From: Mycoplasmatota bacterium
Lineage (GTDB): Bacteria > Bacillota_I > Bacilli_A > RF39 > UBA660
Reading direction: 5' to 3'
NCBI GenBank assembly: GCA_022774645.1
Contig: JALFKQ010000026.1
Coordinates: 156,942-220,941, forward strand
DNA length: 64,000 nucleotides
Every line of letters begins with the position of its first letter. Position 1 is the first letter of the stretch. Both the position numbers and the translations under genes were made by a program. Of the stretch, positions 1 to 64,000 are shown in pieces. The notes below the pieces were generated by a model. It saw nothing but the letters and a program-made list of their open reading frames with translations. It did not search any database and had not been told where the DNA came from.

Positions 1-817
1 GTCCTAACATATTGCCTACTTCTTCTAATGTTTCTTTTGTTTCACCTTCAAATCCATATCTATGCTTGATAATGAATTTTTCTCTTTCAGTTAATATGTC
101 TGAATCAAATATTACAGAATTAAAACTACTATAAAATGTTTCGTTTTCAAAATCAAAAATTGCTGATTTTGAGTCTGCTACAAATTCTCCTAATGAACCA
201 CCTTCTTCTCCATCATTTCTATTTTTTGATAGCGGTTGTGAAAATGATAATGGTTCTTGCATTGCTACTTTTAGTTTTCTAACCTTTTCTAATGGTATAT
301 CTAATATATCTGAAATCGTTTCATCATTTGGTTCAAACCCATGTTCTTCTTGATAATCATGAGTTAATTTATTAATTCTTTTTACATCTTCAAATATATA
401 AACAGGTAATCTGACGGTTTTAGATTTATCTGCTATTGCTCTTGTTATTGCTTGTCTTATCCACCAAACAGCATGTGTTATAAACTTTGTTCCCATTCTA
501 TAATCATAAGTTTCTACTGCTTGAATCAATCCAATGTTTCCCTCTTGTATTAAATCTAACATTGAAAGTGTTCCAGAGTTTTTTGCATATTTTTTAGCCA
601 CATAAATAACTATAGGTAAATTTGATTCTATTAGTTTTCTTTTTGCTTCTAAGGATCCACTTAATACTTTTTTTCCTAACTTTTTTTCTTCTTCGTGTGT
701 TAATCTGTCAAACTTTATTGTTTCTTCAAGATCTTTTAAATACAAATCCATATCATCAAGAGTACTAATATTTATATTCTTATAATATTCTGAATTTTCC
801 TTTTTAACTTCTTCCAT
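1..817 (-). CDS. RNA polymerase sigma-70 family factor (3' end truncated by window edge)
   Basis: Manual translation from ATG at 817: [138 protein letters not shown]; sigma region 2 motifs. Absent from the ORF track because the stop lies outside the window. Confidence 0.93.
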
Positions 818-844
818 CTTTTCTCCTTATTATAATTATATAAC

Positions 845-2047
845 TTATCTATAATTTACCAATTGTAATTTTTTTGATTCTGGACAATAACTTCTAATTT
901 CTTTATTGACTTTTAGTTTTATAAGTGCTTTTCCTTCTATTTGTCTAATTCTTTCTCTAGTTATTCCGAATATTTTTCCTATTTCTTCTAATGTGTATCT
1001 TTTTCCATTTGTTCCAATTCCGTATCTATACTTTATAACTTCTTTTTCTCTTTCTGTTAAAGTGCTTCTTTCAAAAACTGCTGCTAAGAAGTCTTTATAA
1101 TACACATTATCTGTAAAATCGTCATCATTAATATCTGGATCTTTTATGAAATTTCCAAGTTCTTCACTTTCTTCAGTATCGTTTGTTCTTATTGGTTGTG
1201 ATAAAGATAGTGTATCTTGCATAATCATTTTTCTTTCTCTTATAGTTTCAACTGAAACATCAAACATATCTGCAAGCATTTGGTCACTTGGTTCTTCTCC
1301 ATTATTTGTTATATATCTTGAAATAACAGCACTCATTTTTTTAATTTGTTCATATAAATGAGATGGAATTCTTATTGTTCTTGATTGGTCTGCTATTGCT
1401 CTTATAATTCCTTGTCTTATCCACCATGTTGCATAAGTGCTAAATCTATATCCTAAACTATAATCATATTTTTCCACTGCCTTCATAAGTCCTATATTAC
1501 CTTCTTGAATCAAATCAAGAATAGTTAAAGAACCAGCATTACCATTATATTTTTTAGCTATTGAAACAACTAATCTTAAATTACTTTCAATAAGTTTCTT
1601 TTTAGCTTTTTCATCACCCATTGATATTTTTTTACCTAATTCTAATTCTTCATCAGCAGTTAATAATTTACTAGTTGCTATTTCTCTTAAGTATAATCTA
1701 ACATCATCTATATCATTAACATCATAATCAGTATAATCAAAATCATTACTTTTTTCTTCTTTTTCTGTATTTTCTTTGTTATTCATTAGATAATATGCAG
1801 ATACAAGCATACTTACATTTTCATTATTAACTAGATCAACATCACCTTTTTCAATTAGTTCATTTAGTGTAGAGGCTAGTTTATTTAATTTCTTATTTTT
1901 ATTTAATAATTCTTGTGTGGTTTTAAAGTCTAATACATATTTTTTATTATTTAAAAATTCAATTAATTTTTTGAAATTCTTTAATTGTTCTACTGTTGGT
2001 CCATCAGTAAAGTTTTGTGATATAAATTCATTTATTTCTTTTTCCAT
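845..2047 (-). CDS. rpoD: RNA polymerase sigma factor RpoD/SigA-like
   Basis: [72 protein letters not shown] and [29 protein letters not shown] (regions 2 and 4). Start MEKEIN follows a G-rich RBS. Confidence 0.93.
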
Positions 2048-2141
2048 ATTCTTTTTCCCCCTAAATGTTCGTATATTATAACATATTTGTATCAAAAATA
2101 CAATCGGTTACTTTTTCAATTAAAAAGCAACCTAAGTTGCT

Positions 2142-3485
2142 TTATTTCTTTATAGTTCCTTGACTTAATATTTTTTTCTTACTAGCTAAATATTTTCTAT
2201 ATAATTCTTCTTTTGCTATCTGAAGATATTTTTCATCTTCACTTCTTGCATTTGAACAATCTTTTACTGTTATTGCCCCTCCATTTGATTTTATAGCTAA
2301 TGAAGACTGTTGTTTAATGGTATCAATCATACCATTTATTCTACTTACACCTTCTCTGTATGCTTCAATAGATATTCTATCTCCGCCAACCATTCCTCCA
2401 TTATTAATATCCTTGAATTTTGTATAATCGCCATCTATATTATATATATTTAATAATGATAATATATCATTAGATGTTTTAATTATTCCTGGTTTTTTGC
2501 TTACATCTGCAACAGCCATAATCATATTATGATATTCTGCGATTGATGCATCTAATAATTTATTAAATGTTTTATAATCGCCTTTTGGACCTTTATAGTA
2601 TTTACTATCATAACCACTACATTTTAAATCACTTATTGCACCAATTAGGCTAGTCAATCTTGTCATATAGCTTGAAGATGATATTCTATATGGTTTTCTT
2701 GTGGCTAGAACAGGTTTTGAATAGATACTATCTTCAATGCTTTCAACATTTAATAATAATTTAATTCCTTCATTACCACAAATTCTTCTTATACCTTCTT
2801 CTCTTCTAACAGAATAAGCATATATTTTTTTTCTTAATTCTTTTGCTTCTTCACTGTACTGGTTTAGACTATAATATTTTTCTTTAAGTTCACAAATTGC
2901 TTTATTAATTATTTCTATATTTTTTATATCATTGTCTCTATATAGATTTGGATCTGTTTGATATGTCTTAGGTGTTTGTTGTTTTATTTCTGGTTTTCTT
3001 TCTGTAGGAATTACAGTTCTTTCTTGTTTTTTAACTGTTGGTATTGGTGTATTTATGTGAGTTACTGTAGTATTTTTTTCCTGTGTTTGTTGTTTAAAAG
3101 GTGCATCCATTTCATTAACAAAGTTATACATAAATAAGTTAGCTAATCTTAAAGCTTCCATTTGTTCAGTTATTAAATCTTTATTTTGTGATGTTGCTTT
3201 TTTACTTGCAAGCTCTTTATATTCTTGTCTGATTTGATTGACTCTTGAAACTATTTTAGCCCTGATTACATTTAATTCAGCTCTTGAGTTACATTGCCTT
3301 ATTTGATTATAGTAATTAGTCATTAAACTGTAATTTTCATTTTTCTTCTTAGCAATAGATACAAGTGTTTTGTTTGATTTTGCTTTGTTTGCAAATAACA
3401 AGCATTCATTGTATTCATTTGTAACTAAAGCATAAAGTTTATTTGCTATTTGATTTCTAATTTTTATAAATTCTTTATCATTCAC
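2142..3485 (-). CDS. Hypothetical coiled-coil-like protein
   Basis: Long ORF (447 aa), charged, with a central linker; family not recognised. Confidence 0.75.
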   Translation of the reverse strand: MNDKEFIKIRNQIANKLYALVTNEYNECLLFANKAKSNKTLVSIAKKKNENYSLMTNYYNQIRQCNSRAELNVIRAKIVSRVNQIRQEYKELASKKATSQNKDLITEQMEALRLANLFMYNFVNEMDAPFKQQTQEKNTTVTHINTPIPTVKKQERTVIPTERKPEIKQQTPKTYQTDPNLYRDNDIKNIEIINKAICELKEKYYSLNQYSEEAKELRKKIYAYSVRREEGIRRICGNEGIKLLLNVESIEDSIYSKPVLATRKPYRISSSSYMTRLTSLIGAISDLKCSGYDSKYYKGPKGDYKTFNKLLDASIAEYHNMIMAVADVSKKPGIIKTSNDILSLLNIYNIDGDYTKFKDINNGGMVGGDRISIEAYREGVSRINGMIDTIKQQSSLAIKSNGGAITVKDCSNARSEDEKYLQIAKEELYRKYLASKKKILSQGTIKK

Positions 3486-3548
3486 TTATATCATCTCCAC
3501 TAATCAGTTACCATATCTTCTATAATATTTTAACATAAATATCAAATT

Positions 3549-3575
3549 AAAAAAAGTTATTTTCATAACTTTTTT
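3549..3575. terminator. Intrinsic terminator-like hairpin
   Basis: AAAAAAAGTTAT-TTTC-ATAACTTTTTT inverted repeat with A/T runs, just after the mscS-like gene stop. Confidence 0.6.
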
Positions 3576-4377
3576 ATTTATTAATATGTACATCCATTTG
3601 TGGAAAAGGTATTTCAATTTTATTCTTATCAAGTGTTTTTTTAATACTTTCCATTAAATCAAAATATAAATCCCAATAATTTTCTGTTTTTGTCCATACT
3701 CTCACTGCAAATACTAAAGCTGAATCATCATGTTTAGATAATTTTACATAATTATTCTCTTCTTGTAAAACTAATTCATTCTTTGATATTAATTCATTAA
3801 TTACTTTTTTAACTTTATCTATATCACTACTATAGGAAACAGATATATCAATATCAACTCTTCTCTTTTTATTTGCTGTATAGTTAGTTATATTTGAATT
3901 AGATAAGCTTCCATTTGGAAGTTGTATTAACTTATTATCAAATGTAGTTATTGTTGTATAGAACATTGTTATTGATTTGACTGTTCCCTCTTTTCCACTT
4001 ACTTCTATATAATCTCCAACTTTAAATGGTTTAAATATAAGTATCATAAGACCACCAGCAATATTAGATAAACCACCTTGAAGCGCTAAACCTATTGCTA
4101 CTGCACAAGAACCAAATACTGTTATTATTGATGCTGTTGGAACTCCTAAAATATGTAGAATAGCAATGAATAACACAATTTTTGATGTAATTGATATAAA
4201 ACTTATCAAAAATCCTTTTACTGATGCATCTAAGTGTTTTAATTTATTTTCTTTTCTAAGATTATTTTCTACAATTTTAATTATTTTACTTCCAATGGCT
4301 AAAATTACTACTGCTAATAACAATTTTGCAGATATATCTATACAACCATCCACTAATTTTTCTAAAAACTTCTCCAT
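3574..4377 (-). CDS. mscS: MscS-family small-conductance mechanosensitive channel
   Basis: Signature: GSCAVAIGLALQGGLSNIAGGLMILIFKPFKVGDYIEVSGKEGTVKSITMFYTTITTFDNKLIQLPNGSLSNSNITNYT. Confidence 0.93.
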   Translation of the reverse strand: MEKFLEKLVDGCIDISAKLLLAVVILAIGSKIIKIVENNLRKENKLKHLDASVKGFLISFISITSKIVLFIAILHILGVPTASIITVFGSCAVAIGLALQGGLSNIAGGLMILIFKPFKVGDYIEVSGKEGTVKSITMFYTTITTFDNKLIQLPNGSLSNSNITNYTANKKRRVDIDISVSYSSDIDKVKKVINELISKNELVLQEENNYVKLSKHDDSALVFAVRVWTKTENYWDLYFDLMESIKKTLDKNKIEIPFPQMDVHINK

Positions 4378-4432
4378 TTTATATCCTCCTACTAAAAGTA
4401 TAACACAAAGAAATAAAAAGAAGTAGAAAAAT

Positions 4433-7246
4433 CTACTTCAAATATTCTTTTAAATATTTACCTGTCCATGATTCTTTAACTTTGCATATTTCTTCTGGTG
4501 TTCCGGTTGCAACTATTGTACCACCAAAATCTCCACCTTCTGGTCCTAAATCAATTATATAGTCTGCTTGTTTTATTATATCTAGATTATGTTCAATCAC
4601 TATCACGGTATCTCCATTATCAACTATTCTATTTAATATAACAAGTAATTTTTTTATGTCATCTTGGTGTAATCCTGTTGATGGTTCATCTAATATAAAT
4701 ACACTTTTTCCCGTTGGCTTCTTTTGTAATTCTTTTGCTAATTTAACTCTTGATGCTTCACCACCAGATAAAGTTACAGCACTTTGCCCTAGTTGTACAT
4801 ATCCAAGTCCAACTTCTTCCATTATTTTTAATGTTTTATATACTTTTGGAACATTTTCAAATATACTTAATGCTTCATGTACTCTAGTATTTAATACTTC
4901 TGCAATATTTAATCCTTTAAATTTTATTTTTAATGTTTCTTTATTGTATCTAGTAGCATTACAAACATCACAAGGTACATAAACATCTGGTAAGAAATGC
5001 ATTTCTATTTTCTTAACACCATCTCCGCTACAAGCCTCACATCTTCCACCCTTTACATTAAAACTAAATCTACTTTTATCATATCCTCTTATTTTTGCTT
5101 CTTTTGTACTTGCAAACACATCACGAATACTATCAAATACTCCTGTGTATGTTGCTGGATTACTTCTTGGTGTTCTGCCTATTGGATCTTGAGTAATATT
5201 TACTATCTTATCTACATTTTCAATTCCTTTAACTGTTTTATATTTACCAGGTTTTTCTTTTGATTTATTTATTGTACTTGATAATATCTTACATAATATT
5301 TCATTTACAAGTGTACTTTTTCCACTACCTGATACACCTGTTACACAAATAAACTTACCAAGCGGAAATTCTACTGATATATTTTTTAAGTTATTTTCTT
5401 TGCATCCAGTTAACTTAATAGATTTTCCATTACCCTTTCTTCTTGTTTTGGGTACTTCTATTTTTTCTTTACCAGAAAGGTATCTACCTGTGATACTCTT
5501 ATCGTTTTTCATAACTTCTTCTGGAGTACCATTTGCAACTAAATATCCACCTTCTGTTCCTGCTTTTGGTCCAATATCAACTAAATAGTCTGCTTGTAAC
5601 ATTGTGTCTGTATCATGTTCAACAACTATTAGTGTGTTACCTAAATCTCTCATTTCTTTAAGTGAATCTATTAATCTTTGATTATCTCTTTGATGAAGAC
5701 CGATTGATGGTTCATCAAGAACATAAAGTATTCCTGAAAGTCTGCTTCCTATTTGAGTTGCTAATCTTATTCTTTGGGCTTCTCCACCACTTAATGTTGC
5801 TGCTTCTCTATTTAATGATAAATATTCAAGTCCAACATTTTTTAAGAAGTTTAATCTTTCTTTTATTTCTTTAATTATCAAGAATGATACTTCTGTTTGT
5901 TCTTTATTAAGTTTTAATTTATCAAAAAATTCTATTAGATCTCTTATACTCAAGCAAGTTACTTCATATATATTTTTATTATTTATTTTTACACTTAGTG
6001 CTTCATCTCTAAGTCTTGTTTGATGACAAGCTGGGCAAGGAAGTTCTGTCATATATCTACTAATCCAATCTCTTATTTGAGGACTAGTTGTTTCCATATA
6101 TCTTCTTTCTAGGTTAGTTATAACTCCTTCAAAATAATCATAGCTTTTTAAAGTACTTCCACTTCTAGTAGTTAATGATAAATCTAATCTGTCTGGACTT
6201 TTATATAGAATAATATCCAGTTCTTTTCTTGTTAAATCCTTAACCGGTTTGTATAAATCTATTCCATAATGTTCAGCTACTAGTTTTAATTTTTTATATG
6301 CTATATTTAATGTTTCACCACTTTGAAATGATGTGATAGCACCATCCATAATAGATAGATTTTTATCTGGAATTAATATATCTTCATCAATATGAAGTTT
6401 AACTCCTAATCCTTTGCAAACTGGGCAAGCTCCATATGGACTATTAAATGAAAATAATCTTGGTTCTAATTCTGGTAAACTAAAATCACATAATGGACAA
6501 GCATAGTTTTCACTCATAACTATTTCTTTTTCTCCAATTATATTTATAACAACTTTACCATTAGCCATTTTAGTAGATGTTTCTATGCCTTCAAATATTC
6601 TACTTCTAGAATCTTCTTTTATAACAATTCTATCTACTACTATATCTATATTATGTTTTATATTTTTTTCTAATATAATATCATCATTTAAATCTCTTAT
6701 TTCTGAATCTATTCTTGCTCTTACAAATCCTTCTTTTCTAAGATCTAATAACAACTCTTTATGAGTTCCTTTTTCACCGTGAACTACTGGTGACATTATT
6801 TCTATTTTAGTTCCAACTGGATATTCTAAAACTTTATTTGTCATTTCTTCTATACTTTGTTCTGTAACAGGTATATTATGATTTTTACAATATGGTGTTC
6901 CTACTCTCGCAAAAAGAAGTCTTAAATAATCATATATTTCTGTTATTGTTCCAACTGTACTTCTAGGATTTTTATTAGTTGATTTTTGATCAATACTAAT
7001 ACTTGGACTAAGCCCTTCTATTGAATCAACTTCTGGTTTATTCATATTACCTAAAAATTGTCTTGCATAAGCACTTAAACTTTCAACATATCTTCTTTGT
7101 CCTTCAGCATAGATTGTATCAAAAGCTAAACTACTTTTTCCACTTCCCGATACTCCCGTCATAACAATAAGTTTATTTTTAGGTAATTCTAAATTTATGT
7201 TTTTTAAATTGTTTTCTCTTGCATTTTTTATTATTATTTTGTCCAT
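4433..7246 (-). CDS. uvrA: Excinuclease ABC subunit UvrA
   Basis: Two ABC modules (GVSGSGKSSLAFDTIYAEGQRRYVESLSAYARQFLG; LSGGEAQRIRLATQIGS), zinc-finger CxxC pairs; start MDKIIIKNAR after GAGGTG RBS. Confidence 0.98.
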   Translation of the reverse strand: MDKIIIKNARENNLKNINLELPKNKLIVMTGVSGSGKSSLAFDTIYAEGQRRYVESLSAYARQFLGNMNKPEVDSIEGLSPSISIDQKSTNKNPRSTVGTITEIYDYLRLLFARVGTPYCKNHNIPVTEQSIEEMTNKVLEYPVGTKIEIMSPVVHGEKGTHKELLLDLRKEGFVRARIDSEIRDLNDDIILEKNIKHNIDIVVDRIVIKEDSRSRIFEGIETSTKMANGKVVINIIGEKEIVMSENYACPLCDFSLPELEPRLFSFNSPYGACPVCKGLGVKLHIDEDILIPDKNLSIMDGAITSFQSGETLNIAYKKLKLVAEHYGIDLYKPVKDLTRKELDIILYKSPDRLDLSLTTRSGSTLKSYDYFEGVITNLERRYMETTSPQIRDWISRYMTELPCPACHQTRLRDEALSVKINNKNIYEVTCLSIRDLIEFFDKLKLNKEQTEVSFLIIKEIKERLNFLKNVGLEYLSLNREAATLSGGEAQRIRLATQIGSRLSGILYVLDEPSIGLHQRDNQRLIDSLKEMRDLGNTLIVVEHDTDTMLQADYLVDIGPKAGTEGGYLVANGTPEEVMKNDKSITGRYLSGKEKIEVPKTRRKGNGKSIKLTGCKENNLKNISVEFPLGKFICVTGVSGSGKSTLVNEILCKILSSTINKSKEKPGKYKTVKGIENVDKIVNITQDPIGRTPRSNPATYTGVFDSIRDVFASTKEAKIRGYDKSRFSFNVKGGRCEACSGDGVKKIEMHFLPDVYVPCDVCNATRYNKETLKIKFKGLNIAEVLNTRVHEALSIFENVPKVYKTLKIMEEVGLGYVQLGQSAVTLSGGEASRVKLAKELQKKPTGKSVFILDEPSTGLHQDDIKKLLVILNRIVDNGDTVIVIEHNLDIIKQADYIIDLGPEGGDFGGTIVATGTPEEICKVKESWTGKYLKEYLK

Positions 7247-7354
7247 AATGCACCTCACTAAATATTTTAAATCAAACAAAAAATATTATACATCTACAAA
7301 TATATAATATTTATTTTTTTATGTCAATGTTTTTACAAAAAAATGTTTGTGTTT

Positions 7355-7813
7355 TTAGGATGCCACACATTTTGTGTTATAGTCACAATTATCAGAGTTT
7401 CCATTTCTATCCGCAATACAGTGTGGCTGATTTGATCTATCATATGATATTAGACAAGTATCTACATATGATAAATTAGATTTTTTGTTTACAAATACTT
7501 TTACAAAATAGTTTCCAGATATCTTTTTGTTTGTTTTAATTCCTTCGTAAGTAGAATTATAATAGTTTGCATTTTCAAGTTCACTTACTTTTAAATACAC
7601 TTCACCTTTTTCGTTAAATGAGTTCATCCATGAATCATTTAAATCTAAATACACTTCACCAGTTTTTTGAATATTAACATACAATCTTCTTGTATCTTCT
7701 TTTTCAGTACTGGATGTAGTACTATCAAATATAATTGTTGCTGATGTACTTGTTATAACTAGAATTGATATAACTACTAATAGTTCCATTAATGTAAATC
7801 CGTTTTTATTCAT
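7355..7813 (-). CDS. Type IV prepilin-like protein with N-terminal methylation motif
   Basis: MNKNGFTLMELLVVISILVITSTSATIIF: class III signal G|FTLME; Cys-containing C-terminus. Confidence 0.85.
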   Translation of the reverse strand: MNKNGFTLMELLVVISILVITSTSATIIFDSTTSSTEKEDTRRLYVNIQKTGEVYLDLNDSWMNSFNEKGEVYLKVSELENANYYNSTYEGIKTNKKISGNYFVKVFVNKKSNLSYVDTCLISYDRSNQPHCIADRNGNSDNCDYNTKCVAS

Positions 7814-7900
7814 ATCAGACTCCTTATTATGTTTCTATTATACAATAATTAGATTTTATTTTAAAGTGCAAATTATGAATTAGAATAATATATTTTGTTT

Positions 7901-9019
7901 TTACTGGCAGCAATCCATTATCCATGGTTTTTTACCTGGTTTACATATAACCCCATTATAACAATCTGGGCCACCAGTACATGTACAATCGTTTGAAGTT
8001 GTTTTTCTTGTTGTTGGTCTAGTTGATGGTGATGTTGGTCTTGGTGTTCGAGTTGGTGTTGTTCTTCTAGTTGTATAATCATAATCTCTTTCAGTAGTTA
8101 TATATCTAGTTGTTGTAGTATTTTTAATATTAACTGTAAATGTCGCTGTTACAGACGAATTAGAATATTCATCCGTTGCAATTACTGTTAAAATGTATGT
8201 TCCAACACTTGTATTTCCTTTAATATAAAGACTATTATTTTTAATGCTAAAATTATCTGATCCTGAACCATTAATTGTATAAGTATAAAGACCACTTCCG
8301 CCTTCAGCATTTCTTATAGCTACACTTGTTTCAGATGAGTTTCTATATACTACAAAACTTTGATTTGCTAATGTTATTGGTTTTGATATCCAGTGGGCAT
8401 ATATTGAATGGTTATTATAATTAGTAATTTTTGTTGTTGAATTTAACTTTATACCACCATCAAGCTCAGTATACCATCCATCAAAAGTAAATCCAGTTCT
8501 AGTTGGATTACAATTTATATTGTATGTATCTTCTTTTTTATATGTATAACTATCTGGACTACATAATGTGCCACCATTAGAATCATATTTAACAATAAAT
8601 TCTTTTGGTTTAAATGTGAAACTACAAACTATATCTTTAGTAATATCTTTTATTCTTATATTATTACCAACCTTTAAATATCCTTTCATATCACTACATG
8701 TATCTGTTTCATACTCATAACCCGGTCTTGAATTAAGTGTTATTTTAGCTATTTCTCCTGCATAAACATAATCTGATTCAGCATTTGCCATACCATAACT
8801 AGGTGTCAAATTTTTTATAGTTAAGTTATATTTAGGAGAAAATATCCATGGATCATTATAAGTTCCAGTACCGGAAACTCTTGTCTTTTCTAAAATTTGT
8901 TCTGTAACTCTAAGCCCAGACGCATCAATAATGTTTTTGTATTTTTCATTGTTATGTGAAATTATATAGTTTATATTTGTATTTTTATTTGTTAATGTCC
9001 AATATTCTTGGCCTGACAA
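7901..9019 (-). CDS. Secreted repeat protein: InlB B-repeat-like module, cadherin-like module, Thr/Arg-rich linker, Cys-rich tail (probably 3' part of a frameshifted gene)
   Basis: FIVKYDSNGGTLCSPDSYTYKKEDTYNINCNPTRTGFTFDGWYTELDGG resembles the Listeria-Bacteroides repeat; tail TTTRYITTERDYDYTTRRTTPTRTPRPTSPSTRPTTRKTTSNDCTCTGGPDCYNGVICKPGKKPWIMDCCQ. Only a TTG start and no signal peptide of its own. Confidence 0.7.
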   Translation of the reverse strand: MSGQEYWTLTNKNTNINYIISHNNEKYKNIIDASGLRVTEQILEKTRVSGTGTYNDPWIFSPKYNLTIKNLTPSYGMANAESDYVYAGEIAKITLNSRPGYEYETDTCSDMKGYLKVGNNIRIKDITKDIVCSFTFKPKEFIVKYDSNGGTLCSPDSYTYKKEDTYNINCNPTRTGFTFDGWYTELDGGIKLNSTTKITNYNNHSIYAHWISKPITLANQSFVVYRNSSETSVAIRNAEGGSGLYTYTINGSGSDNFSIKNNSLYIKGNTSVGTYILTVIATDEYSNSSVTATFTVNIKNTTTTRYITTERDYDYTTRRTTPTRTPRPTSPSTRPTTRKTTSNDCTCTGGPDCYNGVICKPGKKPWIMDCCQ

Positions 9020-9297
9020 TAATAAGAATCTTTTTTAAAAAAAGTAGTTTTAAACTCATATAAGCTAATCATACCACCATTTTCATAAGGGATAAAAGTG
9101 GATAAAACATTATTTTCATATTTGAAAGGTATAATATAATTATTACTGCTTTTTACAATATATTTTTCATAATCCTTAAAATTAATAATATACTTATTGG
9201 AATAATTTGCAGAAATATTATAATTATTATTTATTTTTGCCTTTATGTTTACTGTAATAATAGTTAAGAAAATTAATATCAATATTTTTTTCTTCAT
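8992..9297 (-). pseudogene. Signal-peptide-bearing 5' part of the surface protein continued in 7901..9019 (candidate frameshift)
   Basis: MKKKILILIFLTIITVNIKA signal peptide. The ORF ends 28 nt into the next ORF, right after a T7A6 tract; the downstream frame continues as an extracellular protein. Confidence 0.5.
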
Positions 9298-9539
9298 TAT
9301 TTTTCACCACCTAACTTTAAAAGATTGAATTTATAGATTACATTTTCATTGTTTCCATTATTTTTTTCCATTAAAACATAATCATCTTTAAAAGTAATAA
9401 AATAAATGCCAGTGAATGGTGAAATTTCTGATTTACCTTTTATATTTAATACTCTATTTTCTTCTATTGTGTATTGATGTGATTCACAAATAGAATTTTT
9501 TAAATAACATATATTTAGTTTATTATCATAAAAATCCAA
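9297..9539 (-). pseudogene. Hypothetical protein fragment, in frame with the upstream ORF 9570..9776
   Basis: TTG start only; same frame as 9570..9776 and separated from it by one TAA; its stop overlaps the next start (TAATG). Confidence 0.45.
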
Positions 9540-9569
9540 TCTAAAGTTAAAAAGATTAAATTTTTTTGA

Positions 9570-9776
9570 TTAGTTTGTTTCTGGATTTGTGTATATAAAT
9601 TTATTTGATTTCAATGAATACTTATAACTTTTATCTTCTGATATATTATTCGGTGTATTTGTTTCTTCTTTCTTTGAAAAAAATAATATTATTAATGATA
9701 TTATAATGATTATAGTTCCTAACATCAAAACTAATATTTTAAATTTATTTTCTTTATCATCTTTCATATACAACAC
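9570..9776 (-). CDS. Small membrane-anchored hypothetical protein (possible 5' part of a gene split by a nonsense codon)
   Basis: KILVLMLGTIIIIISLIILFFS TM segment; MKDD start preceded by GGAG. Confidence 0.5.
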   Translation of the reverse strand: MLYMKDDKENKFKILVLMLGTIIIIISLIILFFSKKEETNTPNNISEDKSYKYSLKSNKFIYTNPETN

Positions 9777-9847
9777 TCCTCTATAACAGATTATGCACTA
9801 TTTTATTTTCTTTATTTTATCTATCATTTACTTTATTTCTAAGCAAT

Positions 9848-10033
9848 TTATTTCAAGTATTTTTTTAAATAATTATTATAACCATCTATATATCCAGCAT
9901 CATATATCTTTGCCATTATTAAATAATCATCAATCTCTATAAATTTTCTTGTTTTTTTATTTCTTTGATCTAGTTTTGCTGTTTGATATCCCTCTTCATA
10001 TCCCATTTTGTAACATCTTACATATTTATACAT
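9848..10033 (-). CDS. Small hypothetical protein (61 aa)
   Basis: Preceded by GGAGG RBS (AATAAGGAGGTATGAATG). Confidence 0.55.
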   Translation of the reverse strand: MYKYVRCYKMGYEEGYQTAKLDQRNKKTRKFIEIDDYLIMAKIYDAGYIDGYNNYLKKYLK

Positions 10034-10061
10034 TCATACCTCCTTATTTATTATATAAGGT

Positions 10062-10086
10062 ATAAAATGATAAAACACTTCTTTTT
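10062..10086. repeat. 25-bp intergenic repeat, copy 1
   Basis: ATAAAATGATAAAACACTTCTTTTT, identical to 17703..17727. Confidence 0.8.
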
Positions 10087-10089
10087 AAA

Positions 10090-10117
10090 GAAAAAAACGA
10101 AAGAAATATCTTTCGTT
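10090..10117 (-). terminator. Intrinsic terminator
   Basis: AACGAAAGA-AATA-TCTTTCGTT with a T tract on the minus strand. Confidence 0.7.
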
Positions 10118-10601
10118 ATTTTAATTCTTCTGCAGTTTTAGGTTTATTCCAAAATGGAGCAAACTCCAATGCTTTTAAGCTTCCATAATCATAATTAAAT
10201 ACTTTATATCCAACTCCCTCACAAATATTAACAGTACCGTCACTAGTTGTTTCTGTAGTTTTTTCTAAACAAAACATTGGTTCTTTTTCTCTTAAGACAT
10301 TTACAAAATCATAAACCAAAATTCCAGCCCATCCAAGAACAACAAGCCATATAATTAAATTTATTAATTTTGATATAAAACTTTTTTTCTTTTTTGGTTT
10401 TGGCCTGTTTTCTACTTGTGTGGTTGTATTATTTGGAGTCACTTCCATATTAGGTACCGCTATATTTTGTGATTCAGCATTTCCTACAGGAGTAACTATA
10501 CTTTCATCATTGTTTATTTTTTGAATTTCTTCATTTGTTAAAACATTCATTTCTTGATTTTGATTATTTATTTCATTATTTTTTTCTTCCATTTGTTTCA
10601 C
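10116..10601 (-). CDS. Hypothetical single-TM membrane protein
   Basis: Acidic N-terminus, KPKKKKSFISKLINLIIWLVVLGWAGILVYDFVNVL TM segment. Confidence 0.7.
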   Translation of the reverse strand: MKQMEEKNNEINNQNQEMNVLTNEEIQKINNDESIVTPVGNAESQNIAVPNMEVTPNNTTTQVENRPKPKKKKSFISKLINLIIWLVVLGWAGILVYDFVNVLREKEPMFCLEKTTETTSDGTVNICEGVGYKVFNYDYGSLKALEFAPFWNKPKTAEELK

Positions 10602-10638
10602 CTACATTCAAATAAATTATACAAAAAAATAGTCTTAT

Positions 10639-12114
10639 TTACAAGACTATTGCTATTAGATTATTACTTCCTTTGTTAACCATTTTTGTTATTGTTTGAG
10701 ATAATTTATATTTAGCTGCATCAGGAAGTAATGATAATTTTGCTTGAATACCTTCTTGAACTATTTCATTTAAACTTCTGCCAAATATTTCACTTTGCCA
10801 TATTTTTTCAGGGTTTTCTTCATCTTTCATAATATAATCTATTAATTCTTTACTTTGAACTTCGCTACCTATTATTGGCTCAAAACTACTTTCTACATCT
10901 ACTTTTATCATATGTACACTAGAGGCTTTTGCTTTTAACTTAATTCCAAATCTTCCACCTTGTTTAATTATTTCTGGTTTATCAAGCTTCATATCAGTTA
11001 TTCTTGGAAGAACTATTCCATATCCAGTTTGATATACTTGTTTCAAAGCTCCTTTTATACTTTCATACTCACTTCTTCCTTCACTTACATCTTGAAAAAC
11101 TTTTAATAATTCACCTTTACTATTAATTGATGAACCTACTACTTCTTTTAATATGTCATCAAATAGATTATCATCAGCATCTAATGTTATAGTGACAAGA
11201 TCTTCTTCTGTATTTAAAGATGAAACATATGCTTTTGTAATTTCTTTAGTATCTTGTAAATCTATATTAATATTTTCTACATCTCTTAATTTATCTACAT
11301 TTACTACTGATTCTTTCATCTTATTCAAAAATTTTTGTTTTAATGGATGTGTATTTTTAAGGACAGCTACCCAATCTGGTATCTTAAATTCAATATGAGA
11401 GACTGGAAACTCATATAATGCTTCTTTTAGTACTGATGTTATATCATCTATATTCATATCTTCTACACTAATTGGTATTACAGGTACATCGTGTTTTTTT
11501 GATAATGCTGTTGCGATTGTTTTTGTTTCTGGACTATTTGGATGTGTACTATTCATAATTACTATAAATGGTTTGTTAATTTCTTTTAATTCAGTTATTA
11601 CTTTTTCTTCAGCTTCAACATAATTACTTCTTGGAAGTCCTAATATTGAACCATCTGTTGATACAACTATTCCAATTGTGGCGTGGTCTCTAATTACTTT
11701 TTCAGTGCCAATAGAAGCTGCTTCTACAAAAGGCACTTCTTCTGGAAACCAAGGTGTCTTAACCATTCTGGGATTTCCAAGTTCATCCTCATAACCCACT
11801 GATTCTGGTGTAACATATCCCACACAATCAACTAATTTTATATTAGTTACAAGTCCATCGATATTTATGCTTGCTCCAGATGATGGTACAAACTTAGGCT
11901 CAACAGTCATAATTGTTTTGCCTTGTGCAGTCTGTGGAATTTCATCCATGCATCTTTTCTTTTCATCATTATCTTCCATATAAGGAAGAATTAATGTTTC
12001 TATACATTTTTTAATAAATGTACTTTTACCAGTTCTAACAGCTCCTACTACACCCAAATAAATTTCGCCATTAGATTTTTTACCTAAACTTTTAATAACT
12101 TCACTTTTATCCAT
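10639..12114 (-). CDS. spoIVA: Stage IV sporulation protein A (spore coat morphogenetic ATPase)
   Basis: IYLGVVGAVRTGKSTFIKKCIETLILPYMED..KKRCMDEIPQTAQGKTIMTVEPKFVPSSGASINI..VRLVDCVGY-type motif and full-length SpoIVA architecture. Confidence 0.96.
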   Translation of the reverse strand: MDKSEVIKSLGKKSNGEIYLGVVGAVRTGKSTFIKKCIETLILPYMEDNDEKKRCMDEIPQTAQGKTIMTVEPKFVPSSGASINIDGLVTNIKLVDCVGYVTPESVGYEDELGNPRMVKTPWFPEEVPFVEAASIGTEKVIRDHATIGIVVSTDGSILGLPRSNYVEAEEKVITELKEINKPFIVIMNSTHPNSPETKTIATALSKKHDVPVIPISVEDMNIDDITSVLKEALYEFPVSHIEFKIPDWVAVLKNTHPLKQKFLNKMKESVVNVDKLRDVENINIDLQDTKEITKAYVSSLNTEEDLVTITLDADDNLFDDILKEVVGSSINSKGELLKVFQDVSEGRSEYESIKGALKQVYQTGYGIVLPRITDMKLDKPEIIKQGGRFGIKLKAKASSVHMIKVDVESSFEPIIGSEVQSKELIDYIMKDEENPEKIWQSEIFGRSLNEIVQEGIQAKLSLLPDAAKYKLSQTITKMVNKGSNNLIAIVL

Positions 12115-12142
12115 ATTTTACCCACTTTCTAGTTACTAGTAA

Positions 12143-12170
12143 AATATATGAATGTTTTTATACAATATTA
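12143..12170 (-). promoter_or_regulatory. Candidate sigmaE-type promoter for spoIVA
   Basis: Minus strand TAATATT-N13-CATATATT, close to KMATATT / CATACANT; located 29-56 nt upstream of the start codon. Confidence 0.4.
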
Positions 12171-12265
12171 CTATTTTTTATATTTACATATTGTTTTCAA
12201 TTGTAAAGTTGTAAATTTACAGTTGATACATCTTTCTTTTTATATTTACCCGCTATTGTTGCAAT

Positions 12266-12305
12266 AAAAAAGAGATTTACATTTTATTAACAAATGTTAT
12301 CTCTT
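12266..12305 (-). terminator. Intrinsic terminator of the secA2-like operon
   Basis: Minus strand AGAGATAACATTT-loop-AAATGTAAATCTCTTTTTT. Confidence 0.7.
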
Positions 12306-12329
12306 GTTTACTCTGTATCAATTATGATA

Positions 12330-12797
12330 TCAATTAAATATTAGTTCTGGGAAAATAGTTCCAGCAAACAATAATACAACCAAAACTATCCAATTAGTAA
12401 GTATATTCATTACACTACTAAATTTATCATTATTATATATCATTTTTCCATACACATTTTGCAAATCGTATTCATTTAATGTTCCATTATCATCTTTTAT
12501 ATAAACTTTGTATTTATCAACTTTACTAACTTTTCCAAATTTAGCATCATTTGTATACTTGTATACTACATAATCTCCTTCATCTATTGCTTTTGTTCTT
12601 TCTAGTATGATTATGTTTCCATTTTTAATATCTGGTTCATATAAATTATTATCAATTTTTAAATATGTATAGCCGAATACAGTTGGAAATTGATCATTAT
12701 ATACTTTTCTTTTTGTATATATTGATACCATTATAGCTGTGAATAAAATTAAATATATAATTATGATAATTCTTATTACATTTAATATGTTTTTCAT
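12330..12797 (-). CDS. Signal peptidase I (S26)-like membrane protein, apparently lacking the catalytic Ser
   Basis: TM at both ends; FGYTYLKIDNNLYEPDIKNGNIIILERT aligns with the SMEP-I-G-D/S region, with LYEP in place of SMEP; GDYVVYKYTND and VYGKMIY follow. Confidence 0.6.
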   Translation of the reverse strand: MKNILNVIRIIIIIYLILFTAIMVSIYTKRKVYNDQFPTVFGYTYLKIDNNLYEPDIKNGNIIILERTKAIDEGDYVVYKYTNDAKFGKVSKVDKYKVYIKDDNGTLNEYDLQNVYGKMIYNNDKFSSVMNILTNWIVLVVLLFAGTIFPELIFN

Positions 12798-15340
12798 TAT
12801 AAACTTTTTGCTCCTTCCATTTCGTAGGCTTCAGCTTTACCAAATTGTAATGTTGGATTAGTAGCATATATTAGAAAGTCTCTTTGTATTCTTGGATTTA
12901 AATCTACAAATTCTTGATTGGCAACTTTTTCATATTCCTTAAAAGGATCTACTCCTGATAAACTGTAATATGATGTTTGCTTTTTTAAGTCTTCTAATCT
13001 TTCTAAATGATTTATCCAATATGTATCAACAACATTTAACATATTTCTCTTTGTAATATCTATGCTTTCTCTTGTAGTAAGGTTTATTTTTACTTTTTTT
13101 AATAATTCTCTTTCTATAGCCTCTTTAAATGGTTTTAAATTTCTTGTCTCTGGTATTTTTACATTTACTAATCCATTTAAGTTTTGTCTTATTTCTTCCG
13201 CTGTACAATTATTAACTAAATAATCAGCATAACTTGGTATTATTTTATTAAATAAACTTCTTACATCTGTACTATCTAATATTACATCTCTTTGAGCATA
13301 CATAAGATCTTTTTGTTTAGTCATTACTTTACCATATTTTTCACTCATTCTTCTTGCTTTACTTTCTAATCCTTCTTGTGTTTTTTGACATCTATCAACA
13401 TATTTAACAATGTTTGAATCTTCTATTTCTTTGTTTGGACTTTTTGTAAGTTTTCTAGCTAAATCAAATAGTTTTTCGTATGCTCTTGTTTTAACAAGTT
13501 CATCTTCTAATGAAGAAAAATATTTTGTTTTGCCAGGTTCTCCTTGTCTCGATGCTCTTCCTCTTAATTGATAATCTATTCTTTCATTATTATTTCTAGA
13601 TGTACCAATTACATATAAACCACCTAATTCTTTTACACCTTCTCCAAGCTTAATGTTACTACCTCTTCCGGCCATATTTGTTGCAACAGTAACTCTACCT
13701 TTCATACCAGCACTTTCAATTATTTCATCTTCATATTCATTATTAACAGCATTTAATAACTGATGTCTAATTCCTTCCTCTGCTAATAATTTACTTATCA
13801 TTTCACTTTCTTCTACACTAGTAGTACCAATTAATACCGGTTGAAGTGTTTCTTGTGCTTTTAAAACCTCATTAATTATTGCTTTATACTTGGCTTTTTT
13901 AGTTAAGTATACTGAATTTTTCAAATCTCTTCTTATATTTGGAAGTCTACTTGGAACTTCATATGTAGGCAAGTTATATATTTCATTAAATTCTTCGATG
14001 TTGCTCGTACCTGTCATTCCACTAACACCACTTTTATATTTACTTATAAAATCTGGATAAGTACAAGTTGCTGTTGTTACAGTCGGAGCTTGAATTGCTA
14101 CATGATATCCTTTTCCTTCTGCTAACATTTCTTCTTTTGCTTCTAATGCTTCGTGTAAACCTCTTCCCCTTCTTCTTCCTGGAGTAAGCCTTCCAGTACT
14201 TTCATCTATCAAAACTATTTCTTTTCTAGGCTTTTTATTAGGTTTTACTGGCACACTACTTAAAATATAGTGCTCTCCTTTTTTGTAATAATATTTTGCT
14301 AAAATACAGTTTTCTACAGCTATTACATAATTCATATAGTTTTCTTGTTCTTCTATACTTAATTTAGATACATCAACATTACCATATATTTTTTTATATA
14401 ATTTTTCACTGAATATTACTCTCTGATCATCTAAATATAATAAACAATCTTCACTAAATCTTATATCTTTATCTTTACCTAATTGGTCTTGATTTTCTAT
14501 TTTACAAGTAAGTGTGTCAGCAAGTCGCATAGCTTTTCTGTACATTTCTCTATTTAAATTGTTTCTTCTTTTGAATTCTTCTTCACCAATATCAGCTTTT
14601 CTCTGTCCTGGATATGATCCACTTATTATAAGCGGGATAGTTGCATCATCTAGTAATATACTATCAGCTTCATCTATAATTGCATAATTAAAAGATTTTC
14701 CATAATTACTGTCATTTTTGCCTTCTGGATTAAATACTCTATCTTCTTTTTTTGTAGCTGTATTATCAAGTAAATAATCAAATGCTAATGTTTTAGCTGT
14801 ACCATAAACTATATCGCATTTATATCTTTCTCTTCTTTCATCTCTAGTCATTCTTTCATTACCATATACTACAGATGATGATAAACCTAATAAATCATAT
14901 ACTGGTTGTGTTTCTTTTAAATCTCTTCCGATTAGATAGTCATTTGCTGTTATAACATGCACACCTTTTCCATCTAATGCATTTAAATAGGCTTCGATTA
15001 TTTGTATATATGTTTTACCTTCACCTGTTTTTACTTCAGCTATTGTTCCTTCTCTCATAGCAAGTGCAGCTTCTATTTGTACATCATAAAAACTAATATT
15101 AAGAGCCTGTTCAGCTGCTAAATAACATAATGCTGTTGCTTCAATAACATTATCTTCAACAGTAGTTTTGCCACTTCTTATAGCGGCCATTAAAGTTCTA
15201 CTTCTTTTATTTATTTCTTCTTTGCTTATACCTTTTTTCTTATAATAATTTATGGTTCTTTTTACTTCTTTAACCATGTTTCTTATTCTTCTTTGATTAT
15301 TCCTAGTATAATTTCCAAATATTTTGTCAGATAAACTCAT
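12797..15340 (-). CDS. SecA-type preprotein translocase ATPase, probably accessory SecA2-like
   Basis: EGTIAEVKTGEGKTY..HVITANDYLIGRDL, IIDEADSILLDDATIPLIISG, TNMAGRGSNIKLGEGVKELGGLYVIGTSRNNNERIDYQLRGRASRQGEPGKTKYFSSLEDEL; no C-terminal Cys-rich zinc motif. Confidence 0.93.
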   Translation of the reverse strand: MSLSDKIFGNYTRNNQRRIRNMVKEVKRTINYYKKKGISKEEINKRSRTLMAAIRSGKTTVEDNVIEATALCYLAAEQALNISFYDVQIEAALAMREGTIAEVKTGEGKTYIQIIEAYLNALDGKGVHVITANDYLIGRDLKETQPVYDLLGLSSSVVYGNERMTRDERRERYKCDIVYGTAKTLAFDYLLDNTATKKEDRVFNPEGKNDSNYGKSFNYAIIDEADSILLDDATIPLIISGSYPGQRKADIGEEEFKRRNNLNREMYRKAMRLADTLTCKIENQDQLGKDKDIRFSEDCLLYLDDQRVIFSEKLYKKIYGNVDVSKLSIEEQENYMNYVIAVENCILAKYYYKKGEHYILSSVPVKPNKKPRKEIVLIDESTGRLTPGRRRGRGLHEALEAKEEMLAEGKGYHVAIQAPTVTTATCTYPDFISKYKSGVSGMTGTSNIEEFNEIYNLPTYEVPSRLPNIRRDLKNSVYLTKKAKYKAIINEVLKAQETLQPVLIGTTSVEESEMISKLLAEEGIRHQLLNAVNNEYEDEIIESAGMKGRVTVATNMAGRGSNIKLGEGVKELGGLYVIGTSRNNNERIDYQLRGRASRQGEPGKTKYFSSLEDELVKTRAYEKLFDLARKLTKSPNKEIEDSNIVKYVDRCQKTQEGLESKARRMSEKYGKVMTKQKDLMYAQRDVILDSTDVRSLFNKIIPSYADYLVNNCTAEEIRQNLNGLVNVKIPETRNLKPFKEAIERELLKKVKINLTTRESIDITKRNMLNVVDTYWINHLERLEDLKKQTSYYSLSGVDPFKEYEKVANQEFVDLNPRIQRDFLIYATNPTLQFGKAEAYEMEGAKSL

Positions 15341-15442
15341 ATTCTATCACCTATTCTTATATATAAATGATATCATTTTGATGCTGATTTTTCAATAATC
15401 AATCACTTTTTTAGTTAAAAATCATATTTTATATATTATTAC

Positions 15443-15471
15443 TTGACAATAAATGAATTATGCTTTATAAT
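15443..15471 (+). promoter_or_regulatory. Consensus sigmaA promoter
   Basis: TTGACA-N17-TATAAT. Confidence 0.85.
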
Positions 15472-15483
15472 ATGGAGCTATAA

Positions 15484-15530
15484 ACACGGGGGGTTTGGTT
15501 GAAATATCTTTATTTCTTCCAAAAGAGTGT
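15484..15530 (+). ncRNA. Structured 5' leader hairpin upstream of the surface-protein gene (unassigned)
   Basis: Nested pairing ACAC / TTTGG-tt-GAAATA-[TCTT]-TATTTC-tt-CCAAA / GTGT. Confidence 0.5.
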
Positions 15531-15554
15531 TAATAAATTTTGGGAGGAATTAAA

Positions 15555-17015
15555 ATGAAAAAAGTTTTATCATTTTTAATGGCTTTTTCATTATTATTTA
15601 GTACAGTTAGTGCTACTGAAACTGAACTAAACAATGAAGAAATTAAAAATGAAGTTGTTACTAATGAAATAACAGAAGAAGTAAAAGCAACTAATGAAGA
15701 AGTTACTGAAAATAATCAAGAAAATGATTACAAATGGTCTGCTATACAACCAGGAACTACTACAACAAGTGATGGTATTAAAATTGATTATGAATATAAA
15801 GGAACAAATAATCAAAATCAACATGTATTTGGATTAGTTTATACTATACCTGAAGATTATGAAAAAGAAACAATTACAATCAATCCAGAAATATTTGAAG
15901 TAATTGGATGGGCACAACATAATGAAGAAAAGAAAGTTCCATATATATTGCCAACTCAAACATTAATAGTAAATGTAACTATAATTAATAAATCAAAATA
16001 TAATTATAATTACGATAAAAATTCTTTTGTAATATATCCATACACAGCTGATGAACAAGAAGCAATTAATTATAAAAGATTAGACTCAGATCAAAAAACA
16101 TTTAATAATGAAGATGTTACAGAATTACAACAATTCGTAAGAACTGATAATGTAGCATTAAGAAATCTAAATCTTAGTAGAAGTGAAATGAGTACTGAAA
16201 ATATCGATAAAGCATTAAAAGAAAAAGGTTACAAAGGTTTTGAAGAATTATGTAAATATTATCTAGACTTCTTTAATGATTTTTATGGATATGGTAAAAA
16301 CGGTAAAAATAAAGTAACTAAATTATCAGATTTTACACCATCAGAAATAGCAAATGGTATCTTTGGTGGATTTACTACAAAATATCTAGAAGAAAATGCT
16401 GAACTTATTGCATTACATTTTGATTTTACATTTAATTATGGTATGGGAATTTCATTAGGGGATCAAAAAATAGATGATTCTAATCAACATGAGTATAGTG
16501 TTGGTGAATATATGAGAAACGAATCTAAAGGTGACGATAAAATAGAAGAAAATATTGGAAATCTTAAAAGCAACGATAAAAAAGATATCGATATGAACTT
16601 CCATTTTAGTGGTCCATTATTAACTAATGCATGGCAAGGTTATAAATTAACTGGACATAGTCACTTATCATATACAGCAGCAAAAGGAAATTTAACTGTT
16701 AAGTATGTAGATGAAAACGGAAAAGAACTAGCTGATACAATTTATAATAGCGAAATGGTTGGTAAAGAATATACAACTGAAGAAAAAGAATTTCAATATT
16801 ATGAACTTCTAAAAGTTGAAGGAAATAAAACTGGTATATATACTGAAGAAGATACTCTTGTAGTATATGTATATACTTATGTTGGTGGTACTGGTGGAGA
16901 TGATCCAGACTTCCCAAGAACAGGTATTGAAAGCAATAATATAGTTGAAATTATTTCTATGTTAAGTTTAGTAGCACTTGGTACAACTATCTTACTTAAA
17001 AAGAAATTAATGTAA
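15555..17015 (+). CDS. Sortase-anchored surface protein with MucBP-like domain
   Basis: Signal peptide MKKVLSFLMAFSLLFSTVSATE; NLTVKYVDENGKELADTIYNSEMVGKEYTTEEKEFQYYELLKVEGNKTGIYTEEDTLVVYVY; C-terminal FPRTG + TM + KKKLM. RBS GGGAGG. Confidence 0.9.
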   Translation: MKKVLSFLMAFSLLFSTVSATETELNNEEIKNEVVTNEITEEVKATNEEVTENNQENDYKWSAIQPGTTTTSDGIKIDYEYKGTNNQNQHVFGLVYTIPEDYEKETITINPEIFEVIGWAQHNEEKKVPYILPTQTLIVNVTIINKSKYNYNYDKNSFVIYPYTADEQEAINYKRLDSDQKTFNNEDVTELQQFVRTDNVALRNLNLSRSEMSTENIDKALKEKGYKGFEELCKYYLDFFNDFYGYGKNGKNKVTKLSDFTPSEIANGIFGGFTTKYLEENAELIALHFDFTFNYGMGISLGDQKIDDSNQHEYSVGEYMRNESKGDDKIEENIGNLKSNDKKDIDMNFHFSGPLLTNAWQGYKLTGHSHLSYTAAKGNLTVKYVDENGKELADTIYNSEMVGKEYTTEEKEFQYYELLKVEGNKTGIYTEEDTLVVYVYTYVGGTGGDDPDFPRTGIESNNIVEIISMLSLVALGTTILLKKKLM

Positions 17016-17027
17016 TAATTTTATAAT

Positions 17028-17057
17028 AAAAATCGTACTTTTAATGGTACGATTTTT
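17028..17057. terminator. Intrinsic terminator
   Basis: AAAAATCGTAC-loop-GTACGATTTTTT. Confidence 0.8.
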
Positions 17058-17083
17058 TATTTGTTTTTAATTAAAATATAAAC

Positions 17084-17642
17084 TCATTTTAATTTTTCTA
17101 TTGCTTCAATAGATAATCCAGTAAACTTAGATATTTTTTCTATAGGTTCACCTTCTTCAAGCATCTTTTTAGCCATAGATAAATTTGCTTCTTCTCTACC
17201 TTCTTCTTTTCCAAACTCTCTTGCTTCTAATTTATCCATATAAGCATTATCTTCTTCTACACTCATCCATCCTTTGTAGTATTCTTCTTCACTCATATTC
17301 ATTAGTTTCTCACTAAAATCTTCCATAACTTCATCCCCATTATTCCTAATGATTTCTTTTCTCTCTTCAGAGTTAGTTATTATCATTGATAAATATAAGT
17401 ATAACTTATCACTTACATCTCCATTATAACATTCATATAATATTTTTTCCATATTATATTCTATTATTTTAAAGTTCTCTACAAATTTTCTTTTATCATC
17501 ACTTTGAATATAATATTCTCTATTTAATTCAGTATAATTACATCTTCTATTTATATTTATTTGATACTGTTCTTCCTTTTACAAATACATTTGGTACCTT
17601 AAGTTCTGGATTAAGTATTATCATTTCTTCTATCATTTTATT
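17084..17642 (-). pseudogene. Remnant of an Rpn/PD-(D/E)XK nuclease-family transposase gene
   Basis: C-terminal ORF (17084..17452: LEAREFGKEEGREEANLSMAKKMLEEGEPIEKISKFTGLSIEAIEKLK) is typical of these proteins. The same frame extends upstream without ATG (YQININRRCNYTELNREYYIQSDDKRKFVENFKIIEYN), and a +1-frame piece MIEEMIILNPELKVPNVFVKGRT lies further up. Confidence 0.65.
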
Positions 17643-17702
17643 TTCCTTTCTTATTTAAGAGAACTTTAGGCCTATATTTTCCCTCTAATATTATTATTCG
17701 AA

Positions 17703-17727
17703 ATAAAATGATAAAACACTTCTTTTT
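17703..17727. repeat. 25-bp intergenic repeat, copy 2
   Basis: ATAAAATGATAAAACACTTCTTTTT, identical to 10062..10086. Confidence 0.8.
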
Positions 17728-17768
17728 TATAAATTATAAAATTAAAAAGATAATCATAAGATTACCTT

Positions 17769-18719
17769 TTACTCATTGTCAACTCTTTTACCTATTACTA
17801 ACATTAACTTACCTTTATATTTACCAAATAAACATGTTTGTAATACTATTATTTTATCATTTTCAGTTAATTTAGTATCAGTTTTAAATATGCTTCTATT
17901 TTTAAGTCTATTGAAATGTTTTAACCAATCACTATTTTTAGTATATTTTATATTCATGTGTTCTTCTGTTCCAACTTTTTCGCCAATAACTATACTAAAT
18001 ATTTCATATTTTTGAATTTCATTATCTACTTTGAATTCTATATATCTATGTTCTTCAAAATAAGCTTTTTTTAAATAATTTTCAAGTGTTTTAAATGGAG
18101 GATTATACTTTTTATTACTGTGATTATGACCATATATATTTATTTGTTTACTGTCTTTATTTAACCTATAATCCATAAATGTACTTCCAATAACACTTCT
18201 TTTTTTACTTAATGAATACTTTAAATAATATTGATTATCTTTTGTTTGTACTACTGGTGTATAAATTTCATTATCTATATTTAATATACCAATAACATCA
18301 TTATTATTATATTTTGTTTTTAATTCAGCTATTTCTTCTTTTACAGTTTTCTTAGGTATATCAATATCAGTAGAATTATTATCAGGTTTTACTAATTTAC
18401 TTTCATCTATTTCTTTAATAGTAATTTCTTCTTCTTTTCTCTTTTGAATTAGAAAATAGAAACTTATTATCACAACTATAACTAATACAGCTATTATTAT
18501 ATTAAAGATTAATTCTCTTTTGTTAGATTTTTCTTTTATAACTTTATCAGTTTTTTTATTTTTGATTTCACTATTTTTATTAGATTTATTTTTGCTAGTT
18601 TTATTTGTGTTATTTGAAACTTTTGATTTTTGTACAGTCGTCTTCTTTTTTGAATTAGTAGTTTTTCTCTTTTTAGTTGTTGATTTTTTCTTTTTAATAT
18701 TCTTTTTTTTATTTGCCAT
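17769..18719 (-). CDS. Sortase (class B-like) with long Lys-rich N-terminal tail
   Basis: TM segment; NIYGHNHSNKKYNPPFKTLENY; IIVLQTCLFGKYKGKLMLVIGKRV (active-site Cys context). Confidence 0.88.
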   Translation of the reverse strand: MANKKKNIKKKKSTTKKRKTTNSKKKTTVQKSKVSNNTNKTSKNKSNKNSEIKNKKTDKVIKEKSNKRELIFNIIIAVLVIVVIISFYFLIQKRKEEEITIKEIDESKLVKPDNNSTDIDIPKKTVKEEIAELKTKYNNNDVIGILNIDNEIYTPVVQTKDNQYYLKYSLSKKRSVIGSTFMDYRLNKDSKQINIYGHNHSNKKYNPPFKTLENYLKKAYFEEHRYIEFKVDNEIQKYEIFSIVIGEKVGTEEHMNIKYTKNSDWLKHFNRLKNRSIFKTDTKLTENDKIIVLQTCLFGKYKGKLMLVIGKRVDNE

Positions 18720-18727
18720 ATGTACCT

Positions 18728-21628
18728 CTATATTTGAAACATACCATATACTATTAACTGATATGATTCTTCTCTTTTTTCTACTTTTGCATTTACTTTA
18801 TATACTTTATTTTTATCTAAATTAGTAATCTTTAATAATGCATCACTAAACATTACGGCTTCTATGGTACCATAATCATCACTAAATTTCAAGAAACACA
18901 TGTTATCATTATTCTTTGTTTTTATCATTTTAGTATCTTCTAAAAATAATATTAGACTTATTATTTTATTATAATATTTTGATAGTTCATTTAACTTAAT
19001 ATATCCTTCTCTTATATATTTAGTTACTGGATGTTTAGATAAATAAAATCCATAATTATTTATTTCATTATCAATAGTTTCTATATCATTAAAATCTTCT
19101 ATTTCTTGTAACATAGGTGGATTATCCATAACTATATTCAGATCTTTACAAAGCACTGCATAATTTATAATTTCATCTAATGCCCCAATTGTAGCTTTTT
19201 TATTGATATTAAAACTATCAAATGCTCCACAAACTATTAATGAAATAATTATTCTTTTATTTATATTCTTACCATAACATCTTATCATAAAATCATTAAA
19301 TGATTTGAATTCGCTTTTATTTCTTTCATTAATTATTTCATCACTTACAATACCAGATATATTTTTAATTATATTAAATGGTAATCTTAAATTATTATTT
19401 TCATTATTATTTTTATCGGTAATAAATTCTTTTGTACTTTTATTTATATCAACTTTCAAAAATTTAATATTCATCTTTTTAGATTCTTCTATATAATCTT
19501 TTATTTTATCTGATGAAATATTCATATTAAGTAAGTTTCTCATAAAATACTTTGTATAATGGCTCTTTAGGTATGCCATTTGATATGCCACTAATGAATA
19601 AACTACAGAGTGTGATTTATTAAATCCATATGATGAAAATTTTATTATTAAATCATAAAGTTCTAAGGCTATTTTTTCATCATATCCATGTTTAATAACT
19701 CCATTTATAAACTTTGATTTAGATTTTTCTATTATATCAGCTTTCTTTTTAGACATAGCTCTTCTTATTAAATCTGCCTCTGCATAAGTATATCCACCAA
19801 TAAGCCTTAATATTTCAAGTACTTGTTCTTGATAAATGATTATTCCATATGTGCTTTTTAAGATAGGTTCCAATTCTTTTACCAAGTATGTTACTTTCTT
19901 CTTACCTTCTTTTCTTAATATATATTCACCTATCATATCTCTTGGACCTGGTCTATATAATGCTATTGCATCTACTAATGTATTAAAATTATCTACTTTT
20001 AATTGTTTTAGGAAGTTTTTCATACCACTACTTTCAAATTGAAATATTCCTGTAGTGTATGCACTACTAAATATTTTTAATGTTTTTGGATCATTTAATG
20101 GTATATTATTTAAATCAATATCATAGTTATCATTTTTGATATCATTTACTATATTAGAAATAGTGTTAAGATTTTTAATTGATAAGAAGTCCATTTTTAA
20201 AAGACCAAGACTTTCTATATATTCCATACTATAACCAGTCAAAATTATATTATTACTTTTGTATAATGGCATAAAATTATTAAGTGATATATCACTAATA
20301 ACAACACCAGCTGCATGCATACTTGTATTCTTTTTAAGACCACATAGTTTATTACAACAGTTTACTAAGTATCTAATATTATTATTTTTACTAACTAAAT
20401 TTACAAATGATTTATTACTTTTTAAACTTATAAAATCTTTTTCATCATTTATAGTTTTACATATATTATCAATAACTATATTATCATATTTAAGTACTCT
20501 ACCCATGTCTCTTATTATTTGTTTTGGTAACATTGTATTAAATGATATAATTCTTGCTGTTTTATCATGACCATATTTATCACTTACATATTCTATTACA
20601 TTATCTCTTTTAGTATTATCAAAATCTATATCTATATCTGGCATAGTAATTCTATCTGGATTTAAAAATCTTTCAAATATTAAACTATATTTAAGAGGAT
20701 CTACATTAATTATACCTAAACTATAATTAACAAGCGATGCAGCTCCACTACCTCTTCCAGGGCCAACATAAATATTATGTTTTTTAGCATATAAAACGAA
20801 ATCATAAACTATTAAGAAATAGTCTACAAAATTCATTTTCTCTATAACAGATAGTTCATACATTAATCTATTTTTATAAATATCTGGTACTACATTATTT
20901 AATCTTTTTTCCAGTCCTTTTTTAGCAAGAGCTTTTAAATAAGAAAGAGAATTATCATTATATACTGGTATATGTAATTTAGTTTCTGGTAGTTCTATAT
21001 CTATAAGATTTGCAAATTCTATTGTAGTATCTGTATCACTATCACTAATATTTAATTTAAAATAACTATCATATATATTTATTTTTTCATCAATTGTTTT
21101 TGCCTCATCTATGTATTTTAAATATTTAAAATATTCTTTATCTTCCTCATCAAAATATCTTATCATATCCATATATACAATATTATCAGTTAATTTTGAT
21201 GCGATTTCTTTAGTCTTTGAATTATGATATTTTATATAAATATTATCAAAGTATTTACTTAATTCTTCGTAATATTTGGCACTAGTTACAATTATTAAAT
21301 CACTAGAATTATCTTTTATGTAATCTATACTTAATTTTTCTTCAATATTCTTATATGAAACTATTTTAAAAAGATTAGTAAGTCCATTATAGTTTTTAGC
21401 ATAAAGTAACATATATAAATCATCTATTTTAATTTCTGTTCCTATAATTGGTTTTATATTATTTTTATTACATTCATTAATAAATTCCATTGTACCAAAC
21501 ATATTTGTATCTGTTATTCCAAGAGCATATATTTCTTTTTTTAATGCAAAAGAAATAAGATCTTTAGTTCTTATTAAACTATTCATTAAATCATATTCAG
21601 TTTTAATATTAAGTGGAATATATTTCAT
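18728..21628 (-). CDS. dnaE: DNA polymerase III subunit alpha (DnaE-type)
   Basis: VGPGRGSGAASLVNYSLGI..DPLKYSLIFERFLNPDRITMPDIDIDFDN; IYQEQVLEILRLIGGYTYAEADLIRRAMSKKK; FSSYGFNKSHSVVYSLVAYQMAYLKSHY. Confidence 0.97.
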   Translation of the reverse strand: MKYIPLNIKTEYDLMNSLIRTKDLISFALKKEIYALGITDTNMFGTMEFINECNKNNIKPIIGTEIKIDDLYMLLYAKNYNGLTNLFKIVSYKNIEEKLSIDYIKDNSSDLIIVTSAKYYEELSKYFDNIYIKYHNSKTKEIASKLTDNIVYMDMIRYFDEEDKEYFKYLKYIDEAKTIDEKINIYDSYFKLNISDSDTDTTIEFANLIDIELPETKLHIPVYNDNSLSYLKALAKKGLEKRLNNVVPDIYKNRLMYELSVIEKMNFVDYFLIVYDFVLYAKKHNIYVGPGRGSGAASLVNYSLGIINVDPLKYSLIFERFLNPDRITMPDIDIDFDNTKRDNVIEYVSDKYGHDKTARIISFNTMLPKQIIRDMGRVLKYDNIVIDNICKTINDEKDFISLKSNKSFVNLVSKNNNIRYLVNCCNKLCGLKKNTSMHAAGVVISDISLNNFMPLYKSNNIILTGYSMEYIESLGLLKMDFLSIKNLNTISNIVNDIKNDNYDIDLNNIPLNDPKTLKIFSSAYTTGIFQFESSGMKNFLKQLKVDNFNTLVDAIALYRPGPRDMIGEYILRKEGKKKVTYLVKELEPILKSTYGIIIYQEQVLEILRLIGGYTYAEADLIRRAMSKKKADIIEKSKSKFINGVIKHGYDEKIALELYDLIIKFSSYGFNKSHSVVYSLVAYQMAYLKSHYTKYFMRNLLNMNISSDKIKDYIEESKKMNIKFLKVDINKSTKEFITDKNNNENNNLRLPFNIIKNISGIVSDEIINERNKSEFKSFNDFMIRCYGKNINKRIIISLIVCGAFDSFNINKKATIGALDEIINYAVLCKDLNIVMDNPPMLQEIEDFNDIETIDNEINNYGFYLSKHPVTKYIREGYIKLNELSKYYNKIISLILFLEDTKMIKTKNNDNMCFLKFSDDYGTIEAVMFSDALLKITNLDKNKVYKVNAKVEKREESYQLIVYGMFQI

Positions 21629-21714
21629 TTGATACCTCAATTTAATTATACAATATTTTGGTCAAAAGAAAAAGTAGGAAACCCTACTTATTATCTCATA
21701 TATATTTATATGTA

Positions 21715-22091
21715 TTAGCTTTTAACATAAAATTTTGTTAATGCTAGTACTGATCCAGAATTTTTATACTTTTCTAAATCTTCTTCATTTTTAACGAGTA
21801 CTTTAGTTACTACTGCTCCATCAAACATATATGATATATCTGCATTAGTTATATCAAAACTACTAATATCTAATAAATCTAATCTTGTAGCTCTAAATGT
21901 TCCATCCATGTTAGTTACTTTTGGTGTGTGAAAGCTACTTAAATCTAGTGTTTCAATTTTGCTTTCCCTAAACATGCCACCTAGAGTTATAACATTTTTA
22001 ATATATTTGGAAGTGCTATGATAACAAGTAAAGCAAGTATTGCTATTACTGCTAATAATTCCACTAATGTAAATCCTTTTCTATTTTTCAT
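21715..22091 (-). pseudogene. Decayed prepilin + DUF285 (BspA-like) gene
   Basis: From ATG 22091: MKNRKGFTLVELLAVIAILALLVIIALPNILKML*, then a different frame continues ITLGGMFRESKIETLDLSSFHTPKVTNMDGTFRATRLDLLDISSFD. The two frames join at an A5 tract (21995..21999). Confidence 0.7.
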
Positions 22092-22163
22092 TACTGCCAC
22101 TTATTTTATATAGAATTTTATCATATTTATATACAATTAAAAAGGATTATATTTAATAATCCA

Positions 22164-22613
22164 TTAATATTTATTATCTATGTCACTAAAATCGACATTA
22201 TCTATTTCTTCAATTACTTCTAGTTGATTTTCTATTATTTGTCTTAATCTTCTTTTTAATACATTAGTATTTCTTTTTAATTGGTCTGCATGATTTTGAG
22301 CTTTTTCTGCTTTTAACAAGGCATCATTTATTATTCTACTAGCATTATGCCTTGCTTCTGTAATAAGAGCTTCTGCTTCTTTTCTAGCACTACTTTTGAT
22401 TTGATCACCAGCAGTCTCAGCAGTGAATATTGCTCTATTCATAGAATCTTCTATTCTTTCATAATATTGTATTTTTTCTCTTAATACTTTATTTTGCTCT
22501 TCAGTTTTCTTACTTTTGTTAAGCAAAACCTCATAATTATTTATAATATCATCTATACATTTCTGAACTTGATATTTGTCATAACCATGAAAAACTGTAT
22601 TAAACTTTCTCAT
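22164..22613 (-). CDS. divIVA: DivIVA-family cell division/polarity protein
   Basis: FNTVFHGYDKYQVQKCIDDIINNYE N-terminus followed by coiled coil; next to sepF. Confidence 0.85.
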   Translation of the reverse strand: MRKFNTVFHGYDKYQVQKCIDDIINNYEVLLNKSKKTEEQNKVLREKIQYYERIEDSMNRAIFTAETAGDQIKSSARKEAEALITEARHNASRIINDALLKAEKAQNHADQLKRNTNVLKRRLRQIIENQLEVIEEIDNVDFSDIDNKY

Positions 22614-22644
22614 GCTTTCACCTCAAATATTTTATACTAATATA

Positions 22645-23040
22645 TTACCATTCGTTCATTTCGTCTTTCTTACTTGCTTTTTTACTTTCCTCTTCTGAAA
22701 TATTTCCTTCTATTTCAAATCCTTTTGGAGCACAAATAACAATGCCTGGACCTAATTTTTGCATAGTTCCTTCAATTGCATAAATTATTCCATTTAAAAA
22801 GTCCATTATTCTTTTTGATACATCGCTTGTTACTCTTTTAAAGTTTACTACTACTTGATTGTTTGATTTTAAATAATCAGCAATTTGTTGAGCTTCTGAA
22901 AAAGCTCTTGGTTCAACTAGTATTGTTTTATTTTTAAATTCTTTATTATTACTTTTTTTAGTTGTTTCTTTTATTTCATAATCATTCACTTCTGTGTCTT
23001 CTTCTTCGCCAGTAAATATTTCTTTTAATTTGAATGCCAC
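22645..23040 (-). CDS. sepF: Cell division protein SepF
   Basis: ILVEPRAFSEAQQIADYLKSNNQVVVNFKRVTSDVSKRIMDFLNGIIYAIEGTMQKLGPGIVICAP; probable GTG start (VAFKLKEIF) after AGGAGG. Confidence 0.92.
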   Translation of the reverse strand: MAFKLKEIFTGEEEDTEVNDYEIKETTKKSNNKEFKNKTILVEPRAFSEAQQIADYLKSNNQVVVNFKRVTSDVSKRIMDFLNGIIYAIEGTMQKLGPGIVICAPKGFEIEGNISEEESKKASKKDEMNEW

Positions 23041-23178
23041 TTTATATTCCTCCTTATTATTTATACAAATATATTTTAACATAAATATTTTTTAGTAGCA
23101 ATAAATATTTCAAAAATAATAATAAATCAACATTATTATACAATAATATACAAAATTTTGATAGAAAAAAAGAGTTTT

Positions 23179-24552
23179 TTAGAACTCTAATTTTTCAGTA
23201 ATATAATCTTTTAATTCATCTAAGCTTAATGTTATTTGTTCCATTGTATCTCTATCTCTTATTGTAACTGTATTATTATTTATAGTTTCATCATCTACTG
23301 TTACACAGAATGGAGTTCCAACTACATCAGCTCTTCTATATCTTTTACCTATTGATCCACTTTCATCGTAACTACACATAAAGTATTTTGAAAGATTTTT
23401 ATATATTTCTAATGCTTTTTCATTGTGATATTTTTTTACTAGTGGAAGTACTGTTACTTTTATTGGAGCAAGGAAAGGATGTAATTTTAATACTTCTCTT
23501 TCTTCGTTATTTACCATATCTTTATGATAAGCATCACATAGTACTGTTAGGAATAATCTTTCAACGCCTAATGATGGTTCAACTACATAAGGAATATATT
23601 TTTCGTTTGTTTCTGGATCTAAGTATTCTAGATTTTCTTTACTATATTCCATATGTTTACTTAAATCATAATTAGTTCTTGATGCGATTCCCCATAGTTC
23701 TCCCCATCCAAATGGGAATTTATATTCAATATCAGTAGTAGCATTACTATAAAAACTTAACTCTTCTTTTTCGTGATTTCTTAATCTTAAGTTTTCTTCT
23801 TTAATGCCAAGACTTAATAAGAAATTCTTACAATATTCTTTATAATGTTTAAACCAATCTAATTCAGTACCTGGTTTACAAAAGAATTCTAATTCCATTT
23901 GATCAAATTCACGAACTCTAAATATAAAGTTACCTGGTGTTATTTCATTTCTAAATGATTTACCTATTTGAGCAATACCAAATGGCAATTTAAGTCTCAT
24001 ACTTCTTTCAACATTCTTGAAGTTAACAAATATACCTTGAGCAGTTTCTGGTCTTAAATATACTGTATTTTTAGAATCTTCTGTAACTCCTTGAAATGTT
24101 TTGAACATTAAGTTAAAGTTTCTAATATCAGTAAAGTCTTCACTACCGCAGTTAGGGCATTTAACATGATTTTCTCTTATATAATTGATTAATTCTTCAT
24201 TATTAAATTTTCCAGCATCTTCAATTCCTAAGTCTTCTAAAAGTTTATCTGCTCTATGACGAGTTTTACAATGCTTACAATCAATAAGTGGGTCACTAAA
24301 TGTTTTTAAATGTCCACTTGCTTCCCAAGTTTTAGGATTCATAAGTATTGCACTATCAAGTCCTACATTATTAATATCTTCTTGAATAAATTTTTTAGTC
24401 CATGCGGCTTTAATATTGTTTTTTAATTCTACTCCTAGTGGTCCAAAATCCCAAGTATTAGCAAGTCCTCCATAAATTTCGCTTCCTTGGAATATATAAC
24501 CATAATTCTTACAATAATTTGTAAGTTCTTCCATTGATATTTTGTTTTCCAT
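23179..24552 (-). CDS. glyQS: Glycyl-tRNA synthetase (single-chain)
   Basis: [82 protein letters not shown]. Confidence 0.98.
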
Positions 24553-25274
24553 TAAAATCCCTCCATTTTCATTTGCAATTTCATTGCTGTTTCTCTTTCT
24601 AATCTTTCTTTTTCACATCTTTCATTGTGTTCTTCAATTTTTTTCATTATATCTTTATTTATAACAGCTACAATAACTCTTTTATTGTTTCCTACTAAAT
24701 ATACTCCATCTTCTATACCTTTATTCTCATGTGTTTCCATTGTTATTGTTTCACTTCCAAAAACATAATCTAAAAATTCTTCTATAAATGGTATTTCAAA
24801 TTCTGTTAAATCTTTTCCAGTTTTAGATAAATTGAACTTTATTGTTCCCTCTCTAGTTATACAATATGAACTTGTTTTACCATAATTTATCATTAAACTA
24901 TATGTATTATTGCAATTGTTATACAGGAAAGCTCTTCTACTTTTGATATATTTTTCTAATATTTTTGCTTTCATTTCTTCATCGGCTACATCATTTAAAA
25001 TAAGAAGTCTACCTGGTTCTGTCCCGGCATATACAACATTTCCTCTTAATCTACTATAGTCATCAGATACATAACTAATTCTACTATAATCTAGGAATTG
25101 ATCAACTATTAAGTTTTGTATTTCTTTATCAGTTTTGCCTCTTAGTTCATCACTGAATCTCGCCATAAGTGGTACTGTTTTAATTTCTTTTCCACTTATA
25201 ACAGCTCTATCTTCTGAAATAGATATTGAATCATAACTATTTTGATCTAATTGTTTTAAACCTTGTATTTTCAT
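24552..25274 (-). CDS. Hypothetical protein co-transcribed with glyQS
   Basis: ORF starting [10 protein letters not shown] after GGAGG; stop/start overlap TAATG with glyQS. No family recognised. Confidence 0.8.
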
Positions 25275-25287
25275 ATAAACCTCCAAT

Positions 25288-25410
25288 AAATAAAAAAACT
25301 TCTAAAATATTTATAGGGGTCCATAAGGACGGTTCCACCCTATTTATTCTAGAAGAATCACTCTTTAGTTATAGCCTCAGTGCTTTGCCATCACACTTTC
25401 ATCGCTTACG
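25288..25410 (-). ncRNA. T-box leader (probably tRNA-Gly sensing) with antiterminator/terminator
   Basis: Minus strand AGGGTGGAACC core (25331..25341); terminator-like arms CTTCTAGAATAAAT...ATTTTAGAAGTTTTTTT. Lies directly upstream of the glyQS operon. Confidence 0.85.
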
Positions 25411-25416
25411 AGTTAT

Positions 25417-25445
25417 AGTTTAGCACAAAACCTTATTTATTTCAA
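25417..25445 (-). promoter_or_regulatory. Candidate promoter of the T-box/glyQS operon
   Basis: Minus strand TTGAAA-N17-TAAACT, adjacent to the rnhB stop codon. Confidence 0.5.
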
Positions 25446-25448
25446 TAT

Positions 25449-26045
25449 TTATTTTACATATTCATCACAAGGAGCAAAAGTTTTTCTATGTTCTTTTATT
25501 ATCCCATATTTTCTTATTGCTTCTATATGTTTTTTAGTACCATATCCTTTATTATGCTTAAAATCATATTCTGGATGTAGCTTGCCTAGTTCAACCATCA
25601 TTCTATCTCTTGTTACTTTAGCAATTATTGATGCTGCTGCAATGCTTTCACTTTTAGCATCTCCTTTTATAATTGATGTTTGTGGTATATCAATATCAAG
25701 CTTAACTGCATCAATAAGTAAATGTTCTGGTCTTACATTTAAATTATTAACAGCTTCAATCATTGCTTTTTTAGTAGCATTTAATATATTTATTTCATCT
25801 ATTACATCCTCACTTGATATTCCTATTCCAACTGAGATTGCATTTTCCATAATAACATCATAAAGAAGCTCTCTTTTCTTTTCAGTTAACTTTTTAGAAT
25901 CATTTATTCTTTCATCATAAAAATCTTTTGGTAATATTACTGCTGCTGTTACTACTGGACCTACAAGTGGACCTCTACCTACTTCATCTATTCCTGCTAT
26001 ATAATTTATCCCATTATTATAAAGTTCTGTTTCAAATTCTTTCAT
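25449..26045 (-). CDS. rnhB: Ribonuclease HII
   Basis: [57 protein letters not shown]. Confidence 0.97.
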
Positions 26046-26046
26046 T

Positions 26047-26547
26047 TTATACCTCTTTACCGTTATTTAATTCTTCTATTTCAAATTCTTTAAATGCTTC
26101 GAGTATTTCTTGTGCAACTTTTTTATCTAAATTTTCTATTAATATTTTTTGAGCATTATTTAGTGTTATTAGTATTTCATATTTAGTTTTATCATTTGTA
26201 TTCATTCCGCCTAGTACTGCACCAGCTGTACCAAAAAAAGCATATCCTACTATTGCTGATTTTAAATTAATATGTTCTTCCTCTTCATGCTTTCTTAATT
26301 CAAAAGTAAATATATCTTTATACTTTAAAACCATATAATTACTTATTACAGGTAACCATATTTTTCTATTATGTTTATCTAATATGAATAAACCATATAT
26401 ATTTTTATCTATTTGAAAATCTCTTAATATATCTATTTTCTTATATTCAACTTTTGATTTAAACAAACCACAATAATATTTTACTATATATGTTTCACCA
26501 TTAGAAAAATCTAGTGTTTTGTAACTGTTTTTTAATCTTCCTTTCAA
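26047..26547 (-). CDS. Hypothetical protein with glycine-rich hydrophobic segment
   Basis: ORF continuity; [22 protein letters not shown] segment. TTG start. Confidence 0.6.
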
Positions 26548-26693
26548 TATTTTAACTTTATGCTTTTTATTTGATACATTGATATAATCAAATTATCTAA
26601 GTTAATTGAATATTCTTTTTTATCTACTGATAAATGTATTTTTGATGCGAAAGAAACTGATTCTTTATTACAATTATTTATTATAAGTCCCAT
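26544..26693 (-). CDS. Small hypothetical ORF (49 aa) below the ORF-track cutoff
   Basis: [54 protein letters not shown] upstream; stop overlaps the TTG start of the next ORF. Confidence 0.4.
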   Translation of the reverse strand: MGLIINNCNKESVSFASKIHLSVDKKEYSINLDNLIISMYQIKSIKLKY

Positions 26694-26704
26694 ATGATAC
26701 CTCA

Positions 26705-27121
26705 TTATAATCTATCTTCTATTATTTTTATTATTGTATCTTGTACTGATCTCCAAGTGTTTTTTAAACTGTCATAACTTAAAGTATCTTCAACTTTGTT
26801 TAGTTGAGTCCATATAACATCGTGTGTATCTGTAGAATCATTATCACTTTTACCCTTATCGATTGCAAAGAACATATAACAAACACAATTTTCTCCTTTT
26901 GGTGTAGTATATCTTTCAATATAAGGTTCATAGTCATTTATAATTTCAGCAATTCTTTTAGTTTCTTCTGCTGTTTCTCTTATAGCAGCTTCTTTTAATG
27001 ATTCGCCTTTTTCAACATGTCCCTTTGGAAAAGAATAATCATTTTGCTTTTTTCTATAAATTAATGAAATTTCTTTTGTTTCTATATTTATTAAGAAACA
27101 GCCCGCTTTTAAAGTTTCCAT
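26705..27121 (-). CDS. NUDIX hydrolase
   Basis: FPKGHVEKGESLKEAAIRETAEETKRIAEI (Nudix box). Confidence 0.93.
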   Translation of the reverse strand: METLKAGCFLINIETKEISLIYRKKQNDYSFPKGHVEKGESLKEAAIRETAEETKRIAEIINDYEPYIERYTTPKGENCVCYMFFAIDKGKSDNDSTDTHDVIWTQLNKVEDTLSYDSLKNTWRSVQDTIIKIIEDRL

Positions 27122-27161
27122 ATTATTTCCTTTCATATATTTTTAATTGATATTGCCTTTA

Positions 27162-28025
27162 CTATTTTACTCTAACAGTTTTTGAATAACTACCACAACT
27201 AATTGTATAATCTGTATATTCTGGATTGTTTTGATTGTAATATTGCATACCTTTTGATTTAGATATTTTTATATCACTATTAGTTGGAATATTTACTGTT
27301 TGTCCTTGCAATAACAAATTAGCTATATAATCAACATCACCACATGTACAAGAATACCCTTCTAGGTTATTACATATATTAACACTATCAAATGAAACTT
27401 CTTCACCATCTGGATAATATTTAAGCATTATAACAGATACACCATTGGAATTTGTAAATTCATTATTAACTTCAATAAGTATTGTTAACAATTCTGTTTT
27501 ATAATATTCGTTATTATCGTTTGTTATTTTTAAATCTAAATTAAAGAATGTAGAAATATCTTCTTCTTTATAGCCTTTATCATTATAATATTCTAACATT
27601 TCATTATAATATTTCTTTAACTCTAATTTAAAACTATCTTCAATATTTACTTGGCTATCATCTATAAGAGAAAAATCTTTTTTTAATAAATTGATATTTT
27701 CTTTTGTATACTTTTCTTTTTTATTTATAGTATCAGATTTAATATTAAGTTCAACATCATATGAAAAATTGTTTTTATTTTTATTTGATAACATTAATTT
27801 AAAGATAAAATCAATATTAATATATTCTACACTAGAAATGTCATTCATTTCTTTTTCAACACATTCGTTATTTATATCACATACTTTATATTTTGCAGAC
27901 ATTGTTTGCTTTGATACATTCATTTCGGTAAATGATAATGGTTCATTAATTTCTTCTTTTACTTTTGTTTTATCACAACCTGTTAAAAGCATTATTACCA
28001 ATAATAAGCTAAATATTTTTTTCAT
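27162..28025 (-). CDS. Putative lipoprotein
   Basis: MKKIFSLLLVIMLLTGCDKTK lipobox. Confidence 0.8.
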   Translation of the reverse strand: MKKIFSLLLVIMLLTGCDKTKVKEEINEPLSFTEMNVSKQTMSAKYKVCDINNECVEKEMNDISSVEYINIDFIFKLMLSNKNKNNFSYDVELNIKSDTINKKEKYTKENINLLKKDFSLIDDSQVNIEDSFKLELKKYYNEMLEYYNDKGYKEEDISTFFNLDLKITNDNNEYYKTELLTILIEVNNEFTNSNGVSVIMLKYYPDGEEVSFDSVNICNNLEGYSCTCGDVDYIANLLLQGQTVNIPTNSDIKISKSKGMQYYNQNNPEYTDYTISCGSYSKTVRVK

Positions 28026-28105
28026 AATTTTCATCCTTATTTAATAAATTTTATATAAATATTATATCATAATTAAAAAATAAAAATCATCCTTTTGGGA
28101 TGACT

Positions 28106-30202
28106 TTAATTAATTTCTAATTCATTATTAATATAATCTACTGTAATAGTAGTGTTAGATTTAATTTCATTATTGATAAGTTTTTTAGCTATTAATGTTT
28201 CTAGTTTATTATTAACAAGTCTTTTAAGTGGTCTTGCTCCATAATATTCATCATATCCATTATCAATAAAGTAATTTTTAGCGGTTTCTGTTAGATTTAT
28301 TTTTATATTTAAATCAATTAATCTGTGTTCTATTTCACTTATTATTTTATCTAATATTTCTTTTAGGTCTTCTTTAGTTAATTTATTAAATACTATTATT
28401 TCATCTAATCTATTAAGAAATTCTGGTCTAAAGTATTTATTTAATTCAGTTGTTACTTTGTCTTCTTCATTATCAATGATGTATTCACTACCTACATTTG
28501 ATGTCATAATAATTATTGTGTTTTTAAAGTCTACTGTTCTACCATTTGAATCAGTAAGTCTTCCTTCATCAAGTATTTGTAATAATAAGTTTAAAACATC
28601 TGGATGTGCTTTTTCTATTTCATCAAACAATACTATTGAATATGGGTTTCTTCTTACTTTTTCTGTAAGTTGCCCACCTTCTTCATATCCTACATATCCA
28701 GGAGCTGCACCTATTAGTCTTGATACTGAATATTTTTCCATATATTCACTCATATCAATTCTTACCATATGATGCTCATCATCAAATAGTTCATATGCAA
28801 GGCTTCTTGCTACTTCTGTTTTACCTACACCTGTTGGGCCTAAAAACATAAATGAACCAATTGGCTTATTTGGATCTTTAATTCCACTTCTAGAACGAAT
28901 AATAGCATCACTAACAAGTTTTAATGCTTTATCTTGACCTTTAACTCTCTTTTTTAGATTTTCTTCTAAATGTAATATTTTATCTTTTTCGCTACTCATT
29001 AATTTTGAAATAGGAATGTTTGTCCATTTACTTATAACACCTGCGATATCATCACTTGTTACAGTATCAGATAAAATATTGTTATCACCTTTTTTAGAAA
29101 GTTCATCTAATTTCTTTTTTAATTCAGGTAATATTCCATTTTTAATTCTAGCGGCTGTTTCTAAATCATAATTATTTTCAGCTTGTTCAAATTCAAATGT
29201 ATATTTAGAAATATCTGATTTAATTTTCTTTATAGACTCATTTATTTCTTTTTCTTCTTTCCATTTTGTATTTAATTCTTGTTCTTTGCCTTTTAATGTA
29301 TAAAGTTCATTGTCTATTTTTTCTAATCTTTTTATAGAAAGTTCATCTTTTTCTTTTTTGATTGCTTCTTTTTCAACTTGCAAAGTTAAAATTTTTCTTG
29401 TGATTTTATCTAATTCAGTTGGAACACTATCCATTTGTACTCTTATTGTTGCACAAGCTTCATCAATTAAATCAATTGCTTTATCAGGCAAAAATCTGTC
29501 AGTTATATATCTGTTTGATAAAGTCGCAGCTGATACTAATGCTTTATCTTGAATTGTTACTCCATGATATATTTCAAATCTTTCTTTTAAACCTCTTAGT
29601 ATTGTAATTGTATCTTCTACAGTTGGTTCTGATATTGTAACTTTTTGAAATCTTCTTTCAAGAGCTCCATCTTTTTCGATATACATTCTATATTCATTAA
29701 GTGTTGTTGCTCCTATAACATGAATTTCGCCTCTTGCTAACATTGGTTTTAATATATTACCTGTATCCATTGCTCCATCAACAGCACCTGTTCCTACTAT
29801 TAAGTGAATTTCATCTATAAACATTATTAAATTGCCTTCACTCTTTTTGACTTCATCTAATACTTTTTTAAGTCTTTCTTCAAATTCACCACGATATTTA
29901 GCACCAGCTATTAATGATGCCATATTTAATTCCCAAATAGTTTTATTTTTTAAACTTTCTGGTACATCACCTTTTACTATTCTTTGAGCAAGTCCTTCTA
30001 CTATTGCAGTTTTACCTACTCCTGGTTCACCAATAAGTACTGGATTATTCTTAGTCTTTCTAGATAATATTCTAGTTATACTACGAATTTCTTCATCACG
30101 ACCAATTATTGGATCTATTTTACGATCTTTAACCGCTTCATTTATATTACGACCATATTTTTCTAAAACATTTTCGTTTTCTTCATTATTCATATTAAAC
30201 AT
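28106..30202 (-). CDS. clpB: ClpB-type AAA+ disaggregase lacking the N-domain
   Basis: [24 protein letters not shown], two Walker A motifs ([16 protein letters not shown]), middle coiled-coil region; starts directly after AAGGAGGT RBS. Confidence 0.93.
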
Positions 30203-30230
30203 AATCTATACCTCCTTAGTTACCGAACAT

Positions 30231-30259
30231 ATTATACACCAAAAATTAGCACTTGTCAA
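30231..30259 (-). promoter_or_regulatory. Consensus promoter of the clpB gene, overlapping CIRCE
   Basis: Minus strand TTGACA-N17-TATAAT. Confidence 0.85.
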
Positions 30260-30272
30260 TATAGAGTGCTAA
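30246..30272. promoter_or_regulatory. CIRCE operator (HrcA binding site)
   Basis: Minus strand TTAGCACTC-TATATTGAC-AAGTGCTAA; one mismatch from TTAGCACTC-N9-GAGTGCTAA. Confidence 0.93.
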
Positions 30273-30324
30273 TTTATTTTTAATATTTATTTAATTATAA
30301 TCTTATGGTAATAATTCAATATTT

Positions 30325-31416
30325 TTAACTATTTTTATTACCAATATTCAATATCATTCCAATGCTTATCATACTCACTATTAGTGAACTTCCCCCATAA
30401 CTTATGAAAGGTAAAGTAACTCCAGTTATTGGTACTAGGCCTACTACTACTGATAGGTTTAGTAGTGTTTGAAACATAAGGAGGAATGATAAACCAAATA
30501 TTAAGTATTTTCCATATAAGTCATTACACTCAATTGATTTTTTTATTATATTATAAAATAGTGTTATAAATAATATTACTATTATTAAGGCTCCTATAAA
30601 GCCAAATTCTTCTGTTATTATCGAAAAGATAAAGTCTGTTTGTGGTTCTGGCAAATAGAAATGTTTTTGTCTTGAGCCTAGAAATCCAAATCCTAATAGT
30701 CCGCCTGGACCAATTGCATATAAGCTTTGTATCATTTGAAAACCACTGCCAAGAGGATCGCTCCAAGGGTTTAAGAATGATGTTATTCTATCCATTCTAT
30801 ATGGAGCAATTAATATTAAAACTACTATTCCTATTATTCCTAAAACTCCTAATTTTATAAATATTGAAAAGTCAGCTCCACTTATAAAAATTAAACCAAT
30901 TAGTGAACAAACTATAACCATTCCAGTACCAAAGTCTGGTTCAAGCATAATTAATCCAAAGAATAAAAGTATAACAGAAAATAATGGTATTATAAATTTA
31001 AATGTATTTCTTTTTATTTTGTCATTATTTGATAAGTATTTAGATGTAAATATAATTAATGATAGTTTAGTTATTTCACTCGGTTGAAATCCAAAACCTA
31101 ATATTCCAAACCAGCTTCTACTACCATTTCTAACTGAACCAATTCCTGGAATTAAAACTAAAACTAGTAGAATAAAACTAATTAATAAGAATTTATTTGA
31201 ATGTTTTTTATATAAATTATAATCTATTTTAGAAAAAATAAACATCATAAAAATACCAATTATTAAAAAACAAAATTGACTAATAAAATATTTATAGGCA
31301 TTTCCATATTTGAAACTAGCCCATATATAACTACTTGAATATATCATTATAACACCTATTATTGATAGTATTATTGTTATTATAATTATTATTTTATTTC
31401 TTTTAATAAAAATCAC
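30325..31416 (-). CDS. ftsW: FtsW/RodA/SpoVE-family SEDS protein
   Basis: Multi-TM; PITGVTLPFISYGGSSLIVSMISIGMILNI; GFQPSEITKLSLIIF; MLEPDFGTGMVI. Confidence 0.9.
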   Translation of the reverse strand: MIFIKRNKIIIIITIILSIIGVIMIYSSSYIWASFKYGNAYKYFISQFCFLIIGIFMMFIFSKIDYNLYKKHSNKFLLISFILLVLVLIPGIGSVRNGSRSWFGILGFGFQPSEITKLSLIIFTSKYLSNNDKIKRNTFKFIIPLFSVILLFFGLIMLEPDFGTGMVIVCSLIGLIFISGADFSIFIKLGVLGIIGIVVLILIAPYRMDRITSFLNPWSDPLGSGFQMIQSLYAIGPGGLLGFGFLGSRQKHFYLPEPQTDFIFSIITEEFGFIGALIIVILFITLFYNIIKKSIECNDLYGKYLIFGLSFLLMFQTLLNLSVVVGLVPITGVTLPFISYGGSSLIVSMISIGMILNIGNKNS

Positions 31417-31483
31417 CTATTCATTTAAGGATATGAATAAGTGATATTATTTATTATTAATATTAAATTTTTTGTTATTGTTC

Positions 31484-32476
31484 TTACATCCATACTCCAT
31501 AGTAAATGGCTATCATTCCAAGCATAAAACCAATAATTAAGAATAATTTTACTATGTCTGTTTCTTCCCAACCGAGTTTTTCGAAATGATGATGTATTGG
31601 TGTCATAAGGAATACTTTTGTATGGAATTTTTTTATTGCGATTAATTGTATTATAGATGATAATGCTTCCATTACGAATACTCCACCTATTACAGCTAAT
31701 GAAAGTTCGTGCTTTGTAAGTATTGCAATTGCAGCTAATGTAGCTCCTAGTGAAAGTGAACCAGTATCTCCCATAAATATTTTTGCTGGATGTGTATTAT
31801 ATACTAAGAATCCAAGTATTGCACCTACTAATATAAAACAAAATATTGCTATTTCTTGATATCCTTCTACCCATGTTGTTCCCCAAGTTATAATACCAAA
31901 GCTTAAAAAAGCAACTAAAGATAGGCCCCCCGCTAATCCATCCAGCCCATCAGTTAAATTAACTGCATTAGAAGAACCAACAAGTAGGAATAAGATAAAC
32001 AATCCATAAAACCAGCCCATATCTATATTTATTCCTAGTGAAGTTATTGTAACATTAGCATCTCCTCCACCCTTCATATAAATATAGAAGAACACAAGAG
32101 CTATTAATACTTGAACTAACAATTTTTGAGGTATTGAAAGCCCTGCATTGTTTTTTTCTTTTATTTTTAAATAATCATCTACAAATCCAAGTAGTGCATA
32201 ACTTATAAATACAAATATTATTATTAGTAAACTATGTGTTATTTCAAGACTACCCCTTAAATATAAAAATAGCATAGTTACTAATGTCGGAACTATAAAT
32301 ATTAAACCACCTAGTGTCGGTGTTCCATTTTTTGAAGCATGTCTAAATGCAGTGAATGCACTTATACTTTGTTTACATTTTAATTTTCTTAAAACAGGTA
32401 TTAAGAAGAAACCAAATATTACTGCTATAAAAAAGCCTAACATTAGTCCTAAAATACTTTTAGCAAGAATTAGCAT
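31484..32476 (-). CDS. mraY: Phospho-N-acetylmuramoyl-pentapeptide-transferase
   Basis: GTPTLGGLIFIV; FVDDYLKIKEKNNAGLSIPQKLLVQ; NAVNLTDGLDGLAGG; MTPIHHHFEKLGWEE. Confidence 0.98.
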   Translation of the reverse strand: MLILAKSILGLMLGFFIAVIFGFFLIPVLRKLKCKQSISAFTAFRHASKNGTPTLGGLIFIVPTLVTMLFLYLRGSLEITHSLLIIIFVFISYALLGFVDDYLKIKEKNNAGLSIPQKLLVQVLIALVFFYIYMKGGGDANVTITSLGINIDMGWFYGLFILFLLVGSSNAVNLTDGLDGLAGGLSLVAFLSFGIITWGTTWVEGYQEIAIFCFILVGAILGFLVYNTHPAKIFMGDTGSLSLGATLAAIAILTKHELSLAVIGGVFVMEALSSIIQLIAIKKFHTKVFLMTPIHHHFEKLGWEETDIVKLFLIIGFMLGMIAIYYGVWM

Positions 32477-32559
32477 TTTATCACATCCCTTACTTTTATT
32501 ATACTTTATATAATTTACTTCTCATAATAATTTTACGGTTTTTATGTAAAGTTTATACA

Positions 32560-33483
32560 TTATAAATTTAAAAAAAAGTTTTCTAGTAACTTATTTTTAT
32601 CATAACCTTTTATTTTTATTCCGATATCTATATCGCTTAATTTATATATAATTTCTATTATTTCTTTTTCACTGAAGTTTTTCGTATTTTCATATAGTTT
32701 TTTAGCTACAAATGGATTTACTGATATTTTTGTAACTATGCTTGGCAAAGCCATTGTATTCATAAGTATTTTTATTTGATATAAATATCTAAATTGTTTA
32801 CTTAGTGCATCTACTATAACAGTTGCATCAGTAGTATCTTTTAATGTTTTATAAGATGTAAAACATGAGCCTATATTTTTACTCATGACTGCATCTAATA
32901 AATTGAACATTTCTTTTTCATTACTTTTGCTTATTACTGTTTCTACATCTTTAATAGTTATATTTTTATCATCTATTTTATAAAGCATTAATTTTTCTAT
33001 TTCTTTTAAAGCATAATCTCCATTATTTTCACATAAATTGAGTATTTTTTTGACAATATCATAACTCACATTAAATCCATTTTGTTTTAAGATATTTGTT
33101 ATAAATTCATGAGTAGCTTTATAATCCATTTTAACTATTTCATTTATAGTACATTTATCTTTTAATTTTTTAATAAGAGTATCTTTGTAATCTAGTTTTT
33201 CATCTATACATTTTAATATGATTACATTTTCATTCATATTGTCTATATATTTCATTAATGATTCTTTTTCTTTATCTTTTATTTTTTTGAATGTAAAAGA
33301 TGAAACTATTATTAGTTTCTTTTCATTAAATAAATCTACATAACATACTTCTTCTAATATTTCTCTTATTGATGTGTTATTATAATCATATTCTATTATA
33401 TTTTTTATATCTAATGAAGAAATAAGTTCGTTTATTTTCATTTTTAATATATTAATTTCATTTCCTAAATAAACATATATCAT
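32560..33483 (-). CDS. holA: DNA polymerase III subunit delta
   Basis: MIYVYLGNEINILKMKINELI...; delta-like architecture; FNLLDAVMSKNIGSCFTSYKTL. Confidence 0.8.
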   Translation of the reverse strand: MIYVYLGNEINILKMKINELISSLDIKNIIEYDYNNTSIREILEEVCYVDLFNEKKLIIVSSFTFKKIKDKEKESLMKYIDNMNENVIILKCIDEKLDYKDTLIKKLKDKCTINEIVKMDYKATHEFITNILKQNGFNVSYDIVKKILNLCENNGDYALKEIEKLMLYKIDDKNITIKDVETVISKSNEKEMFNLLDAVMSKNIGSCFTSYKTLKDTTDATVIVDALSKQFRYLYQIKILMNTMALPSIVTKISVNPFVAKKLYENTKNFSEKEIIEIIYKLSDIDIGIKIKGYDKNKLLENFFLNL

Positions 33484-33485
33484 AT

Positions 33486-34346
33486 CTAATCCTTTATTAT
33501 TACACTTCTTATACTAGAATCAATAACAAAATCTTTTATTTCATTTATTTCTTTATTATTAACTAGTATTTTTTTACCTTTATAAGCTATTTTTAAGGCT
33601 TTTAACAGTTCATATAATGAGGTATATAGTTTTACCTTAACTATTGTACTTTTACCATTATATATTGTAATAATTGTGTTATCATACATATAGTCTAAAT
33701 GTATTGCCTTATAAATTGCTAGTATTTCTTCTATACTATAAAATACTGCTGTGCTATCTTTAAATTTCTTGTTTGAATGTACTAAACAAATATTCATAAA
33801 TGCATTTATATACTTTTCATATGCATAAGCAGAATATAAATCATTTTTAGGTATACAAATATAACAATTTTTCATATTAAATATATTCATAAATTCATCA
33901 ATTGCTTCTAATATACCTTCATATGATTCATAATTAATAACCATATCTTTTAAATCATAATTTTTATCATATAATGAATTTACTACTAATGTTGTTTTAC
34001 TATTAATCTTTTTATTTAAATTATATTTTTGAAGTGAAGCTATAATATCACTTTTTTTAGTTTTGTTTATATTTCTAGATGGATTTAATCTTTCTCTTTT
34101 ATCTTTATAGTCATTCATAACAACCAATGTATTTCTTTTTTTATTATTAAATTCCATTTCTTTTAATCCGACTATTTGACCACTTACTGGACTAAAAATA
34201 TAACTTCCATCATCTTTAGTACCTAAGCTCATATTATGATATACTAATCTATTTTTATTTATTGTAAGTAATTCTTGATTATCAAATGGAATATAGATAT
34301 ATTCTGGTGTTAAATATGTTATATATTGTTGTACTTGTTTTTCCAT
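33486..34346 (-). CDS. Hypothetical protein with RnfC/NqrA-like N-terminal barrel-sandwich region
   Basis: DDGSYIFSPVSGQIVGLKEMEFNNKKRNTLVVMNDYKD resembles the RnfC SPVSG..IVIENDG segment; no Fe-S CxxCxxC motifs. Gap of 2 nt to holA. Confidence 0.5.
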   Translation of the reverse strand: MEKQVQQYITYLTPEYIYIPFDNQELLTINKNRLVYHNMSLGTKDDGSYIFSPVSGQIVGLKEMEFNNKKRNTLVVMNDYKDKRERLNPSRNINKTKKSDIIASLQKYNLNKKINSKTTLVVNSLYDKNYDLKDMVINYESYEGILEAIDEFMNIFNMKNCYICIPKNDLYSAYAYEKYINAFMNICLVHSNKKFKDSTAVFYSIEEILAIYKAIHLDYMYDNTIITIYNGKSTIVKVKLYTSLYELLKALKIAYKGKKILVNNKEINEIKDFVIDSSIRSVIIKD

Positions 34347-34443
34347 AATCTACTCCTACTAAAATATTATATATTAAAAATTAATATTTTAAAAGAAAAA
34401 TATGTATGATATACTAATATTAATAATAAGAGGTGTAAAAGAT

Positions 34444-36024
34444 ATGAAAAAGAAAATAATTATTTATGCGGTGGTTTTAACTTTTCTATTATGTATGGTA
34501 GTTTCAAGTATTTATGCATTTGCTACACTTGGAAAAAAGCCTAAAGTTACTCCTACTGACAAACCTACTATCCCAGTTATTACCGAAGACTATAGTGCTG
34601 TTACTTCAAAGTTGTTAAAAAAGTATGAGGGGAGAATTGCTTATAATAAAAAAACGAAAGAAATAATGGAAATAATAAATTATGATAACCAATACATTTT
34701 AGGTGTTGATGGTAAACTTTATCCAGATAAAATTAAATATATTAACACTGAGGAAGCAGAAGATGAAATATTAAAGTTTGGTAGATATGAAATTAGAAAA
34801 AATGAAGATAAAAACGATGATACTTTATATTATTATTATGATAAATTAAATAAAACAAAATCAAAAAGTTATAATTTTATTGAACCTGTTTATTACAAGA
34901 ATAACAAAACTCCTAGATATTTATTATTAAGTGAAAGTGATGGTACATCTGGTTTTCTAGATGTTAAAACAAATAAAGTTGTAACTCTTAATGATGAAAT
35001 CAGATCTTTACCTGAACTTGGAGATGAACTTTCTGGATATGGTGCAATTACTAATAATGAATATGAAATTGTTGCAATTAATAAAAGTGATAAATATGGT
35101 ATTATTAATTCAAGGGGTGAAATATTAGTAGACTTTATTTATGATAGTATGATTAGTTATAAAAATGGATTATTTATAGCTGAATTAAACAATAAATATG
35201 GTATTATCGATAAAAATAATAAAACAATTTTAAATTTTGAATACGATAGTTTATCTTATGCAGGTAAATATATTATAGTAACAAAGAATGATAAACTCGG
35301 TGTTTTAAATAATAAATATAAAACAATAGTTGATTATAGTATTAAGATAGATACGAAAGTAAATTTTATTAATATATATGGTAATGATACTCATGGTACT
35401 TATACTGCTATTTCTGAAAATAATTCTCTTCTACTTATGATTTATCCTAAAGGATACTTTTATGATGAAGGTGGTTTATTTATTAAAAAAGATGAATTTA
35501 CCAGAAACATAAATTCATATATTATTAGTTCTAAAGGAATTGATAGATCATTTACGGTAGAATCAAATATTGAACCATTATATACTGAGGATGATGATTA
35601 TACTAATGTTAAATACTACTACTCTATTTCTACCAATGATAATAAAGTAACTGTAACTTTTTATGATACTGATTATTATGAATATTATAAATATACTACT
35701 AAGAAACTTATTAATTCTAAATATAGTTATTCTGTTTATTTAATAAACAATATTTGTTATATTGAGATATATTATGAAGCAACTGGTAAATATGATTCTA
35801 TTTATTTAGATTTAACTAACTCAAAAGAAATAAGTGAAATAGATGCATTATATAAATATTTTGATAACGGATATGGTTATACATTAAAAGATAATGTATT
35901 AACGGTTTATAAAGATAAAGAAGAATTAAATAAATTTGAAAATATTAATACTTATTTAGGAAAATATTTATTTTCTACAACGGATGATGAAATAATTGAG
36001 CTTGAGTTTCAAAAGGCAAAATAA
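34444..36024 (+). CDS. Membrane-anchored WG-repeat-like protein
   Basis: N-terminal TM; repeats SDKYGIINSRGEILVDFIYDSM / NNKYGIIDKNNKTILNFEYDSL / NDKLGVLNNKYKTIVDYSI. Confidence 0.75.
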   Translation: MKKKIIIYAVVLTFLLCMVVSSIYAFATLGKKPKVTPTDKPTIPVITEDYSAVTSKLLKKYEGRIAYNKKTKEIMEIINYDNQYILGVDGKLYPDKIKYINTEEAEDEILKFGRYEIRKNEDKNDDTLYYYYDKLNKTKSKSYNFIEPVYYKNNKTPRYLLLSESDGTSGFLDVKTNKVVTLNDEIRSLPELGDELSGYGAITNNEYEIVAINKSDKYGIINSRGEILVDFIYDSMISYKNGLFIAELNNKYGIIDKNNKTILNFEYDSLSYAGKYIIVTKNDKLGVLNNKYKTIVDYSIKIDTKVNFINIYGNDTHGTYTAISENNSLLLMIYPKGYFYDEGGLFIKKDEFTRNINSYIISSKGIDRSFTVESNIEPLYTEDDDYTNVKYYYSISTNDNKVTVTFYDTDYYEYYKYTTKKLINSKYSYSVYLINNICYIEIYYEATGKYDSIYLDLTNSKEISEIDALYKYFDNGYGYTLKDNVLTVYKDKEELNKFENINTYLGKYLFSTTDDEIIELEFQKAK

Positions 36025-36051
36025 AAACTTCACAAATGTGAAGCTTTTTTA
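36024..36051. terminator. Bidirectional intrinsic terminator
   Basis: AAAACTTCAC-aaat-GTGAAGCTTTTTT between convergent genes. Confidence 0.75.
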
Positions 36052-36501
36052 TTAATTTAATTTAGAACGAACTATTTCATTAACAGTTTTCATATCTGCT
36101 TTTCCTCTAAATATTGGTGTTAATTCTTTCATAATTAATCCCATATCTTTCATACTAGTAGGTTTGATTTTATCAAATACTTTATCAATTTCAGCAGTTA
36201 TTTCTTCTTTTGTTAATTGTTTTGGTAAATATTTACTTAGTAAATTTATTTCTCTTAGAAGATTATCTACTAAGTCTTGTCTATTACCTTTTTTAAATTC
36301 TTCTATACTTTCTTTATGAGTCTTAACTTGTTTGCTTACTATATCTATAACTATTTCATCACTACATGTATTTCTTTCCATTTTATTATTTACTAAATAT
36401 AAATCAATAGCAGACTTTAACAATCTTATTGTATTTAATGTTTCTTTATCGTGAGCTTTCATAGCTTCTTTCATATCATTTGATATGGTTTCATATAACA
36501 T
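36052..36501 (-). CDS. yqeY: GatB/YqeY domain protein
   Basis: DMKEAMKAHDKETLNTIRLLKSAID..., KYLPKQLTKEEI, MGLIMKELTPIFRGKADMKTVNEIVRSKL. Confidence 0.93.
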   Translation of the reverse strand: MLYETISNDMKEAMKAHDKETLNTIRLLKSAIDLYLVNNKMERNTCSDEIVIDIVSKQVKTHKESIEEFKKGNRQDLVDNLLREINLLSKYLPKQLTKEEITAEIDKVFDKIKPTSMKDMGLIMKELTPIFRGKADMKTVNEIVRSKLN

Positions 36502-36524
36502 TATTATCAGACTCCTTTATTTTA

Positions 36525-36716
36525 TTAATATCTTTGTTTATTGTGTTTTTTAGCATTTCTGATAGCTTCTTTTTTAGCTTCTCTTCTCTTAATGCCAGGT
36601 TTAGAATATTCTTTTCTTTTCTTCATTTCAGTAGGGATTCCACTTCTTTGAACTTTCATTTTGAAACGTTTTAATGCGCCCTCGATATTTCCGTCTTTTA
36701 CTTCTACGTGTGTCAC
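36525..36716 (-). CDS. rpsU: 30S ribosomal protein S21
   Basis: VTHVEVKDGNIEGALKRFKMKVQRSGIPTEMKKRKEYSKPGIKRREAKKEAIRNAKK; GTG start after GGGAGGG RBS. Confidence 0.93.
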   Translation of the reverse strand: MTHVEVKDGNIEGALKRFKMKVQRSGIPTEMKKRKEYSKPGIKRREAKKEAIRNAKKHNKQRY

Positions 36717-36813
36717 TATTTCTTCCCTCCCTTCATGACTATAATCGATTATAAAACAATTACCGCCAAATTTCAAGTAAAATTCTACAATTTTCTACAT
36801 ATTATTACTATTT

Positions 36814-37173
36814 TTATAATTTTAATTGTCTTGGTTTTCCATATATAAACTCTTTTGTTTGCTTTCTAAGATCTCTTATTTCTTCTAAAAGAGCTGTTGA
36901 TGGAGGATTATTTGAATGATTTATTTCCATAAATAACCATTGCCAACTATCAAATAAATCCTCATTTCTTGCTTGTAGTTTATTTAATAGTTGATGACTT
37001 TTTTTAGTTAAAATTGCCCCGTTTTCAACAGTTGTTTCACCATTTTTTCTTTTAACTATATGATGATAAGTAAAAGGATTATTCTTTTTTTCTTTAGTTC
37101 CCATCCAATCATAGCCATCTGGTTTATATATTTCTATCATTCTACTAAGTATGCTTTGTTCATCTTTATTCAT
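36814..37173 (-). CDS. HNH-endonuclease-like small protein
   Basis: FTYHHIVKRKNGETTVENGAILTKKSHQLLNKLQ resembles an HNH core. Confidence 0.5.
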   Translation of the reverse strand: MNKDEQSILSRMIEIYKPDGYDWMGTKEKKNNPFTYHHIVKRKNGETTVENGAILTKKSHQLLNKLQARNEDLFDSWQWLFMEINHSNNPPSTALLEEIRDLRKQTKEFIYGKPRQLKL

Positions 37174-37222
37174 AATATACCTCGGGACATTATTATATGG
37201 TATATTTGTTATTTGTCAATAA

Positions 37223-38773
37223 TTAATGTCTATCTTTATTTTTTAATAAAAATTTAGCATAATCTGTTCCGAGTATCTCATCATTATAAAATATTGATCT
37301 TTTTGGTATTTCATTATTTATTTTTTCTAATCCATATTTTTCTGATAATGTTTCTTTATCTGAAAAAAGATTAACTCCTAGACCTAATCTATCATCTTTT
37401 ATGTCGGCTCCGATTGAGGATAATATTGTAGGATACATATCTAAAGCAGTAAACACTCTATTTTTTGTATTTATTGGCTCTTTTTCTGAGTTAATTATTA
37501 CATTATATCTAAGTCTTCTTGATTTACTTATATTTTTGTAGATACTTTTATGCATACTTGGATGATCACCTAATATCACAATAGTTGTATCTTTATAATA
37601 TGGTTGTTTTTTAACATAGTTTACAAATTCATATATTAATTTTGAACTAGTTGCATAAGCATTCTCATTTTTAGTTTTATACTTTGTTTCTGAGTATTTT
37701 CCAATATATTCATCATTAGCATGAGTGTCTATTGTTATTAGATTTAAATTAAATGGCTCATTCTTATTAGATATTTCTTCTAATCTTTGTTTAGCTATTT
37801 CAAACAAATATTTATCATTCATTCCCCAACTTGACTTATCTTCTTTATTGTAAGTTTTATCGTATTTTTTAACATTTCTGTTATCTATTATGTTATAGTT
37901 TCCATGTTTTGTATAATATTCTTGTAATCCTCCAAAAGATGTTTTAGCAGCAGATATAACCTCGTTATAGTATTCATTATCTTTTAGAACATCTCCAAGT
38001 GCATAGGCACCTTTCATAAAGTCATCTGAGTGATATTTATTATCATCAATAGGTATTTTAAATGGTAATCCAGTTGTATTTGCCACTATTGATGCAGTTG
38101 TCCAGGTTGTAGCAAACAATGTATTTACTCCACCTACTTTGTCATCACTAGCAAAGTATATTGACCCCTCTTCATTTAATAATTTAAACATCTCAGGCAT
38201 TACATTATATTTCCATTCTCCTCCCTCTTCTTTACTAAAAAGAGTTGTTTCAAATGACTCAGCAAATATAAGAATTAAATTTTTCTTCTTTTTGAAAATA
38301 ATATTTTCTTTTTTAGGTGTGACATAGTTATCTTCTATAAATGTAGATGTTTGAATATTATCTTTTGTAAACTTTATACCATCCATATTTATAAATGAAA
38401 TTAATAGCATTACAATTGTAGTAATTATCAACGATATTCCTCTATGCTTTAAAAAGAAGTTTAATGGATATATTTGTTTTCTTACTTTTTTCTTCTTACC
38501 TAGTTTAATATTTAAAAATATTTTTTTATTAATAAGTACATTAAAATACAATGATATTAATATTCCAAGAACTATCAAGAAAAATATAATACAGTCACCT
38601 ACTGCTACTAAAAATACTCCAGCATCTGCATGTGTAACACCATTAGTAGCATAAAAATACATTTCTTCTATTGTTTCATTTGTAAAACAAAATTTAAAGT
38701 AAAATGTAACTATTAATATTAATGTTAAAAATATTAAATATAGTATTAACAATATATTTTTTAACTTTTTCAT
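37223..38773 (-). CDS. LTA synthase/phosphoglycerol transferase-family sulfatase-fold membrane protein
   Basis: N-terminal TMs; NLILIFAESFETTLF; IDTHANDEYIG; TTIVILGDHPSMH. Confidence 0.88.
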   Translation of the reverse strand: MKKLKNILLILYLIFLTLILIVTFYFKFCFTNETIEEMYFYATNGVTHADAGVFLVAVGDCIIFFLIVLGILISLYFNVLINKKIFLNIKLGKKKKVRKQIYPLNFFLKHRGISLIITTIVMLLISFINMDGIKFTKDNIQTSTFIEDNYVTPKKENIIFKKKKNLILIFAESFETTLFSKEEGGEWKYNVMPEMFKLLNEEGSIYFASDDKVGGVNTLFATTWTTASIVANTTGLPFKIPIDDNKYHSDDFMKGAYALGDVLKDNEYYNEVISAAKTSFGGLQEYYTKHGNYNIIDNRNVKKYDKTYNKEDKSSWGMNDKYLFEIAKQRLEEISNKNEPFNLNLITIDTHANDEYIGKYSETKYKTKNENAYATSSKLIYEFVNYVKKQPYYKDTTIVILGDHPSMHKSIYKNISKSRRLRYNVIINSEKEPINTKNRVFTALDMYPTILSSIGADIKDDRLGLGVNLFSDKETLSEKYGLEKINNEIPKRSIFYNDEILGTDYAKFLLKNKDRH

Positions 38774-39090
38774 TTTTTAGTTACCTTTTTTGTTTCAACT
38801 TTTATTTCTATATAATTAGTTATTACTTTATAAACAATTACCATTATTATATTTACTATCAATGATATAACTGCATATCTTAATGTAAATTCTATACTTT
38901 TTTCAAAATTCTTAAAATTAAAGTACTTGTATATCATAAACATAGTTATTATATTACTTATAAATAATGTTTCTAAATAAGTAATAATGTAAGCTTTCTT
39001 TTCTTTATTACTACCTTTATATAATTTAATAAAAAATACAGGTGGTAATAATGAACTTATAATATTTCCCATAAAATCACCTGTAATCAT
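38770..39090 (-). CDS. Small hypothetical membrane protein, translationally coupled to the downstream LTA-synthase-like gene
   Basis: Hydrophobic; ATGA overlap with 37223..38773. Confidence 0.65.
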   Translation of the reverse strand: MITGDFMGNIISSLLPPVFFIKLYKGSNKEKKAYIITYLETLFISNIITMFMIYKYFNFKNFEKSIEFTLRYAVISLIVNIIMVIVYKVITNYIEIKVETKKVTKK

Positions 39091-39103
39091 TATACTATTT
39101 AAT

Positions 39104-39133
39104 AAATAAAAAAGATACCTTTTCGGTATCTTT
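39104..39133 (-). terminator. Intrinsic terminator of rpsB-tsf
   Basis: AAAGATACC-TTTTC-GGTATCTTT with minus-strand T run. Confidence 0.8.
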
Positions 39134-39136
39134 AGA

Positions 39137-40009
39137 CTACTTAATTTGGCTCATTACTTCAGCAGCGAAGTCATCATTTCTCTTTTCCATTCCTTCACCA
39201 ACTTCATATTTAACAAGTTTTACTAATGTAGCATTGTTATTACTTAAATAAGCTTTTACTGATAATCCAGAATCTTTAATGAAAGCTTGTTCTTCTAAAA
39301 CTGTTTCTTCATAGAATTTTCTAATTCTACCTTCTACAATTTTATCAGCAAATTCAGGTTTCTTACCTTCATTAATTACTTGTTCTCTAATAACATTTTT
39401 TTCTCTTTCTAGATCTTCAGCTGGTACTGATTCAATATTAACATATTGTGGTCTCATAGCTGCTGCTTGCATTGCTACATCACGAGCTACTTCTTCATTT
39501 TCACCTTCAACTACAGTTAATGATGAAATCTTACCACCCATATGTAAATATGAACCAAATACTTGGCTATCAGTTTTAGTAACTTTTTCAAATCTTCTAA
39601 GAGAAATTTTTTCTCCTATTTTAGCTGTAGCATTTACTATTAAATCATTAATAGTTTCATCACCACATTTAGCATTTAATGCTTCTTCAAGATTAGTTAC
39701 ATTATTTTCTAAAATAGTGTTTCCTATTTTATCTAATAATTCTTTAAATTCAGCATTTTTAGCAACGAAATCAGTTTCAGAGTTTAATTCAACTACTACT
39801 GCATCATTACCTTTAATATAAATATTTGAAAGACCTTCTGCAGCTATTCTTTCAGCTTTTTTAGCTGCTTTAGAAATACCTTTTTCTCTTAAATAATCTA
39901 TTGCTTTTTCCATATCTCCGTTAGTTTCAACAAGAGCTTTTTTGCAATCCATCATTCCTGCTCCAGTTTTTTCTCTTAAGTCTTTAACCATACTAGCACT
40001 AATATTCAT
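39137..40009 (-). CDS. tsf: Translation elongation factor Ts
   Basis: VKDLREKTGAGMMDCKKALVETNGDMEKAIDYLREKG. Confidence 0.98.
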   Translation of the reverse strand: MNISASMVKDLREKTGAGMMDCKKALVETNGDMEKAIDYLREKGISKAAKKAERIAAEGLSNIYIKGNDAVVVELNSETDFVAKNAEFKELLDKIGNTILENNVTNLEEALNAKCGDETINDLIVNATAKIGEKISLRRFEKVTKTDSQVFGSYLHMGGKISSLTVVEGENEEVARDVAMQAAAMRPQYVNIESVPAEDLEREKNVIREQVINEGKKPEFADKIVEGRIRKFYEETVLEEQAFIKDSGLSVKAYLSNNNATLVKLVKYEVGEGMEKRNDDFAAEVMSQIK

Positions 40010-40019
40010 ACTTTGCCTC

Positions 40020-40961
40020 CTAATTTAAAGCTTCAATTAATTCATCTTTTTTCATTGTTGAATATCCAGAAATTTCTTTTTCTTTAGCAATTTTCTTCAA
40101 TTCAGCAACACTCATTGATGAATAATCAACTTTTTCTTCTTTTTTAGTTTCTTTTTTATGTTCTTTTTTAGATTCTTTTTCTTCACTAAAATCATCAAAT
40201 TCAACTACTTTTGTTTCAACTTTAATTTCTTTTGATGGTTTTACTGCATTTTCATCTTCAGTAACATAATCAACTAATGGAAGTCCGTTTGCTTCACAAA
40301 CTGCATTAGCTAAAACACCTAAAACAACTTTTACACTTCTAACAGCATCATCATTAGCTGGGATTGGATAATCAACAGCATCTGGATCACAGTTAGTATC
40401 TACAATTCCGAATACTGGAATATGTAATTTACGAGCTTCGTGAATAGCATTAGCTTCTACTCTTGGATCAACAACGATGATAGCTTTTGGTAAACGATCC
40501 ATATCACGAACACCACAAAGAAGTTTATTTAATCTATCATATTCTTTTTGAATTTTAGCAACTTCTTTTTTAGGTAGTAATTCGAACTTACCATCCTTTT
40601 CCATTTTTTCGATTTCTACAAGTCTCTTAATTCTTTCTTTAATTGTTCTGAAATTAGTAAGAGTACCTCCTAGCCATCTTTCTGTTACATAAAAACTATT
40701 ACATCTTGTAGCTTCTTCGATACTAGCTTCTTTAGCTTGTTTCTTAGTACCTACGAAAAGAACCTTACCACCGTTTTCACATGCTTTAAGAAGTTCAGCA
40801 TAAGCTTCTTCTATTTTTTCAACAGTTTTTTGTAAATCGATAATATGTATATCATCTCTTGTAGTAAAAATGTATTCCTTCATTTTAGGATTCCATCTTT
40901 TAGCTTGATGTCCGAAGTGAACACCTGCTTCTAATAAATAACTTTTTGCAATTACTGCCAT
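40020..40961 (-). CDS. rpsB: 30S ribosomal protein S2 with C-terminal SAP/Rho-N-like extension
   Basis: [24 protein letters not shown]...; C-terminus [34 protein letters not shown]. Confidence 0.97.
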
Positions 40962-40990
40962 TTTTCATTTCTCCTTTCGTTAATTCTTCT

Positions 40991-41050
40991 GCTTATCTTT
41001 AAATTAATATTCACTTACATTGTAAGCACTAGAATATTAAATCAATAAGC
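40991..41050 (-). ncRNA. Structured leader upstream of rpsB
   Basis: Nested inverted repeats GCTTAT/ATAAGC, TTAATATTC/GAATATTAA (9 bp) and a central CTTACATTGTAAG palindrome. Confidence 0.65.
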
Positions 41051-41206
41051 ATGTCTTTTTTCTTAAAGCGAATTTATTTTAGCATATTTTTACTTAAAAT
41101 AAAAGAGTTTTTTATCTTTTTATATAATATATTAGTTTACATTATTCATATGATTATCTAGAAAATTACATATAATTATAGTATAATGTTAATTGGTGAA
41201 GAGCTG

Positions 41207-41731
41207 ATGAATAATACTACTTATAAAAACAGAGGTATGTTTCTTGAAAATATATTAAATGATTCAAATACTTACTATAATAGTATTGATAAATGTTTAA
41301 TATATAAAAAGCCTACACCAATAAAAGTATTAAATGTAAGTTATCCTACTAATAAGTCACATTTAATAGATAAAGCTGTTTATTCTAACATTTCTACACT
41401 TGACTATAATGGTATTTACAAAGAAAAATATATAGAATTTGATGCTAAGGAGTGTCACTCTAAAACTTCTTTTCCACTTAATAATGTTAAAGAACATCAA
41501 ATTCTTCATATAAGAAAAGTTATTAAACAAAAAGGTATTGTATTTTTAATAATATTTATGAATAATGAGTTTTATTTATTTAAGGGTGAAGATTTAATTG
41601 ATTTTATTGATAATAATGAAAGAAAATCTATTGAATATAATTATTTAAAAGATAAAGGATATAAAATAAGTGAAAGTTATACACCTAGGCTTAAATATTT
41701 AGATGCAGTTGACAAGGCTTATTTTAATTAA
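41207..41731 (+). CDS. recU: Holliday junction resolvase RecU
   Basis: FLENILNDSNTYY...CLIYKKPTPIKVLNVSY...YIEFDAKECHSKTSFPLNNVKEHQI; adjacent to PBP1 as in Bacillales. Confidence 0.92.
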   Translation: MNNTTYKNRGMFLENILNDSNTYYNSIDKCLIYKKPTPIKVLNVSYPTNKSHLIDKAVYSNISTLDYNGIYKEKYIEFDAKECHSKTSFPLNNVKEHQILHIRKVIKQKGIVFLIIFMNNEFYLFKGEDLIDFIDNNERKSIEYNYLKDKGYKISESYTPRLKYLDAVDKAYFN

Positions 41732-41743
41732 AGGAAGGTTTTT

Positions 41744-44503
41744 ATGAAAAAAATTAGAAAGAATAATAATGAAGATGAAACTCCTAAAAAGAAAAAAAGA
41801 TTTAGAGTTTGGTATTGGTTATTAGTATTTATTATAACTTGCGGATTGCTTTGTTTTATGGCTGGTATTGGATTTTGTTACTATATCGTAAAAAGTGCAC
41901 CAGAGTTTAATAAAGATAATCTATTTGAGAAGGAATCTACTAGAATTTTTGATACTGATGGTAATATATATGCTACTCTTGGTAGTGAAAAAAGAGAAAA
42001 AGTTTCTTATGATGAACTTCCACAAGTATTAATTGATGCTATTATTGCTACTGAGGATTCAAGATTCTTCCAACATAATGGATTTGATGCTCCTAGATTC
42101 TTAAAAGCTTCAATTAGTCAAGTTTTAGGAAGAGGTGGCGGTGGTGCTTCTACCCTAACAATGCAACTTTCAAAACTTGAATATACTGATTTTGAAGCTC
42201 AAGGTATTAAAGGTATTATAAGAAAGTTTACAGATATTTATATGGCTGTATTTAAACTTGAAAAAGCATTTACAAAAGAAGAATTAATTGAGTACTATGT
42301 CAACATTCCTTGTATGGGTGGTAATATTTATGGTGTTCAACAAGCAAGTAAATATTATTTTGGTAAAGATGTTAAAGATATTAATTTAGTTGAAGCTGCT
42401 ATGATAGCTGGTATGTTCCAATCACCTAACGGATATAATGCTTATGTTAATCCAAATGATGCTAATGATAGAAAAAATACTGTTCTTTATTTAATGAAAA
42501 GACATGGATATATAACAGATGCTGAATATAAAGCTGGTACTAGTGTTAAAATAAAAGATTTCTTAGATGAAGGAACATCTAGTACAAATGAATATATTGG
42601 ATTTATTGATACAGTTGTTGCAGAAGTTATCAGAAAAACTGGACACAATCCTTATGATGTTCCAATGGATATCTACACAACAATGAAGAAAAGTAAACAA
42701 GATGTTATAAATAATTTCTATAAAACTTATAAATTTAAAGATGATAAAATTCAAGTTGGTGTTGCTGTTGTTGATGTCAACACTGGTGCATTAATTGCTG
42801 TTGGTGCTGGTAGAAATAAAAAAGGTGCCAATACACTTAATGTTGCTACATTTGATTATCAAACAAAGAGACACCCTGGTAGTACAATTAAACCTATTTT
42901 AGATTATGGTCCTGCATTTGAATATGAAAATTTAAGTACATATGGTCCATTTATTGATGAAAAAACACCTTATGGTAGTGGAACTATGAGAAACTTTAAT
43001 GGTAAATATAATGGTTTTATGACTATGAGAAATTGTTTAAAAAACTCAGTTAATACTTGTGCTTTACAAGCATTTAATATGACAACAAATGAACAAAAGT
43101 TAGAATTTATGACTAATTTAGGTGTTCAACCAGAAGATGGAACTACTAAACTTCCACAATCTTATTCAGTTGGAGCATTTAATAGTGTTACTCCTGTTAT
43201 TCTTGCTGGTGCTTATGCTGCATTTGGTAATGGAGGTTATTATACAGCTCCATATTCATTTACTAAAATAGTTTATCGTGAAAGTGAAGAAGAATATACA
43301 CCTGATATTGAAAGAAAAAGAGTTATGAAAGCTCAAACAGCTTATTTATTATCAACTGTGCTTACTGGTGTTACTACTTCAAGACTTAAAGTTTCAGGAA
43401 CACAAGTTGCTACTAAGACTGGTACTAGTTCTTATGATACATCTCTTTTAAAGAGTTATGGTCTTACTTCTAGTGTTATTCCAGACTCTTGGACTTCTAG
43501 TTATACAACTGATTATGCTATGGCAATTTGGTATGGTTATCCAGAAGGCTTAACAAAAGATAATGTTAAAAAGAAACATTATATGACTATGGGACATGCA
43601 AGTAGTGAAAGATTAAAAATACAAGCTGCTCTTGGTAAGAAAATATATGAAAAAAATGCTAAATTTAAAAATCCTGGTGGAATCACTTCTGCTGAGGTTG
43701 AACTTGAAACTATACCAGCTCAAAAACCAAGTGCTTATACACCAAATAAATTAAAGGGAACATTCTTGTTCATAAGTGGTACTGAACCTAGTGAAGTATC
43801 AAATAGATTCTCAAAATTAAGTGACCCTACTCCTGGTTCTTATACTGTTAAAGGTAAATCACTTACACTTACTTGGAATTCTCCTGGTTTACCTGAAGCT
43901 GCTGATCCAAATTACTTATCTGAATACTTTAAAAATGGATATACAATTTGGGCAGAAGATTATTATAATAAACGACTTAGTTACAATGCTAATAATATTG
44001 GAGATTTCGGATTTGCAGTATATTTAACATCTGGTACATCTTCTACTTATGTAGGATTTACAAAAGATACAACTTATACAATTGACTTAAATAAATATTA
44101 TGGTACATTTGATGGCGTTATTATTAAAAGTATTTATTCTAAGTTTAAAAGTAATGCTTCTGATGGAATAAAAATTTCATTTAATGCATCTGGTAGTGAT
44201 ACTAAAAACTTTGATGTAACTATGAATAATTTAAATAAAACATTAAAAGTAAATGACAGTTATACTGTACTTGATAATTCATCAATAGCTTCTATTAAAT
44301 TAAATGGAAATGATGTAAAAAGTAGTGTTACTGATTTATCTGTAAGTTATACTTCAATTACTAAAGATGGAAGTAGTGGCTCAGTATCAATAGATAATTT
44401 TACTAGTACTGCTGGTACTTATAAGATAATTTATACCGTATCATTTAAACATGAAGAAACAAGTATAACAAAGAAGTTTACTCAAACTGTTACTGTAAAT
44501 TAA
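41744..44503 (+). CDS. ponA: Penicillin-binding protein 1A/B family (transglycosylase/transpeptidase)
   Basis: ATEDSRFFQHNGFD; GGASTLTMQLSKL; HPGSTIKPILDYGPAFE; TKTGTSSYD. Confidence 0.97.
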   Translation: MKKIRKNNNEDETPKKKKRFRVWYWLLVFIITCGLLCFMAGIGFCYYIVKSAPEFNKDNLFEKESTRIFDTDGNIYATLGSEKREKVSYDELPQVLIDAIIATEDSRFFQHNGFDAPRFLKASISQVLGRGGGGASTLTMQLSKLEYTDFEAQGIKGIIRKFTDIYMAVFKLEKAFTKEELIEYYVNIPCMGGNIYGVQQASKYYFGKDVKDINLVEAAMIAGMFQSPNGYNAYVNPNDANDRKNTVLYLMKRHGYITDAEYKAGTSVKIKDFLDEGTSSTNEYIGFIDTVVAEVIRKTGHNPYDVPMDIYTTMKKSKQDVINNFYKTYKFKDDKIQVGVAVVDVNTGALIAVGAGRNKKGANTLNVATFDYQTKRHPGSTIKPILDYGPAFEYENLSTYGPFIDEKTPYGSGTMRNFNGKYNGFMTMRNCLKNSVNTCALQAFNMTTNEQKLEFMTNLGVQPEDGTTKLPQSYSVGAFNSVTPVILAGAYAAFGNGGYYTAPYSFTKIVYRESEEEYTPDIERKRVMKAQTAYLLSTVLTGVTTSRLKVSGTQVATKTGTSSYDTSLLKSYGLTSSVIPDSWTSSYTTDYAMAIWYGYPEGLTKDNVKKKHYMTMGHASSERLKIQAALGKKIYEKNAKFKNPGGITSAEVELETIPAQKPSAYTPNKLKGTFLFISGTEPSEVSNRFSKLSDPTPGSYTVKGKSLTLTWNSPGLPEAADPNYLSEYFKNGYTIWAEDYYNKRLSYNANNIGDFGFAVYLTSGTSSTYVGFTKDTTYTIDLNKYYGTFDGVIIKSIYSKFKSNASDGIKISFNASGSDTKNFDVTMNNLNKTLKVNDSYTVLDNSSIASIKLNGNDVKSSVTDLSVSYTSITKDGSSGSVSIDNFTSTAGTYKIIYTVSFKHEETSITKKFTQTVTVN

Positions 44504-44530
44504 AAGAGATGATTAATTCATCTCTTTATT
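44502..44530. terminator. Bidirectional intrinsic terminator
   Basis: AAAGAGATGA-TTAAT-TCATCTCTTT between convergent genes. Confidence 0.7.
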
Positions 44531-45130
44531 TTTGCATATATTTTTTAAATTACAATTTTCACATTTTGGATTTTTACTTGTACAGATATATCTACCAAAT
44601 AAAACCATTTGTGAATTTATTCTATTCCATGTATTTCTATCAAAATATTTTTTTAATTTTTGCTCTGTTTTTAATACATCATCTTTTTTAGTAGTAATTC
44701 CTAATCTTTTTGAAACTCTAAATACATGAGTATCTACTGCGAATGATGGCTCATCAAATAATTGTCCTAAAACAACACTTGCTGTTTTTCTACCAACACC
44801 ACTTAAACTTTCTAAATATTCTCTATCATTTGGTACATATCCTATCTTAGATATTTTTTCTACTATTTCTTTAAAATATTTAGACTTTATTTTATGAAAA
44901 CCTATTCTTTTAATATAATTATCAATTTCTTCTATACTTAATGCATTTAATTTTTCTAATGTATCATATTTTTTATATAGTTCTTTAGTTACTAAATTGA
45001 CACTTTTATCTGTTGTTTGAGCAGATAACATGACTGATAATAGTAATTCATAATCTTTTGAATATTCTAGTTCGCATTTTGGATTTATAAAATATCTATC
45101 AAATTCATTTATTATTAAATCTTTATTCAT
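44513..45130 (-). CDS. nth: Endonuclease III
   Basis: LLSVMLSAQTTDKSVNLVTKELY; LSGVGRKTASVVLGQLF; VDTHVFRVSKRLG; CEKC-type Cys cluster CTSKNPKCENCNLKNIC. Confidence 0.97.
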   Translation of the reverse strand: MNKDLIINEFDRYFINPKCELEYSKDYELLLSVMLSAQTTDKSVNLVTKELYKKYDTLEKLNALSIEEIDNYIKRIGFHKIKSKYFKEIVEKISKIGYVPNDREYLESLSGVGRKTASVVLGQLFDEPSFAVDTHVFRVSKRLGITTKKDDVLKTEQKLKKYFDRNTWNRINSQMVLFGRYICTSKNPKCENCNLKNICKNKEMN

Positions 45131-45740
45131 TTTCATCAAACCATTCAAAATCTAATATACTATCATCTTCAGCTTTGTCTTCTTTTTGTTTTTCTTCTTT
45201 AATCTTATTTTTAATACCTTTTTTAGACCATTCGTACACTATTTTATCAATGTATTTAAAACTTCTAACTCCGTTTAAAACAGCTTCTTTTAGTGCTGAT
45301 TTAATGGTTTCTTCACTAACACCTTTTTCAAGCCATTTATTAATCATTTCATATTCAAAACTACTTAATGTTCTTCCAAGTTCACTTTCAAACATAGCAT
45401 AAATATCTTTATTATTTGTACTATCAGTCTTTTTATTTAATGCAAGTCTATCATATAGTGGATCTAATTTTATTTGTTCTATAACTTCCCCATTATTATT
45501 AGTAACTACCATTTCAATATATTTTTTATTTATTAAACTTGTAAATGTATTAAATATCTTTTCTTCATCAAATCCAAGTTTTTCTTGTATATCTTCTGTA
45601 TTTAATAATGAGCTAACATTAATAAAATATAATACAAGCAAAAACTCATCTAATGTAATGTCTATTGCACTTATGCATTTGACTATATTAGAATTAATAA
45701 CAAAATCTTTACTTGTAAACATATTTCTTAAATCACTCAT
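45123..45740 (-). CDS. dnaD: DnaD-family replication protein
   Basis: IYAMFESELGRTLSSFEYEMINKWLEKGVSEETIKSALKEAVLNGVRSFKYIDKIVYEWSKKGI. Confidence 0.93.
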   Translation of the reverse strand: MSDLRNMFTSKDFVINSNIVKCISAIDITLDEFLLVLYFINVSSLLNTEDIQEKLGFDEEKIFNTFTSLINKKYIEMVVTNNNGEVIEQIKLDPLYDRLALNKKTDSTNNKDIYAMFESELGRTLSSFEYEMINKWLEKGVSEETIKSALKEAVLNGVRSFKYIDKIVYEWSKKGIKNKIKEEKQKEDKAEDDSILDFEWFDENE

Positions 45741-46818
45741 AATCTGCTTCCTTTAATATTGTTCCTATATTTGTAGTTTCTAAATATTCTTTTATTCTAT
45801 AATTAGAATTTTCTAATTCTCCTAACATTACTTTTCTTTCAATAAACTTATATAATTTTTTTATATTGTTTATTTCTACATATTTAGCAATTTCTCTTGG
45901 AGTTATTTCTAACTCAATAATACTATGTATTTTACCCAATTCTTCAAAAGACTTTATCTCTTTATTTAGATTTAATATATAACTTGCATTTTTTATTATT
46001 GTATCACTATATATTATTAATTCTTCAGTACTTATAGAGTCTTTTTTAACCATGTTTGAAATGTATGATATAACTGTTTTTTCACTATTTGAAAATGGTA
46101 ATGTAGTTTCTATTTGAGCCCATATTCCATATTTATCATAAGCTTTATATACTTCATTGAACTTAATATTTAAATACTTTCCTAAATTATATTTTTTAAC
46201 TAGTTCAAAGAACTTATCATAGCCATTAGAATCAAATATTTTATCTAATTCTTTTCTTATGTATTCTTTTGGTATTTCATTTAGCATTTTACCATTTTCT
46301 TTTAGAAACTCTAATATCTCATCTGATAAATCAAAATCAAGTGTACAATAAAACCTTATAGCTCTTATAATTCTTGTTTTATCTTCAGTTAATTTTTCTT
46401 TAGTATTTCCTACCACTTTGATAATTTTATTATCAAGATCTTCTTTAGCATTTAATAAATCTAATAATTTGCCATTTGAATCAATAGCAAATGTATTTAT
46501 TGTAAAGTCTCTTCTTAGTAAATCTGTTTTTAAATCGTTAGCATATTCTAGTTTTACTGGTTTATTCTTTTTATATTGTAGTTCTTTTCTATAAGAAGTT
46601 ATATCATATGTATATTCTCCTTCTTTTATATGATAACTATAATATTGTTTATTAGGTTTTCCAGCATTTCCAAATATCCTAATTAAATCTTCAACTTTGG
46701 CATTAGTACATATATCTATATCTTTAGAATCATATCCAAGTAAATAGTTTCGTACATATCCACCAACTATATAACATTCAAAACCCTCTTCAATAATTTT
46801 ATCCACTATTTCTTTCAT
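45733..46818 (-). CDS. cca: CCA-adding/poly(A) polymerase-family nucleotidyltransferase
   Basis: CYIVGGYVRNYLLGYDSKDIDICTNA; LLRRDFTINTFAID; RIIRAIRFYC. Confidence 0.93.
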   Translation of the reverse strand: MKEIVDKIIEEGFECYIVGGYVRNYLLGYDSKDIDICTNAKVEDLIRIFGNAGKPNKQYYSYHIKEGEYTYDITSYRKELQYKKNKPVKLEYANDLKTDLLRRDFTINTFAIDSNGKLLDLLNAKEDLDNKIIKVVGNTKEKLTEDKTRIIRAIRFYCTLDFDLSDEILEFLKENGKMLNEIPKEYIRKELDKIFDSNGYDKFFELVKKYNLGKYLNIKFNEVYKAYDKYGIWAQIETTLPFSNSEKTVISYISNMVKKDSISTEELIIYSDTIIKNASYILNLNKEIKSFEELGKIHSIIELEITPREIAKYVEINNIKKLYKFIERKVMLGELENSNYRIKEYLETTNIGTILKEADYE

Positions 46819-46854
46819 ACATTTATTTTATCACAATTAATTATTTTTTCAAAT

Positions 46855-46876
46855 AAAAAAAGCCCAAGGGCTTTTT
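46855..46876 (-). terminator. Intrinsic terminator of the HU gene
   Basis: AAAAAAAGCCC-aa-GGGCTTTTT. Confidence 0.75.
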
Positions 46877-46877
46877 A

Positions 46878-47150
46878 TTAATTTAAAGCATCTTTTAATT
46901 TACTTCCAGCTTTAAATGTTGCTGCAACCTTAGCAGGAATCTTAATAGTTTCCTTTGTAGCAGGATTAATACCTTCTCTTGCAGGTCTCTTCTTAGCAGC
47001 GAAAGTTCCGAATCCAACTAGTGAAACTTTTCCTTCTTTCTTAAGACCAGCTGTAATACCTTCGATTGTAGCTTCTAATGCTCTTTGAGCATCAGCTTTA
47101 GTTAATCCGGCTTTAGCAGCAACGAATTCTACTAATTCAGTTTTACTCAT
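46878..47150 (-). CDS. hup: DNA-binding protein HU
   Basis: MSKTELVEFVAAKAGLTKADAQRALEATIEGITAGLKKEGKVSLVGFGTFAAKKRPAREGINPAT. Confidence 0.97.
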   Translation of the reverse strand: MSKTELVEFVAAKAGLTKADAQRALEATIEGITAGLKKEGKVSLVGFGTFAAKKRPAREGINPATKETIKIPAKVAATFKAGSKLKDALN

Positions 47151-47285
47151 CGTAAATTACCTCCCATTAATATTTAGCACTGTATATATTTTCATACAAT
47201 GCTTACATATTAATTGTAACATAACTACTGGAAATTGCAAGTAAATTGATACCTTTTTTACATATTTATCATATAAATTATTTTT

Positions 47286-49358
47286 TTATAGATTATTTTT
47301 TAGTTTTTTAATAAATTTACAAGTTGGATAGTTTGAACAAGCTATAAATTTTCCATATCTTCCTACTCTTTCTGTTAATTTGTTTCCACACTCTGGGCAA
47401 GTTTCATCTAGTTCTTTTGGTTCTTCCTGTTTAATGTACTTGCATCTTGGATAGTTTGAACAAGCAGTAAAATTACCATGCTTACCTTTTCTAATTACCA
47501 TAGCACTTCCACATTTTGGACAAGTTTCTCCTGTTTCAGTAGGCTTTTCTTTTTCTTCCTTCTTAATATAATTACAGTCCGGATAATTTGAACAAGCTAC
47601 AAACTCTCCATACTTTCCCTTTCTAATTACAAGTGGACTTCCACACTCTGGACAAGTTTCTCCTGTTTCTTTTGGACTAGCTTTTTCCATTTCTTTAAAT
47701 GCTTTATCTACAAGTGGTTCAAAATCCTTATAGAACTTATCTACTACTGTATCCCACTCTAATTTTCCATCAGCAACTAAATCGAGTTCATTTTCCATAT
47801 TTGCTGTATAATCAACATTAATTATTCCTGAAAAGAATTCTTGTAATTTATCAGTAACATTTACACCAATTTCTGTTGGATAGAATTTTTTATCTTTAAT
47901 TTCTACATATTTTCTTTCTTTTAATACAGAAATTATTTTGGCATAAGTACTTGGTCTTCCTATTCCTAATTTTTCTAATTCAGCAATAAGTTTTGCTTCT
48001 GTGTATCTAGATTTTGGTTCAGTAAAGTGTTGTATTTTCTCTACTTTATCTGAAACAATTACTGATGACATATAATTGGCAAAATCAGGTAGTACTGTAT
48101 CTTCTGTGTCTTCATAGTCTTTATATACTTTTAAATATCCATCAAAAACATATACTTGACCAGTAGCATGGAATGTATAATCATTATTATCTAAATCAAC
48201 AGAAGTTGCTTCTACTTTAGCATCTGCCATTAGGGATGCTAATGTTCTTATATATATTAAATTATATAGTTTATATTCTTCTGGTTTTAAATACTTTTTA
48301 ATACTTTCTGGTGTTCTATCTATACTTGTTGGTCTAATTGCTTCGTGGGCATCTTGAACATTATCATTCTTTTTAGCTGTTTTAGCATATCCCTTATATT
48401 CTTTTCCATAATTGTTTTCAATATACTTTTCTGTATCATTTATAAATAAATCTGAAAGTCTAATTGAATCTGTTCTCATATATGAAATAAGACCGACAGT
48501 TTCACTACCAATATTAATTCCTTCATATAATTTTTGAGCTATCATCATTGTTTTAGATGCTGGATAGCCTAAACGATTTGAAGCCATTTGAGTAAGTGTA
48601 CTTGTTGTAAAAGGTAATTTACTTTGCTTATTTTTAAGTTTTTTATCTACATTAGCTATATTATAAGCATTTGATAATTTACTAATTATTTCATCAGCTT
48701 CAACTTTACTATTTATTTCAATTTCTTTACCTTTGTATTTAGTTAATGTTGCTTTAAAGTCTTTAAAATCTGTTTCAATAGTGTAATATTCTTTTGGAAT
48801 AAATGCTTCTATTTCTCTTTCTCTATCAACAATTAATTTAAGTGCTACACTTTGTACTCTACCAGCACTTTTACCATCTGTTTTGTATTGCATAAGTCTG
48901 CTTAGTCTAAACCCTATTATTTTATCAAGCATAAGTCTAGATTCTTGACTATGTACTAGATTATCATCTATTTTTCTTGGATGTTTAAATGATTCTATGA
49001 TAGCTGGTTTTGTTATTTCATTAAATACTACTCTATCATAACTATTATCTTTAAGATTTAATGCTTCTTTTAAATGCCAGCTTATAGCTTCTCCTTCACG
49101 GTCTGGATCGGTTGCTAATATAACATTATCACAATCTTTAACAGCCGCTTTAAGTTCTTTTACAACCTTACTTTTTTCTTTTAAAGTAATATAATTAGGT
49201 TTATAACCATTTTCTAAATCTATTCCAAGACCATATTTACCTGTATTTGATAAATTTCTTATATGACCCTTACTTGATAATACTTTATAATCTTTGCCTA
49301 GATATTTTTCTATTGTTTTACTTTTACTAGGGCTTTCTACTATAACAAGATTTTTCAT
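47286..49358 (-). CDS. topA: DNA topoisomerase I
   Basis: NLVIVESPSKSKTIEKYLGKDY; DPDREGEAISWHL; SYMRTDS; three C-terminal CPxCG...C zinc ribbons. Confidence 0.98.
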   Translation of the reverse strand: MKNLVIVESPSKSKTIEKYLGKDYKVLSSKGHIRNLSNTGKYGLGIDLENGYKPNYITLKEKSKVVKELKAAVKDCDNVILATDPDREGEAISWHLKEALNLKDNSYDRVVFNEITKPAIIESFKHPRKIDDNLVHSQESRLMLDKIIGFRLSRLMQYKTDGKSAGRVQSVALKLIVDREREIEAFIPKEYYTIETDFKDFKATLTKYKGKEIEINSKVEADEIISKLSNAYNIANVDKKLKNKQSKLPFTTSTLTQMASNRLGYPASKTMMIAQKLYEGINIGSETVGLISYMRTDSIRLSDLFINDTEKYIENNYGKEYKGYAKTAKKNDNVQDAHEAIRPTSIDRTPESIKKYLKPEEYKLYNLIYIRTLASLMADAKVEATSVDLDNNDYTFHATGQVYVFDGYLKVYKDYEDTEDTVLPDFANYMSSVIVSDKVEKIQHFTEPKSRYTEAKLIAELEKLGIGRPSTYAKIISVLKERKYVEIKDKKFYPTEIGVNVTDKLQEFFSGIINVDYTANMENELDLVADGKLEWDTVVDKFYKDFEPLVDKAFKEMEKASPKETGETCPECGSPLVIRKGKYGEFVACSNYPDCNYIKKEEKEKPTETGETCPKCGSAMVIRKGKHGNFTACSNYPRCKYIKQEEPKELDETCPECGNKLTERVGRYGKFIACSNYPTCKFIKKLKNNL

Positions 49359-49485
49359 ATTTCTCCTTTTATAATTTCTCTTCACAAAAATAATATTAAC
49401 ATTAATATTAAATTTGTCAAGAAATTATTTTCTCCCTCTATTTATTATATAATGTAAAAAATTTAAAAACACTACTTTTTGCATC

Positions 49486-49517
49486 AAAAAAAGTAGAATT
49501 ACTCTACTTTTCTTTTT
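49486..49517 (-). terminator. Intrinsic terminator of the cotZ-like gene
   Basis: AAAAAGTAGA-loop-TCTACTTTTC inverted repeat. Confidence 0.6.
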
Positions 49518-49527
49518 AATGGTTCTA

Positions 49528-49953
49528 TTATAAGCATTCTACATAAGTATCATTTAAGCATCTTATAGTACATAAGCAATTACAATCCATTGTGAAAATT
49601 GAATCTGTGCTTACATAAGGGTAAAGTGATGTTGTATCTGGGTTAGCTGCTAAAACTCTAAATGTACAACAACATCCATCTACCTTTTCTACTCTAAATA
49701 CTGAACTTGTTGTATCTGTTTCTGTTCTACTAACAGGCATACTCCAAGGTGTTCCATTACCACAACAAGTATATAACATAATTGGACGAGTGTTGCAAAT
49801 TACACAGTTAGTACCACCGCCTAATGCTGGTCTATCACATGATAGTAAGCAATTATCTGGGCAAGCATTAGATTGTAATACATTTATAACTTGTAATATT
49901 TCCATTATACAATTATCACAAGTATTGCAATTGTTTTCATTATTATTACACAT
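49528..49953 (-). CDS. cotZ: Spore coat protein of the CotY/CotZ family
   Basis: Cys-rich: CNTCDNCIMEILQVINVLQ..CPDNCLLSC..NTRPIMLYTCCGNGTPW..VFRVEKVDGCCCTFRVL..STDSIFTMDCNCLCTIRCL. Confidence 0.8.
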   Translation of the reverse strand: MCNNNENNCNTCDNCIMEILQVINVLQSNACPDNCLLSCDRPALGGGTNCVICNTRPIMLYTCCGNGTPWSMPVSRTETDTTSSVFRVEKVDGCCCTFRVLAANPDTTSLYPYVSTDSIFTMDCNCLCTIRCLNDTYVECL

Positions 49954-49983
49954 ATAATCCACTCCTTTATTTCTATTCATTAA

Positions 49984-50010
49984 TATGGTATGAAATGTAA
50001 CTAAATTTGT
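49984..50010 (-). promoter_or_regulatory. Candidate sigmaK-type promoter upstream of the cotZ-like gene
   Basis: Minus strand AC-N16-CATACCATA, matching AC / CATANNNTA. Confidence 0.4.
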
Positions 50011-50067
50011 TTACATATTTTCCCTAGTTTATTAAATAGAATAAATAAAAATAAGCAAATAAATTGC

Positions 50068-50611
50068 TTATTTTACTGTAAAGGTTAGTCCACTTGGTTT
50101 ATTAGAAGTATTATTAAATTTATTGGCGTCTGCTTGTGTTCTTGCATATCCAATAGTTGCTTGTGCATTTTTAAACATATAATGCATATCTTTTGTATTG
50201 GTTGTATCAAAACTACTCAAATCTAATACCTTAGTTTTAGTTGACTCAAACATTCCACAAAAGTGAAATCCCCAACCTGTCATACCTACCACATTACTAG
50301 TATCAAGTTTATTTTAACCCTTTATTTCAGTTGCATTTGCTGAAGCAAACATCCATTGATGTCACATTATTAGTATTGAAATTACTTACATTTAATTTTT
50401 CTATTTCATATTTTTTTATACAAATTGAATTGTCACTTTCAATTGGAAATAAACCACCAGTTAATATTTTTTTCCATAAACATTTCCATCTTCGTCTTCT
50501 ACTTTTTCATATATTATTTCTCTACTTGAATCATGTCCATAAAAATCATGTACTAGTTTCCCACATTCTTTATCTAATTTCTATAGGTATTGCTTTTCCT
50601 TTGTATAACAT
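50068..50611 (-). pseudogene. Degraded DUF285/BspA-like repeat gene
   Basis: Pieces in different frames: MLYKGKAIPIE / LVHDFYGHDSSREIIYEKVEDEDGNVYGKK / ILTGGLFPIESDNSICIKKYEIEKLNVSNFNTNNVTSMD / FASANATEIKG*NKLDTSNVVGMTGWGFHFCGMFESTKTKVLDLSSFDTTNTKDMHYMFKNAQATIGYARTQADANKFN. Confidence 0.75.
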
Positions 50612-50669
50612 ATCATCACCTACTTGGACAATATTTTATCGTAATTCTTATATTAAAAAAGAACTATTT

Positions 50670-50954
50670 CTAGTTCTCATAAACACTAACTTGTTTTCTA
50701 TCTTTTCCTTTTCTTTCAAACTTTACATTTCCGTTAATTTTAGCATATAAAGTATGATCTTTACCCATTCCTACATTGTTTCCTGGATAAATCTTAGTTC
50801 CTCTTTGACGATAGATTATAGCTCCAGCTTTAGCAGTTTGACCATCACTTAGCTTAGCACCTAATCTACGACCAGCAGAATCTCTACCATTCTTTGTAGA
50901 ACCAACACCTTTTTTAGATGCGAATAATTGTATATTTAAATTCATCTTATTCAT
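50670..50954 (-). CDS. rpmA: 50S ribosomal protein L27 with cleavable N-terminal extension
   Basis: [49 protein letters not shown]. Confidence 0.97.
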
Positions 50955-51261
50955 GGTTTTCCTCCTTAACATTAATATTTTTATCATAGTTTTCTTTTAG
51001 CTCTTTTATCATATGAACTAAATTATTGAGTAAGCCATTTGTTATATTATCTTTCTTAATATTAATAATATCTAAATTATTAGTATCAGTATAACTAATA
51101 GCATCTTTGTCAAACTCAAGTATTGCATTTATTGTTGTAATTATCATTGTACTAAAAGATGCACAAACTATATCTTTTCCATAATTTGCATATCCTGCAT
51201 GACCATTGCAATGAATACTTTCAATGACATTATCTTTTTTAATGATTCTTACTTTTATCAT
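50947..51261 (-). CDS. prp: Ribosomal-processing cysteine protease Prp
   Basis: [31 protein letters not shown]; between rplU and rpmA. Confidence 0.93.
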
Positions 51262-51560
51262 TATTTTGAAATAGATTTGATAAGAATCTTAGTATAAGGT
51301 TGTCTATGTCCTTGAGTTTTTCTATATTTTTTCTTTGGTTTATATTTAAACACAAGTACTTTCTTTTGTTTACCATGTTTTAAAACCTTAGCAACAACTT
51401 TAGCACCCTTAACAGTAGGAGTTCCTACTTTACCATCAACATATAAAACTTCATCAAAAACAACTTCTGATTCTACTTCATTATCTAGTTTTTCAACATA
51501 TAGTTCTTGACCTTCTTCAACCATATATTGTTTTCCACCAGTTACGAATATTGCTTTCAT
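51261..51560 (-). CDS. rplU: 50S ribosomal protein L21
   Basis: [25 protein letters not shown]...[31 protein letters not shown]. Confidence 0.98.
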
Positions 51561-51665
51561 ATTATTCCTCCTTCAATAAGACTCGCTTTTAAGGTAAGAA
51601 TTTTTCATCTTTTATATAACCTTTTCAATGCGGTTGTAGAGAAAGATTTCTACAAACATTGATAT
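51561..51665 (-). ncRNA. Ribosomal L21 leader-like 5' UTR
   Basis: Minus strand TGTAGAAATCTTTCTCTACA hairpin followed by CCGCATTGAAAAGGT...TTACCTTAAAAGCG ahead of rplU. Confidence 0.6.
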
Positions 51666-51666
51666 T

Positions 51667-52410
51667 TTAGCATAAATGCTCGGTTCTGTCAAACAATTTT
51701 CTTAGATATTTCTTTTCTAACATATTATTTATTATATGATAATTATCTCTTTTTAAATTATTTATATTATTAATTATTTTTATTCTTTTAAAATTGTAAT
51801 TATTTAAATATCTTTCTAATACGAACTTATTGTATTTATATTTTAAATTGTTTATTTCTATTATGATACATTTAATTAAAAATATAGTAAGAAGTAAACT
51901 TAAATAAGTTCTTTTTGATATTAAGAATATTAATGTAAAAATTATTGATATTATTATTGATATTTTAAAAGATAGTTTATATGAAAATATTTTATCTAAT
52001 ATTATATTTATTAATTTACCTCCATCGAGTGGTAATATTGGTAGAAAATTAAAAGATATTAATATTTTATTTATATTATTTATTATGTTATATGTATGAT
52101 ATGTTACATAGTTATTTTGATATAAAATGAATATTAAATAAACAAAAAGTAGTTGAAATGTTATACCACCTATTAGAGTAAATAATTCTTTATTTGAACT
52201 TACATTTAAGTCTTCATTATAATTTGTTATCCCACCAAATGGATATATTATTATTTCACTATATTTAAAATCAACTATTTTACTAAATGTATAGTGCCCA
52301 CTTTCGTGAATAAATATTATCAATAAAAAAAGATATACATATTCAAAATATCCGCTTAAAAAAGATATTAAAATGAATATATAGGTTGTGTTATGTATAT
52401 TAATTCTCAT
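51667..52410 (-). CDS. spoIVFB: M50 intramembrane metalloprotease, SpoIVFB-like
   Basis: IFIHESGHYTFSKIVDFK (HExxH), PFGG, NFLPILPLDGGKLI; next to an M23-like gene and rplU-prp-rpmA. Confidence 0.8.
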   Translation of the reverse strand: MRINIHNTTYIFILISFLSGYFEYVYLFLLIIFIHESGHYTFSKIVDFKYSEIIIYPFGGITNYNEDLNVSSNKELFTLIGGITFQLLFVYLIFILYQNNYVTYHTYNIINNINKILISFNFLPILPLDGGKLINIILDKIFSYKLSFKISIIISIIFTLIFLISKRTYLSLLLTIFLIKCIIIEINNLKYKYNKFVLERYLNNYNFKRIKIINNINNLKRDNYHIINNMLEKKYLRKLFDRTEHLC

Positions 52411-52948
52411 CTATATTAACAGGTTTATTATCTTTTAAAAGTACATAATAGTATTCATTATCACCTGTACCAATTACTTCACCTTTTTCTATGTAATCAT
52501 ATAATTTTACTGATTCTTTTACATTTCCATACCAAGCATAATAACCATTGCTTTGTTGTACAATTATTGTATTATTATATCCATCTTTATTTCCAATGAA
52601 TGTTACTATTCCACTATCTTTTAAATATATGTTTTCTCCTTCACCAATTATATATTTAATACCATCTTTATATTTTTCGTGCTTTGTTTCTTCTTTAAAA
52701 ACATTTTCAGTGTTATTTTTACTAAATATATCTGTTGTTTTATTCATAAACTTATTTACAAAGCTAAAATCTATTGTGTTATTTAATACTTTATCAATTA
52801 TAAAATTTCTAAATTTTGGTGAATAGTTACTTATAATTATTATTAACATAGTAAAAATAACTATTGTAAAAAGTTTATTCATAAATGATTTAAACAATAA
52901 TTTTGTACTACTACCTTTTTTATTATTTTTATATTCTTCATATGTCAT
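52400..52948 (-). CDS. spoIVFA: SpoIVFA-like membrane protein with degenerate M23 domain
   Basis: One TM; GIVTFIGNKDGYNNTIIVQQSNGYYAWYGNVKESVKLYDYIEKGEVIGTGDN; overlaps the SpoIVFB-like gene start. Confidence 0.7.
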   Translation of the reverse strand: MTYEEYKNNKKGSSTKLLFKSFMNKLFTIVIFTMLIIIISNYSPKFRNFIIDKVLNNTIDFSFVNKFMNKTTDIFSKNNTENVFKEETKHEKYKDGIKYIIGEGENIYLKDSGIVTFIGNKDGYNNTIIVQQSNGYYAWYGNVKESVKLYDYIEKGEVIGTGDNEYYYVLLKDNKPVNIDEN

Positions 52949-52968
52949 ATTAAATTATATATTGTTTA

Positions 52969-53643
52969 TTAATTTTTATGCATATTTTCATAAAAGCTGT
53001 AATAATTATCAATGCCAATTATTATGTGATCTATTACTGGTATCGCCATAATATTTCCTATTTCAAATAGTTTATTTGTAAGTTCTATGTCTTCTTTTGA
53101 GGGTGTTGTATTATTTGATGGATGGTTATGTATAACTATTATTGAACTAGCACTTTCTAAAAAAGCATATTTAAATATTTCTCTTGGATGAACAACTGAT
53201 GTGTTTATTGTGCCTTTAAATAATAATTTATATGATATTAATTCTGTTTTTGTATTTAGATATAAAGCATAAAAGTTTTCTTGTGTTTCATTAATAAATA
53301 AATTTTTAAATTGCTCAAATACTAGTGTTGTATTGTTTAGTTTTACTTTTTGCTTTACATTTCTATAATACACTCTTCTTCCGAGTTCTAGTGATGCGAG
53401 TATTTCTATTGCTTTTACTGTACCTATTCCTTTTATTTTAATAAGTTTGTTATATGTTATATCTTTTAAATTTGATATATCTTTTATTTCATTTAGTATC
53501 TTTCTTGATAAATCTTTTACTGATATATTTTTAGTACCTGTTTTTAATATTATTGATAATAGTTCTTCATTTGATAATGATTTTTCTCCTACCTCTAATA
53601 ATCTTTCTCTTGGTCTTTCACTTTTAATAATGTCTTTTATCAT
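52969..53643 (-). CDS. radC: RadC-family (JAB/MPN) protein
   Basis: RERLLEVGEKSLSNEELLSIILKTGTK; HPREIFKYAFLESASSIIVIHNHPSNNTTPSKEDIELT. Confidence 0.96.
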   Translation of the reverse strand: MIKDIIKSERPRERLLEVGEKSLSNEELLSIILKTGTKNISVKDLSRKILNEIKDISNLKDITYNKLIKIKGIGTVKAIEILASLELGRRVYYRNVKQKVKLNNTTLVFEQFKNLFINETQENFYALYLNTKTELISYKLLFKGTINTSVVHPREIFKYAFLESASSIIVIHNHPSNNTTPSKEDIELTNKLFEIGNIMAIPVIDHIIIGIDNYYSFYENMHKN

Positions 53644-53691
53644 AAAAAAATATTCCTCCATTATTTATATACGAAGAATATTTTTGATACA

Positions 53692-54702
53692 CTATCTATT
53701 TTTTAATTTTTCTATTACATTATGTAAATTATCAGCTTTTATTATTTCAATATCATAATTTTTTTCTTTTTTAATTTTTATTGCTTCATCATAGTTACCG
53801 CTTGGTACAATAAATACTTTTGCTTTATTTTTAATTGCTCCTTTTAGTTTATATTTAACTCCATCGATTTCACCAACTGTACCATCCGCTTCAATACTTC
53901 CAGTACCAGCTATAATTTCACCTTTTGTTAAATCATAATCTGTTATTCTGTTATATATTTCAAGGGCACACATAAGTCCTCTTGATGAACCACTTTCATT
54001 ATTTTTAAATACGAATTTTACATTTTCTTTTGTACTAATATTTTTTAGTACTGCTAAATATATTCCTATTGATAAATTATCATTTTCATCTTTTTTAAGT
54101 ATTGCATAACAATCTTTTTCTTTATTATTTCTTTCAACTTTTATATTTAATCTATCATTTTCTTTATATTTTTCTTTTTCGTTTTTTAATGTTTCATAAT
54201 CAGTAATTTTAGCACCATTTATTTCTTTTATTGTATCTCCTACTTTTAGATTATTGTTTGTTTTATCTGTTATATATGTTACTTTTAAATCAACACTATT
54301 AACTTTATATGGTTTACCTGCTTCTTCATAAGCAGCTATTATTGAATTATAACTTGTTTCTTCCAAATAAATTCTATTTCTAAGATTTACTTCTTCCATA
54401 CTTTCATTATCTATTTTAACATCACTTGCTGGTACTAAATCCCAAGATGGAATTATATAAGATAAAAGTACTGCTGGTATTATTCCATTTCTAGATGTTA
54501 CATAAGTTAAATTGAAGCTGCCTTCTTCTATATATTTATTATCAGTTTCAATTCTATCTTCTAAACTAATAAGTCCTCCTGGCGAATATATATTATAATC
54601 AAGTTTTATAAAGAAAGTTGGTACAATTAAAATAAATAATATATATGAAATATAATTATTCTTAATATCATTTTTTATGTAATTTAGTATCTTTTTTATC
54701 AT
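53692..54702 (-). CDS. ylbL: YlbL/SepM-like PDZ + Lon-type protease domain protein
   Basis: TM; PDZ-like KVGDTIKEINGAKITDYETLK; NESGSSRGLMCALEIYN (catalytic Ser) and GVKYKLKGAIKNKAKVFIVP. Confidence 0.88.
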   Translation of the reverse strand: MIKKILNYIKNDIKNNYISYILFILIVPTFFIKLDYNIYSPGGLISLEDRIETDNKYIEEGSFNLTYVTSRNGIIPAVLLSYIIPSWDLVPASDVKIDNESMEEVNLRNRIYLEETSYNSIIAAYEEAGKPYKVNSVDLKVTYITDKTNNNLKVGDTIKEINGAKITDYETLKNEKEKYKENDRLNIKVERNNKEKDCYAILKKDENDNLSIGIYLAVLKNISTKENVKFVFKNNESGSSRGLMCALEIYNRITDYDLTKGEIIAGTGSIEADGTVGEIDGVKYKLKGAIKNKAKVFIVPSGNYDEAIKIKKEKNYDIEIIKADNLHNVIEKLKNR

Positions 54703-54747
54703 ATTTTTCTCCCATTATTAATAGTATATCACATATAAGGAAATTAA

Positions 54748-55656
54748 ATGAAAAAAATAAAATATATTTTGCTTACTTTAATATTTATAATATTTATTAT
54801 TAATATTGATGTTGTTATTGAATCTGCTCATAATGCATCTTTTGTGTTTTTTAATAAAATTTTTGTTAGTGTTTTTCCATTTATTATACTCAGTGATATA
54901 TTATATTATTTTAATTATCATATATTCTTAAAAGATAATATTGGGTCTTTTATATCTAAATTATTTAGAATTAATAGTGAAAGTAGTACTGTATTTTTAT
55001 TTAGTTTATTTACTAGTCATCCAGCTAATGCAATATATATTAAAAATATGCTTGATAATAATGAAATAAGTGTTAATAATGCTAGTAATTTATTGTGTTA
55101 TACTTATTTTCCATCTATATCTTTTGTTATTGGTAGTATTGGTATAGGTCTTTATAATAATTATAAATTTGGTTTATTTTTATATTTAATTTGTTTAGTT
55201 AATAATATAATAATTGGTTTATTTTTAAGAAATAAAAATGATACTAATATAAGTTATAATATAAGAAGTAATAACGATAATTTACTTGATACTTTTTACA
55301 ATTCTATTATGAAAGGTATTAATACTTCTTTTATAATACTTGGTAATCTTATTGTGTTTACTATTATAATCAATTTGATAATTAAGTATTTTAATATTAA
55401 TCCATATATACTTAGTATTTTTAGTGGTATTTTAGAGCTTACTAGTGGTGTTATTAATGTAAGTAATATAAATAATAGTTTAAATATAAAGTTTTGTTTA
55501 ACAGCTTTTATTTTATGTTTTAGTGGTTTGTCTATTTTATTTCAAAGTTTTACTATTCTTAGTAAATATAAAATCAATATAAAAAAAATATTAATTGTTA
55601 AATTAATATTTTCTATTATGAGTGCCTTTATTATATTTATAGTTACTTTGCTGTGA
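54748..55656 (+). CDS. ylbJ: Sporulation integral membrane protein YlbJ-like
   Basis: Multi-TM; VFPFIILSDIL, TSHPANAIYIKNML, CYTYFPSISFVIGSIG; adjacent to ylbL as in B. subtilis. Confidence 0.8.
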   Translation: MKKIKYILLTLIFIIFIINIDVVIESAHNASFVFFNKIFVSVFPFIILSDILYYFNYHIFLKDNIGSFISKLFRINSESSTVFLFSLFTSHPANAIYIKNMLDNNEISVNNASNLLCYTYFPSISFVIGSIGIGLYNNYKFGLFLYLICLVNNIIIGLFLRNKNDTNISYNIRSNNDNLLDTFYNSIMKGINTSFIILGNLIVFTIIINLIIKYFNINPYILSIFSGILELTSGVINVSNINNSLNIKFCLTAFILCFSGLSILFQSFTILSKYKINIKKILIVKLIFSIMSAFIIFIVTLL

Positions 55657-56875
55657 ATTTTAAGTTTTCTGGTTTATGAGGTGTACTTAATGCATTAAAT
55701 TTATTTGCTTCAGCACTATTTCTAGCATAGCCTGTCGTAGCTCTTGTATTTCTAAACATATTATTCATATTAGTGACTTTACTTGTGTCAAAACTACTCA
55801 AATCAAGTGTAGAAATTTTAGTATTATAGAACATTAGCTCCATATTTGTAACATTTCTAGTGTCTAATTTGTTAAGACCATTTATTGTTGTAGCTTCTGC
55901 TCCGTCAAACATACTCTCCATATTTACAACATTACTAGAGTTTAAACTGCTAACATCTATAGAAGTTGCCTTTGAATTAATAAACATATGTGAAGTTGAA
56001 ACAATTGGTTTTCCATCTATAGTTGCACAAATTTCATCTGTTATTGGAGTAGTTGATGATAAATCTACAATTCTCACTCCCCAACCATCAGTTGAAATAT
56101 TATTCCAACTATATTGGTTACTTTGTATTCTTGTCCAGAAACTTTCTTGTTTATATCTATATTCATATGAACCTCTTATATATTTTGAACCTTGTGTTAG
56201 TGTAGTATTTCCACTAGTACAAGCAAGCCCAGTCACTGGAGGATTAGGAGTTTGTGTTCCATCAGTTTTCTTTACTGTATCTGTTGAATATAATTTAATA
56301 TTATAAGTTTCATCACTTACATGTATTGTTAAAATACTTAATATATCTTGTTTTGTTGTATCTTTTTTATTATCATAAGAATGTTGTTCAAGAGATAAAC
56401 CTGTGAATTTATAACCTCTTGTTGTGACTCTATTTTGATCTTTATTTTGTATATTTTCTTGTTCTATCGTTCTTAAAAATGATTGCTTATTTGTCTTCTT
56501 ATCATAATAAGATACTGTACTAGTATCCGTTCTTTCATATCTTATTATATTACCATTACTATCTTTTATTGCTTTAGTTCCATTTAACGAAAGAGTGTAT
56601 ATTTTTAATTGCCTTTCTTCACCATTTCTTAATTTTATATCACATATATTTCCTTCTTCATTACAGCTTGCTTTAGTAATACCTTTATTATTAATAATAT
56701 CATTATTTATATGTCTTGATATTGATGCACTAAATATTCTAATATCACTATCCTCATCTATAACTTCATATGTTTGTTTTAATTTAACAAGTGTTGCTAG
56801 AAGTGAAACAAGTATAACTGATACTAAAGTTATACTTACAATTAATTCAATTAGTGTAAAACCTTTTTTGTTCAT
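55643..56875 (-). CDS. Prepilin-type protein with C-terminal DUF285 (BspA-like) repeats
   Basis: MNKKGFTLIELIVSITLVSVILVSLLATLVKL; repeats NVVNMESMFDGAEATTINGLNKLDTRNVTNMELMFYNTKISTLDLSSFDTSKVTNMNNMFRNTRATTGYA. RBS GGAGG. Confidence 0.88.
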   Translation of the reverse strand: MNKKGFTLIELIVSITLVSVILVSLLATLVKLKQTYEVIDEDSDIRIFSASISRHINNDIINNKGITKASCNEEGNICDIKLRNGEERQLKIYTLSLNGTKAIKDSNGNIIRYERTDTSTVSYYDKKTNKQSFLRTIEQENIQNKDQNRVTTRGYKFTGLSLEQHSYDNKKDTTKQDILSILTIHVSDETYNIKLYSTDTVKKTDGTQTPNPPVTGLACTSGNTTLTQGSKYIRGSYEYRYKQESFWTRIQSNQYSWNNISTDGWGVRIVDLSSTTPITDEICATIDGKPIVSTSHMFINSKATSIDVSSLNSSNVVNMESMFDGAEATTINGLNKLDTRNVTNMELMFYNTKISTLDLSSFDTSKVTNMNNMFRNTRATTGYARNSAEANKFNALSTPHKPENLKFTAK

Positions 56876-56886
56876 GTTATCCTCCA

Positions 56887-57387
56887 TTATAACATTATTG
56901 AAGCATAATAATATTTTCCTTTTCTATAAAATACCCCTATTGCATAGTTAATTGGTGTTGTATCATCATCTTGATATTTTTTTAATGTTTTTAAATATTC
57001 TATTGTCCCATTATCATATACTTTAGTAGCATAGTAATTCTCACTTTGGTTATTAGTAAGTGCTTTTTCTATATCATTTATTATTATAAAATATATCATA
57101 TTAGTATCACTAAATAACTGTTTACAATCAGAAATAACATCATTCATGTAAGTTGTATCACAGTTATCTTTAGAGGCAACTAAATTACTTTGATAACTCA
57201 CTCCTGTTTTATTTCCCATTTCGTTTACAGTCCATAATAAATATTTATCACTTGGAGTATCATAGTATTTTCTTTGTTTTGATTTACTTGCTAAAAGATC
57301 ATAACTAGATAATGACATTGTTAGTGCTAGTGCAACTATTATCAAGACGGTTACACTTTCTACAAATACGAATCCTTTTTTATTCAT
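56887..57387 (-). CDS. Prepilin-type minor pilin-like protein
   Basis: MNKKGFVFVESVTVLIIVALALTMSLSSYD (G|FVFVE). Confidence 0.75.
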   Translation of the reverse strand: MNKKGFVFVESVTVLIIVALALTMSLSSYDLLASKSKQRKYYDTPSDKYLLWTVNEMGNKTGVSYQSNLVASKDNCDTTYMNDVISDCKQLFSDTNMIYFIIINDIEKALTNNQSENYYATKVYDNGTIEYLKTLKKYQDDDTTPINYAIGVFYRKGKYYYASIML

Positions 57388-57389
57388 AA

Positions 57390-58613
57390 TCAGTCTCCTA
57401 TTATATATGGACTAGTTCTAAGTCCTGTTCCACTTTTAATGATAGAATCTCCTCTTAAAGTTATAACTGGAAATATTTTTCCTTTTTGTGAAGTATTTGT
57501 TTCTTCAAGTGTTCCATCTGCATTATGCATAAATATATTTGAATAATTACTTACATGAGAACTTGGTGTCATTGTAAAATATTGATTTCCGTTTGCTAAA
57601 TAATGTGTTTCTGATGTAGTTGTACCATTTTTAGCAATAGCACCTGCATACATTAATTCATCCATTGTAATCATTCCAACTGGATATAATAGTTCACCAT
57701 TACCTGATGCTAATGACTGGCTAAATTTATCTTTATCATTTGTACAGTTAAATGTTGGCAAATTTGATTGATATCTTAAATATGGATTATAATATGTAAT
57801 ATTATTACCATAACCAAATTGTGTTCCGGTACCAGTATATCCTTCACTTGCAGTTGTAATTTTTCTATCTGAACAATAAGTTACATCTGCTAAATATTTT
57901 GTAATTTCATCACCTTTTGAGTAAATATTATCTTTAGCCCAATTATCTATTTCTTTTTTAGCATTACTATCAAATTTATTATTTGTGGATTCTTCATATG
58001 TTGTTGTAGGTGTTGTTATAACACAAGTAGTGGTTGATTCACACTCATTTTCAACTCCTGTTTTGTACCCTATAAATGTATTGTCTTTTGTTGTTTGATT
58101 ATATACAACATCAGTTATTGGAGAAGTAATTGTTCCATCGGGACAAGCTCCATTTGTTGGTACACCTGCATATTGCATCTTGACAGCATTTCCCTCAGCT
58201 GTTCTTATTATTCTAAAACATAGTCCAGCATAAATAACATAGTTATTATTTACAGCACCTCTAAAATAATAAACTCTTTTGCCATTAATTGATTTATCTG
58301 CACTAGTAGTATAATACAGTCCTTTACCATTTGTATCACTTGAAGGTAAACTGAAATTTATTCCTGTACTACTACTCACATTAATACTATCTACACTATC
58401 TGAATAATTCAAATTATCTATTAGAATTCTATAATATAATTTACTTTTTTGTTCATTAGATACTTTTAAATCACTATTTATTCTTTCACTAAAAGTAGTT
58501 AATATTTTATTATTTCTAGAATATGTTTTTAATATTGCAAGCATAACAAAAAGAAATAATATTAAAAATGTATATACAAGTGTCATTGAAATGAAACCAT
58601 TTTTATTTTTCAT
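57390..58613 (-). CDS. Large pseudopilin-like secreted protein lacking Glu5
   Basis: MKNKNGFISMTLVYTFLILFLFVMLAIL N-terminus; large extracellular domain ending SGTGLRTSPYIIGD. Confidence 0.7.
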   Translation of the reverse strand: MKNKNGFISMTLVYTFLILFLFVMLAILKTYSRNNKILTTFSERINSDLKVSNEQKSKLYYRILIDNLNYSDSVDSINVSSSTGINFSLPSSDTNGKGLYYTTSADKSINGKRVYYFRGAVNNNYVIYAGLCFRIIRTAEGNAVKMQYAGVPTNGACPDGTITSPITDVVYNQTTKDNTFIGYKTGVENECESTTTCVITTPTTTYEESTNNKFDSNAKKEIDNWAKDNIYSKGDEITKYLADVTYCSDRKITTASEGYTGTGTQFGYGNNITYYNPYLRYQSNLPTFNCTNDKDKFSQSLASGNGELLYPVGMITMDELMYAGAIAKNGTTTSETHYLANGNQYFTMTPSSHVSNYSNIFMHNADGTLEETNTSQKGKIFPVITLRGDSIIKSGTGLRTSPYIIGD

Positions 58614-58670
58614 ATTTTACTCCTTATTGTAATTATATAACAAATAAAAATAAAAATCTACAATTGTAGA

Positions 58671-59489
58671 TTATTTATTTTCTCTTACAATATTCATACC
58701 AGAATATATATATGAATATGTATTTTTTATATTATATGTGTTGTCCATTTCATTATCTATTTTTATTATTTTTGGAGGTATTGATATTAAAATATTAAAA
58801 AGCATTTTTTCTTCATCTGTTAATGATAAAGTTTCATTATAAACTTTTAAAAGATAAATAAAATCAAGTTTATAACCTTCTTTTTTATAAAATTTATATA
58901 GATCTAAGACTGGAGTGTCAACCAAATAATTATCCCAACTTATTAAATAATTTTTATCTCCATGAATAAAATGTTCTAATGAAATGTTATTATGATTAAT
59001 GCACACTCTTTCTTTTGATTTAAATTCAACTATTTTAAACCATTTTTTAAGTTCTTCTTTAGCATATTTAAGTGAACTATCTATAGCACTATAATTTCTA
59101 GCAAATAAGTAATGTGATGGTGACATAAATTCCTCATTTTCTATTTCTTCTATGGCAGTTTCATAATATTTAGTTAAATATTCTATATTTGATAGTAATT
59201 TGTCATATATATTTTTATATTTATTTTTACTAACATCTTTAAAAAACATTGTTTTATAGTGGAGCATAGAAAGTGTTTTTATAAGTTCAGTACCTGTACT
59301 TACTTCATGATATTTTTCCTCTTTAATATATTTTGTTTTAACTTCTCTATCATTTATATCTATTATTTCAGGGTAGTTATTAAAATTAACTGTATCTAAA
59401 TATTCATATAATTCTAATAAATCATTATTTCTTTTTTTAGTAATTATGCCATCTTCTATTAAGACACTATTTTTATATTTTTTACTCAT
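58671..59489 (-). CDS. ysxE: CotS/YsxE-family spore coat kinase-like protein
   Basis: CINHNNISLEHFIHGDKNYLISWDNYLVDTPVLDLYKFYKKEG (APH-like catalytic region); overlaps the SpoVID-like gene. Confidence 0.72.
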   Translation of the reverse strand: MSKKYKNSVLIEDGIITKKRNNDLLELYEYLDTVNFNNYPEIIDINDREVKTKYIKEEKYHEVSTGTELIKTLSMLHYKTMFFKDVSKNKYKNIYDKLLSNIEYLTKYYETAIEEIENEEFMSPSHYLFARNYSAIDSSLKYAKEELKKWFKIVEFKSKERVCINHNNISLEHFIHGDKNYLISWDNYLVDTPVLDLYKFYKKEGYKLDFIYLLKVYNETLSLTDEEKMLFNILISIPPKIIKIDNEMDNTYNIKNTYSYIYSGMNIVRENK

Positions 59490-60147
59490 TTACTTCAGGT
59501 ATTATTATTTTATCGCCTATTTTTAAATCATTTAAATTATTATATAAAGATAATTCTTCTTTACTAATATTATATTTATTACATACTTGGTCTACTGTAT
59601 CTCCTTCTCTTAGAATATATATTTTATATGTATAATATTTATTCTCATTATTAATAATGGTGTTTGTTATATTGGTAATGTTATTATCAATGTCAACATC
59701 ATTTACAATTGGTTCAATAGTTTCTGTTTTTGTTTCTTCTGGCAACTCAATATCGTCCTTAAAATAATCATTTAAATAATTATCAAGTGGGTCATCCTCT
59801 TCTTTTTCTTCCTCTTTCTTTTCATCTTCTATTTCGTCACAAGTAAATAATAAATCAATGTTCGCTGTTAATACATCTTTAGAGATTGAGTATTTAAAAT
59901 CATCAATATCTATTTTTATTGTATCTTTATTTACTTTTTTTGATATAGCTATACCAAATGGAACTGTATATTCAAATTCTTCATCTAAAACAGTTGCTTC
60001 TGTCATTTTATATGTACCATTTATATTTACAGTTCCTTCAACTAAATCATCTAGAATTTTATAATCATGTTCTAAACTAATGTTAGTTATTTCTCCTATT
60101 TTAGTTTTAAATATAATATCTTTTTTTAATGGAATAATTTCTCTCAT
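59482..60147 (-). CDS. spoVID: SpoVID-like spore coat morphogenetic protein with LysM domain
   Basis: N-terminal beta-rich region, acidic linker, C-terminal LysM YKIYILREGDTVDQVCNKYNISKEELSLYNNLNDLKIGDKIIIP. Confidence 0.72.
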   Translation of the reverse strand: MREIIPLKKDIIFKTKIGEITNISLEHDYKILDDLVEGTVNINGTYKMTEATVLDEEFEYTVPFGIAISKKVNKDTIKIDIDDFKYSISKDVLTANIDLLFTCDEIEDEKKEEEKEEDDPLDNYLNDYFKDDIELPEETKTETIEPIVNDVDIDNNITNITNTIINNENKYYTYKIYILREGDTVDQVCNKYNISKEELSLYNNLNDLKIGDKIIIPEVNE

Positions 60148-60188
60148 ATATTTCTCCTCTCAATTAAATATATGAAAAAAAATATTCA

Positions 60189-62507
60189 TTATGAGAATAT
60201 TTTTTCGTATATTTCTAAGTAGTTACTTACAGGTACAAATTCTATATTATTTCTAAGATCTTTTTCTAACCATTCTATATCATTCATATTATCTTTTGGT
60301 ATAAATAGTTTTTCTAATTTCAATCTTTCACAGGCTATTGTTTTTTCTTTTAAACCACCTATTTTTAATATATCACCATTTAGTGTTATTTCACCTGTTA
60401 AAGATATTTTATCACTTATTATTGTTCCTTTTATATGTGAAAGTATTGCTGTTACTACTGCTATACCTGCTGATGGACCATCTTTGTTTATAGCTCCTTC
60501 AGTAAAGTTTATATGTATATCATTATTCACAAAAAAGTCTTCATCAATATCAAATCTTTTGGCATTACTTTTAATATAGCTTATTGCAATTTCTATACTT
60601 TCTTTAGTCATATCTCCAAGTGATCCTGTAAATGTGTATTTGCCTGTTCCTTTAAATGTAGTACACTCTATGTATATTGATACTCCTCCAACTGTACTAC
60701 AGGCTACAGCTGTTACTACTCCTGGATGAATAATTTCTTTATATTTTGATTCTTTATATAATTCTTGTTCCAAGAAGTGATTAATATCATTTTCTTTAAT
60801 TCTAATACTAACTATTTTTCTAGATGATTTTATATGTTCAGTTATAACTTTTCTAACTATTTTATTTATATCTCTTTCAAGTTCTCTTACACCTGATTCA
60901 CTAGTATACTCATTTATTATTTTTTTGATTGCTGGTTCTTCAAATTTTATTATTGTATTTTTAAGGCCATGCTTTCTTAATGAAGTTGGTATTAAATAAT
61001 TTTCACTTATAAATAGTTTTTCACTATCTGTATAACCAGTTAACTCTATTATTTCTAATCTATCTAGTAAAGTGGGAGGTATATTTGTGATATCATTTGC
61101 TGTTAAAATAAATAATATTTTTGATAAATCTATTTCTTCATCTATATAGTTATCTGTAAATCTTTTATTTTGACTTACATCAAGTATATCTAGTAATGTA
61201 GAAGCTGGATCACCTTTGTAATCTTTTTTTAATTTATCAACTTCATCAAGCAAAAATACTGGATTATTACTTCCACATTTTATAAGTGATGTTACTATTT
61301 TACCTGGATTAGATCCAATGTATGCTCTTCTATGCCCAACTAATTCTGCTGAGTCACTCATTCCACCTAATGATATTTTAACAAAGTTTCTATTTAATGC
61401 TTGTGATATTGATTCTGCAAATGTTGTTTTACCTACTCCTGGAGGGCCAACTAAACAAATTATTGGACTTGATACTTCATTTGCTATACTTTTGACTGCT
61501 ATATATTCTATAACTCTTTCTTTTGCTTTTTTCATTCCATAGTGAGTATCGTTAAGTTTCTTTTCTATTTTTAATAAATCTTTTTCATCCTTTGTTTCAA
61601 TATACCAAGGAACATTTAATAAATATTCTATGTAATTTCTTATTATTCCTGCATCGGGACTCATTTCACTAGTAGCATTATATCTTTCTATTTCACTAAG
61701 TAGCTTTTCTTTTATTCTTTCTGGATATTTGCCACTATTTGCTAAGTTTCTATAATTTAAAATATCTTCTTCTTTAGTATTTGTTTCACCAAGTTCATCT
61801 TTAATTACTCTTAGTTTTTCTTTTAGAATGAATTCTTTTTGTGTATCATCTAATCCTTTTTTAATTTCATTTTCAATATGACTTTCTAAGTCTATAACAG
61901 CTGTTTCAACTGCTAATTCTTTAATTAGTGTTTTGCATCTACTTATTGGAGAAGAATCTAACATTAAATTTAATTTTTTTTCAAAAGATAATGGTAAAAA
62001 GTTTGCTATTAAATCAGTCATTTTATCTAAATTACAACCTGATTTTAATTCACTCATTATTGAATTACCTATTAAAGGATTTTTATCTATATATTGTTCT
62101 AATTCTGCTTGTAACTTTCTTTGATATGCTGTCCATTCTATTTCACTTTCTGATAAGTCTATACTAGTTATAATACTATCCAATATATCTTCTTCATTTG
62201 AATAATTTACATAGCTTATTATTTTTACTCTATACAATCCAGTTATTATTACTCTTTTATTTCCATTTGGTAAATCAATAACACTATTTATTTTTCCAAC
62301 TACACCTATTCTAGATAAATCTGATGTATCTGGTTTTTCTTCAAGTGTATTTAGGGGGCAAACGATTAAGACTTCGTCATCGTGATATAATTTAGATATT
62401 TCTGTTACCTTTTTGCTTATATCACTTTTAATTTCTACTCTTACTTCTTCACCTGGAAGCAAGACTAATTTTTTTAACAAAATTACTGGCAAATTACTCT
62501 TAATCAT
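60189..62507 (-). CDS. lon: ATP-dependent protease Lon
   Basis: CLVGPPGVGKTTFAESISQALNRNFVKISLGGMSDSAELVGHRRAYIGSNPGKI; NINFTEGAINKDGPSAGIAVVTAI (catalytic Ser). Confidence 0.98.
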   Translation of the reverse strand: MIKSNLPVILLKKLVLLPGEEVRVEIKSDISKKVTEISKLYHDDEVLIVCPLNTLEEKPDTSDLSRIGVVGKINSVIDLPNGNKRVIITGLYRVKIISYVNYSNEEDILDSIITSIDLSESEIEWTAYQRKLQAELEQYIDKNPLIGNSIMSELKSGCNLDKMTDLIANFLPLSFEKKLNLMLDSSPISRCKTLIKELAVETAVIDLESHIENEIKKGLDDTQKEFILKEKLRVIKDELGETNTKEEDILNYRNLANSGKYPERIKEKLLSEIERYNATSEMSPDAGIIRNYIEYLLNVPWYIETKDEKDLLKIEKKLNDTHYGMKKAKERVIEYIAVKSIANEVSSPIICLVGPPGVGKTTFAESISQALNRNFVKISLGGMSDSAELVGHRRAYIGSNPGKIVTSLIKCGSNNPVFLLDEVDKLKKDYKGDPASTLLDILDVSQNKRFTDNYIDEEIDLSKILFILTANDITNIPPTLLDRLEIIELTGYTDSEKLFISENYLIPTSLRKHGLKNTIIKFEEPAIKKIINEYTSESGVRELERDINKIVRKVITEHIKSSRKIVSIRIKENDINHFLEQELYKESKYKEIIHPGVVTAVACSTVGGVSIYIECTTFKGTGKYTFTGSLGDMTKESIEIAISYIKSNAKRFDIDEDFFVNNDIHINFTEGAINKDGPSAGIAVVTAILSHIKGTIISDKISLTGEITLNGDILKIGGLKEKTIACERLKLEKLFIPKDNMNDIEWLEKDLRNNIEFVPVSNYLEIYEKIFS

Positions 62508-62630
62508 GCTTCCTCCTGCTCTTGACTTATTATTATAAATTCAATTTATATAAATGTAAACACCAAAAATAAATTTTCACAAAAAAAGAGTTTTTAAAAC
62601 TCAATTTTCCATTTAATTTTGTATTTAAAC

Positions 62631-63014
62631 TTAAATTTTTATATTTAATTTTTGTGATTCATTTTTAATACATAATCCTAGAATTTCTGCATTTCTTTTT
62701 ATCAATATTCTTTGCATTTTTTTAATCTTTTCCATTATTATTTTAAGTTCTGTTTTATGTTCAGGATTTAATGAATATTCATATTCTTCATATGATGCAG
62801 AAAGCTGTGTCATGGCAATTTGATATTCTCTATAATCATATTCCATTTTTCTAATTTTTTCATCTATTTTTGCCTTTTTATTAGCAATAATATTTTTATC
62901 TTTTGAAGTAGTAAGTTCTATTTCTAAACTTTCACTCATTCTTTTATATTCTTCTATTTTATTTTCAAGTTTATCTAAAAATTCAATATCTGTTATTTCA
63001 TTTAAACTATTCAT
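62631..63014 (-). CDS. Hypothetical coiled-coil protein downstream of rbgA
   Basis: Charged helical ORF overlapping the rbgA end. Confidence 0.65.
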   Translation of the reverse strand: MNSLNEITDIEFLDKLENKIEEYKRMSESLEIELTTSKDKNIIANKKAKIDEKIRKMEYDYREYQIAMTQLSASYEEYEYSLNPEHKTELKIIMEKIKKMQRILIKRNAEILGLCIKNESQKLNIKI

Positions 63015-63939
63015 AATCTTTCACCCTATCAAAAGTAATATTTTTGACTTTTTCTTGTTTAATAGAATTTATTATTATTAAACTAACTCTTTCATAGTCA
63101 ACTTCCCCATTTACTGGAATATTTTTCTTTTTAGATATTTTAGTAAAGCATTCTTCTACTTCATCATCATTATAATATTCTATTCCAAATTCTTGTTTTA
63201 ATATATCTTTATAATATTTATCTAACATTCCAAGTATATGACAAGCTACTTCTTCAATTGTTATTACTTCTTCTTTTATAATCGTCATACTTGCTAGATT
63301 ATATGCAACCATATTATTTTCGAATTTTGGCCATAAAATTCCAGGACTATCAACTAGATCCATATTATCATTTATTCTAAGTGTTGTTAGATTTTTAGTA
63401 ACACCTGGTTTATTACCCACTCCAGCTATATTTTTACCAACTAATTTATTAATAAGTGTACTTTTTCCTACATTAGGTACACCTACTATTAAACATTTTG
63501 CTTTCTTAGGAAGTAAACCCTTATTTTTTCTCTTTTCATTTATAGATTTCATAAGTTTTGAAACTTCTTCTATTATTTTTTTGTAATCATTAGTATTTTT
63601 AGAATCACAAGTAACTATAATATATCCCTCTTTATTATACTTTTCTATCCATTTAGCTGTTTCTTCCTTATCGCATAAGTCATATTTATTAAATACAATT
63701 ATATTTTGTTTTTCTCTTGTTATTTTTGCTAAATCAGGTATCATTGAAGAATATGGCACTCTTGAATCAATAACATTAATAACTACATCTATGTTAGAAA
63801 TGATATTTGTTATCTCTTTTTTTGTTTTAGCCATATGTCCTGGGTACCAATTGATATTGGTTTTCGCGATACTTTTATTATCTTCTATGTTTGTATTTTT
63901 ATTTTCTTTTCTCATTTTTCTCTTTTGATACATATCCAT
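63007..63939 (-). CDS. rbgA: Ribosome biogenesis GTPase RbgA/YlqF
   Basis: INWYPGHMAKTKKEI; NKYDLCDKE; VGVPNVGKSTLINKL; GNKPGVTKN; DSPGILWPKF. Confidence 0.97.
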   Translation of the reverse strand: MDMYQKRKMRKENKNTNIEDNKSIAKTNINWYPGHMAKTKKEITNIISNIDVVINVIDSRVPYSSMIPDLAKITREKQNIIVFNKYDLCDKEETAKWIEKYNKEGYIIVTCDSKNTNDYKKIIEEVSKLMKSINEKRKNKGLLPKKAKCLIVGVPNVGKSTLINKLVGKNIAGVGNKPGVTKNLTTLRINDNMDLVDSPGILWPKFENNMVAYNLASMTIIKEEVITIEEVACHILGMLDKYYKDILKQEFGIEYYNDDEVEECFTKISKKKNIPVNGEVDYERVSLIIINSIKQEKVKNITFDRVKDYE

Positions 63940-64000
63940 AAAATTTCACTCCTTTATATATTCTTTAATTAAAAACTTTAAAGCACAAAATTAATTTTTT

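What the first reader, a model, noticed from the sequence alone, without database searches (positions are those of the whole stretch)
55643..58613. Three-gene pseudopilin operon with a DUF285-repeat member and a GspK-like member lacking Glu5
Seen: three consecutive minus-strand ORFs with gaps of a few nt or less, each starting with a prepilin-type N-terminus: GFISMT (no Glu5), GFVFVE and GFTLIE. The last carries BspA-like DUF285 repeats, usually found on LPxTG or lipoprotein adhesins. Established: in type II secretion/type IV pili the tip-initiating GspK lacks Glu5 and has a large globular domain. Inference: this is a minor-pilin tip complex displaying a repeat adhesin. No assembly ATPase, platform protein or prepilin peptidase is in the window, so partners would have to be elsewhere.
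Basis: partly seen in the sequence, partly recalled or inferred. Interest (0 to 1): 0.72.

Follow-up and report, generated by a model that had tools for sequence, protein, structure and literature searches.

The report
Swappable-adhesin minor-pilin tip cassette
Three neighbouring genes of a small-genome gut bacterium very probably encode the tip subunits of a type IV pilus, and across about a hundred relatives one or another of these subunits keeps gaining, losing or changing a large surface domain, so the tip looks like a conserved mount for interchangeable binding heads.

Summary
Window 55643-58613 (-) holds three tightly packed genes with prepilin-type N-termini: A (407 aa, GFISMT, no Glu5), B (166 aa, GFVFVE) and C (410 aa, GFTLIE plus DUF285). 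The missing partners exist: the genome has one PilB, one PilC and one PilD, the last two 4-6 kb outside the window. In 59 of 99 relatives' loci B starts next to a divergent pilB, and in twelve pilC and pilD lie there too; this ties the cassette to the pilus machine. B is found in 106 of 117 genomes of the family and essentially nowhere else in the class. Position 5 is Glu in 105/107 B and 101/101 C, never in 20 A proteins. The large domains are not fixed parts: the same-genus C ends where DUF285 begins here, some A proteins are only 69-70 aa, and grafts (DUF285, a DUF6273-like domain, Gly-rich ALK/LTK, laminin-G, BspA LRR) ride on A, B or C in different genomes, changing at least 30 times on the tree. 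Best reading: a pilus-initiating tip complex with swappable binding heads, like S. sanguinis PilABC. "GspK-like" holds only for the missing Glu5. Tip location and ligand are inferred. A new variant of a known kind.

The parts
57390..58613 (-). A: prepilin-like protein without Glu5 (GFISMT), 407 aa; N-terminal helix plus a DUF6273-like C-terminal domain (residues about 79-405)
56887..57387 (-). B: short minor pilin with Glu5 (GFVFVE), 166 aa, no graft; the most conserved member of the cassette
55643..56875 (-). C: modular minor pilin with Glu5 (GFTLIE), 410 aa; pilin module then DUF285 graft
56250..56875 (-). C pilin module (end approximate); ends where the 206-aa same-genus orthologue (G058) ends
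   Evidence: helix 11-66 then strands; pLDDT about 53-92 over residues 1-100
55643..56249 (-). C graft (start approximate): Pro/Thr linker, about 80-residue cap and DUF285/PARCEL repeats, 41-46% identical to modules on stand-alone pilins of the same genome
54748..55656 (+). YlbJ-like membrane protein (name from memory; no Pfam hit), convergent neighbour conserved next to C in relatives (73 of 99 loci); context, not part of the cassette
53692..54702 (-). PDZ-Lon (YlbL-like) protein, conserved neighbour; context only
21715..22091 (-). remnant of another pilin-DUF285 gene: N_methyl start, then out-of-frame DUF285 repeats
50068..50330 (-). decayed DUF285 fragment ending in the same C-terminal cap as C

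Best explanation
A, B and C are minor pilins of the single type IV filament machine of this uncultured, small-genome Bacilli lineage. They are cleaved after Gly by the one prepilin peptidase, sit side by side in the membrane, and start assembly of the filament by PilB and PilC; A, lacking Glu5, goes first and ends up at the top. Their pilin parts form the conserved mount at the tip. The large C-terminal domains (in the window the DUF6273-like domain of A and the DUF285 repeats of C) are exposed binding heads, taken from a pool of surface modules also carried by other pilins and surface proteins, and exchanged by recombination over evolution. Shown by sequence: the three genes, the machine, genetic linkage in relatives, conservation of the pilin parts, lability of the grafts. 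Inferred: processing, tip location, order of assembly, adhesion, ligand.
For: One PilB, one PilC and one PilD in the genome. B in 106/117 family genomes and 179/193 genomes of the order sample, usually one copy; outside it only one marginal hit in the class sample. PilC, searched with the window genome's own, in 104/117. In 59 of 99 loci holding both B and C, B starts mostly 30-190 bp (one 591 bp) from a divergent pilB; pilC and pilD are in the same stretch in 12. Position 5 conserved by subunit: E in B and C, S/T/A/V in A, with Gly-1 in 20/20 A. The C profile matches solved pilins at its N-terminus (geopilin 7.9e-6, S. sanguinis PilE1 0.0017) and its model has a long helix followed by strands. 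Grafts differ between genomes and ride on A, B or C. The carrier state changes at least 30 times on a B+C tree of 98 loci (36-41 for shuffled labels); B grafts are as scattered as chance (12 against 12.4). The C graft resembles modules on five other pilin-type proteins of this genome. Relatives of the A domain also sit at the C-terminus of a presumed phage tail protein, where receptor binding is the usual job (role inferred from its position).
Against: 57 of 98 surveyed cassettes have no large graft within the locus, so display cannot be the only role; the bare complex must do something (assembly start, perhaps DNA capture). A is not detected by its N-terminal profile in 39 of 117 genomes, so it may be dispensable or too divergent to see. 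A has no pilin profile hit and no confident fold (mean pLDDT 40). The full C model is also poor (mean pLDDT 44), and neither model gave a significant structural match. In the window's genome the cassette is not next to pilB. No expression, processing or localisation data exist.
Confidence: 0.74

Rival explanations
1. The cassette is the minor-pilin set of a DNA-uptake (Com-type) pilus; the large domains are side features.
For: Machine limited to PilB, PilC, PilD and pilins, no PilT found; ComEC present, in two copies; the C N-terminus scores best against ComGE and ComGF among named pilin families; most relatives have a graft-free cassette. In monoderms the Com tip binds DNA by ComGD-ComGF (PMC12153270).
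Against: Scores to ComGE/ComGF are far below the curated cut-offs (25 against 49, 22 against 80 bits); no comG-type operon; grafts are of surface-binding kinds and change often. Not exclusive of the best explanation: one filament may do both.
Confidence: 0.3
2. A, B and C form a short pseudopilus that secretes proteins, as in type II secretion, rather than a displayed pilus.
For: PilB and PilC score best against GspE and GspF models; tip complexes of type II secretion have the same make-up.
Against: GspE/GspF scores are below their cut-offs (476 against 630; 273 against 424 bits); the cell is presumably a monoderm (class Bacilli) that needs no secretin; grafted binding domains suit display, not secretion.
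Confidence: 0.08
3. A is not a pilin but a separate single-pass surface protein that happens to share the operon; only B and C are minor pilins.
For: No Pfam, NCBIfam or PDB-sequence hit for the A N-terminus; A is missing next to B-C in most loci and sometimes encoded elsewhere; its C-terminal domain is common on non-pilin surface proteins.
Against: Invariant Gly before an almost invariant Phe, short basic leader, conserved helix, and A sits before B, between B and C, or after C in the same orientation; helix-only A proteins of 69-70 aa make sense as a capping pilin.
Confidence: 0.18

Closest known systems
PilA-PilB-PilC tip complex of Streptococcus sanguinis type 4 pili (PMC9934059, PMC8179133)
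   Same: Three minor pilins in an operon, one without Glu5, others modular with binding domains, monoderm host.
   Different: There the subunit without Glu5 is small and I-like, and the grafts (vWA, lectin) sit on the other two; here any of the three may carry the graft, including the one without Glu5. No sequence relation shown; S. sanguinis PilA is reported to have no sequence homologues outside its species (PMC9934059).
HIJK minor pilins (GspHIJK, PilHIJK; tip of type II secretion pseudopili and T4aP)
   Same: A subunit without Glu5, encoded with minor pilins that have it; widely conserved, thought to start assembly.
   Different: Three subunits instead of four; A lacks any GspK profile and can be helix only; grafts vary between close relatives.
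Com pilus minor pilins ComGD-ComGG (T4dP)
   Same: Monoderm, minimal machine, weak N-terminal similarity of C to ComGE/ComGF, ComEC in the genome.
   Different: No comGA-GG operon; scores below family cut-offs; I know of no Com minor pilins with such grafts.
Modular pilins (PMC8179133: over 1,200 proteins, 264 architectures)
   Same: Pilin module plus a foreign C-terminal domain; that survey's most frequent grafts include IPR026906, IPR011871 and the PF13385 lectin-like domain, whose counterparts LRR_5, Fib_succ_major and Laminin_G_3 are seen here (matching of the two InterPro numbers to Pfam is from memory).
   Different: That survey catalogues single proteins; here grafts move among the three subunits of one conserved cassette, which can be followed at a fixed locus.
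DUF285 / PARCEL repeats (PMC2996958)
   Same: Repeats of about 25 residues on surface proteins of monoderms, patchy and thought to spread horizontally.
   Different: On a minor pilin here; the word pilin does not occur in the PARCEL paper.

Membership tests
Type 4 filament pilins | Short basic leader, Gly-1, Phe or similar at +1, hydrophobic helix | tested here: met
   A, B and C; Gly-1 in 20/20 A, 104/107 B, 99/101 C
Type 4 filament pilins | Glu at +5 (B and C) | tested here: met
   B 105/107, C 101/101
Type 4 filament pilins | Glu at +5 (A) | tested here: not met
   A 0/20; known exception for initiating subunits such as GspK and S. sanguinis PilA (PMC9934059)
Type 4 filament pilins | N-terminal helix plus beta sheet | tested here: inconclusive
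   C: helix 11-66 and strands to about 136, pLDDT about 53-92 over residues 1-100; A: helix 4-48 then no confident fold; B not folded
Type 4 filament pilins | Linked to assembly ATPase, platform and prepilin peptidase | tested here: met
GspK / ComGG | Lacks Glu5 | tested here: met
   A, 20 of 20
GspK / ComGG | Matches the family profile | tested here: not met
   No hit in Pfam (E up to 1) or NCBIfam (E up to 0.1); no pilin among PDB sequences for the A N-terminal profile
HIJK / PilABC tip complex | Small set of minor pilins encoded together, one without Glu5 | tested here: met
   Window, and 16 of 99 relatives' loci with A, B and C in the stretch
HIJK / PilABC tip complex | Form a complex at the filament tip; needed for assembly | not testable with these tools
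   Needs structure, microscopy or mutants
Modular pilin | Pilin motif plus a domain not specific to pilus biology | tested here: met
   C: N_methyl + DUF285
Com pilus (T4dP) | comGA-comGG operon and ComG family profiles above cut-off | tested here: not met
   pilB, pilC/pilD and the cassette are at three places; ComGE 25 of 49 bits, ComGF 22 of 80
DUF285 / PARCEL | Profile above curated cut-off | tested here: met
   PF03382 65 bits against 25; TIGR02167 48 against 30
DUF6273 | Profile match of the A C-terminal domain | tested here: inconclusive
   None for window A; below cut-off in A of two relatives (L084, L085); above it in one B and two stand-alone pilins

The most novel reading that the evidence does not exclude
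The cassette is a lineage-wide device for diversifying the pilus tip: three conserved minor pilins serve as a mount on which binding domains are repeatedly replaced, and moved from one subunit to another, from a genome-wide reservoir of modules on stand-alone pilins and surface proteins. The reservoir includes decaying copies (two in the window), as in other systems of surface variation.
Probability: 0.45. Interest if true: 0.72.

Novelty: new variant of a known kind. Interest (0 to 1): 0.6.

Why it matters
Modular pilins are known mostly as single proteins from scattered species. Here one locus can be followed through about a hundred related genomes, so one can ask directly how pilus tips change their binding partners, which subunit tolerates a graft, and whether the subunit without Glu5 is the one at the top. 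It also gives an uncultured gut lineage with small genomes a concrete attachment machine to test.

Tried and rejected
Viral contigs with A or C as single queries: nothing; with a profile of the A domain: four loci. AlphaFold for C and A: low confidence apart from the C pilin part; PDB fold searches with both gave nothing significant and are not used. PDB sequence search for B, the A domain and the A N-terminus: no convincing hit. PHROGs for the two presumed tail proteins scanned: no hit. Promoter scan: no more sites than in shuffles, so no claim on transcription. Papers joining DUF285 with prepilin, or RF39 with pilin: none held. Considered and dropped: A as a true GspK; DUF285 as the defining feature of the operon.

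Full report
Observation. In transcription order they are A (58613-57390, 407 aa), B (57387-56887, 166 aa) and C (56875-55643, 410 aa). Gaps are 2 and 11 nt. Mature N-termini are FISMTLVYTF, FVFVESVTVL and FTLIELIVSI, each after a short basic leader and Gly. Pfam sees N_methyl and DUF285 in C only.

Is there a machine? Yes. The genome (1.40 Mb, 36 contigs, 93.9% complete, 5.2% contaminated) has one PilB-like ATPase (C29:36916-38058), one PilC-like platform protein (C5:151373-153202) and one prepilin peptidase (C5:150718-151044); the last two lie about 4 to 6 kb left of the window on its own contig. A second ATPase belongs to a Tad-like cluster (C19). No PilT was found. N_methyl has 23 hits above cut-off in this genome: besides C there are some twenty stand-alone pilin-type proteins or fragments, many of 350-950 aa.

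Conservation. A profile of B finds 106 of 117 genomes of the family (86 of 91 good ones), usually one copy, 179 of 193 in an order sample whose members all belong to this one family, and outside it only one marginal hit in a class sample of 296. The A N-terminus is found in 78 of 117, mostly once. In the loci examined the order is [A]-B-[A]-C, convergent with a YlbJ-like gene and followed by a PDZ-Lon gene. In 59 of 99 loci with both B and C, B is preceded, mostly by 30-190 bp, by a divergent pilB, and in 12 pilC and pilD are there as well. This is the strongest evidence that the cassette belongs to the filament machine, although in the window's genome the parts are scattered.

Position 5. It is Glu in 105 of 107 B and 101 of 101 C, and Ser, Thr, Ala or Val in 20 of 20 A, with Gly-1 in all 20 A. 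The lack of Glu5 is a conserved property of A, not a mutation. In S. sanguinis PilABC and in HIJK, too, one subunit lacks Glu5 and is placed first or at the top (PMC9934059).

The grafts. The C pilin module ends where the 206-aa same-genus orthologue stops; after it come a Pro/Thr linker and the DUF285 module. That module is 41-46% identical over 166-180 residues to modules on three stand-alone pilins of the genome, and five stand-alone pilins carry DUF285. By repeat pattern no other A, B or C in the survey has it. The A domain, about 325 residues, recurs on A, B and C of relatives, on a stand-alone pilin, on many non-pilin surface proteins and at the end of a presumed phage tail protein. Other grafts are Gly-rich ALK/LTK (A, B, C), Laminin_G_3 (B; A below cut-off), LRR_5 (B), Fib_succ_major (C) and DUF7507 (B). 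A ranges from 62 to 730 aa. Counting a graft as A over 150, B or C over 300 aa, 41 of 98 loci have at least one within the stretch examined; the state changes at least 30 times on a B+C tree (shuffled labels 36-41), and for B alone 12 times (shuffled mean 12.4). Grafts are thus gained, lost or moved far faster than the carriers change. The length cut-offs are mine, and the counts cannot tell gain from loss.

Mechanism. Established knowledge: minor pilins without Glu5 start and cap type 4 filaments, and grafted domains on tip pilins bind ligands (PMC9934059, PMC8179133, PMC10191384). Inference: A, B and C start the filament and display the A domain and the DUF285 module at the tip. The main pilin was not identified. 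DNA uptake is an open second role, since ComEC is present and Com tips bind DNA (PMC12153270).

Limits. Both structure models are poor except for the first 100 residues of C, and their fold searches carry no weight. The genome is a draft assembly with some contamination; two ComEC proteins 46% alike may reflect that. The tool does not name the organism; from the record titles of relatives it is an uncultured Bacilli lineage of animal guts, and one family with over 100 small-genome genera suggests GTDB order RF39 (my inference).

Verdict. A real minor-pilin cassette of a type IV filament, known in kind, with an unusual and testable feature: one conserved mount with grafts that change from genome to genome and from subunit to subunit.

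Noticed in passing
window 21715-22091 (-): Remnant of a pilin-DUF285 gene: an N_methyl start (MKNRKGFTLVELLAVIAILALLVIIALPN) followed out of frame by DUF285 repeats.
   Followed up: partly
window 50068-50330 (-): Decayed DUF285 fragment whose last residues match the C-terminal cap of C (GYAR..A.ANKFN..KP..L.F..K).
   Followed up: partly
window 7355-7813 (-): Another stand-alone short pilin-type protein (152 aa, GFTLMELLVV).
   Followed up: no
genome G000 as a whole: 23 pilin-motif hits in 1.4 Mb with a single PilB/PilC/PilD set; five stand-alone pilin-type proteins carry DUF285 and two carry DUF6273.
   Followed up: partly
L039 (G000:C19, about 78-87 kb): Tad/archaellum-like cluster: TadA-like ATPase, two membrane proteins and small proteins starting MKES/MRES/MKEA.
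   Followed up: no
L029:6371-8203: The PilC protein of this genome has an extra, Lys-rich N-terminal part of about 200 residues before the GspF-like domain.
   Followed up: no
L212-L214, about 2400-3880 (viral contigs): The A-type domain sits at the C-terminus of a presumed phage tail protein, just upstream (in L213, L214) of a small membrane protein.
   Followed up: partly
L092:929-2321 and 2345-2710: Four tandem small pilin-type genes (121-170 aa) with nearly identical N-termini.
   Followed up: no
L215, L216 (G000:C9 and C27): Two comEC loci whose proteins are 46% identical; duplicate or contamination.
   Followed up: partly
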